Source: Mytilus galloprovincialis (Eukaryota; Mollusca; Bivalvia; Mytilida; Mytilidae). From it: a stretch of 64,000 nucleotides of DNA. Each line of letters starts with the position of its first letter. Positions within the stretch are counted from its first letter, which is position 1. The stretch spans positions 31,868,958-31,932,957 of the forward strand of contig NC_134842.1 in the NCBI RefSeq assembly GCF_965363235.1. Reading direction: 5' to 3'. Positions 1-64,000 of this stretch are shown here, one piece after another. The notes beneath the pieces are model-generated. The model saw nothing but the letters and a program-made list of their open reading frames with translations. It was not told the DNA's origin and ran no database searches. Both the position numbers and the translations under genes were made by a program.

Positions 1-69
1 ATAATATATTCATGTTTTTGGAATTCCTAGTAAATCCTAATAAAACAACTTGACTCATATTGCACTCAC

Positions 70-3000
70 CAGATTCATAGCTGGCTCCTTCTGTTGCCTC
101 ACAGGCTCCTTTGGATGTAATTCTTTCTTCTTTAAGTTTTAATCGTCTTAATTTTTGTTCTGGTAATTTTGATTTCTTTTGCCGTTTTTCTCTTTCATGG
201 TCTTTCTTGGAATTGTAAGGGACTGTGAAACTTCCAGGAGAAAGTCCATGTCTTTTGAATGTCTGTAATTACAAAAAAGATGTTTATTTATCAAATAGTT
301 TGGTATTATATAATTACATCTTTAAAGACTTTAGACTTTCTTTGGGGAGGCTCAATCTTCAATAATCAAATTTAATTCAATAATTTGTTTACTCCATTAG
401 TCAAAATACAAAAAACAGGATAAACATTGAAGCAGAAGAATGCAGATACCATAATTTATAATTTTCAACAAATATTTTGTTTTGCTAAATAGTAATGCAT
501 TTTAATGATAAATTAAGTTTGTCATTTATATTTACACCCGTATTTAAAAAAAAAAATGTGACTTAAATTTACAGATAAATTCTATTGTCCAATTGCAGAA
601 ATATGTTACCTAAATAATGAATTGTAATTGGATTTCCAATGGAAATAGTCACTACATTCAACAAGAGTGCACACACTGAAATGTCTCGCCTTCTTTACTA
701 ATCCTTGATACTATCTTGATAGACCTAAATATAAAGCTTTGTTACAACTGTAACATAAACTCAACATTAACCAAGAAAATGAAACATTGATCAATGAACC
801 ATGAAAATGAGGTCAAGGTCAGATGAACCATGCCAGGCAGACATGTACAGCTAACAATTCTTCAATACAACAAATATAGTTGACTTATTGCTTATAAATA
901 AAGAAAAACAGACCAAAACACAAACACTTAAAACTTAGGAATGGACCGTGAAAATGAGGTCAAGGTCAAATAAAACCTGCGTAAATGACATATTGATCAT
1001 AAACTATTTCCATACACCAAATATAGTTGACCTAATGCATAAAATATTAGAAAAATAGACCAAAACTAAAAAACTTAATTTTGACCACTGAACCATGATG
1101 ACACCTGTCAGCTAGACATGTACACCTTACAATCATTCCATACACCAATTAAAGTAGACCTATTGCATATAGTATAAGAAAAACAGACCAAAACACAAAA
1201 ACTTAACTATAACCACTGAACCATGAAAATGAGGTCAAGGTCAGATGACACCTACCAGTTGGACATGTACACCTTACAGTCCTTCCATACACCGAATATA
1301 CTAGACCTATTGCTTATAGTATCTGAGATATGGACTTGACCACGAAAACTTAACCTTGTTCACTGATCCATAAAATGAGGTCGAGGTCAAGTGAAAACGG
1401 TCTGACAGGCATGAGGACCTTGCAAGGTACGCACATACCAAATATAGTTATCCAATTACTTATAATAAGAGAGAATTTAACATTACAAAAAATCTGAACT
1501 TTTTTTTCAAGTAGTCACTGAATCATGAAAATGAGCTCAAGGACATTGGACATGTGACTGACGGAAAGTTTGTAACATGAGGCATCTATATACAAAGTAT
1601 GAAGCATCCAGGTCTTCTACCTTCTAAAATATAAAGCTTTTAAGAAGTGAGCTAACACCGCCGCCGCCGCCGGATCACTATCCCTATGTCGAGCTTTCTG
1701 CAACAAAAGTTGCAGGCTCGACAAAAACAATTCTTGAAATCAACCTTTGAAATGACACCATGCACAGAAATGACATGCAAGACAGAAAAACAGAAAAAAT
1801 AACATAAAAATTTCATTTTGATTAACCTCGGACAAGTAGTTTCTTCCTTCATTAATACAGGCAGCAGAGGCTTTTACTCGAAAGTCCAAGCTTTCACTCT
1901 CTCCATAGTGCAGATGTTTTGGAGCACGCAAGGAAGCTGCTCTATTTGCATGCTCACATGCCTGGCTAGACCCTAAATCTGCATAAGAAGCTGCCTTCAA
2001 AATGACTGGCTCAAAAAGGTTTTGCAGTTTTTCTCGTAAAACAGGATCTGATAGTGGAGCCTTGTATGGTAAGCTTCTATGAAGGTATTTCACACTAGGT
2101 TTCCTTTTGTAGCCACAGAACCTGGGTTGACACAGGCTATGATCCCCAAATTGGTGTGGAATTAATGCTTCCAGGTTATTTTTCATGTCATCTGGTTGAC
2201 CTTGATTTTTGGCAAAAACATATTTGATGGATTTTGTCAAATGTCTTATGACTAAGCTGCTAATTTTCAAATTCTTGTTATTTTTTTGTAGATCATATAA
2301 TCTGGCAACAATGTTTTTGATGGTATGATTTTTGTCAAATTTTTTAGTAACTGTTAAATTAAGTTCAGATTTTAGCCTTGCTATCAATGTGTTATCCCCA
2401 TCTCCCTCGATAGTCTTTACAGGGGTTCCTTGTTCCAGCAACTCTTTGACAGCCTGCATTCCTGCTTGGCTTTCCATCAATCTAGCTGACCCTCTGTGAT
2501 TCCACACACATCTGTGTGGTCTTGGTTTTCTACCTGGCCTATTTCTCTTCCACCATTTGCATGTTCCACACGTACGATGCTTAACAATTGTTTTGATAAC
2601 TTTATTACCATACTCACGCTTGCTCATCAAAAATGTATGACCTACAGACATATAAATTTTCGCTATTTTATATCAAAAAATAGAAATTAGATGTGAAGGA
2701 ATTGATTAAAATTGGCCTAAGGCCAGGATTTTTTAATTTATTGGTTTACGGATCCGCCGACCCGATTTTGCTGATTTCCAGAATAAAAATAAAATTCACT
2801 TTTCACGCTTTTTTATTCCCGCCGACCTTAACAAATGCATTATCCCTGAAAAATAATTAAAATATTTTTTTTCCTGAAATGAAATGCATTAATCACTAAC
2901 AAAATTGACAACACTTTCTGGTGTGAAAAAAAAACCCTTCCAGTTTACGTTTCTAAATATAGACAAATCAATTATAACTGACCTTGAAATGTCGTTTGCG

Positions 3001-6000
3001 CAAATAATTTTGCGGAACGAAACTTGTGTTTAAAACCAATTACACAATAAGTTCGTTTACCTTATTTGTCATCAGTCCGTAAGATGCATCATCTCATAGA
3101 AATAGACTTGTCCAAATGTGGACAGGGTGAAGGCATCAAATTAAAGAACTGAATATTAACAAATCATTAGGAATTTTCTTGTTTTTATAGGTAATAAAAA
3201 AATGTCGTTCATTTGGATAAAAAAACGGGAATGCAAGACAACAGATTAACCCGATATCGTTTTTCCAGTGGACGATTCTATTGGGTTTTTGACACGTGTG
3301 TTGAAACTTATTTTCGTACGACGTTTATGCATTTTTTCTTTATCAGTTTTCGTGCTTGAAGATCATTATTTACCAAGTTTTCTGGAATTGATTAAGAGCT
3401 ACGCGAATCTATTTTTCTTGTTTCTGAAATGATGATTTAATTTCGTCTTTGTCCGTGCATCCCCTTTTTTTTTACTGTAAATTACTAGACAATGTCATGC
3501 GTAGTTTATAACAGCTGAGCAATAATATTTCATCGAACTAAAATTTTAGAAATGATGATAAAATAGCATAACAAACATATTGCTAGAAAGGTGAAATATA
3601 TATTGATTTTGCATATCTTTTTGTCTTCAAAGATGATTTTTTTTCTTTTTTTTTTTCCCGACCGACCGACCCGACCTTTTCATGGGGAAAATCCGTAAAC
3701 CAACAAATTAAAAAACCGTGGCCTAATAGTTTCAAATAAAAAGATCTCTATTAGATGATTTAACAGAATATTCATGGTAGCCAATATTTATATTGTTTAC
3801 CACATTTATGCTCTTTAAGACCTTGACAATCAATAGACTTCAAGATTTTGTAAGAGCTAAGTAGTAAGTATGTACAAAATGGAATGATGGACGGTAGCAT
3901 GACCAAATCTCTCTCTGTCAATGTCTGGCAAAATTATATACTTTTAAGATAATTAAAAATATACATTACCAGTTAAACTATCAAATCCCCTTTTCTGCCA
4001 TCCATGGTCAGTACAAACAGTCATTCCAGAAAAATTAACAGCTGGCACAGATTCATTTCTGTTGAAAAAAAGCAAACAAATTCAAAGATACACACTAAAG
4101 AACAGCAATCAACATGTCAATATTTCAGTGGAATAAATCACAGTTGGTGTGCTGGGTCACCAGACACATTTTTTAAAACTAGATACCCTAAGACAGCAAC
4201 CATTTGATTTTCAGGGGGGGGGGGGGGGCTATGTTTTTTTGGAAAAAAAAGTTTGTTTCTAGTTTTTGTTTGTTTCACCCTCAGCGGCCACTATATGTAA
4301 TGCTAAAATTGAAAAAAAAATTGTTTTCGACTTGTTGCAAAAAAAATAGATTGTTTTTCGCCTGCCAGGTGAACTAAAAAATGGTGGAAATGATTTCTCT
4401 GTCTAACATGACATCCCTAAAACGCTTTTTTGACAAGGCAGTATTAAAAACAACATTATTTGGCTGTATTGGAGATTGCACTGTAATTTTCAAGATAAAC
4501 AACAATAAAGGCACTTTTTATTTGCTTCAATTTTCTGTTTTGTCACGTGATCTGGTTCATCATGATCATCAGTATAAGTACATCATTGAAGATGAAAAAC
4601 AGCATCGAAAGCATTGTTTAAGCCACACATTCTGTATGTATGTGCCTGTTCAAAGTCAGGGGCCTGTTAATCAGTGGTTGTCGTTAGTTTATGGGTTACA
4701 TATTGGTTTTTATTATTTTGTACATAAATGAGCACGTCAGTTTTCTTGTTTTCTTGTTTTACATTGTCATTTTGGGGAATTTTATAGCTGACTATGCGTA
4801 CAGGGCTTTCCTCATTGTTGAAGGCTGTACGGTGACCTAACGTTGTTAATTTTTTTGTCAATTGGTCTCTTGTGGAGAGTTGTCTCATTGGCAACCCTAC
4901 CTGCTACATTATTTTTTTATTTTTTCCTATGCTTAAATAAATACTAATTTTATGTAAATTATAGATTTTGTGTCAATCTACAGTGTAGTTTTACCATATC
5001 CTTTCTTATATAAACATTGTGTAATTAAAAATCAGTGTAACTAATACCTATTATTTGAATTAGTATCTGTCATGTCAGTATGACTATCAGTATTAGTATC
5101 TGTCATGTCAGTATGACTATCAGTATTAGTCTCCAGCATATTCTCAGTTCCATTTTCATCCTCTGCAGCATTGCTGTAAAATATTCAATACACAATTTCT
5201 ATTAATAAAATTCACATCAATTGAACCAAGATCAAACAGCAATAAATTTATATCAATTTCTTAACCAATTTTTAAGCTTACACAACTTTTTGCAAATATT
5301 GCGATTTAAAAAAAAACCCAATGATTTAGATATGTTATGAAAATCTATTTAAACCATAAAACATATTCTATATATGAGGGGGGGATAGGAGGGGTCCTCA
5401 TCCCAAAATCCCGGGCTTAGAAACACGAAATTAAGAGTTCCCGATTTTAAATAAATTGAAATCCAGACATCCCTAAATTCAAATACAGAATTTATAGATC
5501 CTAACAATTAGGTCAATCCTGATATCACGACTTAAAAACACCAGATCCTGGATTCCCGATAAAGGTCCTACCCCCTTCCCCATATATGGCTATGAAGTAT
5601 TCTATGATACAATTTTGATGATTCCTAATAACAATCACACACAAAAATCACCCCCCCCCCCCCCCAAAAAAAGAAAAAAAAAAAAAAAACTGTTGTTCAT
5701 TTTATTGAAAATGTATGTTTATAAGGAATAGTGCTATAACTCATCACTTTAGAACTTCAATAAAAAGGTGTTTAACATGTTCTTAATTTGTGTTAATAAG
5801 GTCATGCATTTGTACAAACTTCCTTCTTTAAAATAAAAAAAAAACTCCTTTTTTTTGTATGCTTTCTGCATACATGATCATAAGTCTTAAAAAAACATGT
5901 AAACATGAAAACTAACCTCTTTTCAGCTTCAAATGCCTCTCTGCATCTTTGATCCATACTTAAATTGGCAAAACCTTCTATCATTTCCCCTGCTCTCCTC

Positions 6001-7812
6001 TCCATAACTTTTAAATTCTTATGTGAAATAGGTGGCAGGTTCAAAGTGGACAGTACATTGTTTACCCTCTGAGGACCACCTAAGGCATCAATCATTGCTG
6101 AAAAAAAAGTAAAACATTATATATACATCATTGTACATTATAACAACACTTGTACATGCATGTATGTTTAATTTAAGTGCAGACATTTTTGACAAAAGCT
6201 TTTCTCAGCAAAATCAATTTGAGTTAATATATGCTGATCATATTCCTCTGTAAATGTTTTATAAATGAAATGTATTTTCACAGATTAAAATAAAAATATT
6301 GTCCGTTCATCTTGCTTTTTTTTATATATAAAAAAAGCTGTGGAGTCTAACATCTTTTATTTCCCAAAATATCATGCAAAATTTCCTACATGTAAGCAAA
6401 TATTACCATTTGTAAGAAAATAATAAAAAATGGTGTCTCAAGAATAATGCTTTTAAAAAATGATAAATATCTCTCATATATTTCTTACTAAGTACATGTA
6501 CATGTAACTACATTGAAAAAGTTTCTATTGTAGGAGTAAAACAACTTTTCATATAAAAAATTAAAGTAAAAGAGATCTTGAAAATGATTTTGGCTTATAA
6601 ACATGATAAATACTATAATTCAGTCCTATTTTTAGCAATCTGCTCATGAATAAAACATTCTCTGATTTCTCATCCAATGTCTTGATGAAAAGAGGGAGGC
6701 TTTTTTCAGGTGTTTTTAAGCTCAAAATTGGTATCATGTAGAATTTTTTTATTTTGGGATTATAGACCAGATTGAATTTTGTTTATCTCAAGACCTCAGG
6801 ATTTCTCTATACTTGTGTTTAAAAGCCCAGGATTTTTGGATCAGGACCCACTTATTCCTCTTAAAATACATGTATGGGGTACCCGTGTGTGAGCGGGTGA
6901 GTGGACTAAAACTTACATGTATTTATTTATTCTGTCTTGATATTATGACAATGAAATTGAAGGAAAACCAACCATTTTTCTGTTTCATGAAAATCAACCC
7001 GGAAATTGATAGATACAAATCTGGGTCTGTTCGCCCTGTTACACATTCGTCCTAGATCCATTCGCCTATTTTTTTTTTGGCATTGTTGTTAAATTGCAGA
7101 ATATTCATTGGTCATGTTCAAAGTTTGTTGAAAAATCGCAGAATATTTGCATTATATAACTAATAACTAGTAACGAACTCAGGGTGGAAAAAACTAGGAC
7201 GTACCAACCTACGGCAAGTATGTAATCAGGGTGAACATACCAGATACATGTACAATGTTAAATGATGAATCGGAATGAAGGATAGATACAAATAATAATT
7301 AATAATAAATAAATACTGAAAGGCATACTAAATTGTTTCTTACCTGCCCCAAGCTTAGTATTCACACAGAAACTTGGCATGCCCTTGGAACTTGGGTTTT
7401 CTTTGTGCGTTGATCCATATGGAACCCTGTTCAATTCCTGGCACGATGTGCACTGGATATAAAGATAGCCACCAAGTCCACATTTCATCTCTCCTTTTAT
7501 AGTCTCGTGGCTTAATATAAGAGGGCCGTTATAACACCTCGAACAAAATTTAAGATGGTCCAGTAGTGTTCCCCATTCCACCAATCTTCTCCCCGAATGC
7601 CAGGAGGTACTGGTATTTATCTTTGTACTCCCCAGAAGTTTGTCAATGCCGGGGCAGCAAACGGCACAGCCTGTTGCCCCGGCTATACATAAGTGTCCCA
7701 CACCATAATTGTGGTCAATTTCAATGTTTTCTGCAACTTCAGGTTCACTTGTTTCTTGTAGTGTCTTTGAAAACCTCCCCCGTTTGTCGCGACAGACGAC
7801 CGAGTCGGCCAT
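70..7812 (-). CDS. Mutator-like transposase-domain protein, 5' six exons (3' end off window)
   Basis: Six exons on the minus strand: 7812-7344, 6097-5917, 5173-5048, 4058-3970, 2641-1827 and 262-70. Every junction is GT-AG and the phases are continuous, giving 624 residues before the window ends. The start (MADSVVCRDKRGRF) has a good AAAATGG context. The N-terminal part has two CxxC pairs (FCSRC, CTSC), then a GRRLVEWG...NTKLGAGAMIDALGG...LNLPPISHK stretch typical of the metazoan Mutator-like transposase domain. TDHGWQKRG (D276) and EGDGDNT (D369/D371) look like the catalytic acids, followed by CGTCKWWKRNRPG, HRCVWNHRGSARLMES and FGDHSLCQPRFC. Exon 3 encodes an 11-residue direct repeat (NTDSHTDMTDT). 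Relatives often add a YqaJ exonuclease domain, which would be outside this window. The intact frame and five introns suggest a host-like gene rather than a fresh transposon. A role in DNA transactions is inferred only from the family. Confidence 0.85.
660..1727 (-). repeat. 1.06-kb hairpin-ended repeat, copy 1 (in intron 5 of the Mutator-like gene)
   Basis: Begins AACAAGAGTGCACACACTG and ends in a hairpin whose arms are GTCGAGC...GCTCGAC around TGCAAC/GTTGCA, followed by an A run. The body is a series of imperfect direct repeats of about 130 bp, each with ATGAGGTCAAGGTCA and a 'caaatatagt(t)gacctattgc' block. A GCC-rich triplet run lies just inside the hairpin. The same element recurs at 11782-12864 in the opposite orientation and, truncated, at 52394. 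No ORF of note, so it is probably non-autonomous. Confidence 0.85.
2721..3723. mobile_element. PIF/Harbinger-like non-autonomous DNA element, about 1.0 kb
   Basis: Terminal inverted repeats of about 33 bp: the left end reads GGCCAGGATTTTTTAATTT and continues with TTGGTTTACGGAT. The right end, reverse-complemented, reads GGCCACGGTTTTTTAATTTG and continues the same way. Direct TAA triplets flank both ends (2718-2720 and 3724-3726). A 3-bp TWA-type duplication is characteristic of PIF/Harbinger. The interior has no transposase frame. It sits in intron 4 of the Mutator-like gene. Confidence 0.75.
4620..4925 (+). repeat. Interspersed repeat family A, copy 1
   Basis: About 300 bp. Recognisable blocks are 'atgtatgtgcctgttc', 'cagtggttgtcgtt', 'gaaggctgtacggtgacct' and the 3' block 'gagttgtctcattggcaa'. 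Other copies: 26675-26970, 58440-58855 (diverged) and 63445-63525 (3' part), with minus-strand pieces near 63690. The apparent ORF at 4381-4731 runs into this repeat and is not a gene. Confidence 0.75.
5373..5590 (+). repeat. Interspersed repeat family B (CCCGAAATCCCG type), copy 1
   Basis: About 220 bp, with G-rich start, C-rich end and internal 'atcccaaaatcccgggctta' and 'cccgataaaggtccta' blocks. Homologous copies lie at 25870-26095 and 54765-54990. The opposing G-rich and C-rich ends suggest a small inverted-repeat (MITE-like) element. It sits in intron 2 of the Mutator-like gene. Confidence 0.65.
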
Positions 7813-8135
7813 TTTGTGTTATTGTTTACATTGGATATGATTATTACGTTACTTCCAAAACACATATTCGGACTTAAAATTAGATATTTCAACTAAATTA
7901 ATCAATTTAAAATGGAAACTGAAAGAATATTTGTATTTGTCAAATTTTTTAAATGTGAAAAATAAAATTATGGAAATCGCCGGAAAATACCGAGGTGAAA
8001 AGATAAGATCGACCTCGGTAGACTTCGACTAATTTTAGTCACGTGGTCTATTATGGGTCGGATACCTTAATATCATTTTATATGAACATCATGTTGAATA
8101 TTTACATTTTCTCAAAAAGTTTTTATTTTACTTAG

Positions 8136-8290
8136 CTAATAAAGAAGATGATGGATTCCCAAACAGAAATCTTGATGACAGTGAAAAAATTGAAGAATTG
8201 CACCAATTGTTACAGAGAATCGATTTCAAGCAGAAACAGATGCTCAAAGATAAGGGAATACAACAGCCATCCATGTTCCTTCACATATAA
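8136..8290 (+). CDS. Candidate terminal coding exon, unknown protein
   Basis: A pyrimidine-rich acceptor (TTTTATTTTACTTAG) precedes an open frame of about 50 codons. It encodes a charged, helix-prone segment (NKEDDGFPNRNLDDSEKIEE, then LHQLLQRIDFKQKQMLKDKG) and ends at TAA 8288-8290. The residue mix is unlike random AT-rich translation, but no upstream exon was located in the 320 bp to the divergent Mutator-like start. Could be a short pseudo-exon. Confidence 0.3.
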
Positions 8291-8587
8291 AAGTATATAT
8301 TGTATATATATATTTTGTCTACATTTTCTGAATTTATGATTTTAAAAATCTTTCAAAAGATATAAATGTACATTGTAAGTCATGTAATTCAAATAGAGAC
8401 GTGCCATTGTCTTTGATAAAAGATAGAGTTACATGTATGCCTTTTTAGTATTATCAGCTTATATACTTACTTAGCCTTGTTAAAATCTGTAAATATACCT
8501 TATGTATATTACATGTATGTTGAAGTGTCTGTCAGAATATATACATATATGCATGTGATCATAATGTTTCAAATAGCCAAACATTGT

Positions 8588-8590
<3 letters not shown>

Positions 8591-8623
<33 letters not shown>
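8591..8623. repeat. (TA)n microsatellite
   Basis: An uninterrupted TA run at the tail end of the SINE copy on the minus strand. It is probably the SINE's 3' simple-repeat tail. Confidence 0.9.
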
Positions 8624-8625
<2 letters not shown>

Positions 8626-8785
8626 ACTCGTCTAAACATCAACCCAACAATGTTAGATCTGTAAATTTGCTTTCACAAATTTTTGGTTCTACCCTCGCCG
8701 GGATTCGAACCCATGCTACTGTGATATCGTGACACCAAATCGCCTGCACTGCAGCCGTCCCGCTAGACCACACGACCACCTGGGC
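8623..8785 (-). mobile_element. tRNA-derived SINE, copy 1
   Basis: Read on the minus strand, the element starts GCCCAGGTGGTCGTG, contains a box-A-like TGGTCTAGCGGG and a canonical box B GGTTCGAATCC. It continues into an unrelated body and ends in a TA repeat. Box A and box B spacing and the extra arm-like stretch resemble a class II (Leu/Ser-like) tRNA, but there is no credible functional tRNA fold. It is therefore called a SINE head rather than a tRNA gene. Confidence 0.75.
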
Positions 8786-8802
8786 TATATACATGTATAT
8801 AT

Positions 8803-8954
8803 ACAACTCGTCTAAACATCAACCTAACAATGTTAGATCTGTACATGTAAATTTGCTTTCACAAATTTTTGGTTCTTCCCTCGCTGGTATTCGAACCCAT
8901 GCTACTGTGATATCGTGACACCAAATCGCCTGCACTGCAGCCGTCCCGCTAGAC
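8803..8954 (-). mobile_element. tRNA-derived SINE, copy 2 (head truncated)
   Basis: A near-identical second copy in the same orientation, separated from copy 1 by a short TA-rich spacer. Box B reads GGTTCGAATAC (one change). The first bases of the tRNA-like head are missing and replaced by a TA run. Confidence 0.7.
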
Positions 8955-8959
8955 ATATA

Positions 8960-10500
8960 TATATATATTGAGTATTGGAAATCCTGTACACCCTTTCCTT
9001 AGACCAAGTTTAACAAATATAATATGAATGTTTAAATTCAACTAATTATCTCCTGGCAATACACATTTATTTTAGGAACTTTTTATGTTTTATTTTGCAG
9101 TAAGCAGCTGTTTGTGATGCTTATAGGCATAAACAATCTAGTCTGGACATGTAAAACAGCAGCTGGTTCTATTTTGAAGTAAGCTATTTGGTGATTACAT
9201 TAATTTGACATGACCAAACCAAGTCTTGGGATAAATTAATAGTACTCATTGTCATGATTGTACTAGCTTTTTATTGTTTTATATATTTTATGAAAAATAC
9301 TGTTAGTTGAGGCCTGCAAAAATTAATTTATAAGGAGATGAAGTGTTGCTGCCAATGAGAGTAGAGATATCTAACAAATAGCATGAATAGAGTCATGGAG
9401 GATTGAATTCATACTCATTTTTATTAGAGTGTTACAAAATAATTGCAGGAAAAAAAACAACAACAACAAAAATCTAAATAATTGTGTATTTAGTAGAATT
9501 AGCCAAATCAAACAATAACTGTTTTAAATCTTGTATGAAATTTTCACATTTCTATTGATTAAATATTATTTTATAGATCAAATAATAAATAGATAAAAGG
9601 GCAGTAATCCAGTCTCAGATTTTTGTTTTGGTTATATTGTATACAGCTGATTGTATTTTAATACTATTTACAAATACTTCTTATATGTCAAAAGAAAAAA
9701 AAATTGCTGTACCTGATATTGTGATTTATATTGAAATTGATAAAGACAACAAACTCAATAATGAGCTATTCCAATATCAATCTCCCTAGGGAAAAAATGG
9801 GGTGCTACCTAATTTTAGACCTCCATAGTGCCCATAGACACATCAAACACTTGCCAAAATATAAGCCTGAACCCCTGAGGGGATCACACATTAAATTATA
9901 AAAGTTGTATATATTCTACACCGTGAATAAGACCAAACAATGATAGAAGGAGTTAGTTTTAAAATATAATTGAAAAACTAAACTGATACAAATCAATAAT
10001 TTTTTTGATGTTGATAAATAAATCACAATGTGTAATAGTTGTAATAAATTGTTATGCCAGCCTACAATAGTAGAAGGGGTTTATGTTTAATGATCCATGC
10101 TTTTGTTTGTTTATTCTTTCATCTGTTCTGCTTTAGGTTCAAGTTTTGGTAAAAGTTTTTGGTCAGGATAGTTGTTAATGATGTTAACGACCAATCAACT
10201 TAAAAATAAATATACATGTGCCTTATGATATGATCTTTCTAAGGATAAATTAATGGTTTGACCCCAATTTCATGGTCCATTGAAAATAGAAAATTTATCA
10301 CAACTTCTAGCTATTCTTTTTATAGAGTTATTCCACGAGATATTTTTGGGTCACTCATTAGAATATCTTTTAAATATATGATTTTGATTACAACTGCATT
10401 AAGATAGAATAATTGCATGCATAAAATTATTGCTTTTGTCACATATATATCACTTGTCAATTTAATGAAATTAAACATTTTTTTTTATTACTTTATTACA
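8960..10500. other. AT-rich stretch without a supported gene
   Basis: No frame, splice-bounded exon or long inverted repeat is convincing here. A short block near 9340 ('gttgctgccaatgagag') resembles the 3' part of repeat family A on the minus strand. Confidence 0.5.
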
Positions 10501-10501
10501 G

Positions 10502-10840
10502 AAGCTACAAAATAGAGCTAAGGCCCTTTAAGCCAAGAAACTGCCAGTGTCAGAAAAGGACAAACTTAGAAAGGCCATGCAAATTGTTGGGACAGTAATT
10601 CTGTAGATAAACTCGCCTGATCACAACTGGGATTTGACTGTCACAAGATTTTAAATCTTACATGGATAAACTATAGTCATTTACTAGACTGTAAATACCA
10701 GAGACAGCTGAGTGCACAGGGCAAAGAGCTGAGGTCCAAGTAAATCAGAGAGGCCTTGTCACAAGAAATGTACAGAACTTGCATGGATTTTTACTTCAGG
10801 GCATATGACACAAAATTGAGAGATATCAATAAAAATTTCT
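10502..10840 (+). other. Candidate 3' terminal exon or non-coding transcript end
   Basis: A strong acceptor (poly-T tract then TTATTACAG at 10493-10501) is followed by a stretch less AT-rich than its surroundings. A poly(A) signal AATAAA lies at 10828-10833. The best frame (SYKIELRPFKPRNCQCQKRT..., 31 codons to TAA) is short. Another frame has EKDKLRKAMQIVG after an early stop. It may be a 3' UTR of a plus-strand gene that includes the 8136 exon. That link is inference. Confidence 0.3.
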
Positions 10841-11781
10841 TTAAATTTTAATAAGGACCAATTCAAAGGTACACTTTTGGAATTTGCAAGAACAAAAATA
10901 CCTTCATGTTTACTTTTGAATTATAGTTGACAGTTTTCAGTTTAAGGGGGGAACCCTTAAAATGAAGTGGTTTGGTTTATTGAATTTGATTATTTTTTAA
11001 AGTAAAAAAATGAATTACTGCTCTTTTATTTCAACATTTGCATTTTTTATTAAAATTATTTACAAGTACAGCATATCGGTGACATCAGATTATGTTAATG
11101 TGTTTGGTTAAGCTACATATTTCTTTTTACTTAAACTTTCTGTTGCCTTTTCTAATTAATTAAATGCTGAATAATAATTTGAGTGTTGCTCATTTCAGTG
11201 TCTTGTATTTGCTGTCAAGATTTTTCCTGTAAGATTTCACATTATTTATAATCGCTTGGTCAAAGGGAGATAACTTTTTGAATCTTCACATTAGATAATC
11301 TGCGAAGAGGATTATGTAAAATGTAAATAGTTCAAAATTAATTTTATGGTTCAAAAAAATCAAAATAAGTTATTGCCATTCATTATAAATAAATTTCTAT
11401 CAAAAATAAGGCTCAAAGAATTTTTTTATTTTATTTATATAAATAATAACAAAGTACACACATCATGCACATGTTGACTTCATAAAATTTGTAAACAAAA
11501 AAAAATTGAAAATAAAACTAAAAAATTTTAACTAATCAGGAGACAGTCAATACACCAAATATATTTATAAGCATATAAACTTATTATTTTCTTCAATTGT
11601 CCAAGTACATATTCAATATTGATAATTTTTCTTGACATTACATAATTTTGTTGATAAAAGTTTATTTGTGTGCTATTTTATTCAATTGTACATATTTGAA
11701 GTATTTCATTACACCTTATTATTTTTATTCTTGCATACAGCATTTGGAATGAATTTTAATCAATGTTCGAGTAGCAGGATG

Positions 11782-12864
11782 TTTTTTTTGTCGAGCCTGC
11801 AACTTTTGTTGCAGAAGGCTCGACATAGGGATAGTGATCGGGCGGCGGCGTTAGCTAACTTTTTAAAAGCTTAATATTTTAGAAGGTGAAAGACCTGGAT
11901 GCTTCATACTTTGTATATAGATGCCTCATGTTACGAAGTTTCCATCAGTCACATGTCAAATGTCCTTGACCTCATTTTCATGGTTCAGTGACCACTTGAA
12001 AAAAAAGATCAGAGTTTTTGTAATATTGAATTCTCTCTTATTATAAGTAATAGAATAATTATATTTGGTATGTGCGTACCTTGCAAGGTCCTCATGCCCG
12101 TCAGACGGTTTTCACTTGACCTGACCTCATTTCATGGATCAGTGAACAAGGTTAAGTTTTGGTGGTCAAGTCCATATCTCAGATACTATAAGCAATAGGG
12201 CTAGTATATTTGGTGTATGGAAGGACTGTAAGGTGTACATGTCCAACTGGCAGGTGTCATCTGACCTTGACCTCATTTTCATGGTTCAGTGGTTATAGTT
12301 AAGTTTTTGTGTTTTGGTCTATTTTTCTCATACTATATGCAATAGATCTACTATATTTGTTGTATGGAATGATTGTAAGGTGTACATGTCTAGCGAGCAG
12401 ATGTCATCTGACCTTCACCTCATTTTCATGGTTGAGTGGTCAAAGTTAAGTTTTTAAGTTTTGGTCTTTTTATCTAATACTATATGCCATAGGTCAACTA
12501 TATTTGGTGTATGGAAATATTTTATGATCTATATGTCAGTCGCGCAGGTTTTATTTGACCTCGACCTCATTTTCACGGTTCATTGCTCAGTGTTAAGTTC
12601 TTGTGTTTTGGTCTATTTTTTTAAAACTATAAGTAATAGGTCAACTTTATTTGTTGTATGGAAGCATTGTTAGCTGTACATGTCTGCCTGGCATGGTTCA
12701 TCTGACCTTGACCTCATTTTTATGGTTCATTGCTCTTTGTTTAGTTATCTTGGTTAATGTTAAGTTTATGTGACAGTTTTTAACAAAGCTTTATACTTAG
12801 GACTATCAACATAATATCAATGATAAGTAAAGAAGGCGAGACATTTCAGTGTGTGCACTCTTGT
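11782..12864 (+). repeat. 1.06-kb hairpin-ended repeat, copy 2
   Basis: Opposite orientation to copy 1. A T run and the hairpin (GTCGAGCC TGCAAC TTTT GTTGCA GAA GGCTCGAC) come first, then the roughly 130-bp imperfect direct repeats containing TGACCTTGACCTCATTTTCA. It ends at GTGTGTGCACTCTTGT. The near full-length match to copy 1 defines the element ends. Confidence 0.85.
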
Positions 12865-12869
12865 GAATT

Positions 12870-14140
12870 TACGAATTATGTTAATCATGTAAATAATGTT
12901 ATGTTTTTTGTTTTTTGCTTTTTGAAGTTTTTAAAATTGACAAATAATGCTAGCAGGGGAGATTATTCATTAATATTTTTATGATGCCAAACTTGAAATT
13001 TAGAGGTGCCTATGTTTGCTATTTGTTATAACCCAATTGTTATGATTCTTAAATAATCTATACAAGTAAGCATGTTAATTTGTCAATAACCATTATTTTA
13101 TTAATTAGTTTGAATTTGATGAGGTTCTTTGATGTAGAACTTGACTTTTTTTAAACAAAAGTGTTTTTTTATTTGTTTTAAATGTTTTTAAAATTGTATA
13201 ACAAACTTTTTGACATTTTATTTTAATTTATCACCAAAACAACTCTAATTTGTCTGACAGTATCTGAATAAAATTAATTTGTTAGATACTTTGTTTCTTT
13301 TATTGAAGTATATACAAAGGGAGATAACTCAAAATAGTTTTTTTTTATTATTCTGACCCGATTAGAAGTGATGAAAATAACTATGCCCTAGACAGGATGA
13401 CAATAAGAAAATGCTAGAAATTGTTGTGTATGGTTATGCTTTGTCCAAAAATTTTTGTTATCTCCTGTATTGTATATTGCTGCCATTGTCAAAATCCAAA
13501 TCACACATAGATAGCCTTGTCCTATAGTTTATATCTGGTGTTTGTGTTTTTTGTATGTCTTAGATTCTAACTCTTCAAGTTCTTATATAAATTCAGATGC
13601 ATTGCCATTCTTAACATATAGGTAAAGGCATATTTACAAAATGGTATTGAGCTATGCAAATGAGTGACATGTATTCGTTGGATTATTGTTTAAGTTTCAT
13701 CTGAAAAATACAGTCTTCAATGTTACTGACAAATTATACATTTGCACATTGCCATTTGAAACCACAAATATTATTCTACTGTAAATACACAGAGCAGCAA
13801 TCCATGCCTTTCAAGTCTAATACTTTGTAAACATGGATCAGAAAAGTTGGAGGATCAATTTTATATGTACAGTAGCTACAAAGTTATCACCATTAAAAAT
13901 TCCTGTTTTTCCTAATTTTTGTTTTTTTATTTAATTAGATATTTTCAAACCAGATATTTGGGTTAAAGTAAAAACAAATCCCCAACATCCCTTTTCCAAA
14001 AAGCAGAGGGAAAAATTCTGCCTTTTCTTTATTATTCATTTGCACTATTGTTTTGTAAGTAGTTATACAGGATTATATTGACTTTAAATTGCATTAAATT
14101 TGATGGAAGTTCTAATTTAAATATTAAAGTCATAAACAAG
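12870..14140. other. AT-rich stretch, nothing recognised
   Basis: No ORF, exon or repeat that can be supported. Frequent poly-T and poly-A runs. Confidence 0.5.
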
Positions 14141-14470
14141 AAATTTATTTGAATTTACATGTAATTAAATTACATAATTAATTAAATTTTATTTATATTT
14201 AAAATTCTTTAAATTTGAAATTTATTGAAATTTAATTTATATTAAAAGATCTTTAAATCTCAAATTTATTCAAATTTAAATTATATCAAAACTTCTTTAA
14301 ATTTGAAATTTATTCAAATTTAATTTATATTAAAAATTCTTAAATCTCAAATTTATTCAAATTTAATTTACATAAACATTTCTTTAAATTAGAAATTTAT
14401 TCAAATTTAGTCTATACTTAAATTCTTTAAATTTGAAATTTATTTAGATTTAAAAATACCTTTAAACTAG
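14140..14470. repeat. AT-only tandem-like repeat, about 60-bp unit
   Basis: Repeating blocks of 'tttaaatttgaaatttatt' and 'caaatttaatttatattaaa', about five imperfect units. Nearly devoid of G and C. Confidence 0.7.
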
Positions 14471-14645
14471 GTTGAAATTTGGGAATTTATTTGCAATATT
14501 AAATTTAGTTTAAATCTATATTAAATTAGAAATTTTCCAGCAAAGTAAATGCATAATATTTTTTGTAATTTGAAATTTAATATGCATAACATATACATTT
14601 AATTTTATATTAAATGCATCATTTCATGCAGTGAAATGCTTTTCA

Positions 14646-14775
14646 AATTTGTACTTGTTTGAATTTTTAACTATTTTGATCTAAGCGTCACTGATGAGTC
14701 TTATGTAGACGAAACGCGCGTCTGACGTAATAAATTATAAGTCTGGTACCTTTGATAACTGTATATTCATAGTCG
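14646..14775 (+). mobile_element. Hammerhead-bearing repeat, fragment A
   Basis: Contains the 3' third of the hammerhead repeat family ('gtacttgtttgaatttttaa', hammerhead motif, 'gtctggtacctttgat'). The upstream body is absent. Confidence 0.75.
14685..14728 (+). ncRNA. Type I hammerhead ribozyme motif (most canonical copy)
   Basis: All core elements are present in order: helix I 5' strand GCGTCA, core CTGATGA, stem II GTCT-TATGT-AGAC, core GAAA, short stem III ACGC/GCGT, cleavage triplet GTC (14720-14722) and helix I 3' strand TGACGT. Helix I pairs as five Watson-Crick pairs and one G-U. The core and short stem III match type I hammerheads known from schistosome satellites and animal retrozymes. 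Self-cleavage is predicted after 14722 and has not been tested. Confidence 0.85.
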
Positions 14776-15089
14776 ATTTGTTAGTATTTCTTTTTACATT
14801 TATTGACGTTGCATCGACCCGAAATATTTAACAAACCTCTCATTGATTGCTGCTTTTTCATTTGTTATCCCTCCAATTCACCACTTTGTGAGATATATAA
14901 TAATTTCACATTGAAAAGTGCGAAAAACTCTTTTAAGATCAAAGATGGTAGTACTAATTTAAAGTGTAGCCATTCTTTTTCAGATAACATTGAAGACTTA
15001 TTTTTCAAGTGCTGCTGTATCAAGACATTTAAAATGAAACAATCACATGAAGCGTGCATGGTGGTTCAAAATTATGAAAATCTTTAAAC

Positions 15090-15305
15090 ATTTCTGCTTT
15101 ACTATTCTATTCACCGATTATTCGGGAGGGTTTCCATTGCTCAATTGTCAGTTTTATCTGTGTTGTTTTGTGGGCTATTGTTGATCTGTTCTTTGTTTGT
15201 CTTTTGACTAAGGTTGAGTTTTCCTTGGGGTTTCGCATTTTCTAGCTCCTTGGGTATCTCCCTTTTTTTCAAAGCAACTTAAAGACTGTAAAATTGGATC
15301 AGTTT
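15090..15305. repeat. Intron-derived sequence next to the Ly6 pseudo-exon
   Basis: The last 40 bases before the pseudo-exon ('agactgtaaaattgg') match the sequence after the true exon 2 donor near 23610-23645. Farther away both loci carry a similar T-rich repeat ('gtttgtcttttgactaagg' against 'gtttgtcttttcttcttttg'). Together they look like duplicated intron 2 sequence of the Ly6 gene. Confidence 0.55.
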
Positions 15306-15315
15306 AAAAACAAAC

Positions 15316-15457
15316 CTCCTCCTTCAAATTCCTCAATGCAACAATAGTTATGTCCAACCAAAGCACTACAGTTCTGTACGTACGGATCATTCTTATAATC
15401 TTTCATAAAAGTTTTCGCATCGCCCCCATATTCAATATAATATCGGCGAACAACCTT
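15316..15457 (-). pseudogene. Broken duplicate of Ly6 exon 2
   Basis: On the minus strand this encodes GDAKTFMKDYKNDPYVQNCS and then ALVGHNYCCIEEFEGGG. It closely matches the second half of the Ly6 exon at 23646-23882 (NDPYVQSCSVLAGHNYCCIEEYEARG). The donor has the same phase (GGAG|GTTTGT). The first half, including the CFAC cysteines, is missing and replaced by unrelated sequence. The only nearby AG acceptor gives a phase that would not join exon 1. No matching exon 3 was found downstream, so this is probably a dead remnant of a second Ly6 gene. Confidence 0.7.
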
Positions 15458-16269
15458 CTAAAATTTGTCTTGATATCATAAAATCTCATTGATTTTTCAT
15501 TATAAAAAAATGTATTTTGATGAAACATAAATTTCTGTTTTAATGATATAAAGTTATCATATTATGGTCACCGACTTAATAATCAATTTGTTACCTTGAT
15601 GGTATTGAAAAATGTAAAAAAATCAAATTTAACGGCCTGCAATGCGATGACGTTACGACAATTTCGGTACGATGTGGGATCTTTCACAAAGAATGCAGCT
15701 TTGAATGATGTATACCGTAAATATAAAGTCGGTGACCTTATATGTATTTTGAATCATGACAATAGAAATGTGTGCTTTTAAGAAAAATCTATGAAGTATA
15801 AATCAGAAATTCAATGAATTTAAGACTATTTCTTTGAAGGTTTTGCGCCGAATTTTTGTGCTTTCTATGCAAATTTTTGCCATTTTGAAAGAATTTTGGA
15901 GTAATTCATGAGATAAATGCATTTTTGTTCGATATTAAGTTGTAGTTCTTGGAGCCAGATTTGCATGATGGATTTTTACTAAAATCTGTAAAATAGCCCA
16001 TTGAATGTTTTTTTACCTTAAATAAAATATAGTAACTTTAAATTTTATTCAACAACCATGATATACACATTATTAGGAGCAAGCAGATAACATCACCTAA
16101 CTTTAAACCATTATGTCATCATGTGTAATTCGATATTCTGTCTTTATCCTGCTTTACAATAAAACGAGATAAAATAACTGAATATCCCCCTCATAAACGT
16201 TTTAAATCTATCATGTAGCATTTACGGTAAATTAGATACACCCAATCATTTGGGAGTAACTCTACTTGC

Positions 16270-17300
16270 ACATGTTGCAATATATCCATATTATTGAAAC
16301 ATATTATGGTTTAAATATTAGTATTACGAATATATAAATTTGTATATATCACTTGCAATTGGATATATGCTTTGTTTTTTCACAGTTTCAAATTAAATTG
16401 GCATTCAGATTCGAAATAAGAAATTATAATTTTAGATGAGGTGTTTTTGAAGAGATGGTATCTGGAAATGGTCAGAATTGAATAATACATACTATAAAAA
16501 TTCGCTATTCTCTGTATATTTTGAAGCCATTCTTGGAATATTCATAAAATGAAATTGATCATCGAATAACAATGTGTACATAAATACAAACCATATCTGT
16601 TTAAAAAACCACAAATCAGAATCATGAACTTACATTACTTAAAGAAGTATCGATGTTCGATCAAATGTGAAATTATCGTAATTGAAAATCTTTTTTATTT
16701 AAAACACGTTCACGTTGCATGATTTTTACAAATTTTCTTTTATCATGCAGTGTATTTATATAGGCACGTACATGTACCATATCATGATAATAACTTATAA
16801 TGTATTCCAACATAATATACCCACAATGTATAACAATTTACAATTAAACAAATACAAATAAAAAAAAAAGACCTATAATGAGGGATATAATGTTTTGTCT
16901 GGGAGAATAAAAATGAAACAAATAAAAACACAAAAAAGCTTTATACATGCATTATTCATTGCGATGATATTGTGTTTTTCTTATTGTAATAATTCAATAG
17001 CATTTACACAAAAAAAAAATGTAATTCCTGTGTTAGGTAAGGCAAATAGTCATTAAAAAAATTTACAACTTAACCTAAAAAATAAATGATATCTTTGTCA
17101 TTGTTTTAGGACATCTACACCAGATAGAAATTGACCCGATTGAATTACATCTGTTAAATTATATCGGGTTGAAGATCTGAAAAATCTCAAAGTATTTAAC
17201 TGAATGAGAATGATTTGATATAAGAACCCTACAATACATACTGTTATCCTATGGTGGTTAAGATTACAACACAATGTTGACTGCTGTATCCCTATTTTTG
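16270..17300 (-). repeat. Locally duplicated Ly6 intron-1 block, copy A
   Basis: Shares ordered blocks with 17480-18330 and, for the first 0.6 kb, with 30975-31570 inside intron 1 of the Ly6 gene: 'aattggcattcagattcg', 'aaacaaataaaaacacaaaa', 'gctttatacatgcattattc', 'aggtaaggcaaat', 'gagaatgatttgatataaga'. The order relative to exon-2-like sequence matches the parent gene, which supports segmental duplication. Confidence 0.65.
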
Positions 17301-17479
17301 ACATTTTTACCTATTATGTTTTCTACGTATGAAATACCTGTACAGATTCAGGAATATTACAGTTGAACCACACATTTGATGTGTTTTATCGTTTGATTTT
17401 GCCTTTTAATTCGTGACTTTCCGTTTTAAATTTTCCTCGGAGTTCCTTATTTTTTGTTATTTTACCTTGTACTTACATT

Positions 17480-18330
17480 ATATTGAAAATATTGCAACAT
17501 ATTTTCGTTAAATATTAATATAACGAATATATATATATTAATCTTCTTTTTATTTTAAATTGGCATAAGGATTCGAATCTAGAATTATAATTTCTGATGA
17601 GGCTTTTTTTGAAGAATTGCTGTTGGGAAATCTTCAGAATTCATAAATACTGTTGATATTCGCCATTCTCCCGGAATACAATATTTTCTACTTCATAAAT
17701 AAAATTGATCCTCAAATAAATAAATAAAAATCACATCAATTTAAAATCCTTAAACTATGATCACGAACTAACATTATATAAAGCCGTATTGATGATCTAT
17801 CAAATGTGAACCAATCTATTAATTGGAAACAAACAATTTTTCTTACGTTGCATGATTTATATATGTTTATTTTTGGTATATGCAATTCCATGTACAATAT
17901 AGAAAAACATAATATTTATTCAAACATAATATGAACAAAAAAGTATAACAGTATACAAATAAACAAATGCAAAAGAACTATACGGCACGATAGAGTTTCT
18001 CGTCTGATAGAATATAAATAAAACAAATAAAAAACACAAAAAAAAGCTTTATACATGTGTTATTTATTGGGATGAATTTGTTCTTTGCTTATTATTAAAG
18101 TCAAAAGCATTTACACAAAGTAATGCAAATTCATCTTAGGTAAGGCAAATTATCAAATACAAATCAACTTTAAAAATATATATGATTTCTTTGTCCTCGT
18201 TTTAGGACAGCTGCGTCAGGTAGAAATCAACCCGATTAACTTCCATCTGTTAACTTAAATCGGGGTGGCAATCTGCTACGCAAAGTTTGCAATTGTTTGA
18301 GAATGATTTGATATAAGAACCATACCAAAA
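17480..18330 (-). repeat. Locally duplicated Ly6 intron-1 block, copy B
   Basis: Tandem partner of copy A (about 1.1 kb period) with the same ordered blocks, including 'gaaatcaacccgatta' and 'gagaatgatttgatataaga'. Indels are frequent and no frame is conserved. Confidence 0.65.
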
Positions 18331-18349
18331 CATACCAAAATTGATCTTG

Positions 18350-18540
18350 GACTTTGTATTTGAAAGGCTCTGATTCCTTTCACGGATTTGGCTATACTTT
18401 TTTTGGAACTTTTAGATTATAGCTCTTCATCTTTTATATAAGCTTTGGATTTCAAATATTTTGGTCACGAACATCTCTGAAGAGACATGTATTGTCGAAA
18501 TGCACATCTGGTGCAGGGAAGTTGGTTCCGTTAATGTTAT
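18350..18540 (+). repeat. Second hammerhead-like repeat family, fragment
   Basis: About 190 bp, 'ggatttggctatactttttt' through 'ggttccgttaatgttatt', enclosing the hammerhead-like motif at 18471-18514. It is unrelated in sequence to the 14.6-kb family outside the ribozyme core. Confidence 0.6.
18471..18514 (+). ncRNA. Degenerate hammerhead-like motif, second family
   Basis: Core CTGAAGA (position 7 of the hammerhead core tolerates any base), stem II GACA-TGTAT-TGTC, core GAAA, stem III ATGC/ACAT with one mismatch, cleavage triplet ATC, then TGGTGC. Helix I (ACATCT/TGGTGC) has mismatches at both ends, so this copy is probably weak or inactive. The base-paired stem II with a different sequence from the first family supports a ribozyme origin. 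Confidence 0.55.
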
Positions 18541-18639
18541 TCCTAAATATATCTAAGTCTTATACAAATAATACTTATTTGAACCGTTGTTTTTTAGAGT
18601 TAATTGAAAAGTATTACATAACATTTAGACCGTGATATT

Positions 18640-18836
18640 GTATAAATAAACTCATCATAGATACCAGGACTAAATTTTGTATATACGCCAGACGCGCGTT
18701 TCGTCTACAAAAGACTCAACAGTGACTCTCAAATCCAAAACAGTTAAAAAAAAAGCCAAATTAAGTACGAAGTTGAAGAACATTGAGATCCAAATTTCCT
18801 AAAAGTGTTGCCAAATACAGCTAAGGTAATCATTAA
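18640..18836 (-). mobile_element. Hammerhead-bearing repeat, fragment B
   Basis: Minus-strand copy running from 'accttagctgtatttggc'-type sequence to the terminal 'tggtatctatgatgagtt' block. It contains a mutated ribozyme at 18685-18728. Confidence 0.75.
18685..18728 (-). ncRNA. Hammerhead motif, inactivated copy
   Basis: Core reads CTGTTGA instead of CTGATGA, and helix I pairing is reduced. Stem II and stem III are intact. Predicted non-functional. Confidence 0.7.
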
Positions 18837-19231
18837 GTTAAATATGTGACTTATAGGTCCAATGGGCTGGGTGTAATATTGACTGTACACACAACTGTAC
18901 TTGTGTTATATTTATTGATATAATTTCACATGTCACTTTAATAAAGTACCTACTTACTTAGTTACTTATTTCTTTCTATTTCTATCCGACGCAGCTCAAT
19001 TATTATAAAGAAGAATTTTTCCTCCTCATATAACTGCCTTGTACATTGTAATAGGAAACGTGTTTTCGCACATTTCATTAAGAAAAATGATGTTATTAAT
19101 TTTCTACTTCATTTTTGTTCACATTTACACATTCTGTTTTCTCTTTATTTATTTTTCTATAAATATTTTTTTGTTTTTTTGTGTTCTGTTAAAGTGGTCC
19201 TTTTAAAATTTTTATACGATGATGACGTATG

Positions 19232-19290
19232 AAAATATGGGTACATAAGTCATCATTGTTATACGATGATGACTTATGTACCCATATTTT
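19232..19290. repeat. Perfect 25-bp palindrome arms, 9-bp loop
   Basis: Arms 19232-19256 (AAAATATGGGTACATAAGTC...) and 19266-19290 are exact reverse complements. A direct repeat 'atacgatgatgac' straddles the structure. Confidence 0.85.
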
Positions 19291-19604
19291 GACTATTTTA
19301 TGTATTGTGTCTGTTTAGTTAACGCATCAATGTAAATATAACGGAATTTGATGAGACTGTCATCAAAGTGAGAGGGTTAGCGCTATAAAACCATGTTTAA
19401 TCCACCATTTTCTACATTTGAAAATGCCTGTACCAAGTCAGGAATATGACAGTTCTTGTCCTTTCGTTTCTGATGCGTTTTGTTATTTGATTTTGCCATG
19501 TGATTATAGACTTTCCGAATTGATTTTCCTCTAAGTTCAGTATTTTTGTGATTTTACTTTTTAAGTGATGATAACCTATCATAATCATATCAAATAAACT
19601 CTTC

Positions 19605-19745
19605 ATAGATACCAGGATTTAAATTTCATATTTACGCCAGACGCGTATTTCGTCTACAAAAGACTCATCAGTGACGCTCGATTCAAAAAATGTTAAAAAA
19701 GCCAATTTAGAGTTGAAAGTATCAGAGGAACATTGAAACTCATAA
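19605..19745 (-). mobile_element. Hammerhead-bearing repeat, fragment C
   Basis: Minus-strand copy with the terminal 'tcctggtatctatgaagag' block, the ribozyme motif at 19634-19677 and the upstream 'aacattttttgaatcgagcg' segment. Confidence 0.75.
19634..19677 (-). ncRNA. Hammerhead motif, stem III altered
   Basis: GCGTCA/TGGCGT helix I, CTGATGA, GTCT/AGAC stem II and GAAA are intact. Stem III reads ATAC/GCGT, losing one pair. Activity uncertain. Confidence 0.75.
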
Positions 19746-20339
19746 GTCAATCACGAACTGAATGCGATGGTACAAACATGAAAACGAATAAACAACAGTA
19801 TACAAATCACAACATAGCCGGATTCGTAGTTTGAAAAGTTACAGCACAGTAAGTATCTGTTGCTATGCAGGCACAATGAACCTGATGATGATTGAATAAA
19901 ACTGAAGAAATTAAGATAGACATAAAAGCCTGAAACATGACGGCCTTGGTCCTGGTGTTGCGAGCATCTTTGCTTTTTGTTGGGAGTTGAATTAACAACA
20001 ACACAAAAAAACCTCGTCCTTTGCTTTTGATTCCCTAAGTGATTTTGTGTTCTGATTCGATACACCATATCTTATCTTTTCCCCAATAGAAAGAAATTGT
20101 GATGTTATTTCGTTCCATTTACCTCATTATCATTTCTTTTATTTTTTTTTAATCAAAGGTATGGATAACCCTGTTAGTGAATCTTTTTCTTAATGATATA
20201 TCATCATTCGTAAAAGACATAGGCTACGACAGGTCGTATCTACATGTAATTGGCAGCTCAAGTATTCAAAAGCATATCTATCCATTGATAAATTCAGACA
20301 CTATGAAGATTTTTTTTAAAGCTTTTTAGGAACATTTTG

Positions 20340-20645
20340 GCTATATTTAAAGGCAACACTAGTATACTGATGTTCCAATGTCCTAACTCGATTGAGGGAA
20401 ATCAACTCTGGGTTACAAATTAAACTAAACCCATGGGAACCACATCACCTATAAAAAGAAAACAATGGAATAACAGAAACACACAAGTTCATCAAAAACA
20501 AACACCAACATACCATACATAGAAACGGACTATTTGAAAATAACTGCCATATTTCTGACTTTGTACAGGATATTTTAAGAAAATGGAGGATTGACCCTGG
20601 TTTAAAAGATAGCTTAACTTCTCGCTGGTATGACAATGTTAAAAT
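20340..20645 (+). repeat. Interspersed repeat family C
   Basis: A block with 'ggcaacactagtatactgat', 'gggttacaaattaaac', 'cagaaacacacaagttc', 'gtacaggatattttaag' and the end 'ctggtatgacaatgttaaa', of a type I recognise as dispersed in mussel DNA. A tail of the same family ('aaaagctagctaaacctctc') lies near 36710. The overlapping open frames are not genes. Confidence 0.6.
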
Positions 20646-21282
20646 ATTTCGCTAAAATGCGGGTGCCATATTGTTTGCATGTATCCCATTATTTTATTAT
20701 AGTTGGAACATCTTTTGTGCTAAAAAGATTTGCGCATCACTTAGCTTCTATCGTCGGTTAATTTTAACAAATTGGGCAGAGTTGAAATGTAAAGAATGTT
20801 GAGCGCTATACCTATTGTCTACTTTTGTCAAACTGTTTAATGACTTCTTGTAGAAGTTATTGCCCTTGCATGACAAATTTTATCAATTTGTTTTAAATAT
20901 TTGCTCTTAATATAGAAAAAAGTATGGAGAGAAATTCTAATAGCAAAAAAGAACAGCAAGACGAACCCTACAAATAATTCCACTTTGTTTAAAACATTAG
21001 ATAAATCCTTATTAGTTTTATTGCCCTTTAATGACGATTTTTAAAAATTGCTTTTGCGTTTCTGTCTAAGTTCTTTAAAAAACATTATCCTCTAAAACAA
21101 CAGAGCGCAATTGATTTAAACTTTGCCACAAACATAGTAATGGATTTGCTTTTTATTTTATTTTATCAACTTGAAAATCATACTAATTTGAAAAATAGCT
21201 AACAATAGATATCATGTTATATGGATAATAGATACAAATATATATCTTAGTGATGATTGAAAAGGTTAAACTTCACATGTAA

Positions 21283-22476
21283 GGACGTGTTCACACTAAC
21301 CTAAACTCGGTATTGTGTTAGCGTAAAACACACATAAACTAAACACAATTACGTTCCCATTGATAAAACTCAAAGTTTACATGTCGTTTAGATCACGTTT
21401 TGTCTACAGTCGATAGTCAACGTAGACCTTGTGTAGGTTATCTGTACACAAACTAGGCATTTAAAACAGCAGTTTTACCATGTATATTTAAGGAAGAAAA
21501 GATTTCTGAATAAAATTGATATTTATAACAAATATTAATAAAGTTTTTTACAGAAATATTTGTCTAATCTTGATATTCATTTGTTAAAAAAAATGTAAGT
21601 AGCTTTTGTAACCCCTTATCAAGACTCAAAGCAACATCATTTTCGAACACATAATTCATTTGAAAATGTCTACCCTAATCGACTGGACGTACACAGAAAT
21701 ATTTGTCACTGGTCTTTACTGAAATAACGATTCACTCCTAAATACATTACTCAAAAAGTATGAGCTAAATATATTGTTTGTCTGGTATCTCAGATAACAT
21801 TCACTTAGAAATATAACAAAAAAAAAACATTACCCCCTGTCTTTGCCAAATACTCATTGGAGAAGAAATACCTTTAAAAAAACAGAAGAGAGAAATGCAG
21901 TGATCCTTAACATCTCATTACTTTTTTTTCGTCTGTAACAAGTGTAAGCACGCTGCTGCAGCGTACGTTTTTTCATGCGTAATCTAAAAATCTTCAGAAT
22001 CTTTAATCTACTGCAAATCAGTTAATTAGCTTTTATAAAGGATTAACCCCTTAACTTCCAAAAGGAGGGGAGGGGTATGTTTTTTTTTCATCACGAACGT
22101 TTTTATTCAGTGGTTTTTTTTATGCTAGCAGTCAAATATTTGTTTTTACAAATTTAACACTATAATGTATGGGGAAAAATTGGGGAACAGAATATTTTTA
22201 CGAGCAAATCCATTCCCCCCCCCGCCTTTTTGAAATTAAAGTCGCTTCCTCACTGCTAAAACAATGTGCGAAAAATTTGCATTCGGTTTCACGTAATAAA
22301 CATTTAAATGACATATAGTTTAAAAGTTTGAACAAATTTTACGTACAAGTAATTAAACAAGGTGTAATAGATGATATTAGATGTGAACTAATTTGATATG
22401 AAACCAGTGTACATTACATTAAACAAACTGTAAACGTGTTTACTGTACATGGCGTTTGGTGTGAACACGGTCTAAA
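21283..22476. mobile_element. Possible MITE-like element with 'CGTGTTCACAC' inverted ends, 1.2 kb
   Basis: Left end 'acgtgttcacactaacctaa' and right end (reverse complement) 'accgtgttcacaccaaacg' are inverted. Secondary blocks 'gtttacatgtcgttta' and 'taaacaaactgtaaac' also mirror each other. No transposase frame. Flanking TAA-like triplets would suit a PIF-type insertion, but the ends are diverged. Confidence 0.45.
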
Positions 22477-22575
22477 TGATTCAGAAATGATAAATCTGTT
22501 TTTTTTCTCTTAATAGTAATGAAAACATTACATCTTAAGAAAATTCTAAAACAATAACAACGAGTTCAAAGGAAT

Positions 22576-25500
22576 TCAAACTGTGTTTAAACACTTATAT
22601 AGCATATAAGCGCCTATTAAAGTTATGTATGTTATATGTAAATTATCTGCAGCAGCGATTGGTCCATTACAGAAATTCCCCCGACACATTGAAACACAAG
22701 TTGTAGTTTCACTGTCTATTTTATATTCACACAAAGAATCGTTGCTGGTTTGGATATTCTTCAGTTTTTTTAAAACTGTTGTATTAAACGACCAAGTAAC
22801 ACCATCGCAACATGTTCTGATATACGCTTTCACAAATCCTGAAAATATAGAACATATATAACCTTGACTTGATTTGCATTGTTAATATGCAATTTGATTA
22901 GGTTGTGTTTCATTTATGTCGTCACGTATCCCTTATTAGGGATTTTTAATTGATAACAAACAATGGATATTTTATTGAATTTTTATCTAGAAAACATCGA
23001 TCAGTGGGTTTTTTTGAACTGGATTTTTTTTCATACACATGTCATCATAGAATAAGCGGGATAATTATTATGGTAACTATCGTTATCATTTATCCCTCAG
23101 AAGATGATAATATCAATTATATAATTTCTACTAGGTTAAAACAAAGCAACATTTGAGTGTAATCAGTACTTTTGATAGCCTGCAATTAACAGTAAAAGTA
23201 TGCGAAACACTGGGTTCCACGGAATCCTTATGCATTGAAAAGTCTGGTGCTTTCAATCGAAAACGAGGTTGGTGATCCCATTTTAATTGCATCTTTTCAA
23301 ACCTTTTACCTACTCAAAGAAGATAGTTTTGGCAGATATACATAGAAGAATGTGTCTTTAACTTGCTGATGTATCTGGACTTTTAGCGCGCATGGTGGTT
23401 AATGGTTGTTGAAAGCAAAATCTTTAATAGTTCTACTTTTATACTGTTGACGGATTTTTTTTGTCGAGATCGTGTTGCTCAAACTATAGTTTTCTCCAGT
23501 GTGTTCTCTGGGTCAGTTTGTCTTTTCTTCTTTTGTCTTTCGATCATGGTTTTGTTCATTTTTGTTCTTTTTTTTAATTTCCATTTAGTATCTCCACCTT
23601 TTTAAAAAAACTTATCGACTGTAAAATTATTTGTTTAAAACATACCTCTTGCTTCATATTCCTCTATGCAGCAATAGTTATGTCCAGCCAATACACTACA
23701 ACTTTGTACGTACGGATCATTTATAAAATCTCTCATGAAAGCGTCCGTATCGTTCTTATAGTCATAAATAAGCTTAGTGTGAAGCTCTTCCATCCTGCCT
23801 GTGTTAACCTGACAGTCATTTTTACCCTCTTCGCTGGAGGTGTCTCTGCAGGCAAAGCACATACGAGTTTCACATTGTGTTTCTGAAATATTCAAGACGT
23901 TTGAAATCATTTTTACAACCAGTAAGGATTATTTGGATCTCAAAAAGATTTGTATTGTATTTTGCTCCCGCAATTTCGTTTTGATCAGATTAGTTTTAAA
24001 CCATACTTAAATAGAAGCAGACTTCAGAAACGTTAGTCATCTTTGTTTTTTTTCGACACTCTTTACACATAAACCTTAAAGAACAACCAGCTCACAACTT
24101 ATAATGACTTTAAAAGGCCGTGCCAATAAGCATAGAACTTCATACTGTACAAACATGGAATGTGCAAAAATTTAGATTTTGTTTAAAGTGCTCTTAATTG
24201 ATTCGTTATATCATAAAAAACATTTTAGAGAAAAAAAAAATTCTTCGATTACATCATTACATCTCGTATCTAAGGAAAATGTTTCCTTAGTTACGAGTCC
24301 AAAAAGCGTACCAAAATTAGACAAAAATCAACACATTTGCAGGCTACCTACAGCAAAAGTGTGACTAGGAGTGTGTTTGTTGTTAAAAGTATAAAGTAAG
24401 GTTACCACTGCAAATCATATAAAACATTTTTATCAGTGATGATGCTTTTGTAATACGTTGCTATGGCAACAGGAAAATGCAAAGGAATTCAAATTTGAAA
24501 TATAAAGGAATACGACCTGATTTGTATCATATAAATACAAAATTCTGGACTAACAGTGATATGATGTATTATGTAATCCTAATATTAAATATCGATACTG
24601 TTCATTGAAAAAATAAAATTGGGTAGACTCTTAAGAGAATTTTTTTGCTGACGGTTTCAAAAATGCCTTTTTCGCCATTTCTTCTGAGTTTTCTGAAGTG
24701 TGCCAGATATAGGGTGAAGACTTGAGATGACCTGGCGTCACCCTACTACTTATCTACTAACATTATTACACTGTTTTGTTTCATGTTATAACTGTTTATA
24801 GATGGAGTATGCCAATTATCAAGTACTGGGGACTAATAAATGTGGATTCAGGGTTTGAAAAAAAAAGGGGGGGGGGGCTATTTTATTTTTGAAATTGGTT
24901 TAAAATGTCTAAAAATTTTACCATATTAATGGGCATTTAAAATTCACAATTTTAACCCTGTTTTAATTCACCAACCCTGGTTATGCCCCTCTAATGTAAT
25001 ACTAAGTCCTGAATTTCATAAATGATTTTGATTGTTTTAAATATCAAGTTCATTTATTCCAACCTTTCCAATTACACAAATGAGAATGTTTTATATGTTC
25101 AACAGTTGATAACTTTACAGAGTTGGTCTGATTAGAATTCACTATAATTATTGATCTAACTTCTTTTTCTAATTAACGCACCCACAACATCCTATTAAAA
25201 TAACCTAAATGTTAATTATTTGCTTTATTTCAACTATGGTCAAGCATCTTTAATTCAAAACCTGTTGATTTTTAAAATCAGTCAATTTACATGGTATTTG
25301 CTGGAAGTTTCTGAACCATTTTGGTTCGAAATTTTACACTATTGTTCAAGACTAGTAGGGTTAAACTTGTAAACAAATTACCCCCTCACCTCACACATAA
25401 GGTAAGTGCCTGTCCCAATTCAGGAACATGTGATTCAGTGGTAGGCATTTAGTTGAGTTAATGTCTCTTTGACAAACACCCCATTTTCATACTCAATTTT

Positions 25501-28500
25501 CAAAGTCTGCCATAAATATTATTTCTTAGTTTATAGTTAAAGCCTAAATAATGCATGGGTTTTCTAATTTATTTGCTTTAAATATTTGTTCATGCTGCTG
25601 GTTTTTAACATTGTTTATAGCTTGCTATAGAGAATGGGGTTTGCTCAATGTAGAAGGTTGTAAGAAGATCAATAGTAGACACATCAGATTTTGGTATTTT
25701 GTGAGTATTTGTCTTATTGGCAATTATACCACAACTCCTTATTTGAGCTCATCTAAAACACACAAAAAATCTGTCATTTTACTGACTCTTCTCTCATTTT
25801 ATAACTGATATATATCAATGGAAGGAATATACCTAAAACTTAAACTGCATTAATGTTGTATCTATTGTATTAGTATAAAGAGGTAGGGGTAGAAGCGGTC
25901 CTCATTCCGAAATCAATAAATCCTGAGGTCCCAACTTTAAATTAATTTAAATCCCGACATCGCAAAATTAGAAAAAAATATTCCCTCATCCCGAAAGGGT
26001 AAATCCCGCAATCCCGAGCTTAATCACACCTGAACCCAAACTAGACCCAAAGTCCCGTTGAAGGTCCTATCTCCTCGGGTTTTCCCCCCATCAGGGACGG
26101 TTTTGAATACAAGTATTGTTAGGTCAAATTTATTCCAATATCATACATTCTTTTCTATTCATGTGATGTCTCTAATTTCTGATGAATTAGCTCTTAAAAA
26201 ACTCTGATTTAAATATATTTGCGAAGAATATAAACTTTTCATCAATGCCAACTCGAAAGAACATTGATCAATTTTGCGGGACAAGGTAATGCAGAGATTG
26301 ATCACCAAAAAAATTACAAATATGAATAGATTGTCAATCATTTATGGAGTCCCTTAAGTGCCATGTAAATGAAATAGATATTTTCTTTTAATCTGGTGCA
26401 GACCAGTTTGAAAAATCGTGCCGAATTTATACTCGTGCACAACTTTTAAAAAAAAATGCTTCGCCCATAGCAGCCTGATACGACCACTGAGGTAAAACAC
26501 TGAACAGTTGGTGCATTTTTGGACACACTATTGAAGTTTGATACAGTTTGAATGGATTGTGATCAAGTTTTTGACATAATATAGGTTTCTGACACATAAT
26601 AAATGTGGCGAAAGATCTTAAAAATTTGAAATAGGCAAAATCCCGCTTACATGTTTAACCCCACCGCATTATGTATGTATGTGCCTGTTCCAAGTCAGGA
26701 GCCTGTAATTCAGTGGTTGTCGTTTGTTAAAGTGTTACATATTTGTATTTCGTATTTTTTTGTACTTAAATGAGGCCGTTAGTTTTCTCTTTTAAATTGT
26801 TTCACATTGTCATTTCAGGGCCTCTTATTGCTGACTATGCAGTATTGACTTTGCTCATGGTTGAAGGCCGTACAGTGACCTATAGTTGTTAATTTCTGTG
26901 TCACTTTGGTCTCTTATGGAGAGCTGTTTCATTGGCAATCATACCATATCTTCTTTTATTTTTTAACTTTTATACAAACTATTGTTTAATTTTCAATTAA
27001 AGATTTCTTGCTATTGCAAAATACTTTGCGATCAGATATTTTTTTGCTTATTGCGCAATACTGTGGAATTGAACAGTTCTTGCTATTGCAACAACTTGTG
27101 TAATTGAAGATTTTCTGTTATTTGGTAATTTTACTATGACGCAATATGTGCAATTGAAGATTTATTGTGCAATACTGTAAAATTGAAGATGTTTTGCTAT
27201 TGCGCAATACAGTGTAATTGAAGATTTCTTGATATTGTGCAACATTGTAATATTGCGCAATACTGTGCAATTCAATATTTCTCAATATTGCGCAATACTA
27301 TTCAATTGAAGATTTCTGACTATTACGAAAAACTGAATATTTTTATATCTATAAATCAGAAATGATCAATGGGAAAAAACAAAAAATATATGACACCCCC
27401 ACCCCCCTAAATTTTTTTTCAACCCTTCTTGGGAGTTATTACCCCCAAACTTTCCATTGATAGTATGGTACCTTGTGCTAGAATTACAGAGATATCCAAT
27501 CAACTAAATAAAAGTAATTGTCAGGAAAATGCAAAAAAAACTTCTTATTGTCCCTTTTTGGTCCCCGATTCTTCTTTACCTGATGGTACCAAAAGCCCGA
27601 AATTCAATCCCTAGCTTACTATTTTGATATTGAACCATCTGGAAAATTTCATAGAGATCCATTCTCTTAAATCAAAGTTACTGTCCGGAAAGCAAATGTG
27701 TCTTCTGACGACGATGACGGCGACTAAGACGACATCATACCAATATACGACGCCAAGAAATGTTTGCAGTCCTTTAAAAACTAGTGACCACGACTTTCAA
27801 ACAAAGTTGACTGATTCAATAAAGATGAGTGCACAAGTTTGAAAGTCGTGCGAAATATTTTTGAAAGTTATGCACACAAATTTTTGAAACTTATGCGCAC
27901 AATTTAAATTTGTTAGGATGACGTTAGACGTCATGTACATTCTTTAAAAAGTCGTGTGCACCAGTTTTAAAGTCATGCACACGAATTTTCAAACTGGTGC
28001 ACACCTGATTAAATCTACAGCAAACAAAATATTTATATTTACATGTCACCTTAATTTCACTTTAATTTCTATTTGAAATGACAACCCTACAATAAAGTCA
28101 ATTGAGTATTTTTGTTTACAATCTTATCTGACAGAGGGAGGGTTGATACAAGCCATTATTTAAACCCTGAAATTGCAGAAAAAAACATCAAAGTAAAACT
28201 ATACAAGTCTATCAAAAGTATAATAACTTTATTGATAAATCAACAGGCTATGCAGCATTGAATTTTAGACCAAATTTGCTTTTATTTGGCACAGATATTT
28301 AGCAGGAGCTATTTTTGTAAAAAATTACAAAGTTTACTAAAAGTGTGGAAAAACTTTCTGCAAAGGCCAATAACTCTTTATGGGTCAATGGCAATTAGCA
28401 ATTGAGCGGCAGTAATTCAACATCGGTTTGTCTATGTAATTTGAAAGGCCATATCTCCATGGCCAATTTTGGTTATGTTGACTTATTTTTAAATCTTACT

Positions 28501-31500
28501 TGTATTATGACTTTATTTTCGAATGCAGAGGGCCGAAAATATTTATGGTCACCCTCTCCTTTAGTATTGAAAAATCAAAGAGAAGTGTTTTTAGGGCATA
28601 CAATACAGTTTTGATCCAATATTGAAATTTTGATGAAATTTGCATATTTATTAATACCAGTCCTGATTAAATCAAATATGTAATAAAATATATACCTTCA
28701 TGTGCTACTTTTTGAGTAAAATAAGGTCGCAATTTCAGATGTTTGCACAAAATTTGGATTTGTGGACTTAATTTTCCATCCAAAGAAATACATAACTTTT
28801 TTTTATTTTAAATGATAAATACAAGCTGTTTTTCATTAAATTATCTGTAATTTCTGTTTTATAAAAAAAATCTTTAAATTCATGATTTTTTTTAAATAAC
28901 TCATATTTATCAAATATTCATGAATGTAGAAAAAAACGCATTTTGCTGTTTATTTATTAAATTTAAAAAAAATGCATTATTGACACTTTCTTGAAACTTG
29001 ATACAAATAATCTTCATACAAACGTTATTAGTTTGAATGATAAAAATCAGTCGAATTATACATCTTTTCCCGATATTTCCCAGTTTGACGTCGCGAAAAC
29101 AATATCAGCGTCAAATAAATGTTACCTCCCCTGTAACTATATCGTATGCCATTAAACTTGGATCTTGGTCCAGTCACAACTTCCCACAAGAGCCTATGCA
29201 ATTTTTCGCGTATTGCTGTTTCAAAGAAAGATTGAATGCATAAAATCATCGAATAAAGTTGATTCTTGTTGAATTATCATGAAATAATATAATTTAATTA
29301 CGGGTACCACATGTGGAGCAGGATCAGCATTCTCTTCTGGAGCACCTGAGATCACCCCAAAACTTTTTGTGGGGTTGGGGTTGCTTAATCTTTAATTTCT
29401 GTATTGTGTTTTATTAACTATTGCATGTTTGTCATTTTCGTTTAAAGCCATGGCATCGTTAGTTTATTTTTGATTATGAGTTTGAATGTCCCTCTTTTAC
29501 ACCACATATGCTGGTTGCTATGCAATAAGTAGTGTTACATAAGATATTTTTCAATATAAGATCATTATGCACATGGTGCATAATTGATCTTTTTATGTTA
29601 GTTTAGTTTTTATCAGGTATTTATACTTTTAAATTGTGCTTGTTATCCACGAATTGAGCGTTGGTATTTTAAAGTATCAGTTGGTTACTAGGCATTTATG
29701 TCATGAATAAGTGTTACTAAGGAGAGTTTCGCATATCTTAACGCACAATTTGACTGTTATTGTGTTTTATCTTATCACCAGCAGGCTTCAAGTGACTTAT
29801 TTTGTACATTTTTGTTAAAAATCATCATTAAATATTTTCAGCCTCAGTAGGTTGCTATTCAAAAAAGATGGTTGCCATGGAGATTTTATGCATACTTTTC
29901 TACTCAATTGAAAACACCTTTATGTGACACTTATTTTGTCAGTACAAATTAAATCATATGTGCGTTTTTTTTATGATAGTGACCCCTTTTATGTGACGAA
30001 ATTGGTAGTTTTTGTACAAAATTGCTTCCGAAAGAGCATAATGTTGGGTAGCTGCCACCAATAAAAATTCAAAAGTCTACCCAATTTTATTTTTTCTTTG
30101 AATTATATGATAGTCATTCATTTTTGTCAGTACCATATTTTATATTATATACATCTGGATTTTTTACAATTTTGACCCAACAATTGCTTATTTTTGTGTA
30201 ACATTTATAAACTTGAACCCTTTGATTTTCCTGTAACCATAGCAACCATAAATAAACATTTTTTTAAGAAAAGATTTTTTTTAGCTTATAATTTTAAGGT
30301 TATATAATTGAAATATTTACTTGCAATAACCACTATTCTTTATTCTGATATTATATTTCATGTCGGAATATCCTGTTTTTTACCTCAAATAGTGTCTCAG
30401 ATTCACTAGTTTCTATGGTAACCATTATTTAACTGTCAAAAAAGGTTTTTTTCCTCACAAATGATCGTTATTGTTTGTCGTATGATCTTTTAAGACTAAG
30501 ATGTTTATCTTAAGCTAGGTTTGATGAATTTTAATTTTTTTCACTTTCCACCTGAAGCTCTATGCTTATTGGCACATCCTCTTAAGTCATGCTATCATTT
30601 CATTTAGTTAGTCATAATGAACTTATCATGCTTAACAATAAAACTGGGTCAAAGTTTTGAACCCCTTTCCCCTTTATTAAACTTTTAAAATCTTTCAGTT
30701 TATATTTATAGATTTTGCAGCATTTTTTTTTCTCAAGTAAATTACTCTTATTAAGTGTTATTTGGTGGTTTTTTTCCTCTGAAGAATAAATGATTTCGAA
30801 GATTTATTTGAAAAAAAATATAAAAAAAAATGTTAGTCCAAAGAGTTGGATGCAACATTGTCGATTACTAAAGGATTGTTGCTAATTAATAATTTTTTAT
30901 GTTTACAATTTTTACATTAACCTTAATCAAAAGCACATAATCTTCCTCTTGTATTTACAAAGTATGGAAATAACTGCAACATATTTAAGTGTGAACGTCT
31001 ATGTGATATTTTTTGATTACAAATTGGCATACAGATTCCATCCAAGAAGTTATGATTTTTAGAATAGCTTTTTTTGAAGATTAGTCTTTTTTACATGAAT
31101 ATGCATACAAAATAAAAGATAAAACAATAAAATGGATAAGATATACATAAAACCAGTATAATTTGCATTTAAAATCCACAAACTAACATATAGCAGTATC
31201 AAATGTGATAACGTCTTTGTTACAATTATAATCATTTGAAAAGAACAGATTTTTCCACGTAGTGTTATTCTTGGAAGTTGTATTGTTTTTATCGTAGTTT
31301 ATTTTTAGTGCATGTGTAAGCGTGTATCATATAGAATAGAAGATACTTTGTTCTTACCCAATGGGCACACAAGGTATAACAATTAACTATAAAACAAGTA
31401 CAAAAGCTAAAGGAAAAAAGTACTCGACTGAAAGAATATGAATGTAACAAATAAAATAACACACATTACACACAAAAAAACTTCTTACATGTATAATTCA

Positions 31501-32123
31501 TTCTGATGAATTCGTATTGTACCTATTGCAAAATGCAATAATAAATTCATAATATGATGGATAAATTTTATATCAATTTTAAAGCCAATGAATATATACT
31601 CACAAATTATAAAATTATTAATACACGGAAAGAAGAACTGTTCCTCCTCGTTTAAATGGCTAAATATTTTCACTATAGGGAACGACGTTTTAACTTCAAA
31701 AAAAGGGGGGAAGGTTTAGTGTGTTTACCTAAAAAATATTCTGATCACCAATTTGATGAAGCAATACAATATTGTGGTCAAGCAGATGACAAAAAAAAAA
31801 AAATATTCTGAATCCAGATTTTCCCATACCTACATAATAGCGTTAAATTTTGAAAACAGACATTTGAATGATAGCTTCAAAAAACTGAAACAAAATGTTA
31901 GTGCTTTGTGCCAAAATACATTCTGACTCGGACAATTTCTTTTATCACATTAAAATCGTCCTCTTACTAAATTTCTTTAAACAGCGTGGTGATATTTTTT
32001 GCTATCATCAAATTATTTGTACAATCATGTACAGAACACTTAAATGATCGGTTCGAAATCCCAAAACTTACCGAAAATAAGAACAACGAAAAATAGAGGT
32101 CCTACGATCCAAACTAGCTTCAT
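22576..32123 (-). CDS. Ly6/uPAR (three-finger) domain protein, secreted, probable GPI anchor
   Basis: Three exons with matching phases (1 and 1): 32123-32072, 23882-23646 and 22838-22576, encoding 183 residues. Exon 1 is a signal peptide (MKLVWIVGPLFFVVLIFG). Exon 2 opens the domain with QCETRMCFACRD and ends near QSCSVLAGHNYCCIEEYEARG. Exon 3 holds RTCCDGVTW, CEYKID and the diagnostic CVSMCRGNFCNG terminal cysteine-Asn motif. A small-residue site (GPIAAAD) and a hydrophobic tail (ITYITLIGAYMLY) follow, as expected for GPI attachment. The three-exon layout (signal / finger 1-2 / finger 3 plus anchor) is usual for the family. Likely an extracellular membrane-anchored modulator. The ligand is unknown. 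The first intron is 8.2 kb and repeat-rich. A decayed duplicate of exon 2 lies downstream. Confidence 0.85.
24113..24660 (+). repeat. Left arm of a long inverted repeat in Ly6 intron 1
   Basis: Blocks 'gtgccaataagcatagaact', 'ttgctatggcaacaggaaaa' and 'aaataaaattgggtagactc' recur in inverted order at 30020-30590. The two arms are about 0.55 kb, diverged and 5.4 kb apart. Confidence 0.6.
25870..26095 (+). repeat. Interspersed repeat family B, copy 2
   Basis: Matches 5373-5590 and 54765-54990: 'gcggtcctcattccgaaatc', 'tcccgaaagggtaaatcccg', 'aatcccgagctt', C-rich end. Confidence 0.65.
26675..26970 (+). repeat. Interspersed repeat family A, copy 2
   Basis: Well preserved: 'atgtatgtgcctgttccaag', 'cattgtcatttcagggcctc', 'gaaggccgtacagtgaccta' and 'cattggcaatcataccatat'. 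Lies in Ly6 intron 1. Confidence 0.8.
26990..27340. repeat. AT-rich minisatellite with 'ttgcgcaatactgtgcaatt' units
   Basis: About ten imperfect units of 30-40 bp, each combining 'attgaagatttctt', 'gctattgc' and 'gcaatactgt'. Intronic (Ly6 intron 1). Confidence 0.75.
27760..28020. repeat. Degenerate direct repeats 'gtgcac..gtttgaaagtcgtg'
   Basis: Six or so imperfect copies of 'tttgaaagtcgtgc' alternating with 'gtgcacac' in 260 bp. A related fragment lies at 26395-26445. No coding frame. Confidence 0.5.
29395..29515 (+). repeat. Interspersed repeat family D, copy 1
   Basis: 'tgcatgtttgtcattttcg', 'aaagccatggcatcgttagt', 'gagtttgaatgtccctc'. A second copy lies at 52140-52325. Confidence 0.6.
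30020..30590 (-). repeat. Right arm of the long inverted repeat in Ly6 intron 1
   Basis: Inverted counterpart of 24113-24660, ending 'gctctatgcttattggcaca'. Either two opposite insertions of one repeat or the long terminal inverted repeats of a single 6.5-kb element. Confidence 0.6.
30975..31570 (-). repeat. Ly6 intron-1 block, parental copy C
   Basis: Shares ordered blocks with the duplicated copies A and B at 16.3-18.3 kb ('ttacaaattggcatacagat', 'aaataaaataacacacatta', 'cttacatgtataattcattc'). It lies 0.5 kb into intron 1, immediately after exon 1. Confidence 0.6.
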
Positions 32124-32198
32124 TATGACGACATCCTAAATTGACAATTCGAAGAAAAACGCGGAGCCGGTAGTGAATTGTTTCGAATCACTAGTTTT

Positions 32199-32208
32199 CA
32201 TAAATATA
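32199..32208 (-). promoter_or_regulatory. TATA-like box upstream of the Ly6 gene
   Basis: Minus strand TATATTTATG, about 76 bp before the ATG. That would leave a 5' UTR of roughly 45 bp. A motif match only. Confidence 0.3.
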
Positions 32209-32486
32209 GTACAAACGTAAAAATAAACGTAAACATATCCTGTCCTTTGTAAAAAAAAAATAGATACAGAGAAAGGTATTATTTCTTGTATAATTTTCTG
32301 GGTGTAATTGCGTAGCTAATAAAGTATAATTTCTGAAATTAATATAATCCGCTGTATTGACGGTAGAATTCTTTTTAATTTATTTGTTGTATTAAAATCA
32401 TTGAAAAAAGAAAGAATGTGAACCATTCCGACGACAATAGGAACATAAGTAAATGTACATACATACAGACAAACAAACAAACAGTA

Positions 32487-34490
32487 TACGAAGACCTAGG
32501 TGCATTTTGTATGTAAATACCTTATGGTACGAAGTTTACATCTGCCATATCTACATTGTCCTTAACCTCATTTTCAGTATCTACTTACAACAAAATACCT
32601 TCGAGATATATAAAATATCTAAGATATGAATTTTTTGGTTCAACAAATAATAAAAGTGAAATAGTTTAATAATAATTAACTTTTAGCAGCAAGTATTGGT
32701 CAATTATGACAAAGTAAGCTATGAAACATTAATTGATAATGAATTATTAGCTTGCAAGTGAAAAATTCGACCTCATTGAATCCTTATTAATGTGAACTTC
32801 AATTTGACCCCTTAGCTAGCGATGGAAACCACATCAATCGTGCGTAATAAGTCTTTTAAAGGAAAAGAAAATAATGTCAACATTGAAACTGATTTAAAGG
32901 TAAATTATTTGATTGACTGATTCGATCGACAAAAAAATCGTTCTTATATACAGATAAAAACATTAAAATATATTTTAATATGAAATTAAATAGTCCTAGA
33001 CAAATACAATTACACAATTTTGCTTAATCTATTGATATCGATACCTTACATGGTCATCGGAGGTTTTACGAGGTCAACTCATATTTATTTAGAAGGTGTT
33101 TAGACTTAAATACACACGAAACGAATCTACAATATATCGAACCCATGCTTTGAAAACGATTTTAGACTTTAAATAATTTGAATACATGTTTTACATTGTT
33201 ATAAATAACATATGAGAACTTGAATCAAATCGGTGAACATGAATTTGACAGCTAGTGTCCATTTAAGTGAAATAGTCACTTACTATAAGTAAAAGGATAA
33301 CTATATTTGGTATATAAGTTCATTGTAGCGTATATATATGTCCGCCGAGTAGCGTTCAACTGACCTTGGCCTTCTTCCATGGACTAGTGATCAAGTTTAA
33401 AACTACGAGGTCATCTCAGTATCTCATAGAATATGAGCATGATGTAGCTTATATTCGGTGTATGAAATGATTCTGAGATGTTAATGTCGGACAGGCAGAT
33501 TTCATTTGACGTTGACTTTAATTTCATGGTTCATTGAATAATGTTTATTTTCTATCGTTAGTCTTCTTGTCAGATATTTTAAGCAATAGGTCAATTTTAG
33601 TTCTTATATGAAAAGATTAAAACATGTACGTGACTGTAATGGAGGGTTCAAAAGACCTTGGATGTATCTTCATGGTTCATTGGTTAATGATATGTTCTGT
33701 TATTTTGTCAATTTATCAGATACTATAGAGCAATAGGTCAACTATATATGGCTTGTGGAATGATTGTAAGGTAAACATGTTTGTATGCATGGTTCATATG
33801 ACCTTGACCTATTCTCATGATTCACTTGTCAATATTGTAGTTTGGTCTGTTTCTCATGAACTGTTATCGATAGGGCCATACTAGTGGTGTATTGAAGGAT
33901 TGCAAGGTCTACATATTTGTCTAGCATTGTTCTTAAGGCCTTGACCTCATTTAGATGATACATTGATCAATGTTAAGATTTTGTGGTTAAATCTGTTCCT
34001 CATGTACTTTTACCGATAGGGCCACACAAGTTGGTGTTTCTAATGCAACAACGTTTGTAACGTTCATTTTGATTGGATAACGTTACTTTTTTACATGGCA
34101 TCAATTGCTAGACAAACATGTAGACCTTGTAATCACTCCATTTAGGAGATAACTGTATTGTATTTTAAGCTCCGACGGCATCAATTGGGGATTTGATGGT
34201 CGCAAATACCCGTTTACTGTCTCCGCTAACGCGTCGCCAGTAAACTTAATTTCAGCCCATCAAATACCCAATTAATGCCGTCGGAGCTTAAAATACAATA
34301 CAGTTATCTCCTAAATGGAGTGATTACAAGGTCTACATGTTTGTCTAGCATTGTTCATATGACATTAACCTCATTTTATTGATTCATCGATCAATGTTAA
34401 GATTTTGTGGTTTGATCTGTTTTTTTCTGTACTTTTAGCGATAGTACCTTAATTTGTGTGTGGGATGATTGTAAGGTGAAACTGTCTGTC
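32487..34490 (+). repeat. Diverged array of the 130-bp units of the 1.06-kb repeat
   Basis: Begins with 'agacctaggtgcattttgta' and 'taccttatggtacgaagttt' (compare 11888-11945). It continues through many decayed units with 'gaccttgacctcattt', 'caataggtcaactatat' and 'ttgtaaggt.tacatgt'. The terminal hairpin is absent and a palindromic element interrupts it at 34102. Confidence 0.65.
34102..34354. mobile_element. Near-perfect 250-bp foldback element
   Basis: Arms of about 95 bp: the left arm 'agacaaacatgtagaccttg' through 'tttaagctccgacggcatca' is mirrored on the right. The loop holds 'cccgtttactgtctccgct' and 'gtcgccagtaaac', themselves a small inverted repeat. The arms extend into the host repeat sequence, so the insertion created or duplicated flanking sequence in inverted form. 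Confidence 0.8.
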
Positions 34491-35317
34491 CTTATTTTTT
34501 TTTTTAAATATAGAAATTATGTACCACTACTGACCCTGACAGTGTCATCTACGCACGGAGTAGTTTTATTTAGTTTATACCAGTTTGTATAACCCCTATT
34601 AAGATTTGTGACTTAAAAAATGTCAGGTTACTATTTAAAACTTGGTTCAGTAATGTTTTTATAACATTAAATTGTGTACAGATGAATTTGAAAACAACGT
34701 ACGTATTGCCTTAATACAAAAAGTTTTACTTCTACCGAGCAAGCCCGATCCTACCTAACATCCATTTTTGTACTGAGTTTACTTTAATCAAGCATAAACT
34801 AGTATATGGTAATTTTTAACAGCAAGGAATATAAAGCTAGGTATATGTACATTCTGTTATGAGGAAGAGAAAACTCTTAAATTAGTGTGTATTATTATTA
34901 TAATGTGACTTATATATCATGCTTAACGGTAGAACATTTAAATTGGATCTGTATCGTAGTCAACTCATACTTAGATTACTTCTAAGTTCGAAAAAAAAAT
35001 TTGAATATATACTAGACATTATAGGTAAACTTTTTGACAGTCCCGATCTTACCTTAACCTCGTATCAATTGTTCATAGGTCAAGTTTAAGTCTTCGTTTA
35101 GGACATTTTAAAGACACTATAAGGAAAGTGTCAACTGCAGTTAGTTTTGGAGTGTTTGTTATGTGTGTTTGGTTATTTGGCAGTGTTCATCTGACATGGG
35201 CTCACTTTTATTGATCATTGATAATGTTAAGTTAATATCATATCTGTAGTGAAACTTTTGATCATATTCATTTTCAACAGAAAACTCAAGCAGGCTAGAC
35301 ATCTTAGCGTGTCCACT

Positions 35318-35440
35318 CGTGTTTTATTTGGCCTTTTTAACGGTTTTTTATTCGAGTGTCTCTGATGAGTCTTATGTAGACGAAACGCGCGTCTGGCGTT
35401 TATACAAAATTTAGTCCTGGTATCTGTGATGAGTTTATTT
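35318..35440 (+). mobile_element. Hammerhead-bearing repeat, fragment D
   Basis: 3' third of the family ('tttatttggcctttttaacg', ribozyme motif, 'ttagtcctggtatctgtgat'). Confidence 0.75.
35356..35399 (+). ncRNA. Hammerhead motif, near-canonical
   Basis: CTGATGA, GTCT-TATGT-AGAC, GAAA and ACGC/GCGT are intact, and the cleavage triplet is GTC. Helix I (GTGTCT/TGGCGT) has a T-T mismatch next to the core and several G-U pairs, so cleavage may be weak. Confidence 0.8.
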
Positions 35441-35449
35441 ATAGTGTTT

Positions 35450-37630
35450 CAACTACTGAAAATAATTCAAGGACAATGGGCGAATGTCAGATAAGAACCG
35501 TTGACAGTAACTAAAGACAACATATAGATTGGTGTCTTTTGTTCCGAGATATAAGAGGGGACACCATTATTAATTAAAGTTGATCAAAGGTGGTCATATC
35601 ATAGATGTGTTTAGGGCAATGAAAAGAGAATTAGGACACAACCAAAGTACTTTCTGTGAAGCAAGTTATAACAAAGTTAAATTCTCATTTAAGACAACTA
35701 TAAATCCTTTATGTGCCTTCCCCATTAAATTTAACGCCTTTTTTCTCTTTTAATATTGTGCTCTGTATTATTTTTGTATTTTTTTTTGGTTGTAAAATCT
35801 GCTTTTTTAACATTGCTTCCCATTTGTGTGAATCATGACACAGTTTTGATGATATAATTAATTTATATCCTTATATTTTCTTCACAACTCCATTTTTTAG
35901 TATCTATAAATCAATGTCTTTGAATATTTATTACATTTAGATTTATGCTTACAAGTGTTGTAGATATATTAAACATTTAAAATCTAAAGAATAGCTGTTC
36001 ATTGGCAATCATACCAAAACTCCCTATATTTATATGATAAGGAAACTCATCCATTTTATTAACCAAATAAATATAATATGGTGGTCATCAATCACCTAAG
36101 TACTTTTAAAAATAAACTTATTCAGTCAACTATAATACCATACCGGTTAATTTAGTCTTTTTACATCTTGTTTTCCTATATTGAGGTGCTAAATTATAAA
36201 GAGAATAACAGGCCCAAAATGTAAGTAATCGAGAATAAACTGTTTCGCCGAGAACAGCTGGATAATTTTTGAACAATTTAGGCAAAAATTAACACAATAT
36301 TCACGCTTGATACAGGTCTGACTTAGGTCTGTAATTAAATATTTGACACATTATAGGTTTCTAACAGAGAATAATTGTAGTAAAAGAACGTAGAATTGGA
36401 TATATGATTCGAATTTATATTCATTTTTTTTTTATTTTGTGCAATAAACTATATGCTGTTGAAAATTCACCCCACATCCTTTTTTAAAATTTAAAAAAAG
36501 TATTTGAAGAAATTTTCATTTTAAATCTGAAATGAGAACAAAATTGAATTCTCCAATTTTTTTTTAATTGTCCAAGCTAGCCTGGTAATAACGCAAATCG
36601 GAAACTGTTTACAACATCCTTATAGCTTCCACTTTATGAGCAAGCTCAGCTCTGTTTACCATTCTGGAGCCCATGAGATAAAAAGTAAACTGATGGACTG
36701 AAATTAGTTCTAAAAGCTAGCTAAACCTCTCACTTGTATGGCAGTTGCCTCAAATTCTATTATAATAAATTCGATGCGTGAAAACAAACACATATAACAG
36801 GTGAAAATGTCAAAAATAGGGGTACATCGGTCAACATTATCTTTCAATCTTAATCACTAATGAAACAAACAAATATTAACAAGGGAGCAAAAAGGCATAC
36901 AAAAATTAAACTACCTCATTTATTGCTCGTTTGATTATACAAGTTTAAGAACTGGGACAGAATCCTTTCCTCAGTACCTTGACAGGTACATGGTTAGGTT
37001 AACATTAACTATGACGTAGAGTCGCACGTTTGACGTACATCATGTTGCTTTTTGTGGACACTTATTTTTCTTTATCTCATTTTCCTTGTTTTGTTCCAAT
37101 CTTATGTTATTCTATTGTCAACTGTTGACTGTTCGTGACTTTTGAATCTGCTTTTGGTATTTTTGCGCCTTTTTCTTCTTTGTATTTTATAAAACAGCAT
37201 CTGGGAAACTGTTTTGGTCGAAAGATAATATGCGTCATAAAATAATAAGGCGAATGTACAATTCAGTAATAATTATTAATGATATTTAAAGCCATGGTGT
37301 TTATAGAAATAGTTCCTATAATAAAACAATCGATTCGGTGATAATGTAAAAATAGTCTCGAAATAGAATATAGACTAGAAACTCAGAAATCTTGTAGGTT
37401 AACTCTATAGTAAGCAGCGATATAGAGAACCTAATAATGACTTTTGATAAGGTTAGTATGCGATTGTATAAAATGTTGTCAAACTGATATTCACTGATGT
37501 CAATCATACTCCACATTCACCGGAAACAACAGACAAAATTGGTTTATTCAATTTTTCAAGTGTAAACAATGCTTTTAATGACAATTATCTACCTAAAGTA
37601 ATTGTACATAAAACATTTCATCGAACTTAT
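35450..37630. other. AT-rich intergenic stretch
   Basis: No supported gene. Contains a short family A 3' fragment at 35990-36020 and a family C tail at 36700-36830 ('gctagctaaacctctcactt'). Confidence 0.5.
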
Positions 37631-37859
37631 GCATGCTAAGCCCAGTAGTCAGCACTTTTTGTGCTGACATGAATTGTCATTGATATGGTTATATTTATAA
37701 ATTTACTGTTTACAAATTTTTGAATTTTTTGAAATACTAAGGCTTTTCTACCTCAGGCATAGATTACCTTAGCTGTATGGCAAACCTTTTAGGAATTTTG
37801 GTTCTAAATGCTCTTCAACTCCGTACTTTATTTGGCCTTTTTAACTTTTTTGGATTCAA

Positions 37860-37903
37860 GCGTCACTGATGACTCTTTTGCAGACGAAACGCGCGTCTGG
37901 CGT
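37860..37903 (+). ncRNA. Hammerhead motif in dimer unit 1
   Basis: Helix I GCGTCA/TGGCGT, CTGATGA, GAAA, stem III ACGC/GCGT and GTC are intact. Stem II reads CTCT/AGAC, so the first pair next to the core is lost (C against C). Probably impaired. Confidence 0.8.
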
Positions 37904-38224
37904 ATATACTAAATTTAGTCCTGGTATCTATGATGAGGTTATTTACAACCACTGGGTCGATGCCACAGCTGGTGGAGATTTATGTCCCCGAGGGTATCAC
38001 AAGCCCAGTAGTCAGCACTTTTTGTGCTGACATGAATTGTCATTGATATGGTTATATTTATAAATTTACTGTTAATAAAATTTTGAATTTTTTGAAATAC
38101 TAAGGCTTTTCTACCTCAAACATAAATTACCTTAGCTGTATTTGGCAAAACGTTTAGGAATTTTGGTTCTAAATGCTCTTCAACTCCGTACTTTATTTGG
38201 CCTTTTTAACTTTTTTGGATTCGA

Positions 38225-38268
38225 GCGTCACTGATGAGTTATTTGTAGACGAAACGTACGTCTGGCGT
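38225..38268 (+). ncRNA. Hammerhead motif in dimer unit 2, compensated stem III
   Basis: Helix I and both core strands are intact. Stem III is ACGT/ACGT, a compensated change from ACGC/GCGT that keeps all four pairs. Stem II starts GTTA and is weakened. Confidence 0.8.
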
Positions 38269-38694
38269 ATATACTAAATTTAGTCCTGGTATCTATGATG
38301 AGTTTATTTAAATCATGTACTGTTTACCATGGTTAATATCACGTTTCTTCAGATTGATATGATGTTTTATTCCAAGTCCAATTTATATGAAAACCCTTCT
38401 ACAATGTACTATTTGTCTAAGGTCATATTACAACCTTCAAAATGACAGGCGGGTTTTATGCACGCAGTATTTACAGGTGGCCACAGGCTTACCAGCACAG
38501 GCTTGTAAAGTTACTATCAGCCCTGCAAGAATTTCAATCATCAGACATTAAATATATACATAACTATTAAAAAAGTTATACCTAGCCTGTGACTGAATAA
38601 TTTGATCATTATAACAGTGAATTTTCCGTTTTTTTCATTTAAATACAATGTTAAAGATATCTTGGTATATAAAAACAAAAATATTACAACTATG

Positions 38695-38903
38695 TTAGTC
38701 TTTTATCACAATAATTTCAAACCCTGTCCCAACAGTCAGTAATTTGATTTCAAATGTAAACTTGAACAGAACACAATTGTGTATAAAGAAATCTTTAGTT
38801 ATCCCTAATAACTTCCCTTCAGGGGAAACATGAAACAAATGTTCTCGTGCATGCAAAGCTTTTTCTCTTTCACTGATATGTTTCCAAGAAACAAGAAAGC
38901 CAC
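38695..38903 (-). CDS. Possible terminal exon of an unrecognised gene
   Basis: A poly-T tract plus CAG acceptor at 38904 precedes 69 open codons ending TAA (38695-38697). The peptide (GGFLVSWKHISEREKALHAR, later SPEGKLLGITKDFF and GTGFEIIVIKD) looks protein-like. Its phase does not join directly to the exon at 40307-40474, so an intermediate exon would be needed, or it belongs to another transcript. No family recognised. Confidence 0.4.
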
Positions 38904-40306
38904 CTGAAAAAAAAAAAATAATGAAATCACCCTGCCATTCTGAACCAAACTTCGAGACACTTATCATAAGGGTGTTTATCTAAAAAAAAAAAAAAATTAA
39001 TCATGCCAGGCATGAAAACATAACATGGCTAAAGTTAAATACAGTAAAATGTGAGTGTTGTCTTTTAATAATGATTTCTAATGAATTTTAACGTTTTTTA
39101 GCCTATTATCTTGCAAACTATATCAGAGAGAGAATGCAAATTGATATACCAAAATCATTATTCGACTTGTCTGACATAGAAGTGTATACCATTATTCTCT
39201 TTTCGCTTAAAATTAGGATTTTGAAACCTAAAATACATATCTGAAACTAAGTAGAAAGAAACGAAACTTGGTTTTTTTTATCCACGCTTTAGCTTAAATC
39301 TCAGGTGAATAAATCAGGCTCAATGATGCCTCAAGTCTGATATCTATTAACATGATTAATATTAAAACTGTACATTTGTGTATTTCAAGATCAAAATTGA
39401 CCGAAATTCTGCAACAAATTCGTGAATTAATAGTCAAATAAAGGATTAAAACAACTTTCCTCCTCTAAATTGGATGGTATCATGTTAGTAGTTTTAATCT
39501 GTATACTAGCCCCCAAAGTTGACTGAGGAATAGTCATATGGTCACTGGTCTTCTGAACATCTACAGTAAAACCCTAGCCGCTGTTGGGTCGACGTTGGGT
39601 CTCTGTTTGGCTGTGCTTGATGAATAAGTAGCCAGTCATTCCCTGTCAAAATGAAGATACTAAATATGATGCCTCTTGTAAAGAGGGTGGCATCGTCTTT
39701 GCATGTTAAGAACATTTCAAGAACTTTTTAAAAGGTTAAAATTCTCCGGACCTTCATTCCAGAAAAATGTTTTACAAGACCTTCCTATTGATTGTAGTTT
39801 TAAGTTGTTCTCCTCCTGAACATAATGAAATATTTGCCATTAGACGATGTTAATCAATCAGCAATCAATCAATCTGTGTACAGTATGCATATGTTTTACT
39901 TTAATTGTAAATCAAAACTCACAATTTTTGCTGACAAAGCAGAAATCTGTAAGATAACCAGGCAGATGTATTGCTGTAATAATAGAAGCTTCATAGAACC
40001 TAAGACAAACAAAAAATTATATTTCAAAATTGTGATAAGGTCTGAATATTAAAAATATGTATTTTCCTAATTTCCTTACAGTAAAATGTAAATACCCTCA
40101 TTTTCAAACATAAAATTTATGACAAGAAAATATACTTCATAGGCCAAACCTGTCAGATAGTTTTATTAGATATATATTGTTTTTTCTAGCATGTCAGTCT
40201 GTAATTCTTACTCTCTCAAAGTAACATTAAGGGCTGTTTTTATGAATTAAACTTAATTATCAATAAATATTCTATTCTACACATTTTGGATTGTGAGAGA
40301 ACTTAC

Positions 40307-40474
40307 TCATTATTTTGCTGTTCTGGTACCTCAATGACCAACAATAGGGTTTCAGCAACCTGTACAACTTTGTCAATTGTTTTGTCATCAATTGTGATCC
40401 TCTTTGTCTTTAGAACAATAACATCAATGTCCGGAGGTAAATTGATGACATATTTGTCCCTTTCTAACATTTGC
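40307..40474 (-). CDS. Internal exon of an unrecognised gene
   Basis: Clean acceptor (TTTACAG) and a consensus donor (GA|GTAAGTT) bound 168 nt, open in one phase. It encodes QMLERDKYVINLPPDIDVIV, then LKTKRITIDDKTIDKVVQVA and ETLLLVIEVPEQQNNE. The phase (1 nt in, 2 nt out) fits the exon at 41571-41682. Charged, alpha/beta-like sequence with no motif I can name. Confidence 0.6.
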
Positions 40475-40589
40475 CTGTAAATGTAAAACAAAAATATACA
40501 ATCAAATTGGTGATCCCTACTAGCCAAGAAAGCACAATTCCCTTCAGCTGCAAAAAATGGTCACCAGGCATTTGAAACATAAACAGACA

Positions 40590-41115
40590 TATTTTGTAAG
40601 ACAATCCTTTATTTAGTAACTTAGTCACATACAACAGATATTTTTAGTGTAACTTAGTCTTATAATACTGATATTTCTAAAGAAGCTTTGTCACATATAA
40701 CTAAAATTTTTATAGTAACTAAGTCACATATAACTGATACTTTTATAGTAACTTAGTGTCATATACAACTAGTATTTCTATAGTAACTACGACACATATA
40801 ACTGATATTTTTATTATAAGTTCGTCACATATAACTGATATTTTTATAGCAACTTCGTCACATATAACTGATATTTTTGTAGTAACTTAGTCACATATAA
40901 CTGATACTGTTATAGCTTCTAAGTCACATATAACTGATATTTTTATAGCAACTTCGTCACATATAACTGCTATTTTTATAGTTACTTAATCAATATAACT
41001 GATATTTCAATAGTAACTTAGTCACATATAACTCATTTTTGTATAGTTACTTTGTCACATATAACTGATACTTTTATAGTTACTTAGTCACATGTAACTG
41101 ATATTTTTAAATAGG
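40590..41115. repeat. Minisatellite, about 34-bp unit, roughly 14 copies
   Basis: Units of the form 'cttagtcacatataactgat' followed by 'atttttatagtaa', with point changes and small indels. Lies between two exons of the unrecognised minus-strand gene, so probably intronic. Confidence 0.9.
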
Positions 41116-41570
41116 CGCTATATATTTATATGTTATTTATGTTAACCTATATGAGTTCACAAAATGTTCGTCAGTCAATAGTTTTCAATAGCTTGTAACT
41201 TATAGCCCTGATAAAAGATATAATAATCATATTTTCTTTTTATCCTGTTTTTTTTTTTCATTTACAATTTATTTAATTTGCGGGTCTCACTTATTTAGCA
41301 ACAAGATACAACCTAAAGACAAATTCATGCGTGATTTTTTTTCTCTACCTTTATTTGAACCCAACCATTTTCCGTAATTTAAACTTTAATTATTATATAT
41401 CTCTACGTTATGCTTCTTGACAGTAATTAAAAGAAATGTTACAAATAGGAAATCAAGGCAGGAAGTATAACCTGATACCTGTACACAGGTGCTCATTGCA
41501 GTCATGATCTAGGTCTGTTTTCAAATAAATAATAATTTAATGTCTAAAAATAAAGGAAACCCCTACTTAC

Positions 41571-41682
41571 AACGGATATTCATCTTTTTCTTCAGGGATT
41601 GTACTACTGTTGATTGTTATATCCTTATTACTATTTATTTGTCTCGATTCATACAGTTGATGTTTGTTTTCATGTTCATGTT
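41571..41682 (-). CDS. Upstream exon of the same unrecognised gene
   Basis: 112 nt with a consensus donor (CGTT|GTAAGT) and an AG acceptor with a short CTCCCTTT tract. It encodes HEHENKHQLYESRQINSNKD, then ITINSSTIPEEKDEYPL. It splices in phase to 40307-40474, completing a Leu codon (TT|G). Low-complexity and polar, likely a disordered segment. Confidence 0.5.
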
Positions 41683-41797
41683 CTAAAGGGAGTCATTCTT
41701 TTGTTATTCTTTTTTTTCAATCTTTCATCAAAAGAAACATTTTTAATATACCATTAAGGATCAATTATTTTTTAAGCTCATTTTCCATTCCTGCTAA

Positions 41798-42100
41798 AAT
41801 CATCATAGATACCAGGACTGAATTTTTTGTATTAACGCCAGACGTGCGTTTCGTCTAGTGAATAAAAAAAGGTTAAAAAGGCCAAATTAGATACGAAGAT
41901 GATGAGGATTGAGGACCAAAGATTCCTAACAGTTTTGCAAAATACAGCTAAGGTCATCTATACTGAGGTAAAAATGCCTTGTTATTTCTAAAATTCAAAG
42001 TTTTGTAAACAGTTAATTTATAATTATGACCATGTCAATGATAATTCGTGTCAATACGAAATTGCTGACTATTAGGCTGGTGATACCCTCGGGGAATAAA
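41798..42100 (-). mobile_element. Hammerhead-bearing repeat, near full-length copy G with ribozyme deleted in part
   Basis: Minus-strand copy from 'gggtatcaccagcc'-type start (near 42095) to 'tcctggtatctatgatg' (41798). GAAACGCACGTCTGGCGT remains, but the CTGATGA and helix I 5' half are replaced by 'tttttattcact'. The catalytic core is lost. Confidence 0.75.
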
Positions 42101-42724
42101 ATTCCACCAGCAGTGCTCAAAAACTTCCTTAAAAAGGACGAATATTTGTTTTTTCTTTAAAAGTATATTGGGTTGGATGATACCACTTTAATAACAAAAT
42201 ATAAAAAAGTAATGAAATCAAACATAACTTAACATCCAGTTGATAAACAGTAAACCTGATAAGTATATATTATAAATCTGTGCTAAGTGGATATGATGGG
42301 ATGTAGTGCAGAACATTTGAACATCAACTGAAAAATTAGTATATATATTGCAAGTTACCTATCCCTTCAAAAAGTTACTTCAAATGCAATGATCATTGCA
42401 GAAATCTGTCATATCATTCATTACACTTAAACTTTTGATATAGTCAGATGGGCTGCCTTAAAAACAAAACTCAAGAGATATGTTTTATACATGTATGCTC
42501 TAAATCATCTTAGGTTGATATGGTTGAAGGATTTTATTCATATTAAAACAAATATTGTCATTTTGAAGCCTTTTATAGATAGCTCTTCCATGTGAGCCGA
42601 AGTCCGTACTTTTTAGTCTTACAGGATATATTCCAATTAAATATTGATATAAATGGGGAATGGGTCCAGGAGACACAGAAAAGTCCCCACTTGTCTATCA
42701 TATAAAGTAATGAACGGACATAAC

Positions 42725-43800
42725 TGAACTAGAGGCTCTCAAGAGCCTGTATCGCTCACCTGACTCTACTTGGGTTTTTGAAATCATATAAAAACAGATA
42801 AAATTTGGCTACAAAGTAACAACACTTGGCCAGCACCTCATAAAGAAAGGACTATTAATGCTAGTTTGATTTCATTCAATTCCGTGGTTCTCTAGAAGAA
42901 GACTTTTGTATGCATTCCCTATCAGGTTCTATGTTAAACTAAGCCCCCCCCCCCCTGGCAGCCATCTTGGACGATGGATCGGAGACAAAGTAACAACACT
43001 TGGTCAGCACCTCATAAGGAACATTTATGCCATGTTTGGTTTATTCCATTTAGTGGTTCTCTAAAAGAAGTCATTTGTATGAATTTCCCATAGGGTCCTA
43101 TGTTAAACTAAGTCCCCCACTGGCGGCCATCTTGGATGATGGATAAGCTACAAAGTAACAATACTTGGTCAGCACCTCATAAGGAACATTTATGTCATGT
43201 TTAGTTTCATTCCATTCAGTGGTTCTCTAGAAGAAGTCATTTGTATGCATTTCCAATAGGGTCCTATGTTAAACTAAGTCCCCCGCTGGCGGCCACCTTG
43301 GATGATGGATCGGCTACAAAGTAACAACACTTGGTCAGCGCCTCATAAGGAACATGCATGCCATGTTTGATTTCATTCCATTCAGTGGTTCTCTAAGAGA
43401 AGTCATTTGTATGCATTTCCCATAGGGTCCTATGTTAAACTAAGTCTCCCGCTGGCGGCCATCTTGGATGATGGATCGGCAACAAAGTAACAACATTTGG
43501 TCAGCACCTCATAAGGAAAATTTATGCCATGTTTGGTTTCATTCCATTCAGTGGTTCTTTAGAAGAAGTCATTTGTATGCATTTCCCATAGGGTCCTATG
43601 TTAAACTAAGTCCCCCGCTGGCGGCCATCTTGGATGATGGATCGGCTACAAAGTAACAACACTTGGGCAGCACCTCATAAGGAACATTCATGCCATGTTT
43701 AGTTTCATTCCATGCAGTGGTTCTCTAAAAGAAGTTCAAAATGTAAAAAGTTAACGACGACGACGGACGACAGACGACGGACGCCAAGTGATGAGAAAAG
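42725..43800. repeat. 166-bp tandem array, about six units
   Basis: 'gccatcttggatgatggatc' recurs at 42961, 43126, 43292, 43458 and 43624 (spacing 165-166 bp). Each unit has 'acaaagtaacaacacttggt' and 'gggtcctatgttaaactaag'. The array is headed by a palindromic 'aggctctcaagagcct' and closed by a GAC-rich run ('cgacgacgacggacgaca') and 'gccaagtgatgagaaaagct'. Open frames inside are by-products of the repeat. Confidence 0.9.
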
Positions 43801-44489
43801 CTAAAAACGGTAATAGTGCTCTACGCAAATATGTACTTAATCTGAGTTTTGTGGTAACAACAGTTGTGTATAAGTTTATAACATTTAAATTGAGGTAAAC
43901 TTACGTAAGAGAAAAGAAACGTAAAATTCAGAAATGTTTTCATATGTAAAGGGGCATAAGTCTAGAATATTTCAGTGACACCACCAAAATTCAAAGTTGA
44001 AGTATTTTATGGTAATAAACATTATGTATAAGTTTCATAGCCTTTGGTAGAACCTAACTGCAATTAGAAAACGAAAACGAAAAATTCAGCATATTTTTTG
44101 GAAAGGAGCATAACTCTAGAACATTTCAAAGTGCAAATAATATTCATAACATTTGGTTGAGGCATTCTGAAGTTAGAGAACAGAAACCAACTGTAGGACG
44201 TACGTTCGTATGGACGGATGTACGTACAGACGAACAAGGGTAACACTTCAAAACGAGGGCATAGAAAAAGAATGGAAATGGAAATAGGGATATGTCAGAG
44301 AGAACAACCCGACCAAAGGGTAGAAACCAGACAACGATCACGAATGGGTCTTCAACGCAGCGATAAATTTAACGACCGGAGTCGGGCATCAGCTGGCCCC
44401 TAAATAAAATAAAATTTTGCACTAGTTCAGTGAAAATGAGCGTCTTCCTATACCCCAAAAACATTTATATGAACTAAAATTAACAAGTG

Positions 44490-44850
44490 AAAGTGTGAGC
44501 TACTGCTCACTGATGATAACCCCGCCCGAATATTGTAAACAGGAAGTTGTTGAGTGATGAACTGAAAATGCATTACACAGTAAAGCTGACTTATATAAAC
44601 CCTGAAACTAAATTTGAAAAATCCTTGTATTGCAGTTCCTGAGGAAAATGTGACAAAATTTCTACTTGGCTATCATGTGTAAAATGATAAAAGTGTTCGG
44701 TAAACTGGAAGATGTTGAGTGACGAATATGAAAACGCAAAAAAAATGTTCATGGATCAGACGAACGGATGAATGGATGAACTGGACTGACGGACAGAAAG
44801 AGGTAAAACAGTATATCCCGACTTTCAAAGCAGGTTATAAAAATACATAC
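44490..44850 (+). repeat. Interspersed repeat family E
   Basis: Starts 'gagctactgctcactgatga', contains 'acaggaagttgttgagtgat' and ends in a GAC/GGA-rich linker, the typical end of several repeat families here. A related GAC/ACG-rich tail is at 44190-44250. Confidence 0.55.
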
Positions 44851-45229
44851 AAGACTACCAAATGCCAGAGCTTCTTAAGACAGGCGCAGAAATGCGGTGG
44901 GGTTTAACATTTTTTGTGATATCTAAATTCTCCCTTTTAAGCCTGTAAATCCAGAAAATCTGAACATACATGTCATTGGTATATAGATCACAGGTATATT
45001 ACATTATTCTGTAAGTCATCTTAGATATAAGTTGATTTGTTAAAGAAAGAAAAAAAAAACATATTTCAAAAATACCCTGAAAACAATTTCAAGTATTTCA
45101 CAATATATAATAACTAATTATCAAACATATTTCTCAAGTATATATCACATTATACATGTCTCTTGAAATCATCTGAGTTCATATGTTTAAGAAAACAATT
45201 ACATGTTAAAATAAAAATGCACCACTTGC

Positions 45230-45435
45230 ACTATTATTTTTTATGTACAAAGGACCCTGAAATTTTAGTCAAAACTCTAATTTGGTATTAAAACGTGAAA
45301 AGTCATATCATCATATCATAGGATACATGTGTACTATAAGTTTCAAGTTGATTAGACTTCAACTTCATCAAAAACTACTTAGATCAAAACTTAAACCTGA
45401 AGCGGGCACTATCATTTTCTAATAATAATAATAAT
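45230..45435 (+). repeat. Interspersed repeat family F, copy 1
   Basis: 'actctaatttggtattaaaa', 'tttcaagttgattagacttc', 'aacttcatcaaaaactactt', 'aacctgaagcgggca'. A second copy lies at 48880-49095. Confidence 0.7.
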
Positions 45436-45784
45436 AAGAATTTTGTACTCAAAAAGAGGAGAGTTACATCATATTTTAAACATTTTTTTCTAAAAGAGGG
45501 GTCCACTTATTTTGAATAATATTAAACTGTTAAAGTAAATGTGTTAACATGGTTGAAGTCCAGGAATATTACTAAATTCTTGGACATGTTTTGACCATTT
45601 AATACCAGATAGATATATAGTTCTATGAGAAAATATGAGCCCTTTTATACAATCAAATATATTATAACTTATATTGATCCCTCATAAAACATGAAGAAAG
45701 GGATATTTATAACATTAAGGGGTTGCCCCCAAACTGATTATGATTTGGATGGAGAATTGTCTCATTGTCAGTCACACAAACATA

Positions 45785-46057
45785 GACCAGATTTAATTAT
45801 TTCTTGGTGAACAGGGAAAAAATACTTCAGAAATTAAAGAAATGTCAAAGTACAAGTGATAAAACAAGTTTTAATATTGTCAAAACCTATTATTTTATGT
45901 TTACAAAAACAAATTATAATCGCTCGCCTTTACTTTTCAAGCTTCGCCTCAAAAATTTGCAAATTAAATATTTTTTTATTAAAATTTTCAAATCGCTCGC
46001 CCCAAATTTTGGAGTCCAAAAATCCGTAGAACAAGAAATTAAATTGGTGTGGCCTTA
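45785..46057. mobile_element. Short element with ends related to the 2721-3723 PIF-like element
   Basis: The right end, reverse-complemented, reads GGCCACACCAATTTAATTTC and continues TTGTTCTACGGATTTT, clearly related to the GGCCA...TACGGAT terminus at 2.7/3.7 kb. The left end ('gaccagatttaattatttct') is a weak inverted match. It carries two 'tcgctcgcc' blocks. Lies 365 bp upstream of the receptor gene. Confidence 0.45.
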
Positions 46058-46284
46058 ACAAACAATAGCATAGTTTATTGTCACTGATGCAATGAAAGAT
46101 TTATTATAAAAGCGTATTATTCTATAAGCTGTATTGCTGTTTTGATAAAGTATTATCATTATCATAACTGCTGATCTTCAAGTAATGATTATTGAAGCAA
46201 TAGTATTATTTGATTCTCAGTGATGTTTTTATAGTAGTTTACCTGTTGTTTTTAATGAGCTGATATATTGGTTTAAAATAACAA

Positions 46285-46292
46285 TATAAATA
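46285..46292 (+). promoter_or_regulatory. TATA-like box before the receptor gene
   Basis: TATAAATA, 137 bp before the ATG. Motif match only. Confidence 0.35.
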
Positions 46293-46421
46293 CGTACTAC
46301 AAAATACACAGGAATTCAGTTTATTTTGAGAGGACAGAACGGAATAAAGTTCTATAAAAAAGGAACTTATAGTTTAATTTATCTATATGCATCCTTGCTG
46401 AAACACAATCCAGTGCATATA

Positions 46422-47957
46422 ATGAGAAACAATACTGATGTCTTTCTTCACAACAGAACTCCTGTCTTTGTTATATCAGTTATTGAAGGATTCGGAATAA
46501 TTATCTTAAATACAGTCCTACTTCTTGTTTCATGCAAGATTAAAAAGGAAATCAGAAATCAATTACGTATATTTTATACATTTCTTGGAGTATCGGACCT
46601 ACTGAATGGTTCCCTGTTACTGGTGAATTCATTCACATACTTTTACAAAGATTTTTCTCTTTTTCAAAACTACAAGTTTTGTTTCTCAATTGCCTTATTG
46701 GCCCAAACCCAGATGTTTATAACTGGATATTTACTTTTATTACTGACATTTGTGAAATTCTTTTCTATCATCACTCCTCTGAAATGTCTAAAATATGTCA
46801 CACGTGAAATGGCCATTCGTCTATCTTTTGGAGTGTGGATTTTTACTTCGGGACTTGTAATAATTCCATCACTGCTATGGGTACAAAATCAAGTTTATAC
46901 ATTAGGACAAGAATGTGATCTGTACAGTGCATATGGAGACAAAGTTGGACAATTTATGACTTTAAAAAAATCAGCCATGGGAATTTTTATTTTTTCTCTG
47001 ATAATATTGAATTCAAAGATTGTTATGACCATAATAAAGCGAAACAAAAGGGTTGGGGTTTTGAAAGGTAAACTAGACACTTCCACTTATAAACCTGATA
47101 CCAAAGGAGTTCTAGGAAGTAAAATGGACACTACTTCTTCATTGGCTGGATCATCAGTTGGTGCACCTGGTATTAAAGGAGTTCTTGGAAAGAAAAAGAA
47201 AACAAGAACTTCCACTAATGAACCTGGTCACAACACATATATGGAGGGTAAACTGGGCACTTTGGGTAATGTTGACTCTGGTACCAGTAGAATGTCAAAA
47301 AATGTACTGGATACCTCAATTGTAGTTGAAAAACCAAGTAACAATGGAATTCTGGACAGCAAACCACAAATCAACAGAGTTATGGATGGGAAACTAGATA
47401 CTATGTTAAACACGTCTGTTCTAGATCCGGGTATCAGTGGACGTCTAACAACAAAAATGGAATCATCCACTACTCTTGATGAACCTGGTACTAGTCATAA
47501 AATATTTAACACTAACATCCCAGAAAATTTGTCGTTGCCAAAAAGAAAAATATCAAAGTCACAAGTAAATATAAAAAGTGAGTTGGAAAGTCAAACTATA
47601 GAAAAGAGAATAACAAAGGATCACAATCAAAAACTTAAAACAACGACCAAGCAGCGAATGATAACATCAACGACCTACAATTTTCTGAAGTCGAAAAATG
47701 TTAAGGCCTATTTAACAGTTCTCATGCACGTAGGATTTCATCTTCTAAGTGGTATGCCATCATTTGTATTTCTATCTAACGGACAATTACTGCCTTATTA
47801 TACCAGTAGTAGAAGTATCAGATTTGTTTGTGCTATGTGTAGATATTTTGTATCATTGATAGATCCCATTCTGATATTACTCCGAACACCAGTATTCAGG
47901 ACAACATTGAAGACATTGTGTAGTAAATGTATACAAAGACAACCTAAATATTACTGA
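46422..47957 (+). CDS. Divergent rhodopsin-like seven-transmembrane receptor, intronless
   Basis: 511 residues from the first in-frame ATG (MRNNTDVF); the frame is open upstream but lacks another ATG. N-terminal sequons are NNT and NRT. TM1 carries ILN (N30), TM2 has LGVSDLL (D59), C87 and C165 could form the TM3-ECL2 disulfide, TM3 ends VKFFSIITPLKC and TM7 ends SLIDPILILL. Atypical points: the DRY site reads VKF, TM6 (GFHLLSGMPSFVFL) lacks CWxP, and NPxxY is DPILI. Intracellular loop 3 spans about 208-424 and consists of degenerate repeats of GKLDTS, GVLGSK, GILDSK and KNVLDT type. This resembles the lineage-expanded orphan receptors of molluscs. Ligand unknown. A poly(A) signal lies 60 bp past the stop. 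Confidence 0.85.
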   Translation: MRNNTDVFLHNRTPVFVISVIEGFGIIILNTVLLLVSCKIKKEIRNQLRIFYTFLGVSDLLNGSLLLVNSFTYFYKDFSLFQNYKFCFSIALLAQTQMFITGYLLLLLTFVKFFSIITPLKCLKYVTREMAIRLSFGVWIFTSGLVIIPSLLWVQNQVYTLGQECDLYSAYGDKVGQFMTLKKSAMGIFIFSLIILNSKIVMTIIKRNKRVGVLKGKLDTSTYKPDTKGVLGSKMDTTSSLAGSSVGAPGIKGVLGKKKKTRTSTNEPGHNTYMEGKLGTLGNVDSGTSRMSKNVLDTSIVVEKPSNNGILDSKPQINRVMDGKLDTMLNTSVLDPGISGRLTTKMESSTTLDEPGTSHKIFNTNIPENLSLPKRKISKSQVNIKSELESQTIEKRITKDHNQKLKTTTKQRMITSTTYNFLKSKNVKAYLTVLMHVGFHLLSGMPSFVFLSNGQLLPYYTSSRSIRFVCAMCRYFVSLIDPILILLRTPVFRTTLKTLCSKCIQRQPKYY

Positions 47958-48013
47958 CAATCATAACAATATATCTATCAATTTATGTCATGGTTAATTT
48001 GTGGGTATTTGGA

Positions 48014-48019
48014 AATAAA
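48014..48019 (+). terminator. Poly(A) signal of the receptor gene
   Basis: AATAAA 57 bp after the TGA stop, the first downstream of it. Confidence 0.5.
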
Positions 48020-48177
48020 TATAAGCACTTAAAAGGTAATTGTAACTGGAAATTCAAATGGAATACGAAAAATTTGAATCCTTTCATGATAAATTAAAGT
48101 AGGAATAAACTTTATGCTATGTTTAAAATTGTGGAAACGTTCTAAAGTTGTAGATGCAGTGAGAAAATTAGACACTT

Positions 48178-48480
48178 GGGTATCACCAGCCCAGTAGTCA
48201 GCACTTATGTGTTGACAAGAGTTATCATTAATATGTTCATAATAATAAATTTACTGTTTACAAACCTTTGAATTTTTTAAGTACTAAGGTTTTTCAACCT
48301 TGGTTGTATTTGGCAAAACTTTTAGGAATTTTGGGTCTTCAATGCTCTTCAACTTCGTACTTTATTTGGCCTTTTAAACATTACTGATTCGAGCGTCGCT
48401 GATGAGTCTTTTGTAGACGAAACACGCGTCGGTCGTAATTATAAAATTTTATTCCTGGTATCAATGATGAGTTTATTTTT
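48178..48480 (+). mobile_element. Hammerhead-bearing repeat, near full-length copy H
   Basis: Complete unit from 'gggtatcaccagcccagtag' through 'cttcaacttcgtactttatt' to 'tcctggtatcaatgatgag'. Lies just past the receptor gene. Confidence 0.8.
48393..48436 (+). ncRNA. Hammerhead motif, mutated stems
   Basis: CTGATGA, stem II and GAAA are intact. Stem III (ACAC/GCGT) and helix I (GCGTCG/GGTCGT) carry mismatches. Predicted inactive. Confidence 0.7.
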
Positions 48481-48879
48481 AAATCCTAGACGGATTTTTT
48501 AAATAATATTTCACATCATATCCTTGTAACTAACTTGTAGTGAATAATACATTAATGTTTTTATTAATTATAATCCCTTAACCATACTGAAGTGTAGTTT
48601 GTCTTTGTGATTCTGCTCTTTAGTCTTTTTCCTCTGTTAGCACCACGAATCAGCACATGAACCTTATTAATCAGTATAACCAAAGTAGAAAGGAGAAACA
48701 TTTTGGGGATATCTTAATATATTCCCAAGGCTTTTGTTGGTTGCCTTGATTTTTTATTAATAGAATTTGCACTGAATTTTTTAATACTTTCATTTAATGA
48801 CTATAAAAGCAATAAACAGGATAAATCTTAAACAAGTACTGCAATGTATTATATAAAAATAATAAAATTTAATTAAAAC

Positions 48880-49095
48880 AAGAATGTGTCCCTTGTACAC
48901 GTATGTCGCATCCGCACTATCATTTACTATGTTCAGTGGACCCTGAAAATGGTGTAAAAACTCTAATTTGGCATTAAAATTAGAAAGATCATATCATAGG
49001 AAACTTCTGTAATAATGTCCAAGTTGATTGGACTTCAACTTCATCAAAAACTACCTCAGTCAAAAACTAAAACCTGAAACGGGACAGTCGGACAG
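48880..49095 (+). repeat. Interspersed repeat family F, copy 2
   Basis: Begins 'acaagaatgtgtcccttgta' and matches 45230-45435 through 'aacttcatcaaaaactacct' and 'aacctgaaacgggacagtcg'. Confidence 0.75.
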
Positions 49096-49435
49096 TTATC
49101 CCTGTATTTGTAATATAAACCACTAATAGGACTTTTTAAATGCTTAACAGTATGTTATGAAATTTTACAAAGTAAAACGTTGTCATATTTCACAAGGTTA
49201 TTGAAAATTGATTTATTTTGTTTGTTTGTTCATTGTTGTTTGTTTGTCTATTTGTGTGAACAACTGAACTAGATTCAACAAAAAAACATGTTGTTTTAAA
49301 ATGTCAGTCTCTCTTGAGTGCTATATAATCTTTTTAATAGATATAGATATATATATGAAGATGTGGTGTGAGTGCCAATGACACAATCTTATGACTGTTT
49401 TGTAAATCTTGATACAAATAAAACATTTTCTGTAT

Positions 49436-50690
49436 TTCTTCTTCTTCTTCTTTCAGTACAGAGTCGGACTCTTCTTGAGTGTATAAATGACTCTTGCTCG
49501 TGAAATCATGAGGCCTTCCCTCCTTAATTAATAAAAACTATTTACAGGAAAATTATTTACAAATAAAACTATGTACATCTGGGGTCAAAGGATATCTAGA
49601 TGTGTGAAGCTCCTGTCAAGGCCTCTGGTAGGATGGTAAGGCTGGCCTTGAACTCTTCTAGTGTAGCTGCTGTTGTGGCTTTTTCCGGTAGAGTGTTCCA
49701 TTCCCTGGTTGATCTTGGGAAGAAGGAGTACCTGTATTGGTCTTTTAGAGTGTGCTGTTGGTGTATGCGGTGGCCTCCTCTGGTCCTTGAATCTCCGGGT
49801 TTGTAATAATTAGAGGGGTCAATATCCACCAATCTATTGCGGATCTTGTATGCCATGGTGAGTCGGTCTTTGCAGCGTCGATCTTTAAGAGGTTCCCATT
49901 TTAGTCTCTCCATTAAGGAGCTGACACAACCTGGGGATACGTCTTGGTATTCATTGTACACGAACCTAGCTGCCCTTCTCTGTACTTGTTCTAGGTCTTA
50001 ATCAAGGTTATGTTGGTAAGGGTCCCATACAGTGTAGGTGTATTCCAGGGTTGTTCTGACCATGGTGATGTAGGCGTTAGCTTTGACTTCTGGTTTACAC
50101 CGTCCTAGGTTCCTTCGCAGAAAGCCTAGTGTCCTTGATGCTTTGCCTACCGTCTGGTTGATATGTGTCTTCCACTGTAGGTCATGGTTTATGGTGACTC
50201 CCAGGTATTTCCCATGCTCGACTGCATCTAGTGTGTGACCAAGTAGTTGGTAGTTCCTTATCAGTGGGTTTCTTTTGTTGGTAATCCGTATCACGATGCA
50301 CTTCTCAGGATGGAAATTCATCTGCCATCGTGATTCCCAATCTTAGAGTTTGTTAAGGTCGTCTTGGAGTGTCTCGCTATCCTTTACATTCTTTATTTTT
50401 CTATAAACTAGGCAATCGTCTGCAAATAACCTTGCCTCAGAAGATGTTGATTGTGGCAGGTCATTAATGTAAGCCAGAAATAATAGGGGTCCGATGACTG
50501 TTCCCTGAGCCACCCCTCAGATGACGTCTAGGGGGCCAGACTTATGCCCTTCAAGCAATACGGATTGTATTCTCTTGCTTAGGAAGTCTTGTATCCATTT
50601 GAGTGTTACTCCACGTATTCTTTAATAGTCCATTTTTTGGAGGAGTCTCTTGTGGGGCACTTTGATATTGTTTCATTATACTTTAGTTAA
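49436..50690 (-). pseudogene. 5'-truncated Jockey/CR1-type non-LTR retrotransposon (reverse transcriptase remnant)
   Basis: Minus-strand translation retains ordered reverse-transcriptase landmarks: KVPHKRLLQKMDY, GVAQGTVIGPLLFLAYINDLP, FADDCLVY, WQMNFHPEKC, GKYLGVTINHDLQWKTHIN, LGFLRRNLGRCK, VRTTLEYTYTVWDPY and QVQRRAARFVYNEYQ. At least four in-frame stops (after MDY, DVI, LNKL and HNLD) kill it. It begins inside the polymerase domain, so it is a 5'-truncated insertion. The 3' end is an AAG microsatellite (49436-49456, minus strand), as in elements that terminate in short repeats rather than poly(A). Confidence 0.9.
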
Positions 50691-50876
50691 CTTTACATTG
50701 AATTTCATTGTATTTGTCCATTTAGTGTTATTTTATTTTAATTAAATATATGTTCACTTTATATAACATGTATAAGTCTGCTTTTAATTTAATTTTATTA
50801 TAAGTAATTCATTTAAATGTATATGTATTTATTCTATTTGTCTCTCAGTATTCAATTTTATTTTGTTATAATCTAG

Positions 50877-51156
50877 TTAAGGTTGTACCCAACTCTTTCG
50901 CTAAAATCAATTTGGCTAGTTTAATTTTCATTAACTTTTGACAAAGTATTACTTTGAACCTTTGAACAAAAATATAAAAGTTTCAAAAATTTTAACCAAC
51001 CAGTTTATAAGAAAAATTACACTGGTTATAGAGTAGTTTAACAAACACTAATTTAGATCATTGAGAAGCTTAATATCGCCTTAACAACACAACATAATTA
51101 AAATGTTTAGCTGATTTTACAGAGTTATTTCGCTGTAGTGTTAGGTACCGCCTTAA
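50877..51156 (+). mobile_element. 280-bp TTAA-flanked MITE, copy 1
   Basis: Ends TTAAGGTTGTACCC and GGTACCGCCTTAA are inverted. TTAA at both ends suggests a piggyBac-type target duplication. Confidence 0.7.
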
Positions 51157-51395
51157 ATGTAATTTTATTTTATGCATCGATTTTTTTTAAATCTTTTTTC
51201 ATTATAATTTAGTCAATGTTTGTAAATATCTTTTTGCTTTAATTCGCTAATATTATATATTTTATCTAAGTGAATGTGTCAAATTATTAAATTGTGATAG
51301 ATTTTATTTAGGTGACTGTTTACTTTTATCTAATTTTAATTTTCTTAATAATATAACTAACATACCATGTATTCATGTGTATATATTTTGTACAA

Positions 51396-51676
51396 TTAAG
51401 GTGTTACCTAACACTACAGGGATATAACTCCGTAAAGTAAGCTAAACGTTTTAATCACGTTGTTTTGTAAAGGGAATATTAAGCTTCTCAATGATCAAAA
51501 TTGGTGTTTGTCAAACTACTATATAACCAGTGTAATTTTTCTGACAAAACGGTTGGTTCAAAATTTTTGAAATTTGTATATTTTTGTTAAAGTGTCAAAG
51601 TAAATACTTTGTCAAAATTTTATGAAAATTAAACGAGCCAAATAAATTTTAGTGAAAGTGTTGGGTACCACCTTAA
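51396..51676 (-). mobile_element. 281-bp TTAA-flanked MITE, copy 2 (inverted)
   Basis: Same element in opposite orientation, 240 bp away. Shared blocks include 'tttaattttcat', 'attacactggttata' and 'atcattgagaagcttaatat'. The pair could form a 280-bp stem with a 240-nt loop if transcribed together. Confidence 0.75.
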
Positions 51677-52139
51677 ATATTGATTAAAACATAAAGCTGA
51701 TTATTGAATTTTAACAATGTAATACATGTCCATCTAATTTTGTTTTTCACACATTAACAGTATGCAACACACTGTAATTTAACATACTGTTATAATACTA
51801 ATTCATTAAGAATCATGTCAATTTCAGGGATTTAAGCTGTTTCAAAGTGTTATAAACATTTCAATGTAAAAAATATTAAGACAATGTGATTTTAACAAAA
51901 TGAAAATACAATTCAATTTATTTTCATAGTCTGATTCAAAATTATTCTTGACAATGTAGATATGATTGAACCAATAAAGTTGTTTTAATTTTATTTTCTT
52001 GCCAAGTCTGAAATCTTGTCAGTTTAACAATGAGAATATTTGATATGATTGCCAATTAGACAAATATTCTACAGAGTTTAAATTATGTTATGTTGATGTT
52101 TGTTGTTTTTTTTTTTATCATAAGGGAATTAGATTGATT

Positions 52140-52325
52140 GATTGTTGATTGCTTAATGTACAGTTTTTGGCGGGGTTCATGTTGTCTATTTTGTGTCATG
52201 TTTACTATTATTTGTATGTTTGTCTTTTTTTTCATTTTTAGCCATGGCGTTGTCAGTTTATTATCAATCGATGAGCTCGACTATTCCTCTGGTATCTATC
52301 CCTCTTTTCGACATATTTCATGAAC
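52140..52325 (+). repeat. Interspersed repeat family D, copy 2
   Basis: 'attatttgtatgtttgtctt', 'agccatggcgttgtcagttt', 'ctattcctctggtatctatc', matching 29395-29515. Confidence 0.65.
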
Positions 52326-52393
52326 TTTATCTCCCGTAGTAGCAGCAATTTAGTGCTGATAATTTCTTGTGTAGGAATTGGTTAATATTGAAG

Positions 52394-52629
52394 AACAAGA
52401 GTGCACACGCTGAAATGTCTCGCCTTCTTTAGTAATAATTGATATTGTGTTGATAGTCCTAAATATGAAGCTTTGTTACAACTGTCACATAAACTTAACA
52501 TTAACCAATAAAACTAAAAATTATCTAATAAACCATGAAAATGAGGTCAAGGTCAGATGAACCATGCCAGGCAGACATGCACAGCTAACCATTCTTCCAT
52601 ACAACAAATATAGTTGACCTATTGCTTAT
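52394..52629 (-). repeat. 1.06-kb hairpin-ended repeat, truncated copy 3
   Basis: Starts at the same AACAAGAGTGCACAC end as copy 1 and follows it for about 235 bp, then stops at 'gacctattgcttattg'. The hairpin end is missing. Confidence 0.8.
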
Positions 52630-52790
52630 TGTTCAAAGTCATAATAAACGAGAGACCGGTGAAAAATAATGTAATTCCAATTCTTGAACCAATGCATACA
52701 AACATCATAAACTTAGTCTTCTGTGTACTCTTTTATCATGTGTTTCGTATATGTTTTGTTTAATCGTAAATTTTTTCTTCAATTGGTCAG

Positions 52791-53013
52791 TGTTGTTGTG
52801 AAAATATGGCAGGCAACTAAAGTCAACGATTGTCACCTGTTTGGCAACAATAAACAAAAAAGCATGGATCTTGAGCACATGTTTAACATGTACAATCATA
52901 TAATGGTTTATTTTAAGGACATCCATGCGTATTGCGATCACTTGATTTTTAAGAATGGTCACTTTGCATACGAAAAATATGTCGGGGAATTGCTTCCGGA
53001 AGGAAGCAATTAA
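52791..53013 (+). CDS. Candidate terminal coding exon, unknown protein
   Basis: Good acceptor (TTTTTTCTTCAATTGGTCAG), then 73 open codons to TAA (53011-53013), with AATAAA starting one base later (53014-53019). Peptide: VVVKIWQATKVNDCHLFGNN, then KQKSMDLEHMFNMYNHIMVY, FKDIHAYCDHLIFKNG and YEKYVGELLPEGSN. Amphipathic helices with two cysteines. No upstream exon recognised. A perfect 9-bp hairpin (ATTGCTTCC/GGAAGCAAT) overlaps the stop. Not identified. Confidence 0.4.
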
Positions 53014-53635
53014 AATAAAGTAAACTTCTTTTAAGGCGAAGTGTACGTAATTAAACTACACAATGGATTGTTTTTTTAAATTTTACATGTAGATTCTGCT
53101 TGTAAAAATAAATCGAAAAATAAAATAAAAAAAGGGGGTAACCGTTTTCGTTTTTGAGATACGAGCTGTTGAAGTTAACAGCATCATACACCAAAATTAC
53201 AAAGGATATATAGGGAAAATCCTGAAATTCGGCAGGAATTGTTACATTTCCAAGATTTTCTATTATATTAGACAATCGATTTTTTTAAAATTTATGCGAC
53301 GATTCTAAAATGTCTGAGGAATCGATTGGTGCAAAGAAAGTCCTTAGCAACCGTGCTACTTTTCAAGCTATACCCTGTTAAAGTTGAATCTTGAGTGTAA
53401 AAAAATAAAAAGCAACGACAACGTTATTGACGCTGCCGCAACAGTTACGACGCTTCATATAGTTCTATACTTGTATGAAATATAAACCGTTTTGTTGGAG
53501 TTTGTGTTGCTCGGTCTTTAGTTCTTTATGTTACGTTTTGTGTACTATTGTATTGTATTTGTCTTTTATATTCGGGTGCGTGCGGAGATCGCCAAGCTAG
53601 AAAACGGTTGACATTTTCTTTATTATGAACTAGAA

Positions 53636-53759
53636 CTATTCGACCTTCCATGGTGCCTTATTTTTGTTAAAATCTAAACACTGCGACGTGTTTTCAAAAT
53701 CCTTGTTCCCATGAAACTTCATTTCATCAAGGTCTCTTCTCAGAATATCAGCCATCTGT
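53636..53759 (-). CDS. Candidate terminal exon, unknown
   Basis: Acceptor CTGTGCCAG, then QMADILRRDLDEMKFHGNKD and FENTSQCLDFNKNKAPWKVE before TAG (53636-53638). Short, but the composition is protein-like. Confidence 0.3.
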
Positions 53760-53837
53760 CTGGCACAGGATAACAAATCAATATTTAAGTAAATTTAAGT
53801 TGTGTGGTAATTCTTAGTACATTTGGGTAAATTAATC

Positions 53838-53972
53838 TTATCTTTGTGCAGCATAAGCATCTCTATAATTCAACACATCCCTGAGCCACGACATTATATA
53901 TTTTATGCATTGCATGCGCTTCTTTTTATCACAATCCAGACCAGCTAGTAACCGTTGTATAACTTTACACGT
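53838..53972 (-). CDS. Candidate terminal exon, unknown
   Basis: Acceptor ATTCGTCTTCAG, then TCKVIQRLLAGLDCDKKKRM and QCIKYIMSWLRDVLNYRDAYAAQ to TAA. Predicted amphipathic helices, with a size and cysteine pattern loosely like the plus-strand candidate at 52.8 kb. It may extend upstream in the same frame to 54104. Not identified. Confidence 0.35.
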   Translation of the reverse strand, partial: TCKVIQRLLAGLDCDKKKRMQCIKYIMSWLRDVLNYRDAYAAQR

Positions 53973-54764
53973 CTGAAGACGAATATTTGCGTGAAACATT
54001 TTTGTATGATTTTTATTTCTGGAAATCAATCTGAAATCTACAACAGTCCTTTCCCGAAAGTAGGGCTGGACCTGTACTTTTATGTGCATTCGGGATTTAC
54101 ACAAATTGTAACCCGAATAATTCAGTGTATTATTCAGCTAATGTACGAATACTCCATTTCTCGTGTGGGAGAAAATCGGACATGGAAAGGGGTTGAATTA
54201 TTCGAGTTACTCAAATTGAAACTCGGGAATATATTTCTAGCTGTTTGGAATTCGCGGAAACAAATGATTGTTTTTCGGCATTACGGTTACGGTATTGAAT
54301 CAATATGAGAGATACCATTTTTTTCTTTTAACAAATTCGAATACTAGTCAGTTTATAGGACTTAAGTTTGAAATAGGGGCGGTAATCCATTCATTTTATC
54401 CAATCAATTTTTTTTTTGGGCGGGGGTTGGGTTCAACATTGATAGTGAAAAAGCCTTGAAATATTTGATAAAAAACGTTGAATGTAAATTATATGAACTC
54501 CAAAGTCTCATATTATAAGACTAGTTAACCACAGGCTTCTCAATTCTTGTATGATCATGAACTAGGTGAAAACCTAGAGCTGACCGAGTGCGAGATCCTC
54601 ATGGATAATCATCGAGGTCGTTAAACACACCTTGCAGTAAACTTGGGTTAAATTAAAAAAAAAATCGAAATGTAATAGTCTGAACACATTTCACCTCTCA
54701 TTCCACTAAATATCAAATTGCAGTTACAAGTATTACAAAACTTCCCTGACCTCTTTTCTTTAAC

Positions 54765-54990
54765 CATAATAGAGGGAAAGGGGGCGGAGGGATCCAGATC
54801 CCGAAATCCCGGGCTTAAATACACGATATCCCGAGGTCCTGAATTTAAAAAAAATTAAATCCCGACTACCCGAAATTCGGAAATAGAATTTCTCGAATCC
54901 CGAAAGGGTCAATCCCGAAATCCCGAGCTTAAAAACACCCGATCCCGGAGTTCCGATAAAGGTCAAACCCCCCTCCTTTTCCCCCCGTAA
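54765..54990 (+). repeat. Interspersed repeat family B, copy 3
   Basis: Best preserved copy: 'agatcccgaaatcccgggct', 'aaagggtcaatcccgaaatc', 'ccgataaaggtcaaaccccc'. Confidence 0.7.
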
Positions 54991-55266
54991 TTCTATATTC
55001 TATTTATTCATAATCTTGAATTGAGACTTGATACTTCAAAATTACATTCTCTAATTTTGAATGATGCACAAAGCTAGACACAATAAAAGAAAACAGATTT
55101 CGCTATATATCTCTTCGAAATTTGAATTTGTGAAAGAAGAAATGACATGTAATATTTTATCTTACATGTGTACTTTCAATTCCAATATGGTTCATAATTT
55201 AGATTTAGTTTTCCCATAAATTTAGGACGGAATAGAAGACACCTGTTTACTCTCTGCACATGTAGA

Positions 55267-55815
55267 AAAAGTACTGTTTACAGATTTTGAAGAGGTATGA
55301 GCACCGGGGTGATATAGAAAACATTCGTAGAACAGGAAGGCCAAAATCATTTCATGAACGAGACATGAGAAAACTTTCCCGTTGTGTAAAAAAACATCGC
55401 CGTAAATCTTTATCTGAAACTACTAATATTTTTAATGAGAGCATTGATCGACCTTTCTCTAAACGAACAGTTGAACATAAATTACATTCTGATGGGTTCC
55501 ACAAGCGGTCAGTAAAGACAAAGATGTGTATCTGTGAGGTCAACAAGAAAAAACGAGTGGCATATTGCAGGAGAAATTTACATAAAACTGTTAATGCACA
55601 CTGGAGTACAGTAATCTTAGCGATGAGTGCAAGGTAGTCATTGAGCAAGATTCTCGTGTCAGTGTCTAGAGAAAGGTCGGAGAAGAGTGGCTGACGGATT
55701 GGATTTGCCCTCCATCTCATCTCTTAAGTATAGATTAATGATCTGGGGGTTTATCACTTACCATGATGGTGTCGGAACTATTACTGTTGTTGAAGGGAAC
55801 ATACACTAGTAGCCA
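55267..55815 (+). pseudogene. Tc1/mariner transposase relic
   Basis: The ORF 55287-55637 gives the helix-turn-helix region (GRPKSFHERDMRKLSRCVKK, RRKSLSETTNIFNESIDRPF, SKRTVEHKLHSDGF, KKKRVAYCRRNLHKT, HWSTVI). At about 55618 a frameshift interrupts the first catalytic block; DECKVVIEQDSRV follows in another frame. Farther on, IMIWGFITYHDGVGTITVVEGN matches the Tc1 WG-x-I motif. Then the similarity ends, so the second and third catalytic acids are missing. No inverted termini found. Confidence 0.8.
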
Positions 55816-56085
55816 GATTAAAGTCTGAAACGGTCATTTTGGTCTGATCAAGTCTTGATCGACTTAATTTACCGCTAGAGAAAAACGTTCAGACTTTTTA
55901 GATTTTAAGACACTGTTCAGATATGTTGGTTTAGTCCGTTCAGTCATGTCAAGTTTATCAAGATGGAAGGCTCTAGCGTTAAATCAAGTCTGTTCAGACT
56001 GTTTTGGACAAATTTAGACCAGTCATAAAAAGAAACATTCAAAACTTTCAGATCGGGTTAAGATCCGTTTAGTGTGTCAGAATTA
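55806..56085. repeat. Imperfect foldback, 'gacttaatttaccgctagag' arms
   Basis: 'gacttaatttaccgctagag' (55861-55880) and 'ctctagcgttaaatcaagtc' (55972-55991) are inverted. Outer 'agtctgaaacggtc' and 'aaactttcagat' are weaker mirrors. It adjoins the Tc1 relic and may be a separate MITE. Confidence 0.45.
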
Positions 56086-56089
56086 TATT

Positions 56090-57560
56090 AGGAGTAACGC
56101 CCCCTCATGTGAATAATACAATGTATTATAAATGCTAGAATAAAAAACGTATATTATTTTTAATTATTAAACATAAAATCATTCGTTTACCTTTTATTTC
56201 TGCTGGTCTTTTTTTTAAGGGATTAGAGAATTAATAATATATACATACAGTTTTGTTAGTTTGTTTTGTTGGGGAAGTAAATGATTCGCCAATAACTGTT
56301 ACTGATTTTAACTATTTTTTTTATTATTTTCTGGTGTTAAAATATGTATTTATCTACTTATTCTTTGAAAAAAGTAATTGCAAATTTCAACCGTTACATT
56401 AACAAAAGAGTGACAACAACATCTTATATAAATTTCATACGTCCAAATCACGTTTCTGGATTTTACTTCATCAGGAACGATCAACGCAAAATACAAATAT
56501 TTTATATGTAAGATCATTTGTATCGTTAATTTTGTTATCCTCAGGCTCTTAATGCTGCATCAGGGAACCATGTCTCCGTTTGAACTAAGCTTCTGAATCT
56601 GCTCTTAGGCCGTGAAGTGAGAGTGTTAAAATTATAAGTAACATACCATCGGTAAGAAAAGGATGTCGATGGGGTTTTACAGAATAGGGAATGATCGACT
56701 GTAAATATGAATAATAGAGAAAATGGAACAAAAAACCAAAGAATAGAGACTAATAAGGTGCTTGAATATAAAAATTAAATTGATAATAATAGACAAAAAA
56801 TAGAAAGACTAATAAAAAACGGCCTTAACATTAAAGAAAACAGAAATGAAGGACCCCGTCCAGATCCTCATAGATTAAAACAATATAACCTAATTTTAAG
56901 TTCAGCATCGAGTATATGTCTTAGTACATCTATTTGTAAATGCGCTTATACTTTCTTTCATTTGAATAAAAAACTTATTTAATATAAAATATGTATTTAT
57001 TTGTTTGTTCAGATTGCACTATTATAAATAATTCTTCTTCGTCTTTTTCCTCTAAACTGTAAAAGTAACGTATGTATACGTTAATATTCGGTCTATAAAC
57101 TTAAGTTCGATGGCACGTGCCAATAATCTAAAGGTAACAAAATCAACGATCCATAAAATAACGTGGCAATTACAATGCCTATTTCACAGTTATATCATCA
57201 TTCACCCGTCATGGTATCATACAAGTACCTCCGTATGTGTAGTATAAGGTTATAAATCATGTGTTGATAGCTTCTTTCTAACACTATTGACGACATTGTT
57301 CAAACTACATGCACATTACACAATACCGCAAATTTAATATAGTTAAAAAGATATACGATATGGAAAATGCATTTTTTTTCTATCAAAAATGTATGGTCAT
57401 GTATTTTTAACTCTGGGTATTTATTTAAAATGTATTGAATATGTAAAAGATTAAATTTGTTCTCAAATATTTGCAAAAGAAAGATTTTCCGAAAAAAGAC
57501 AATCCATAAAATAACGTTTTGTCCTTTTGTTCTTTTTTTTTGGGGGGGATGGGGGGGGGG
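56090..57560. other. AT-rich stretch without supported gene
   Basis: No frame or exon supported. 56640-56880 has low-complexity A-rich sequence ('gaatagagactaataaggtg', 'gaaggaccccgtccagatcc') of repeat type. Confidence 0.45.
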
Positions 57561-58156
57561 GGGTCGGTAAAAATTCCGCAAAACACCCCTTTACTGCACT
57601 AAGAACAAAAAATTGCACTAAGGACCTGATGGAATGATTCAATTGACACAAAAGACATTGCATATACATGTATAAGTTAACGTTTTTAAAATAAATAATT
57701 TCAAATTTTATAATCATATCTTAAGTAATTTGAAAGTTATTTAATATTTTATCGACATGCGGCACACTCAGTTGATTGTAACCTATAGAAATCCATGTTC
57801 GTTCAACCATGACCCGTTTTGAATACACTAGTATACTTATAAAAAATGTATACATTATGTTATTTCATGTTGTTCTCGTTTTTTTTTATGGTATAGTTAT
57901 AACTGCCGTATCTATTTTGCTTTCCTGTCTGTTATAGTTTTTACTTCTATGTAAAAGTGTATTTTCTACTTATTTTTGTTTTTATGTTTGTTTCTTTTAA
58001 TTTCGTTTGCTTGTTCTGTAAGTTCACTTTTTTAAGTTCTCTAGTAATGTGTTATAAAAATATTTTAAAATAGTAAAACATGTATAGAGTTTGTTTACCA
58101 ACACATACTGACATAGAAGATACACATGTTTTGCAAAGTATAACAGTTTATTACAT

Positions 58157-58430
58157 TTGTGTTGAGCCTGCGACTTTTGTTGCAAAAGCGAGACATAGCA
58201 ATCCACAAACCACAAATATTCACTCTGGTTAAAGTGTTTGAAACTTTAATAACTTTCGTAAACTATCCTGGATTTCTACTAAACTAGGACAGAAGCTTGT
58301 TTATGATAATAAGATAGCTTTAAAAACCCAACAAAGACTGTTTAACCGTATTTTTATTTATAACTTATTTTTTTGGTTTTCAAGTTCTGTTAGCTGATAT
58401 ACATTCACTCTGGTTAAAGTTTTTAAAAAA
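58157..58430 (+). repeat. Hairpin-headed repeat with a different body
   Basis: Opens with 'tgttgagcctgcgacttttg' and 'ttgcaaaagcgagacatagc', a decayed form of the hairpin found at 1.7 and 11.8 kb. The body ('aactatcctggatttctact', 'ggacagaagcttgtttatga') is unrelated to that family. Confidence 0.55.
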
Positions 58431-58439
58431 ATCAAATTT

Positions 58440-58855
58440 TCATGTCGGGCCTTTTAATGATCGGTCGACTATATGGAAGGTGTTTTCTCGTTATTGAAGG
58501 CCGTATTGTTGCCTATAATTGCTTACATCCACTTCAATTTAGGAGGTTGGGCGTACATACACATGCATGTTTATCACGCCACCTTCTTTATGTGCCTGTC
58601 CCAAGTCAGTGGCTTGTAGTTCAGTGGTTTCCGTTGGTTCACGTCTGTCATATTGTGTTTTTTTTTGTAAATTGTTGTTTTTTGTAAATTAGGCCGTTAA
58701 TTTTATTGTTCCATATTTGTTCATGTTGGGACCTTTTATATATAGCCGATTATAAGGTATAGTCGCCTAATATAGCTTACATGACTTTTGTGTACATGTA
58801 TATCAAATTAATTTGATGGATAGTTGTCTAATTGCAAATCATATCACATTTCCTT
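58440..58855 (+). repeat. Interspersed repeat family A, diverged copy 3
   Basis: 'ttattgaaggccgtattgtt', 'atgtgcctgtcccaagtcag', 'gtagttcagtggtttccg', 'tagttgtctaattgcaaatc'. Indels are frequent. Confidence 0.6.
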
Positions 58856-60180
58856 AATCTTTTATCGAAAATTAGCTTTGATAAGTTGGACAGGAAAGGC
58901 CCAAGTGATAGTACAATAAACTCGCAAGCGATCGTACAGTCAATTACTTTATCCGATATTGAAAAAAAATTATTATTTTTGAATCTCTACTGGTGCAATG
59001 GCTTTTTTGACTTTCAGACAGGTAAAACTATATAACAGAAATGGTACTTTTGAAATTTCTGGACTCAATGATTTGTATACATTTCAATGATTATTGACAT
59101 TTTTATCGCTGTTGTGTGACAGTTCTGATCGATTAATTAAAAGCTCCTCCAATGGACGTAAAACGTTTGTATGCTTACATCGTTTTTATTATTTGAAAGT
59201 TTATATATGCATATAGAATGTTTTGATAACTTAAGCTTCTAGAAGAAACGTTATATAGAATCATTTCCGTTCATCATTGGAAAACTTTCCATCTTGTAAC
59301 TTGTTATATTTTCGAATGTCGAAAATGTAGAAACCGTACAGTTCCGTTCCCACACAATATAATAATGATGTAATCGGGTTTTGAAGATTCCCACGGATGC
59401 AACATTTTCCCATCTTAATGTCTTTCAATGTCTTATGAAAGTATATACAAATGTAAACTCCTGTGTTGTTAAGAAGGAAATAAAATATATATATCGGAAG
59501 TAATTTTTTCCTCAAATTATAATAAATCAAAATTTTCTTCTTTAGAAAGAAGTAATCTTACAATTTCCCTTAAAACAAAATAAAAACTCTGATAAACACT
59601 TAATCATTTTTTAAATTATTCTTTCATCAAGTTGAAACCATTAAGTTTATTCTACAACTATCATAAACTTATCAATTAGTAACGATCAAAAGACAATTGT
59701 TTATTGGATAAGGTTGATTAAACATTGATGCTTGGGAATTTACAATAAACCTTCGGTCACGTGCCTGCCACATGGCACGCGCTGATAAAAAAGTAAGTCA
59801 ACTTCAAAATTATGATATGTATTGATACCCAATTTTATATTTATGAGTTATATACGTATATCTTCTCATATCCTTGTTAGTGATCTCATATGATAACATC
59901 CTTTTAATGTCCTTAGTGCAAAAACTTTGTTCTTAGTGCACCAGGGATTTGTATAGTCCTTCACTGCACTAAGAAGTCCTTTGCGGTATTTCTACACACC
60001 GTACAAAATTTGGCTGTGGTGTAAAATGTTAAAAAAAAATATACCCATAATAATTTTTAATTATTTAATATTAAATTATGCAAGGAAAAGTGTCTTTGTT
60101 TTCTGTCAAAATAATATACCTTTTTTTACATAAAGTTGTCGATAAATAAATTGGATACCCTGCGTTTCAATTGCATATTA

Positions 60181-61686
60181 GGGACGACATCAAAAGATCA
60201 ATGTAAGATAAAAATCTTAATTCAAATAGTTTGGGGGTGGGGGTTGAACTGCTGCAAGATTTGGTTATCCGACATTGATTTTTACATATACACATGGAAA
60301 AAAGTATTGCAACACCAAATTGAAATTGAAATTAAAAAAACACTCTTTATTTTTTTGTGATATAATTTGGTAAAATAGAACTAGTTAAACATTATTTAAG
60401 TATCACCTGAGTTTAATCAATAAATATCGACTCGATCAGTTTTTATCTGCACATGCAGCTACTGTACCCGAACAGCAAAACAGATGTTTTTATCCTCATT
60501 GTTTTCAACACTTTAAATAACCAAGTTTTTAAAGTTATGTGATTGACACCTTGTAATGGGTCCTTGACAACTCTTAACTGCAGCAAGATGGCAGATTATC
60601 AGCATAAGAGAAGCAGGGATGTCGCTGTAACAACTGCACGTATTGTTGGTCATCACCTTCCACTATAAGTCGTTTTGAGAATAAAAATCAGGCAATAAAC
60701 GCTGTTAAAGACCTTCCGAGATAATGAAGACCCCCTATACCATTTACTAGGGAAAACCAAGCATAATGAAGGTTGGTCAGAAGGAAACCCATTGCATACA
60801 AGACAATCCTAAAAAGAGAGTGGTGGCCATACAGGAGCCTTTTAACAAGAACTGTTCGAGATCGACTCATCGCTACTGGTTATCGTGCGATAAGACCATT
60901 TCGGAGACCCTTGCTAACGAACAGACACACAGTTTTCCGTATCCAATATAGTGCCAAAGTTGGAAATTAGCATCGTGGAGGAAGATCCAATGTTCAAATG
61001 GAATTCGGTTCATCTTCCTTGGCCCGATCGTAGCCCGGATTTGAATCATATCGAGCATATTTGGGACACTTTTGGGCGGAAAGTGCGCGAAAGGACACCC
61101 TAGTTCAAACACATCATGAAATAAACAATGCCCTTCATCAGAAATGGTTGCTGCTACCTTAGCAACAAATTAGTCGATTTGGGGCAGGAATCAGAAGACG
61201 TTAAGATGCGGTTATCCGTTTGAATGGAGGCTGCGCACTAAGTACTAGTTCTTTGGCGTATAACGATCAACCATGATGTGAACAGTCATCTGAAGATTAA
61301 TTTTGAAATGTCTGACATTGTAAAGTTCGACTACAGTATAAGTTGTAAAATGCATTTTTTTTGTACAAAAAACACTTCATTTTGTTATTAAAATTGTGGT
61401 TATATAAATCATTTTTTTTCAAACATTTTTTGTTCGTTTCAATGCCAATGTTATCCTAAACTATGTTTCAATAATATTATACAAATATTTTATTATATTT
61501 CATCCAAAAAAAGAGGCTGATTTTTCAAGTTTTAAAAAATCAAGGTGTTGCAATACTTTTTTCCATGTGTATATATCCATATGGGTCAATCAATTTTCCC
61601 CAAATTAAGTTAAGAGGGGGTGGGGGTCAGTGAAAAACTATGTGAATTAAGTTTTTTATCCTTCATTGAACTTTTGATGTCGTCCC
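60181..61686. mobile_element. Inverted-repeat element split by a mariner
   Basis: Arms 60181-60245 ('gggacgacatcaaaag', 'cttaattcaaatagttt', 'gggggtgggggtt') and 61614-61686 are inverted copies at about 85-90 percent by eye. After removing the nested mariner, about 225 bp remain, a MITE-sized element. Flanking TTA/TTG triplets are only similar. Confidence 0.7.
60291..61569 (+). mobile_element. Mariner/Tc1-like element with intact termini, dead transposase
   Basis: 26-bp inverted termini CACATGGAAAAAAGTATTGC... at both ends, flanked by TA duplications (60289-60290 and 61570-61571). Total 1279 bp, normal for the superfamily. Transposase fragments on the plus strand in several frames: RTVRDRLIATGYRAIRPFRR, PLLTNRHT, then WPDRSPDLNHIEHIWDTFGR with the catalytic-region LNxIEHIWD motif. 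Multiple frameshifts and stops make it non-autonomous. Confidence 0.9.
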
Positions 61687-62352
61687 TTGTCAGATTGCTG
61701 AAAGATTTCCTACATGTACTAAACAGGGAATCCGTTAGTATTGAAAGCCCCTGTCCTTAATGATTCAATTTGTCGTTCTGCATTATTTTGGTGTAAGAAA
61801 GACGCACACATTGAGGCTAATAATACATAGTTATGTATTTTTATAACTTCACAAATAGGTTGCTACATTCGTTTCTCTTACACGCACACTAATAAGCTGT
61901 GATTTCTGTTTGAATTAATTTTTTATGAATATTTTATTTTGTTATATATTGTTTATTATAAGTTTCAAAAGCTGCGACAACTAATCTTGCCTCTTTAAAG
62001 GTCAAATGAATGTGAGCCATTTTCACTCTACTATGGCATGGAACTAGAAAACTTTTTGCGGGGTATAGTTATAATATAATTGTTCTTTATACTTATAATT
62101 CAACTGTAAGCCGAAAAATTCAATTTGCTCTCTGGATGTCTTTTGATTCGTTTTTGTTTTGTTTGTTTGTTTGCTACATTATATTCTGACATTTAATTTA
62201 ATAAAACCAACAACAGTTACTCCTTATATTTTAAACGTAATTTACAGAACTCAAACTATATATAGGAATAAGAATGAAGGACGAAAATGCAGATTTATAT
62301 GTAGTATAACGAAATCAGAATTCTGTATTATAATTAGATTGTTATTACAGCT

Positions 62353-62383
62353 CAGGGACTTTCTATAGTATAGAAAGTCCCTG
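62353..62383. repeat. 31-bp near-perfect palindrome
   Basis: CAGGGACTTTCTATA, a single central base, then TATAGAAAGTCCCTG: 15-bp arms. It may be a minimal foldback remnant. A bidirectional terminator-like role is not supported. Confidence 0.85.
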
Positions 62384-63444
62384 TACAGCTACAGTAATTT
62401 TGTTCTCTTAAAAACATATTTGTCACTTTTACACTATTCACGGTCATAATCGAAAATTTAAAAATCGAACAATAAAAACAAATAAGCTTTTAAAATTGTG
62501 ATTTCACAAATTCACCATAATTATGTCATGTCAGGAAATCTATTACTACACAATTGTATATAAATGTATATGCACTAATCTTTATGAACAAACTTTAGCG
62601 TTATAATTCCATCTACAAAAAAGAATGACAGTGGTTGTCTGTACCGCCCGGAAAACAATGCGTACTAGTTCTGTGTACAGGGGCGAATCCAGGCATTTAT
62701 AAAGGGGTTCCAAAGCAAGGATAAAGGGAGAGGATCTAACCTTATGTTTCTATTAAAAAGGGGGCAAAACCCCCATGACCCCTAAAATCCTCCACTGTGT
62801 GTACCAACGACATGACAGTTTACAAATACGCAAATCGATACTTGATCTGAACGGACTGTTTTCGATTTTGTATATTAGAAGTAGGTGAACTATACAGCAG
62901 ACATATATATGAAGAAAAAAAAGAGGAGGTACACGTATGAGTGCCAAATACGATATATTTCCACGCAAGGCACAATCTGTTAAAAGTAAGAAGTCATAAT
63001 TTCAAAGCTGAAAAGTAAGCTATAAAGGGACCACAATTTGCTAATGTAAACAATTCAAACCAAATCAAACAAAATGAGAAGAAAAATATCTAATAAATAA
63101 AAGAAATATAATAGATTTAGATCCAACGCTGCAATTTTCGCTTAACATATTAGAGTTCACGTCCTTGTCGCGCATACACATGGATAACATCTTTATGATT
63201 TTATTGGGATTGGCAATTGTTCGAGTCCTTTAGATTTTATAAAAAAAATCCAATATCTCCATCAGAACGAAAAACAAAACGAACTCTACAAAGACGAAAA
63301 CAAAATGAAACTACAACTGCTTGCTTCATAACCTTCAGAACAAAGTGAACAGTTTTAAAAAAGTCCAATATACTAAAATATGTCTAAATCAATACTTATA
63401 GATTTATTTAACATTGTCAGGAAAGAATTAAAAAAAAAGCCTAG

Positions 63445-63800
63445 TTGTTAATGTCTGTGTCATTTTGGTCTTTTGTGGATAGCAAGTTGTCTCATTGGCA
63501 ATCATACCACATCTTCTTTTTTATAGAGCAGTTGTGATGGAACATGATGGATGATATAGCTTAATGCATGTTCTGTACCGGTCAAATAGTGAAAATAAAA
63601 ATATTACTTAGTATTCTAAAGTAAATATCTTATAATGGAATAACGAGCTTTCAGAAAGATGTTTGTATACAAAATAAAAATAAGGAGATGTGGTATGATT
63701 GCCAATTGTACAACTTTCAACACAAGTTCAAATGAAGTAAATGTAAGTTATGATAGGCAACCGTAATGCCTTCAACATTGAGAAGAATACGTATAACGTA
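63445..63800. repeat. Interspersed repeat family A, opposed fragments
   Basis: 63445-63525 is the 3' part on the plus strand ('gttgtctcattggcaatcat'). 63685-63800 is a minus-strand piece ('gatgtggtatgattgccaat', 'aaccgtaatgccttcaacat'). The two face each other across about 160 bp. Confidence 0.6.
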
Positions 63801-64000
63801 TAATCGGCTATAAATTGTCCCGCTTGATGATTATACGTTGGTGTTTCCTATAGAGAAATAAATATTCGATTTAAATTAATTTTTACATCATAAAAAAGGT
63901 ACAATATCATAAAATCAATTTTGTGAAAAACGATGAAATTTTAGTGACCCTAATATAAGTTTGAACCACTCTAAATCTTTCCCGTTTTTACGAGCACAAA

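Follow-up and report, generated by a model that had tools for sequence, protein, structure and literature searches.

A probable decayed dimeric retrozyme in the mussel Mytilus galloprovincialis and the ends of its shortened relatives

At positions 37638-38310 of the 64-kb stretch of Mytilus galloprovincialis DNA analysed here (the window), we identified a stretch that very likely goes back to the insertion, as a dimer, of a mussel non-LTR retrozyme and has since decayed; elements of this kind are non-autonomous retroelements, and the unit here measures about 365 nt. An earlier note on this DNA had proposed a candidate animal retrozyme, and the proposal is supported by the unit length, the tandem layout, the type I hammerhead, the low G+C content, the lack of a long ORF and the presence of dispersed relatives, all of which match the description in PMC7229834. 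The retrozyme reading is not new, the locus being an ordinary decayed member of a kind already described. What we add is the pattern in which the copies end, and a hypothesis drawn from it.

The 365-nt unit is arranged head to tail in approximately 1.84 copies (Tandem Repeats Finder: period 365, 1.8 copies, 94% matches), and the two units are about 94-95% identical (94.2% over 310 columns by blastn). The features of the dimer are the following:

37638-37945, + strand: unit 1 of the retrozyme dimer, 5'-truncated, without the first 55 nt present in unit 2
37946-38310, + strand: unit 2 of the dimer, a complete 365-nt unit that stops at the family's common 3' end
37648-37668, + strand: 8-bp hairpin of unit 1, from the sequence
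38011-38031, + strand: 8-bp hairpin of unit 2, from the sequence
37860-37903, + strand: type I hammerhead of unit 1 (RF00163, 22.4 bits), predicted cleavage after 37897
38225-38268, + strand: type I hammerhead of unit 2 (RF00163, 26.7 bits), predicted cleavage after 38262

The earlier description of a head-to-tail dimer with a hammerhead in each unit, 365 nt apart, was borne out by Tandem Repeats Finder, blastn and cmscan. The span given for it, 37638-38312, is right at its start but not at its end, as the matching stretch stops at 38310, and position 37638, which had been taken for the unit start, is the 5' cut-off of this copy and not a unit boundary: the head-to-tail junction lies directly after 37945, where the common 3' end is joined straight to the next unit. 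Animal non-LTR retrozymes are recognised as tandem repeats of 150-450 bp with one hammerhead per unit, low G+C content and no coding region, and we find here two units of 365 nt with one hammerhead each, a G+C content of 35% and, in six frames, no stop-free stretch longer than 61 codons. In the 297 usable columns of the element (31 ambiguous ones were set aside), 14 derived states are common to the two units, and a further 5 and 8 are private to one or the other, which fits two copies of one template that later diverged; the shared states could also mark a subfamily. Exact 22-mers of the repeat gave no match in either the viral or the genome contig collections, as expected for mussel DNA, and a search of literature text for stretches of the repeat returned nothing relevant. 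A box B-like stretch seen by eye early in the unit raised the possibility of a promoter, but this reading was dropped, since the unit holds several T runs.

Both hammerheads of the dimer score below the Rfam gathering score of 34 and were found by cmscan at a relaxed threshold, with E-values of 0.013 (unit 1) and 0.00048 (unit 2) in a 1.1-kb search and of 0.74 and 0.028, respectively, in the whole window. Their predicted cleavage sites follow GTC and are spaced by exactly 365 nt, so that the circle 37898-38262, with the junction from 38262 back to 37898 named in the earlier note, agrees to the nucleotide with the predicted sites. The note had also called stem II damaged in unit 1 and weakened in unit 2, and indeed the closing pair of stem II is a C-C mismatch in unit 1, while unit 2 forms all its pairs, with one G-U in stem II (the third pair) and two in stem I, which is the same in both units. 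The suggestion that this copy may no longer cleave fits the mismatch in unit 1: with a C-C pair in stem II the dimer would at best cut at unit 2, and no unit-length RNA would be released. To judge by its letters, the dimer is thus probably dead as a source of circles. Helix III of unit 2 reads ACGTACGT; a change from ACGCGCGT to ACGTACGT was considered as compensatory, but would be given equally by one CpG decaying on both strands, and we claim nothing from it.

Minimum-energy folding recovered no hammerhead in any of the four stretches folded alone (unit 1, unit 2, 14685 and 48393). The predicted fold of the 365-nt circle likewise contains none and is barely more stable than those of shuffled sequences (z -1.7; 15 of 200 as low). 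The 8-bp hairpin, described earlier as conserved, is found in both units and kept in the copies that reach that far: across four aligned sequences, three of them distinct, 22 of 24 cells pair (91.7%), as compared to 17-46% with the partners slid. This is conservation without support from covariation, no pair being altered on both sides among the three distinct sequences.

Six further loci of the family were detected in the window by blastn, dispersed on both strands, all single and shortened, with no second tandem copy of the unit among them:

14634-14764, + strand: divergent single fragment whose hammerhead scores highest in the window (33.8 bits), with every pair formed and one G-U pair among them
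18643-18831, - strand: single shortened copy, hammerhead at 18685 with a mutated core (CTGTTGA) and one stem I mismatch
19592-19705, - strand: single shortened copy, helix III of two pairs
35323-35441, + strand: single shortened copy, hammerhead at 35356 with a T-T first pair in stem I
41795-42115, - strand: single unit, almost complete, whose hammerhead has lost its 5' half
48178-48478, + strand: single shortened copy, hammerhead at 48393 mismatched at two pairs of stem I and at one of helix III

Counting the dimer twice, the seven loci hold eight copies of the 3' part of the unit. In the blastn control, only one of 20 shuffled windows gave any match, compared to seven loci in the real 64 kb. 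Within the element, the units of the dimer are 82-88% identical to the other copies and 73-74% identical to the fragment at 14634. A profile of all eight copies (nhmmer) returned the same six loci and a faint match at 18376-18513 (E 2.9e-7), against one chance-level match (E 0.71) in the reversed window; the profile was built with 5-20 flanking bases, and its match ends were left out of account. The faint relative at 18376-18513 (+) carries a different hammerhead-like stretch, CTGAAGA ... GTCGAAATGCACATCTGGTGCA, and a motif search gave a single match, with one mismatch; a second type I hammerhead family of mussels, in damaged form, may be represented here. Upstream of 18643-18831 (-), letters like the unit start can be made out by eye, and this copy may be internally deleted and not simply 5'-truncated.

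Nowhere in the 64-kb window does any Rfam family attain its gathering score. All six hammerhead matches with E up to 5 fall within loci of the family. The pattern CTGATGA-N4-30-GAAACG occurs five times in the window against 0.03 expected from shuffles, four of the five in the family. The hammerhead at 14685-14728 keeps every core base and pair, with one G-U pair in stem I, and so supplies for the family the helices I-III and the intact core of a type I hammerhead. A structural descriptor, written only after the family had been seen, accepts three of the seven hammerheads (14691, 38231 and, on the minus strand, 19671); in 60 shuffles of the window with dinucleotides preserved, it accepted no motif. 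Of the two units of the dimer, unit 2 passes and unit 1 is rejected because of its stem II. Five of the six parsed motifs have an 8-nt helix III that is self-complementary throughout, the exception being 48393; in the seventh hammerhead (19592, -), helix III is down to two pairs.

The copies share one end and not the other. By blastn, the 3' ends of all seven loci lie at unit positions 304-308, i.e. 44-48 nt past the cleavage site (for the fragment at 14634, position 305 when aligned to unit 2 and 297 when aligned to unit 1), while no two of the seven 5' ends coincide, and four of these fall within positions 125-195. The terminal sequence GATGAGTTTATTT, allowing one change at most, is present at six places in the window, all in copies of the family (five of the seven loci, the dimer twice); it was not found within one change at 14634 and 41795. 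Six loci are shorter than one unit and one is longer. We also searched the flanks of all seven loci for target-site duplications, which in animal non-LTR retrozymes are longer than 4 bp when present, and found none above permutation: a locus's two flanks matched each other no better than swapped flanks did, the observed sum being equalled or exceeded in 2478 of 5040 permutations. These are old copies, with uncertain 5' ends. When 3' ends are fixed and 5' ends scattered, the copies bear the hallmark of target-primed reverse transcription, as known from LINE-like copying. The combination is not described in the available main text of PMC7229834.

If two hammerheads released a linear unit, its 3' end would be at the cut, but the copies cross the cut uninterrupted, so the template must have been continuous there, being either a circle or a transcript uncut at that place. 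Taken from the sequences of the copies, this pattern suggests that reverse transcription started at a fixed site within the RNA, and not at a ribozyme-made end. As a tentative hypothesis, which we hold to be possible but rather more doubtful than not, mussel retrozyme circles might be reverse transcribed in a LINE-like manner from one internal start about 47 nt past the cleavage site, so that copies end in TTTATTTA and have varying 5' stops; the linear ends made by the ribozyme would then not be used for integration, and insertions of more than one unit would arise because the template is circular. In intact members, according to our main reading, tandem units would be transcribed and the hammerhead of each unit would cut after GTC; the unit-length RNA would be closed into a circle, most likely by tRNA ligase, as reported by others for M. 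galloprovincialis, and the circle would be copied into the genome by the reverse transcriptase of another element, a step also present in the published model. Copying would start at the one fixed site about 47 nt past cleavage, run round the circle and stop variably, as the ends of the seven loci suggest, leaving most insertions shorter than one unit and a few, like the dimer at 37638-38310, longer. The tail of the LINE-like relic at 49599-49961 (-) was compared as well; it ends in a GAA run, without GATGAGTTTATTT within one change, and gives no hint of the mobilising element.

The same ends would also be produced by a SINE-like family whose template is a linear transcript ending in a 3' terminus of its own (TTTATTTA), with the hammerhead as a passenger and the dimer formed by tandem duplication. 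Ordinary LINE-driven copying of linear RNA likewise gives fixed 3' and scattered 5' ends, and six of the seven loci are indeed shorter than one unit. However, in the dimer the next unit follows the common 3' end with nothing in between, none of the seven loci begins at the unit junction, and circles from such repeats are abundant in mussel tissue (PMC7229834), and we regard this explanation as unlikely, while giving it some weight. That the locus is simply a local satellite or tandem duplication with chance hammerhead-like letters seems to us extremely improbable: other tandem repeats do occur in the window (Tandem Repeats Finder) and no hammerhead exceeds the Rfam threshold, but a local satellite would not be expected to have shortened relatives scattered over both strands and ending at almost the same 3' position, nor well-paired hammerheads in separate copies.

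The copies might also be the ends (pseudo-LTRs) of a Penelope-like element. Such elements also carry tandem type I hammerheads in animals (PMC7761336) and coexist with retrozymes in mussels (PMC7229834, PMC7761336), and in some cases their hammerheads lie in the pseudo-LTRs of an element that encodes a reverse transcriptase of its own (PMC7761336). Their hammerheads are, however, minimal, usually without non-conserved helix III nucleotides (PMC7761336), whereas here helix III has 8 nt and is fully paired in five of six parsed motifs. Pfam detected no reverse transcriptase in the five ORFs of at least 120 aa, a search that broken or intron-split ones would escape, and the dimer has no stop-free stretch over 61 aa. 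We therefore consider a Penelope-like origin very unlikely, and a mussel non-LTR retrozyme remains our preferred reading.

Plant LTR retrozymes reportedly have, as here, a dimeric hammerhead layout and a circular RNA intermediate. According to PMC7229834, their hammerheads are of type III, they have LTRs and their unit measures about 700 bp, whereas the present family has type I hammerheads and a 365-nt unit. In M. galloprovincialis, approximately 5000 type I hammerheads in two similar families have been reported, usually in 350-390-bp repeats (Cervera & de la Pena 2020, PMC7229834); these non-LTR retrozymes share with our family the Mytilus host, the type I hammerhead, the repeat size, the tandem layout, the low G+C content and the lack of coding capacity, a likeness of features and layout; the published circular RNA clones of this mussel are MN642551-MN642576. 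The same study reports self-cleavage at about 0.1 per min, circular RNAs demonstrated by northern blot and abundant in mussel tissue, and ligation of the monomer by RtcB (about 30%), and in the published model circles are copied into tandem cDNA (PMC7229834, PMC7761336). Compared to these, the locus at 37638-38310 is a mutated copy of 1.84 units; the features tested fit the published mussel retrozymes, target-site duplications excepted. Retrozymes offer a route to circular RNA without splicing in animals, and a near-common 3' end with differing 5' ends would provide a simple genome-wide test of circles as the template.

The window holds several other repeats and mobile-element remains. ORFs at 1740-2651 (-) and 7258-7812 (-) match the C-terminal and N-terminal parts, respectively, of a Mutator-like transposase (PF20700); some 4.6 kb separates these two remnants of a DNA transposon. 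At 1097-1389 and 12117-12729 there are arrays with a period of 147 bp, and by eye their consensus units look mutually reverse complementary; a further array at 42807-43735 has 5.6 copies of a 166-bp unit (89% matches, Tandem Repeats Finder). The inverted repeat at 19235-19286, whose arms are about 24 bp long and enclose a very short loop, is perhaps a small foldback element; cmscan lists it as a microRNA match, but a weak one (E 0.035), far short of the gathering score. The ORF at 49599-49961 (-), followed by the GAA run, has no Pfam match and presumably resembles the C-terminal end of a non-LTR element. It is 96% identical to a Mytilus edulis protein and 95% identical to a protein filed under Magallana gigas, a distant bivalve, the latter match perhaps reflecting transfer or contamination. 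Finally, the region 46419-47957 encodes a rhodopsin-type receptor (PF00001). Six proteins were found from 7999 candidates scored; among them, a Mytilus galloprovincialis protein has 96% identity to the receptor (75% of the query covered), and proteins of M. edulis and M. coruscus have 83% (53% covered) and 42% (41% covered), respectively.
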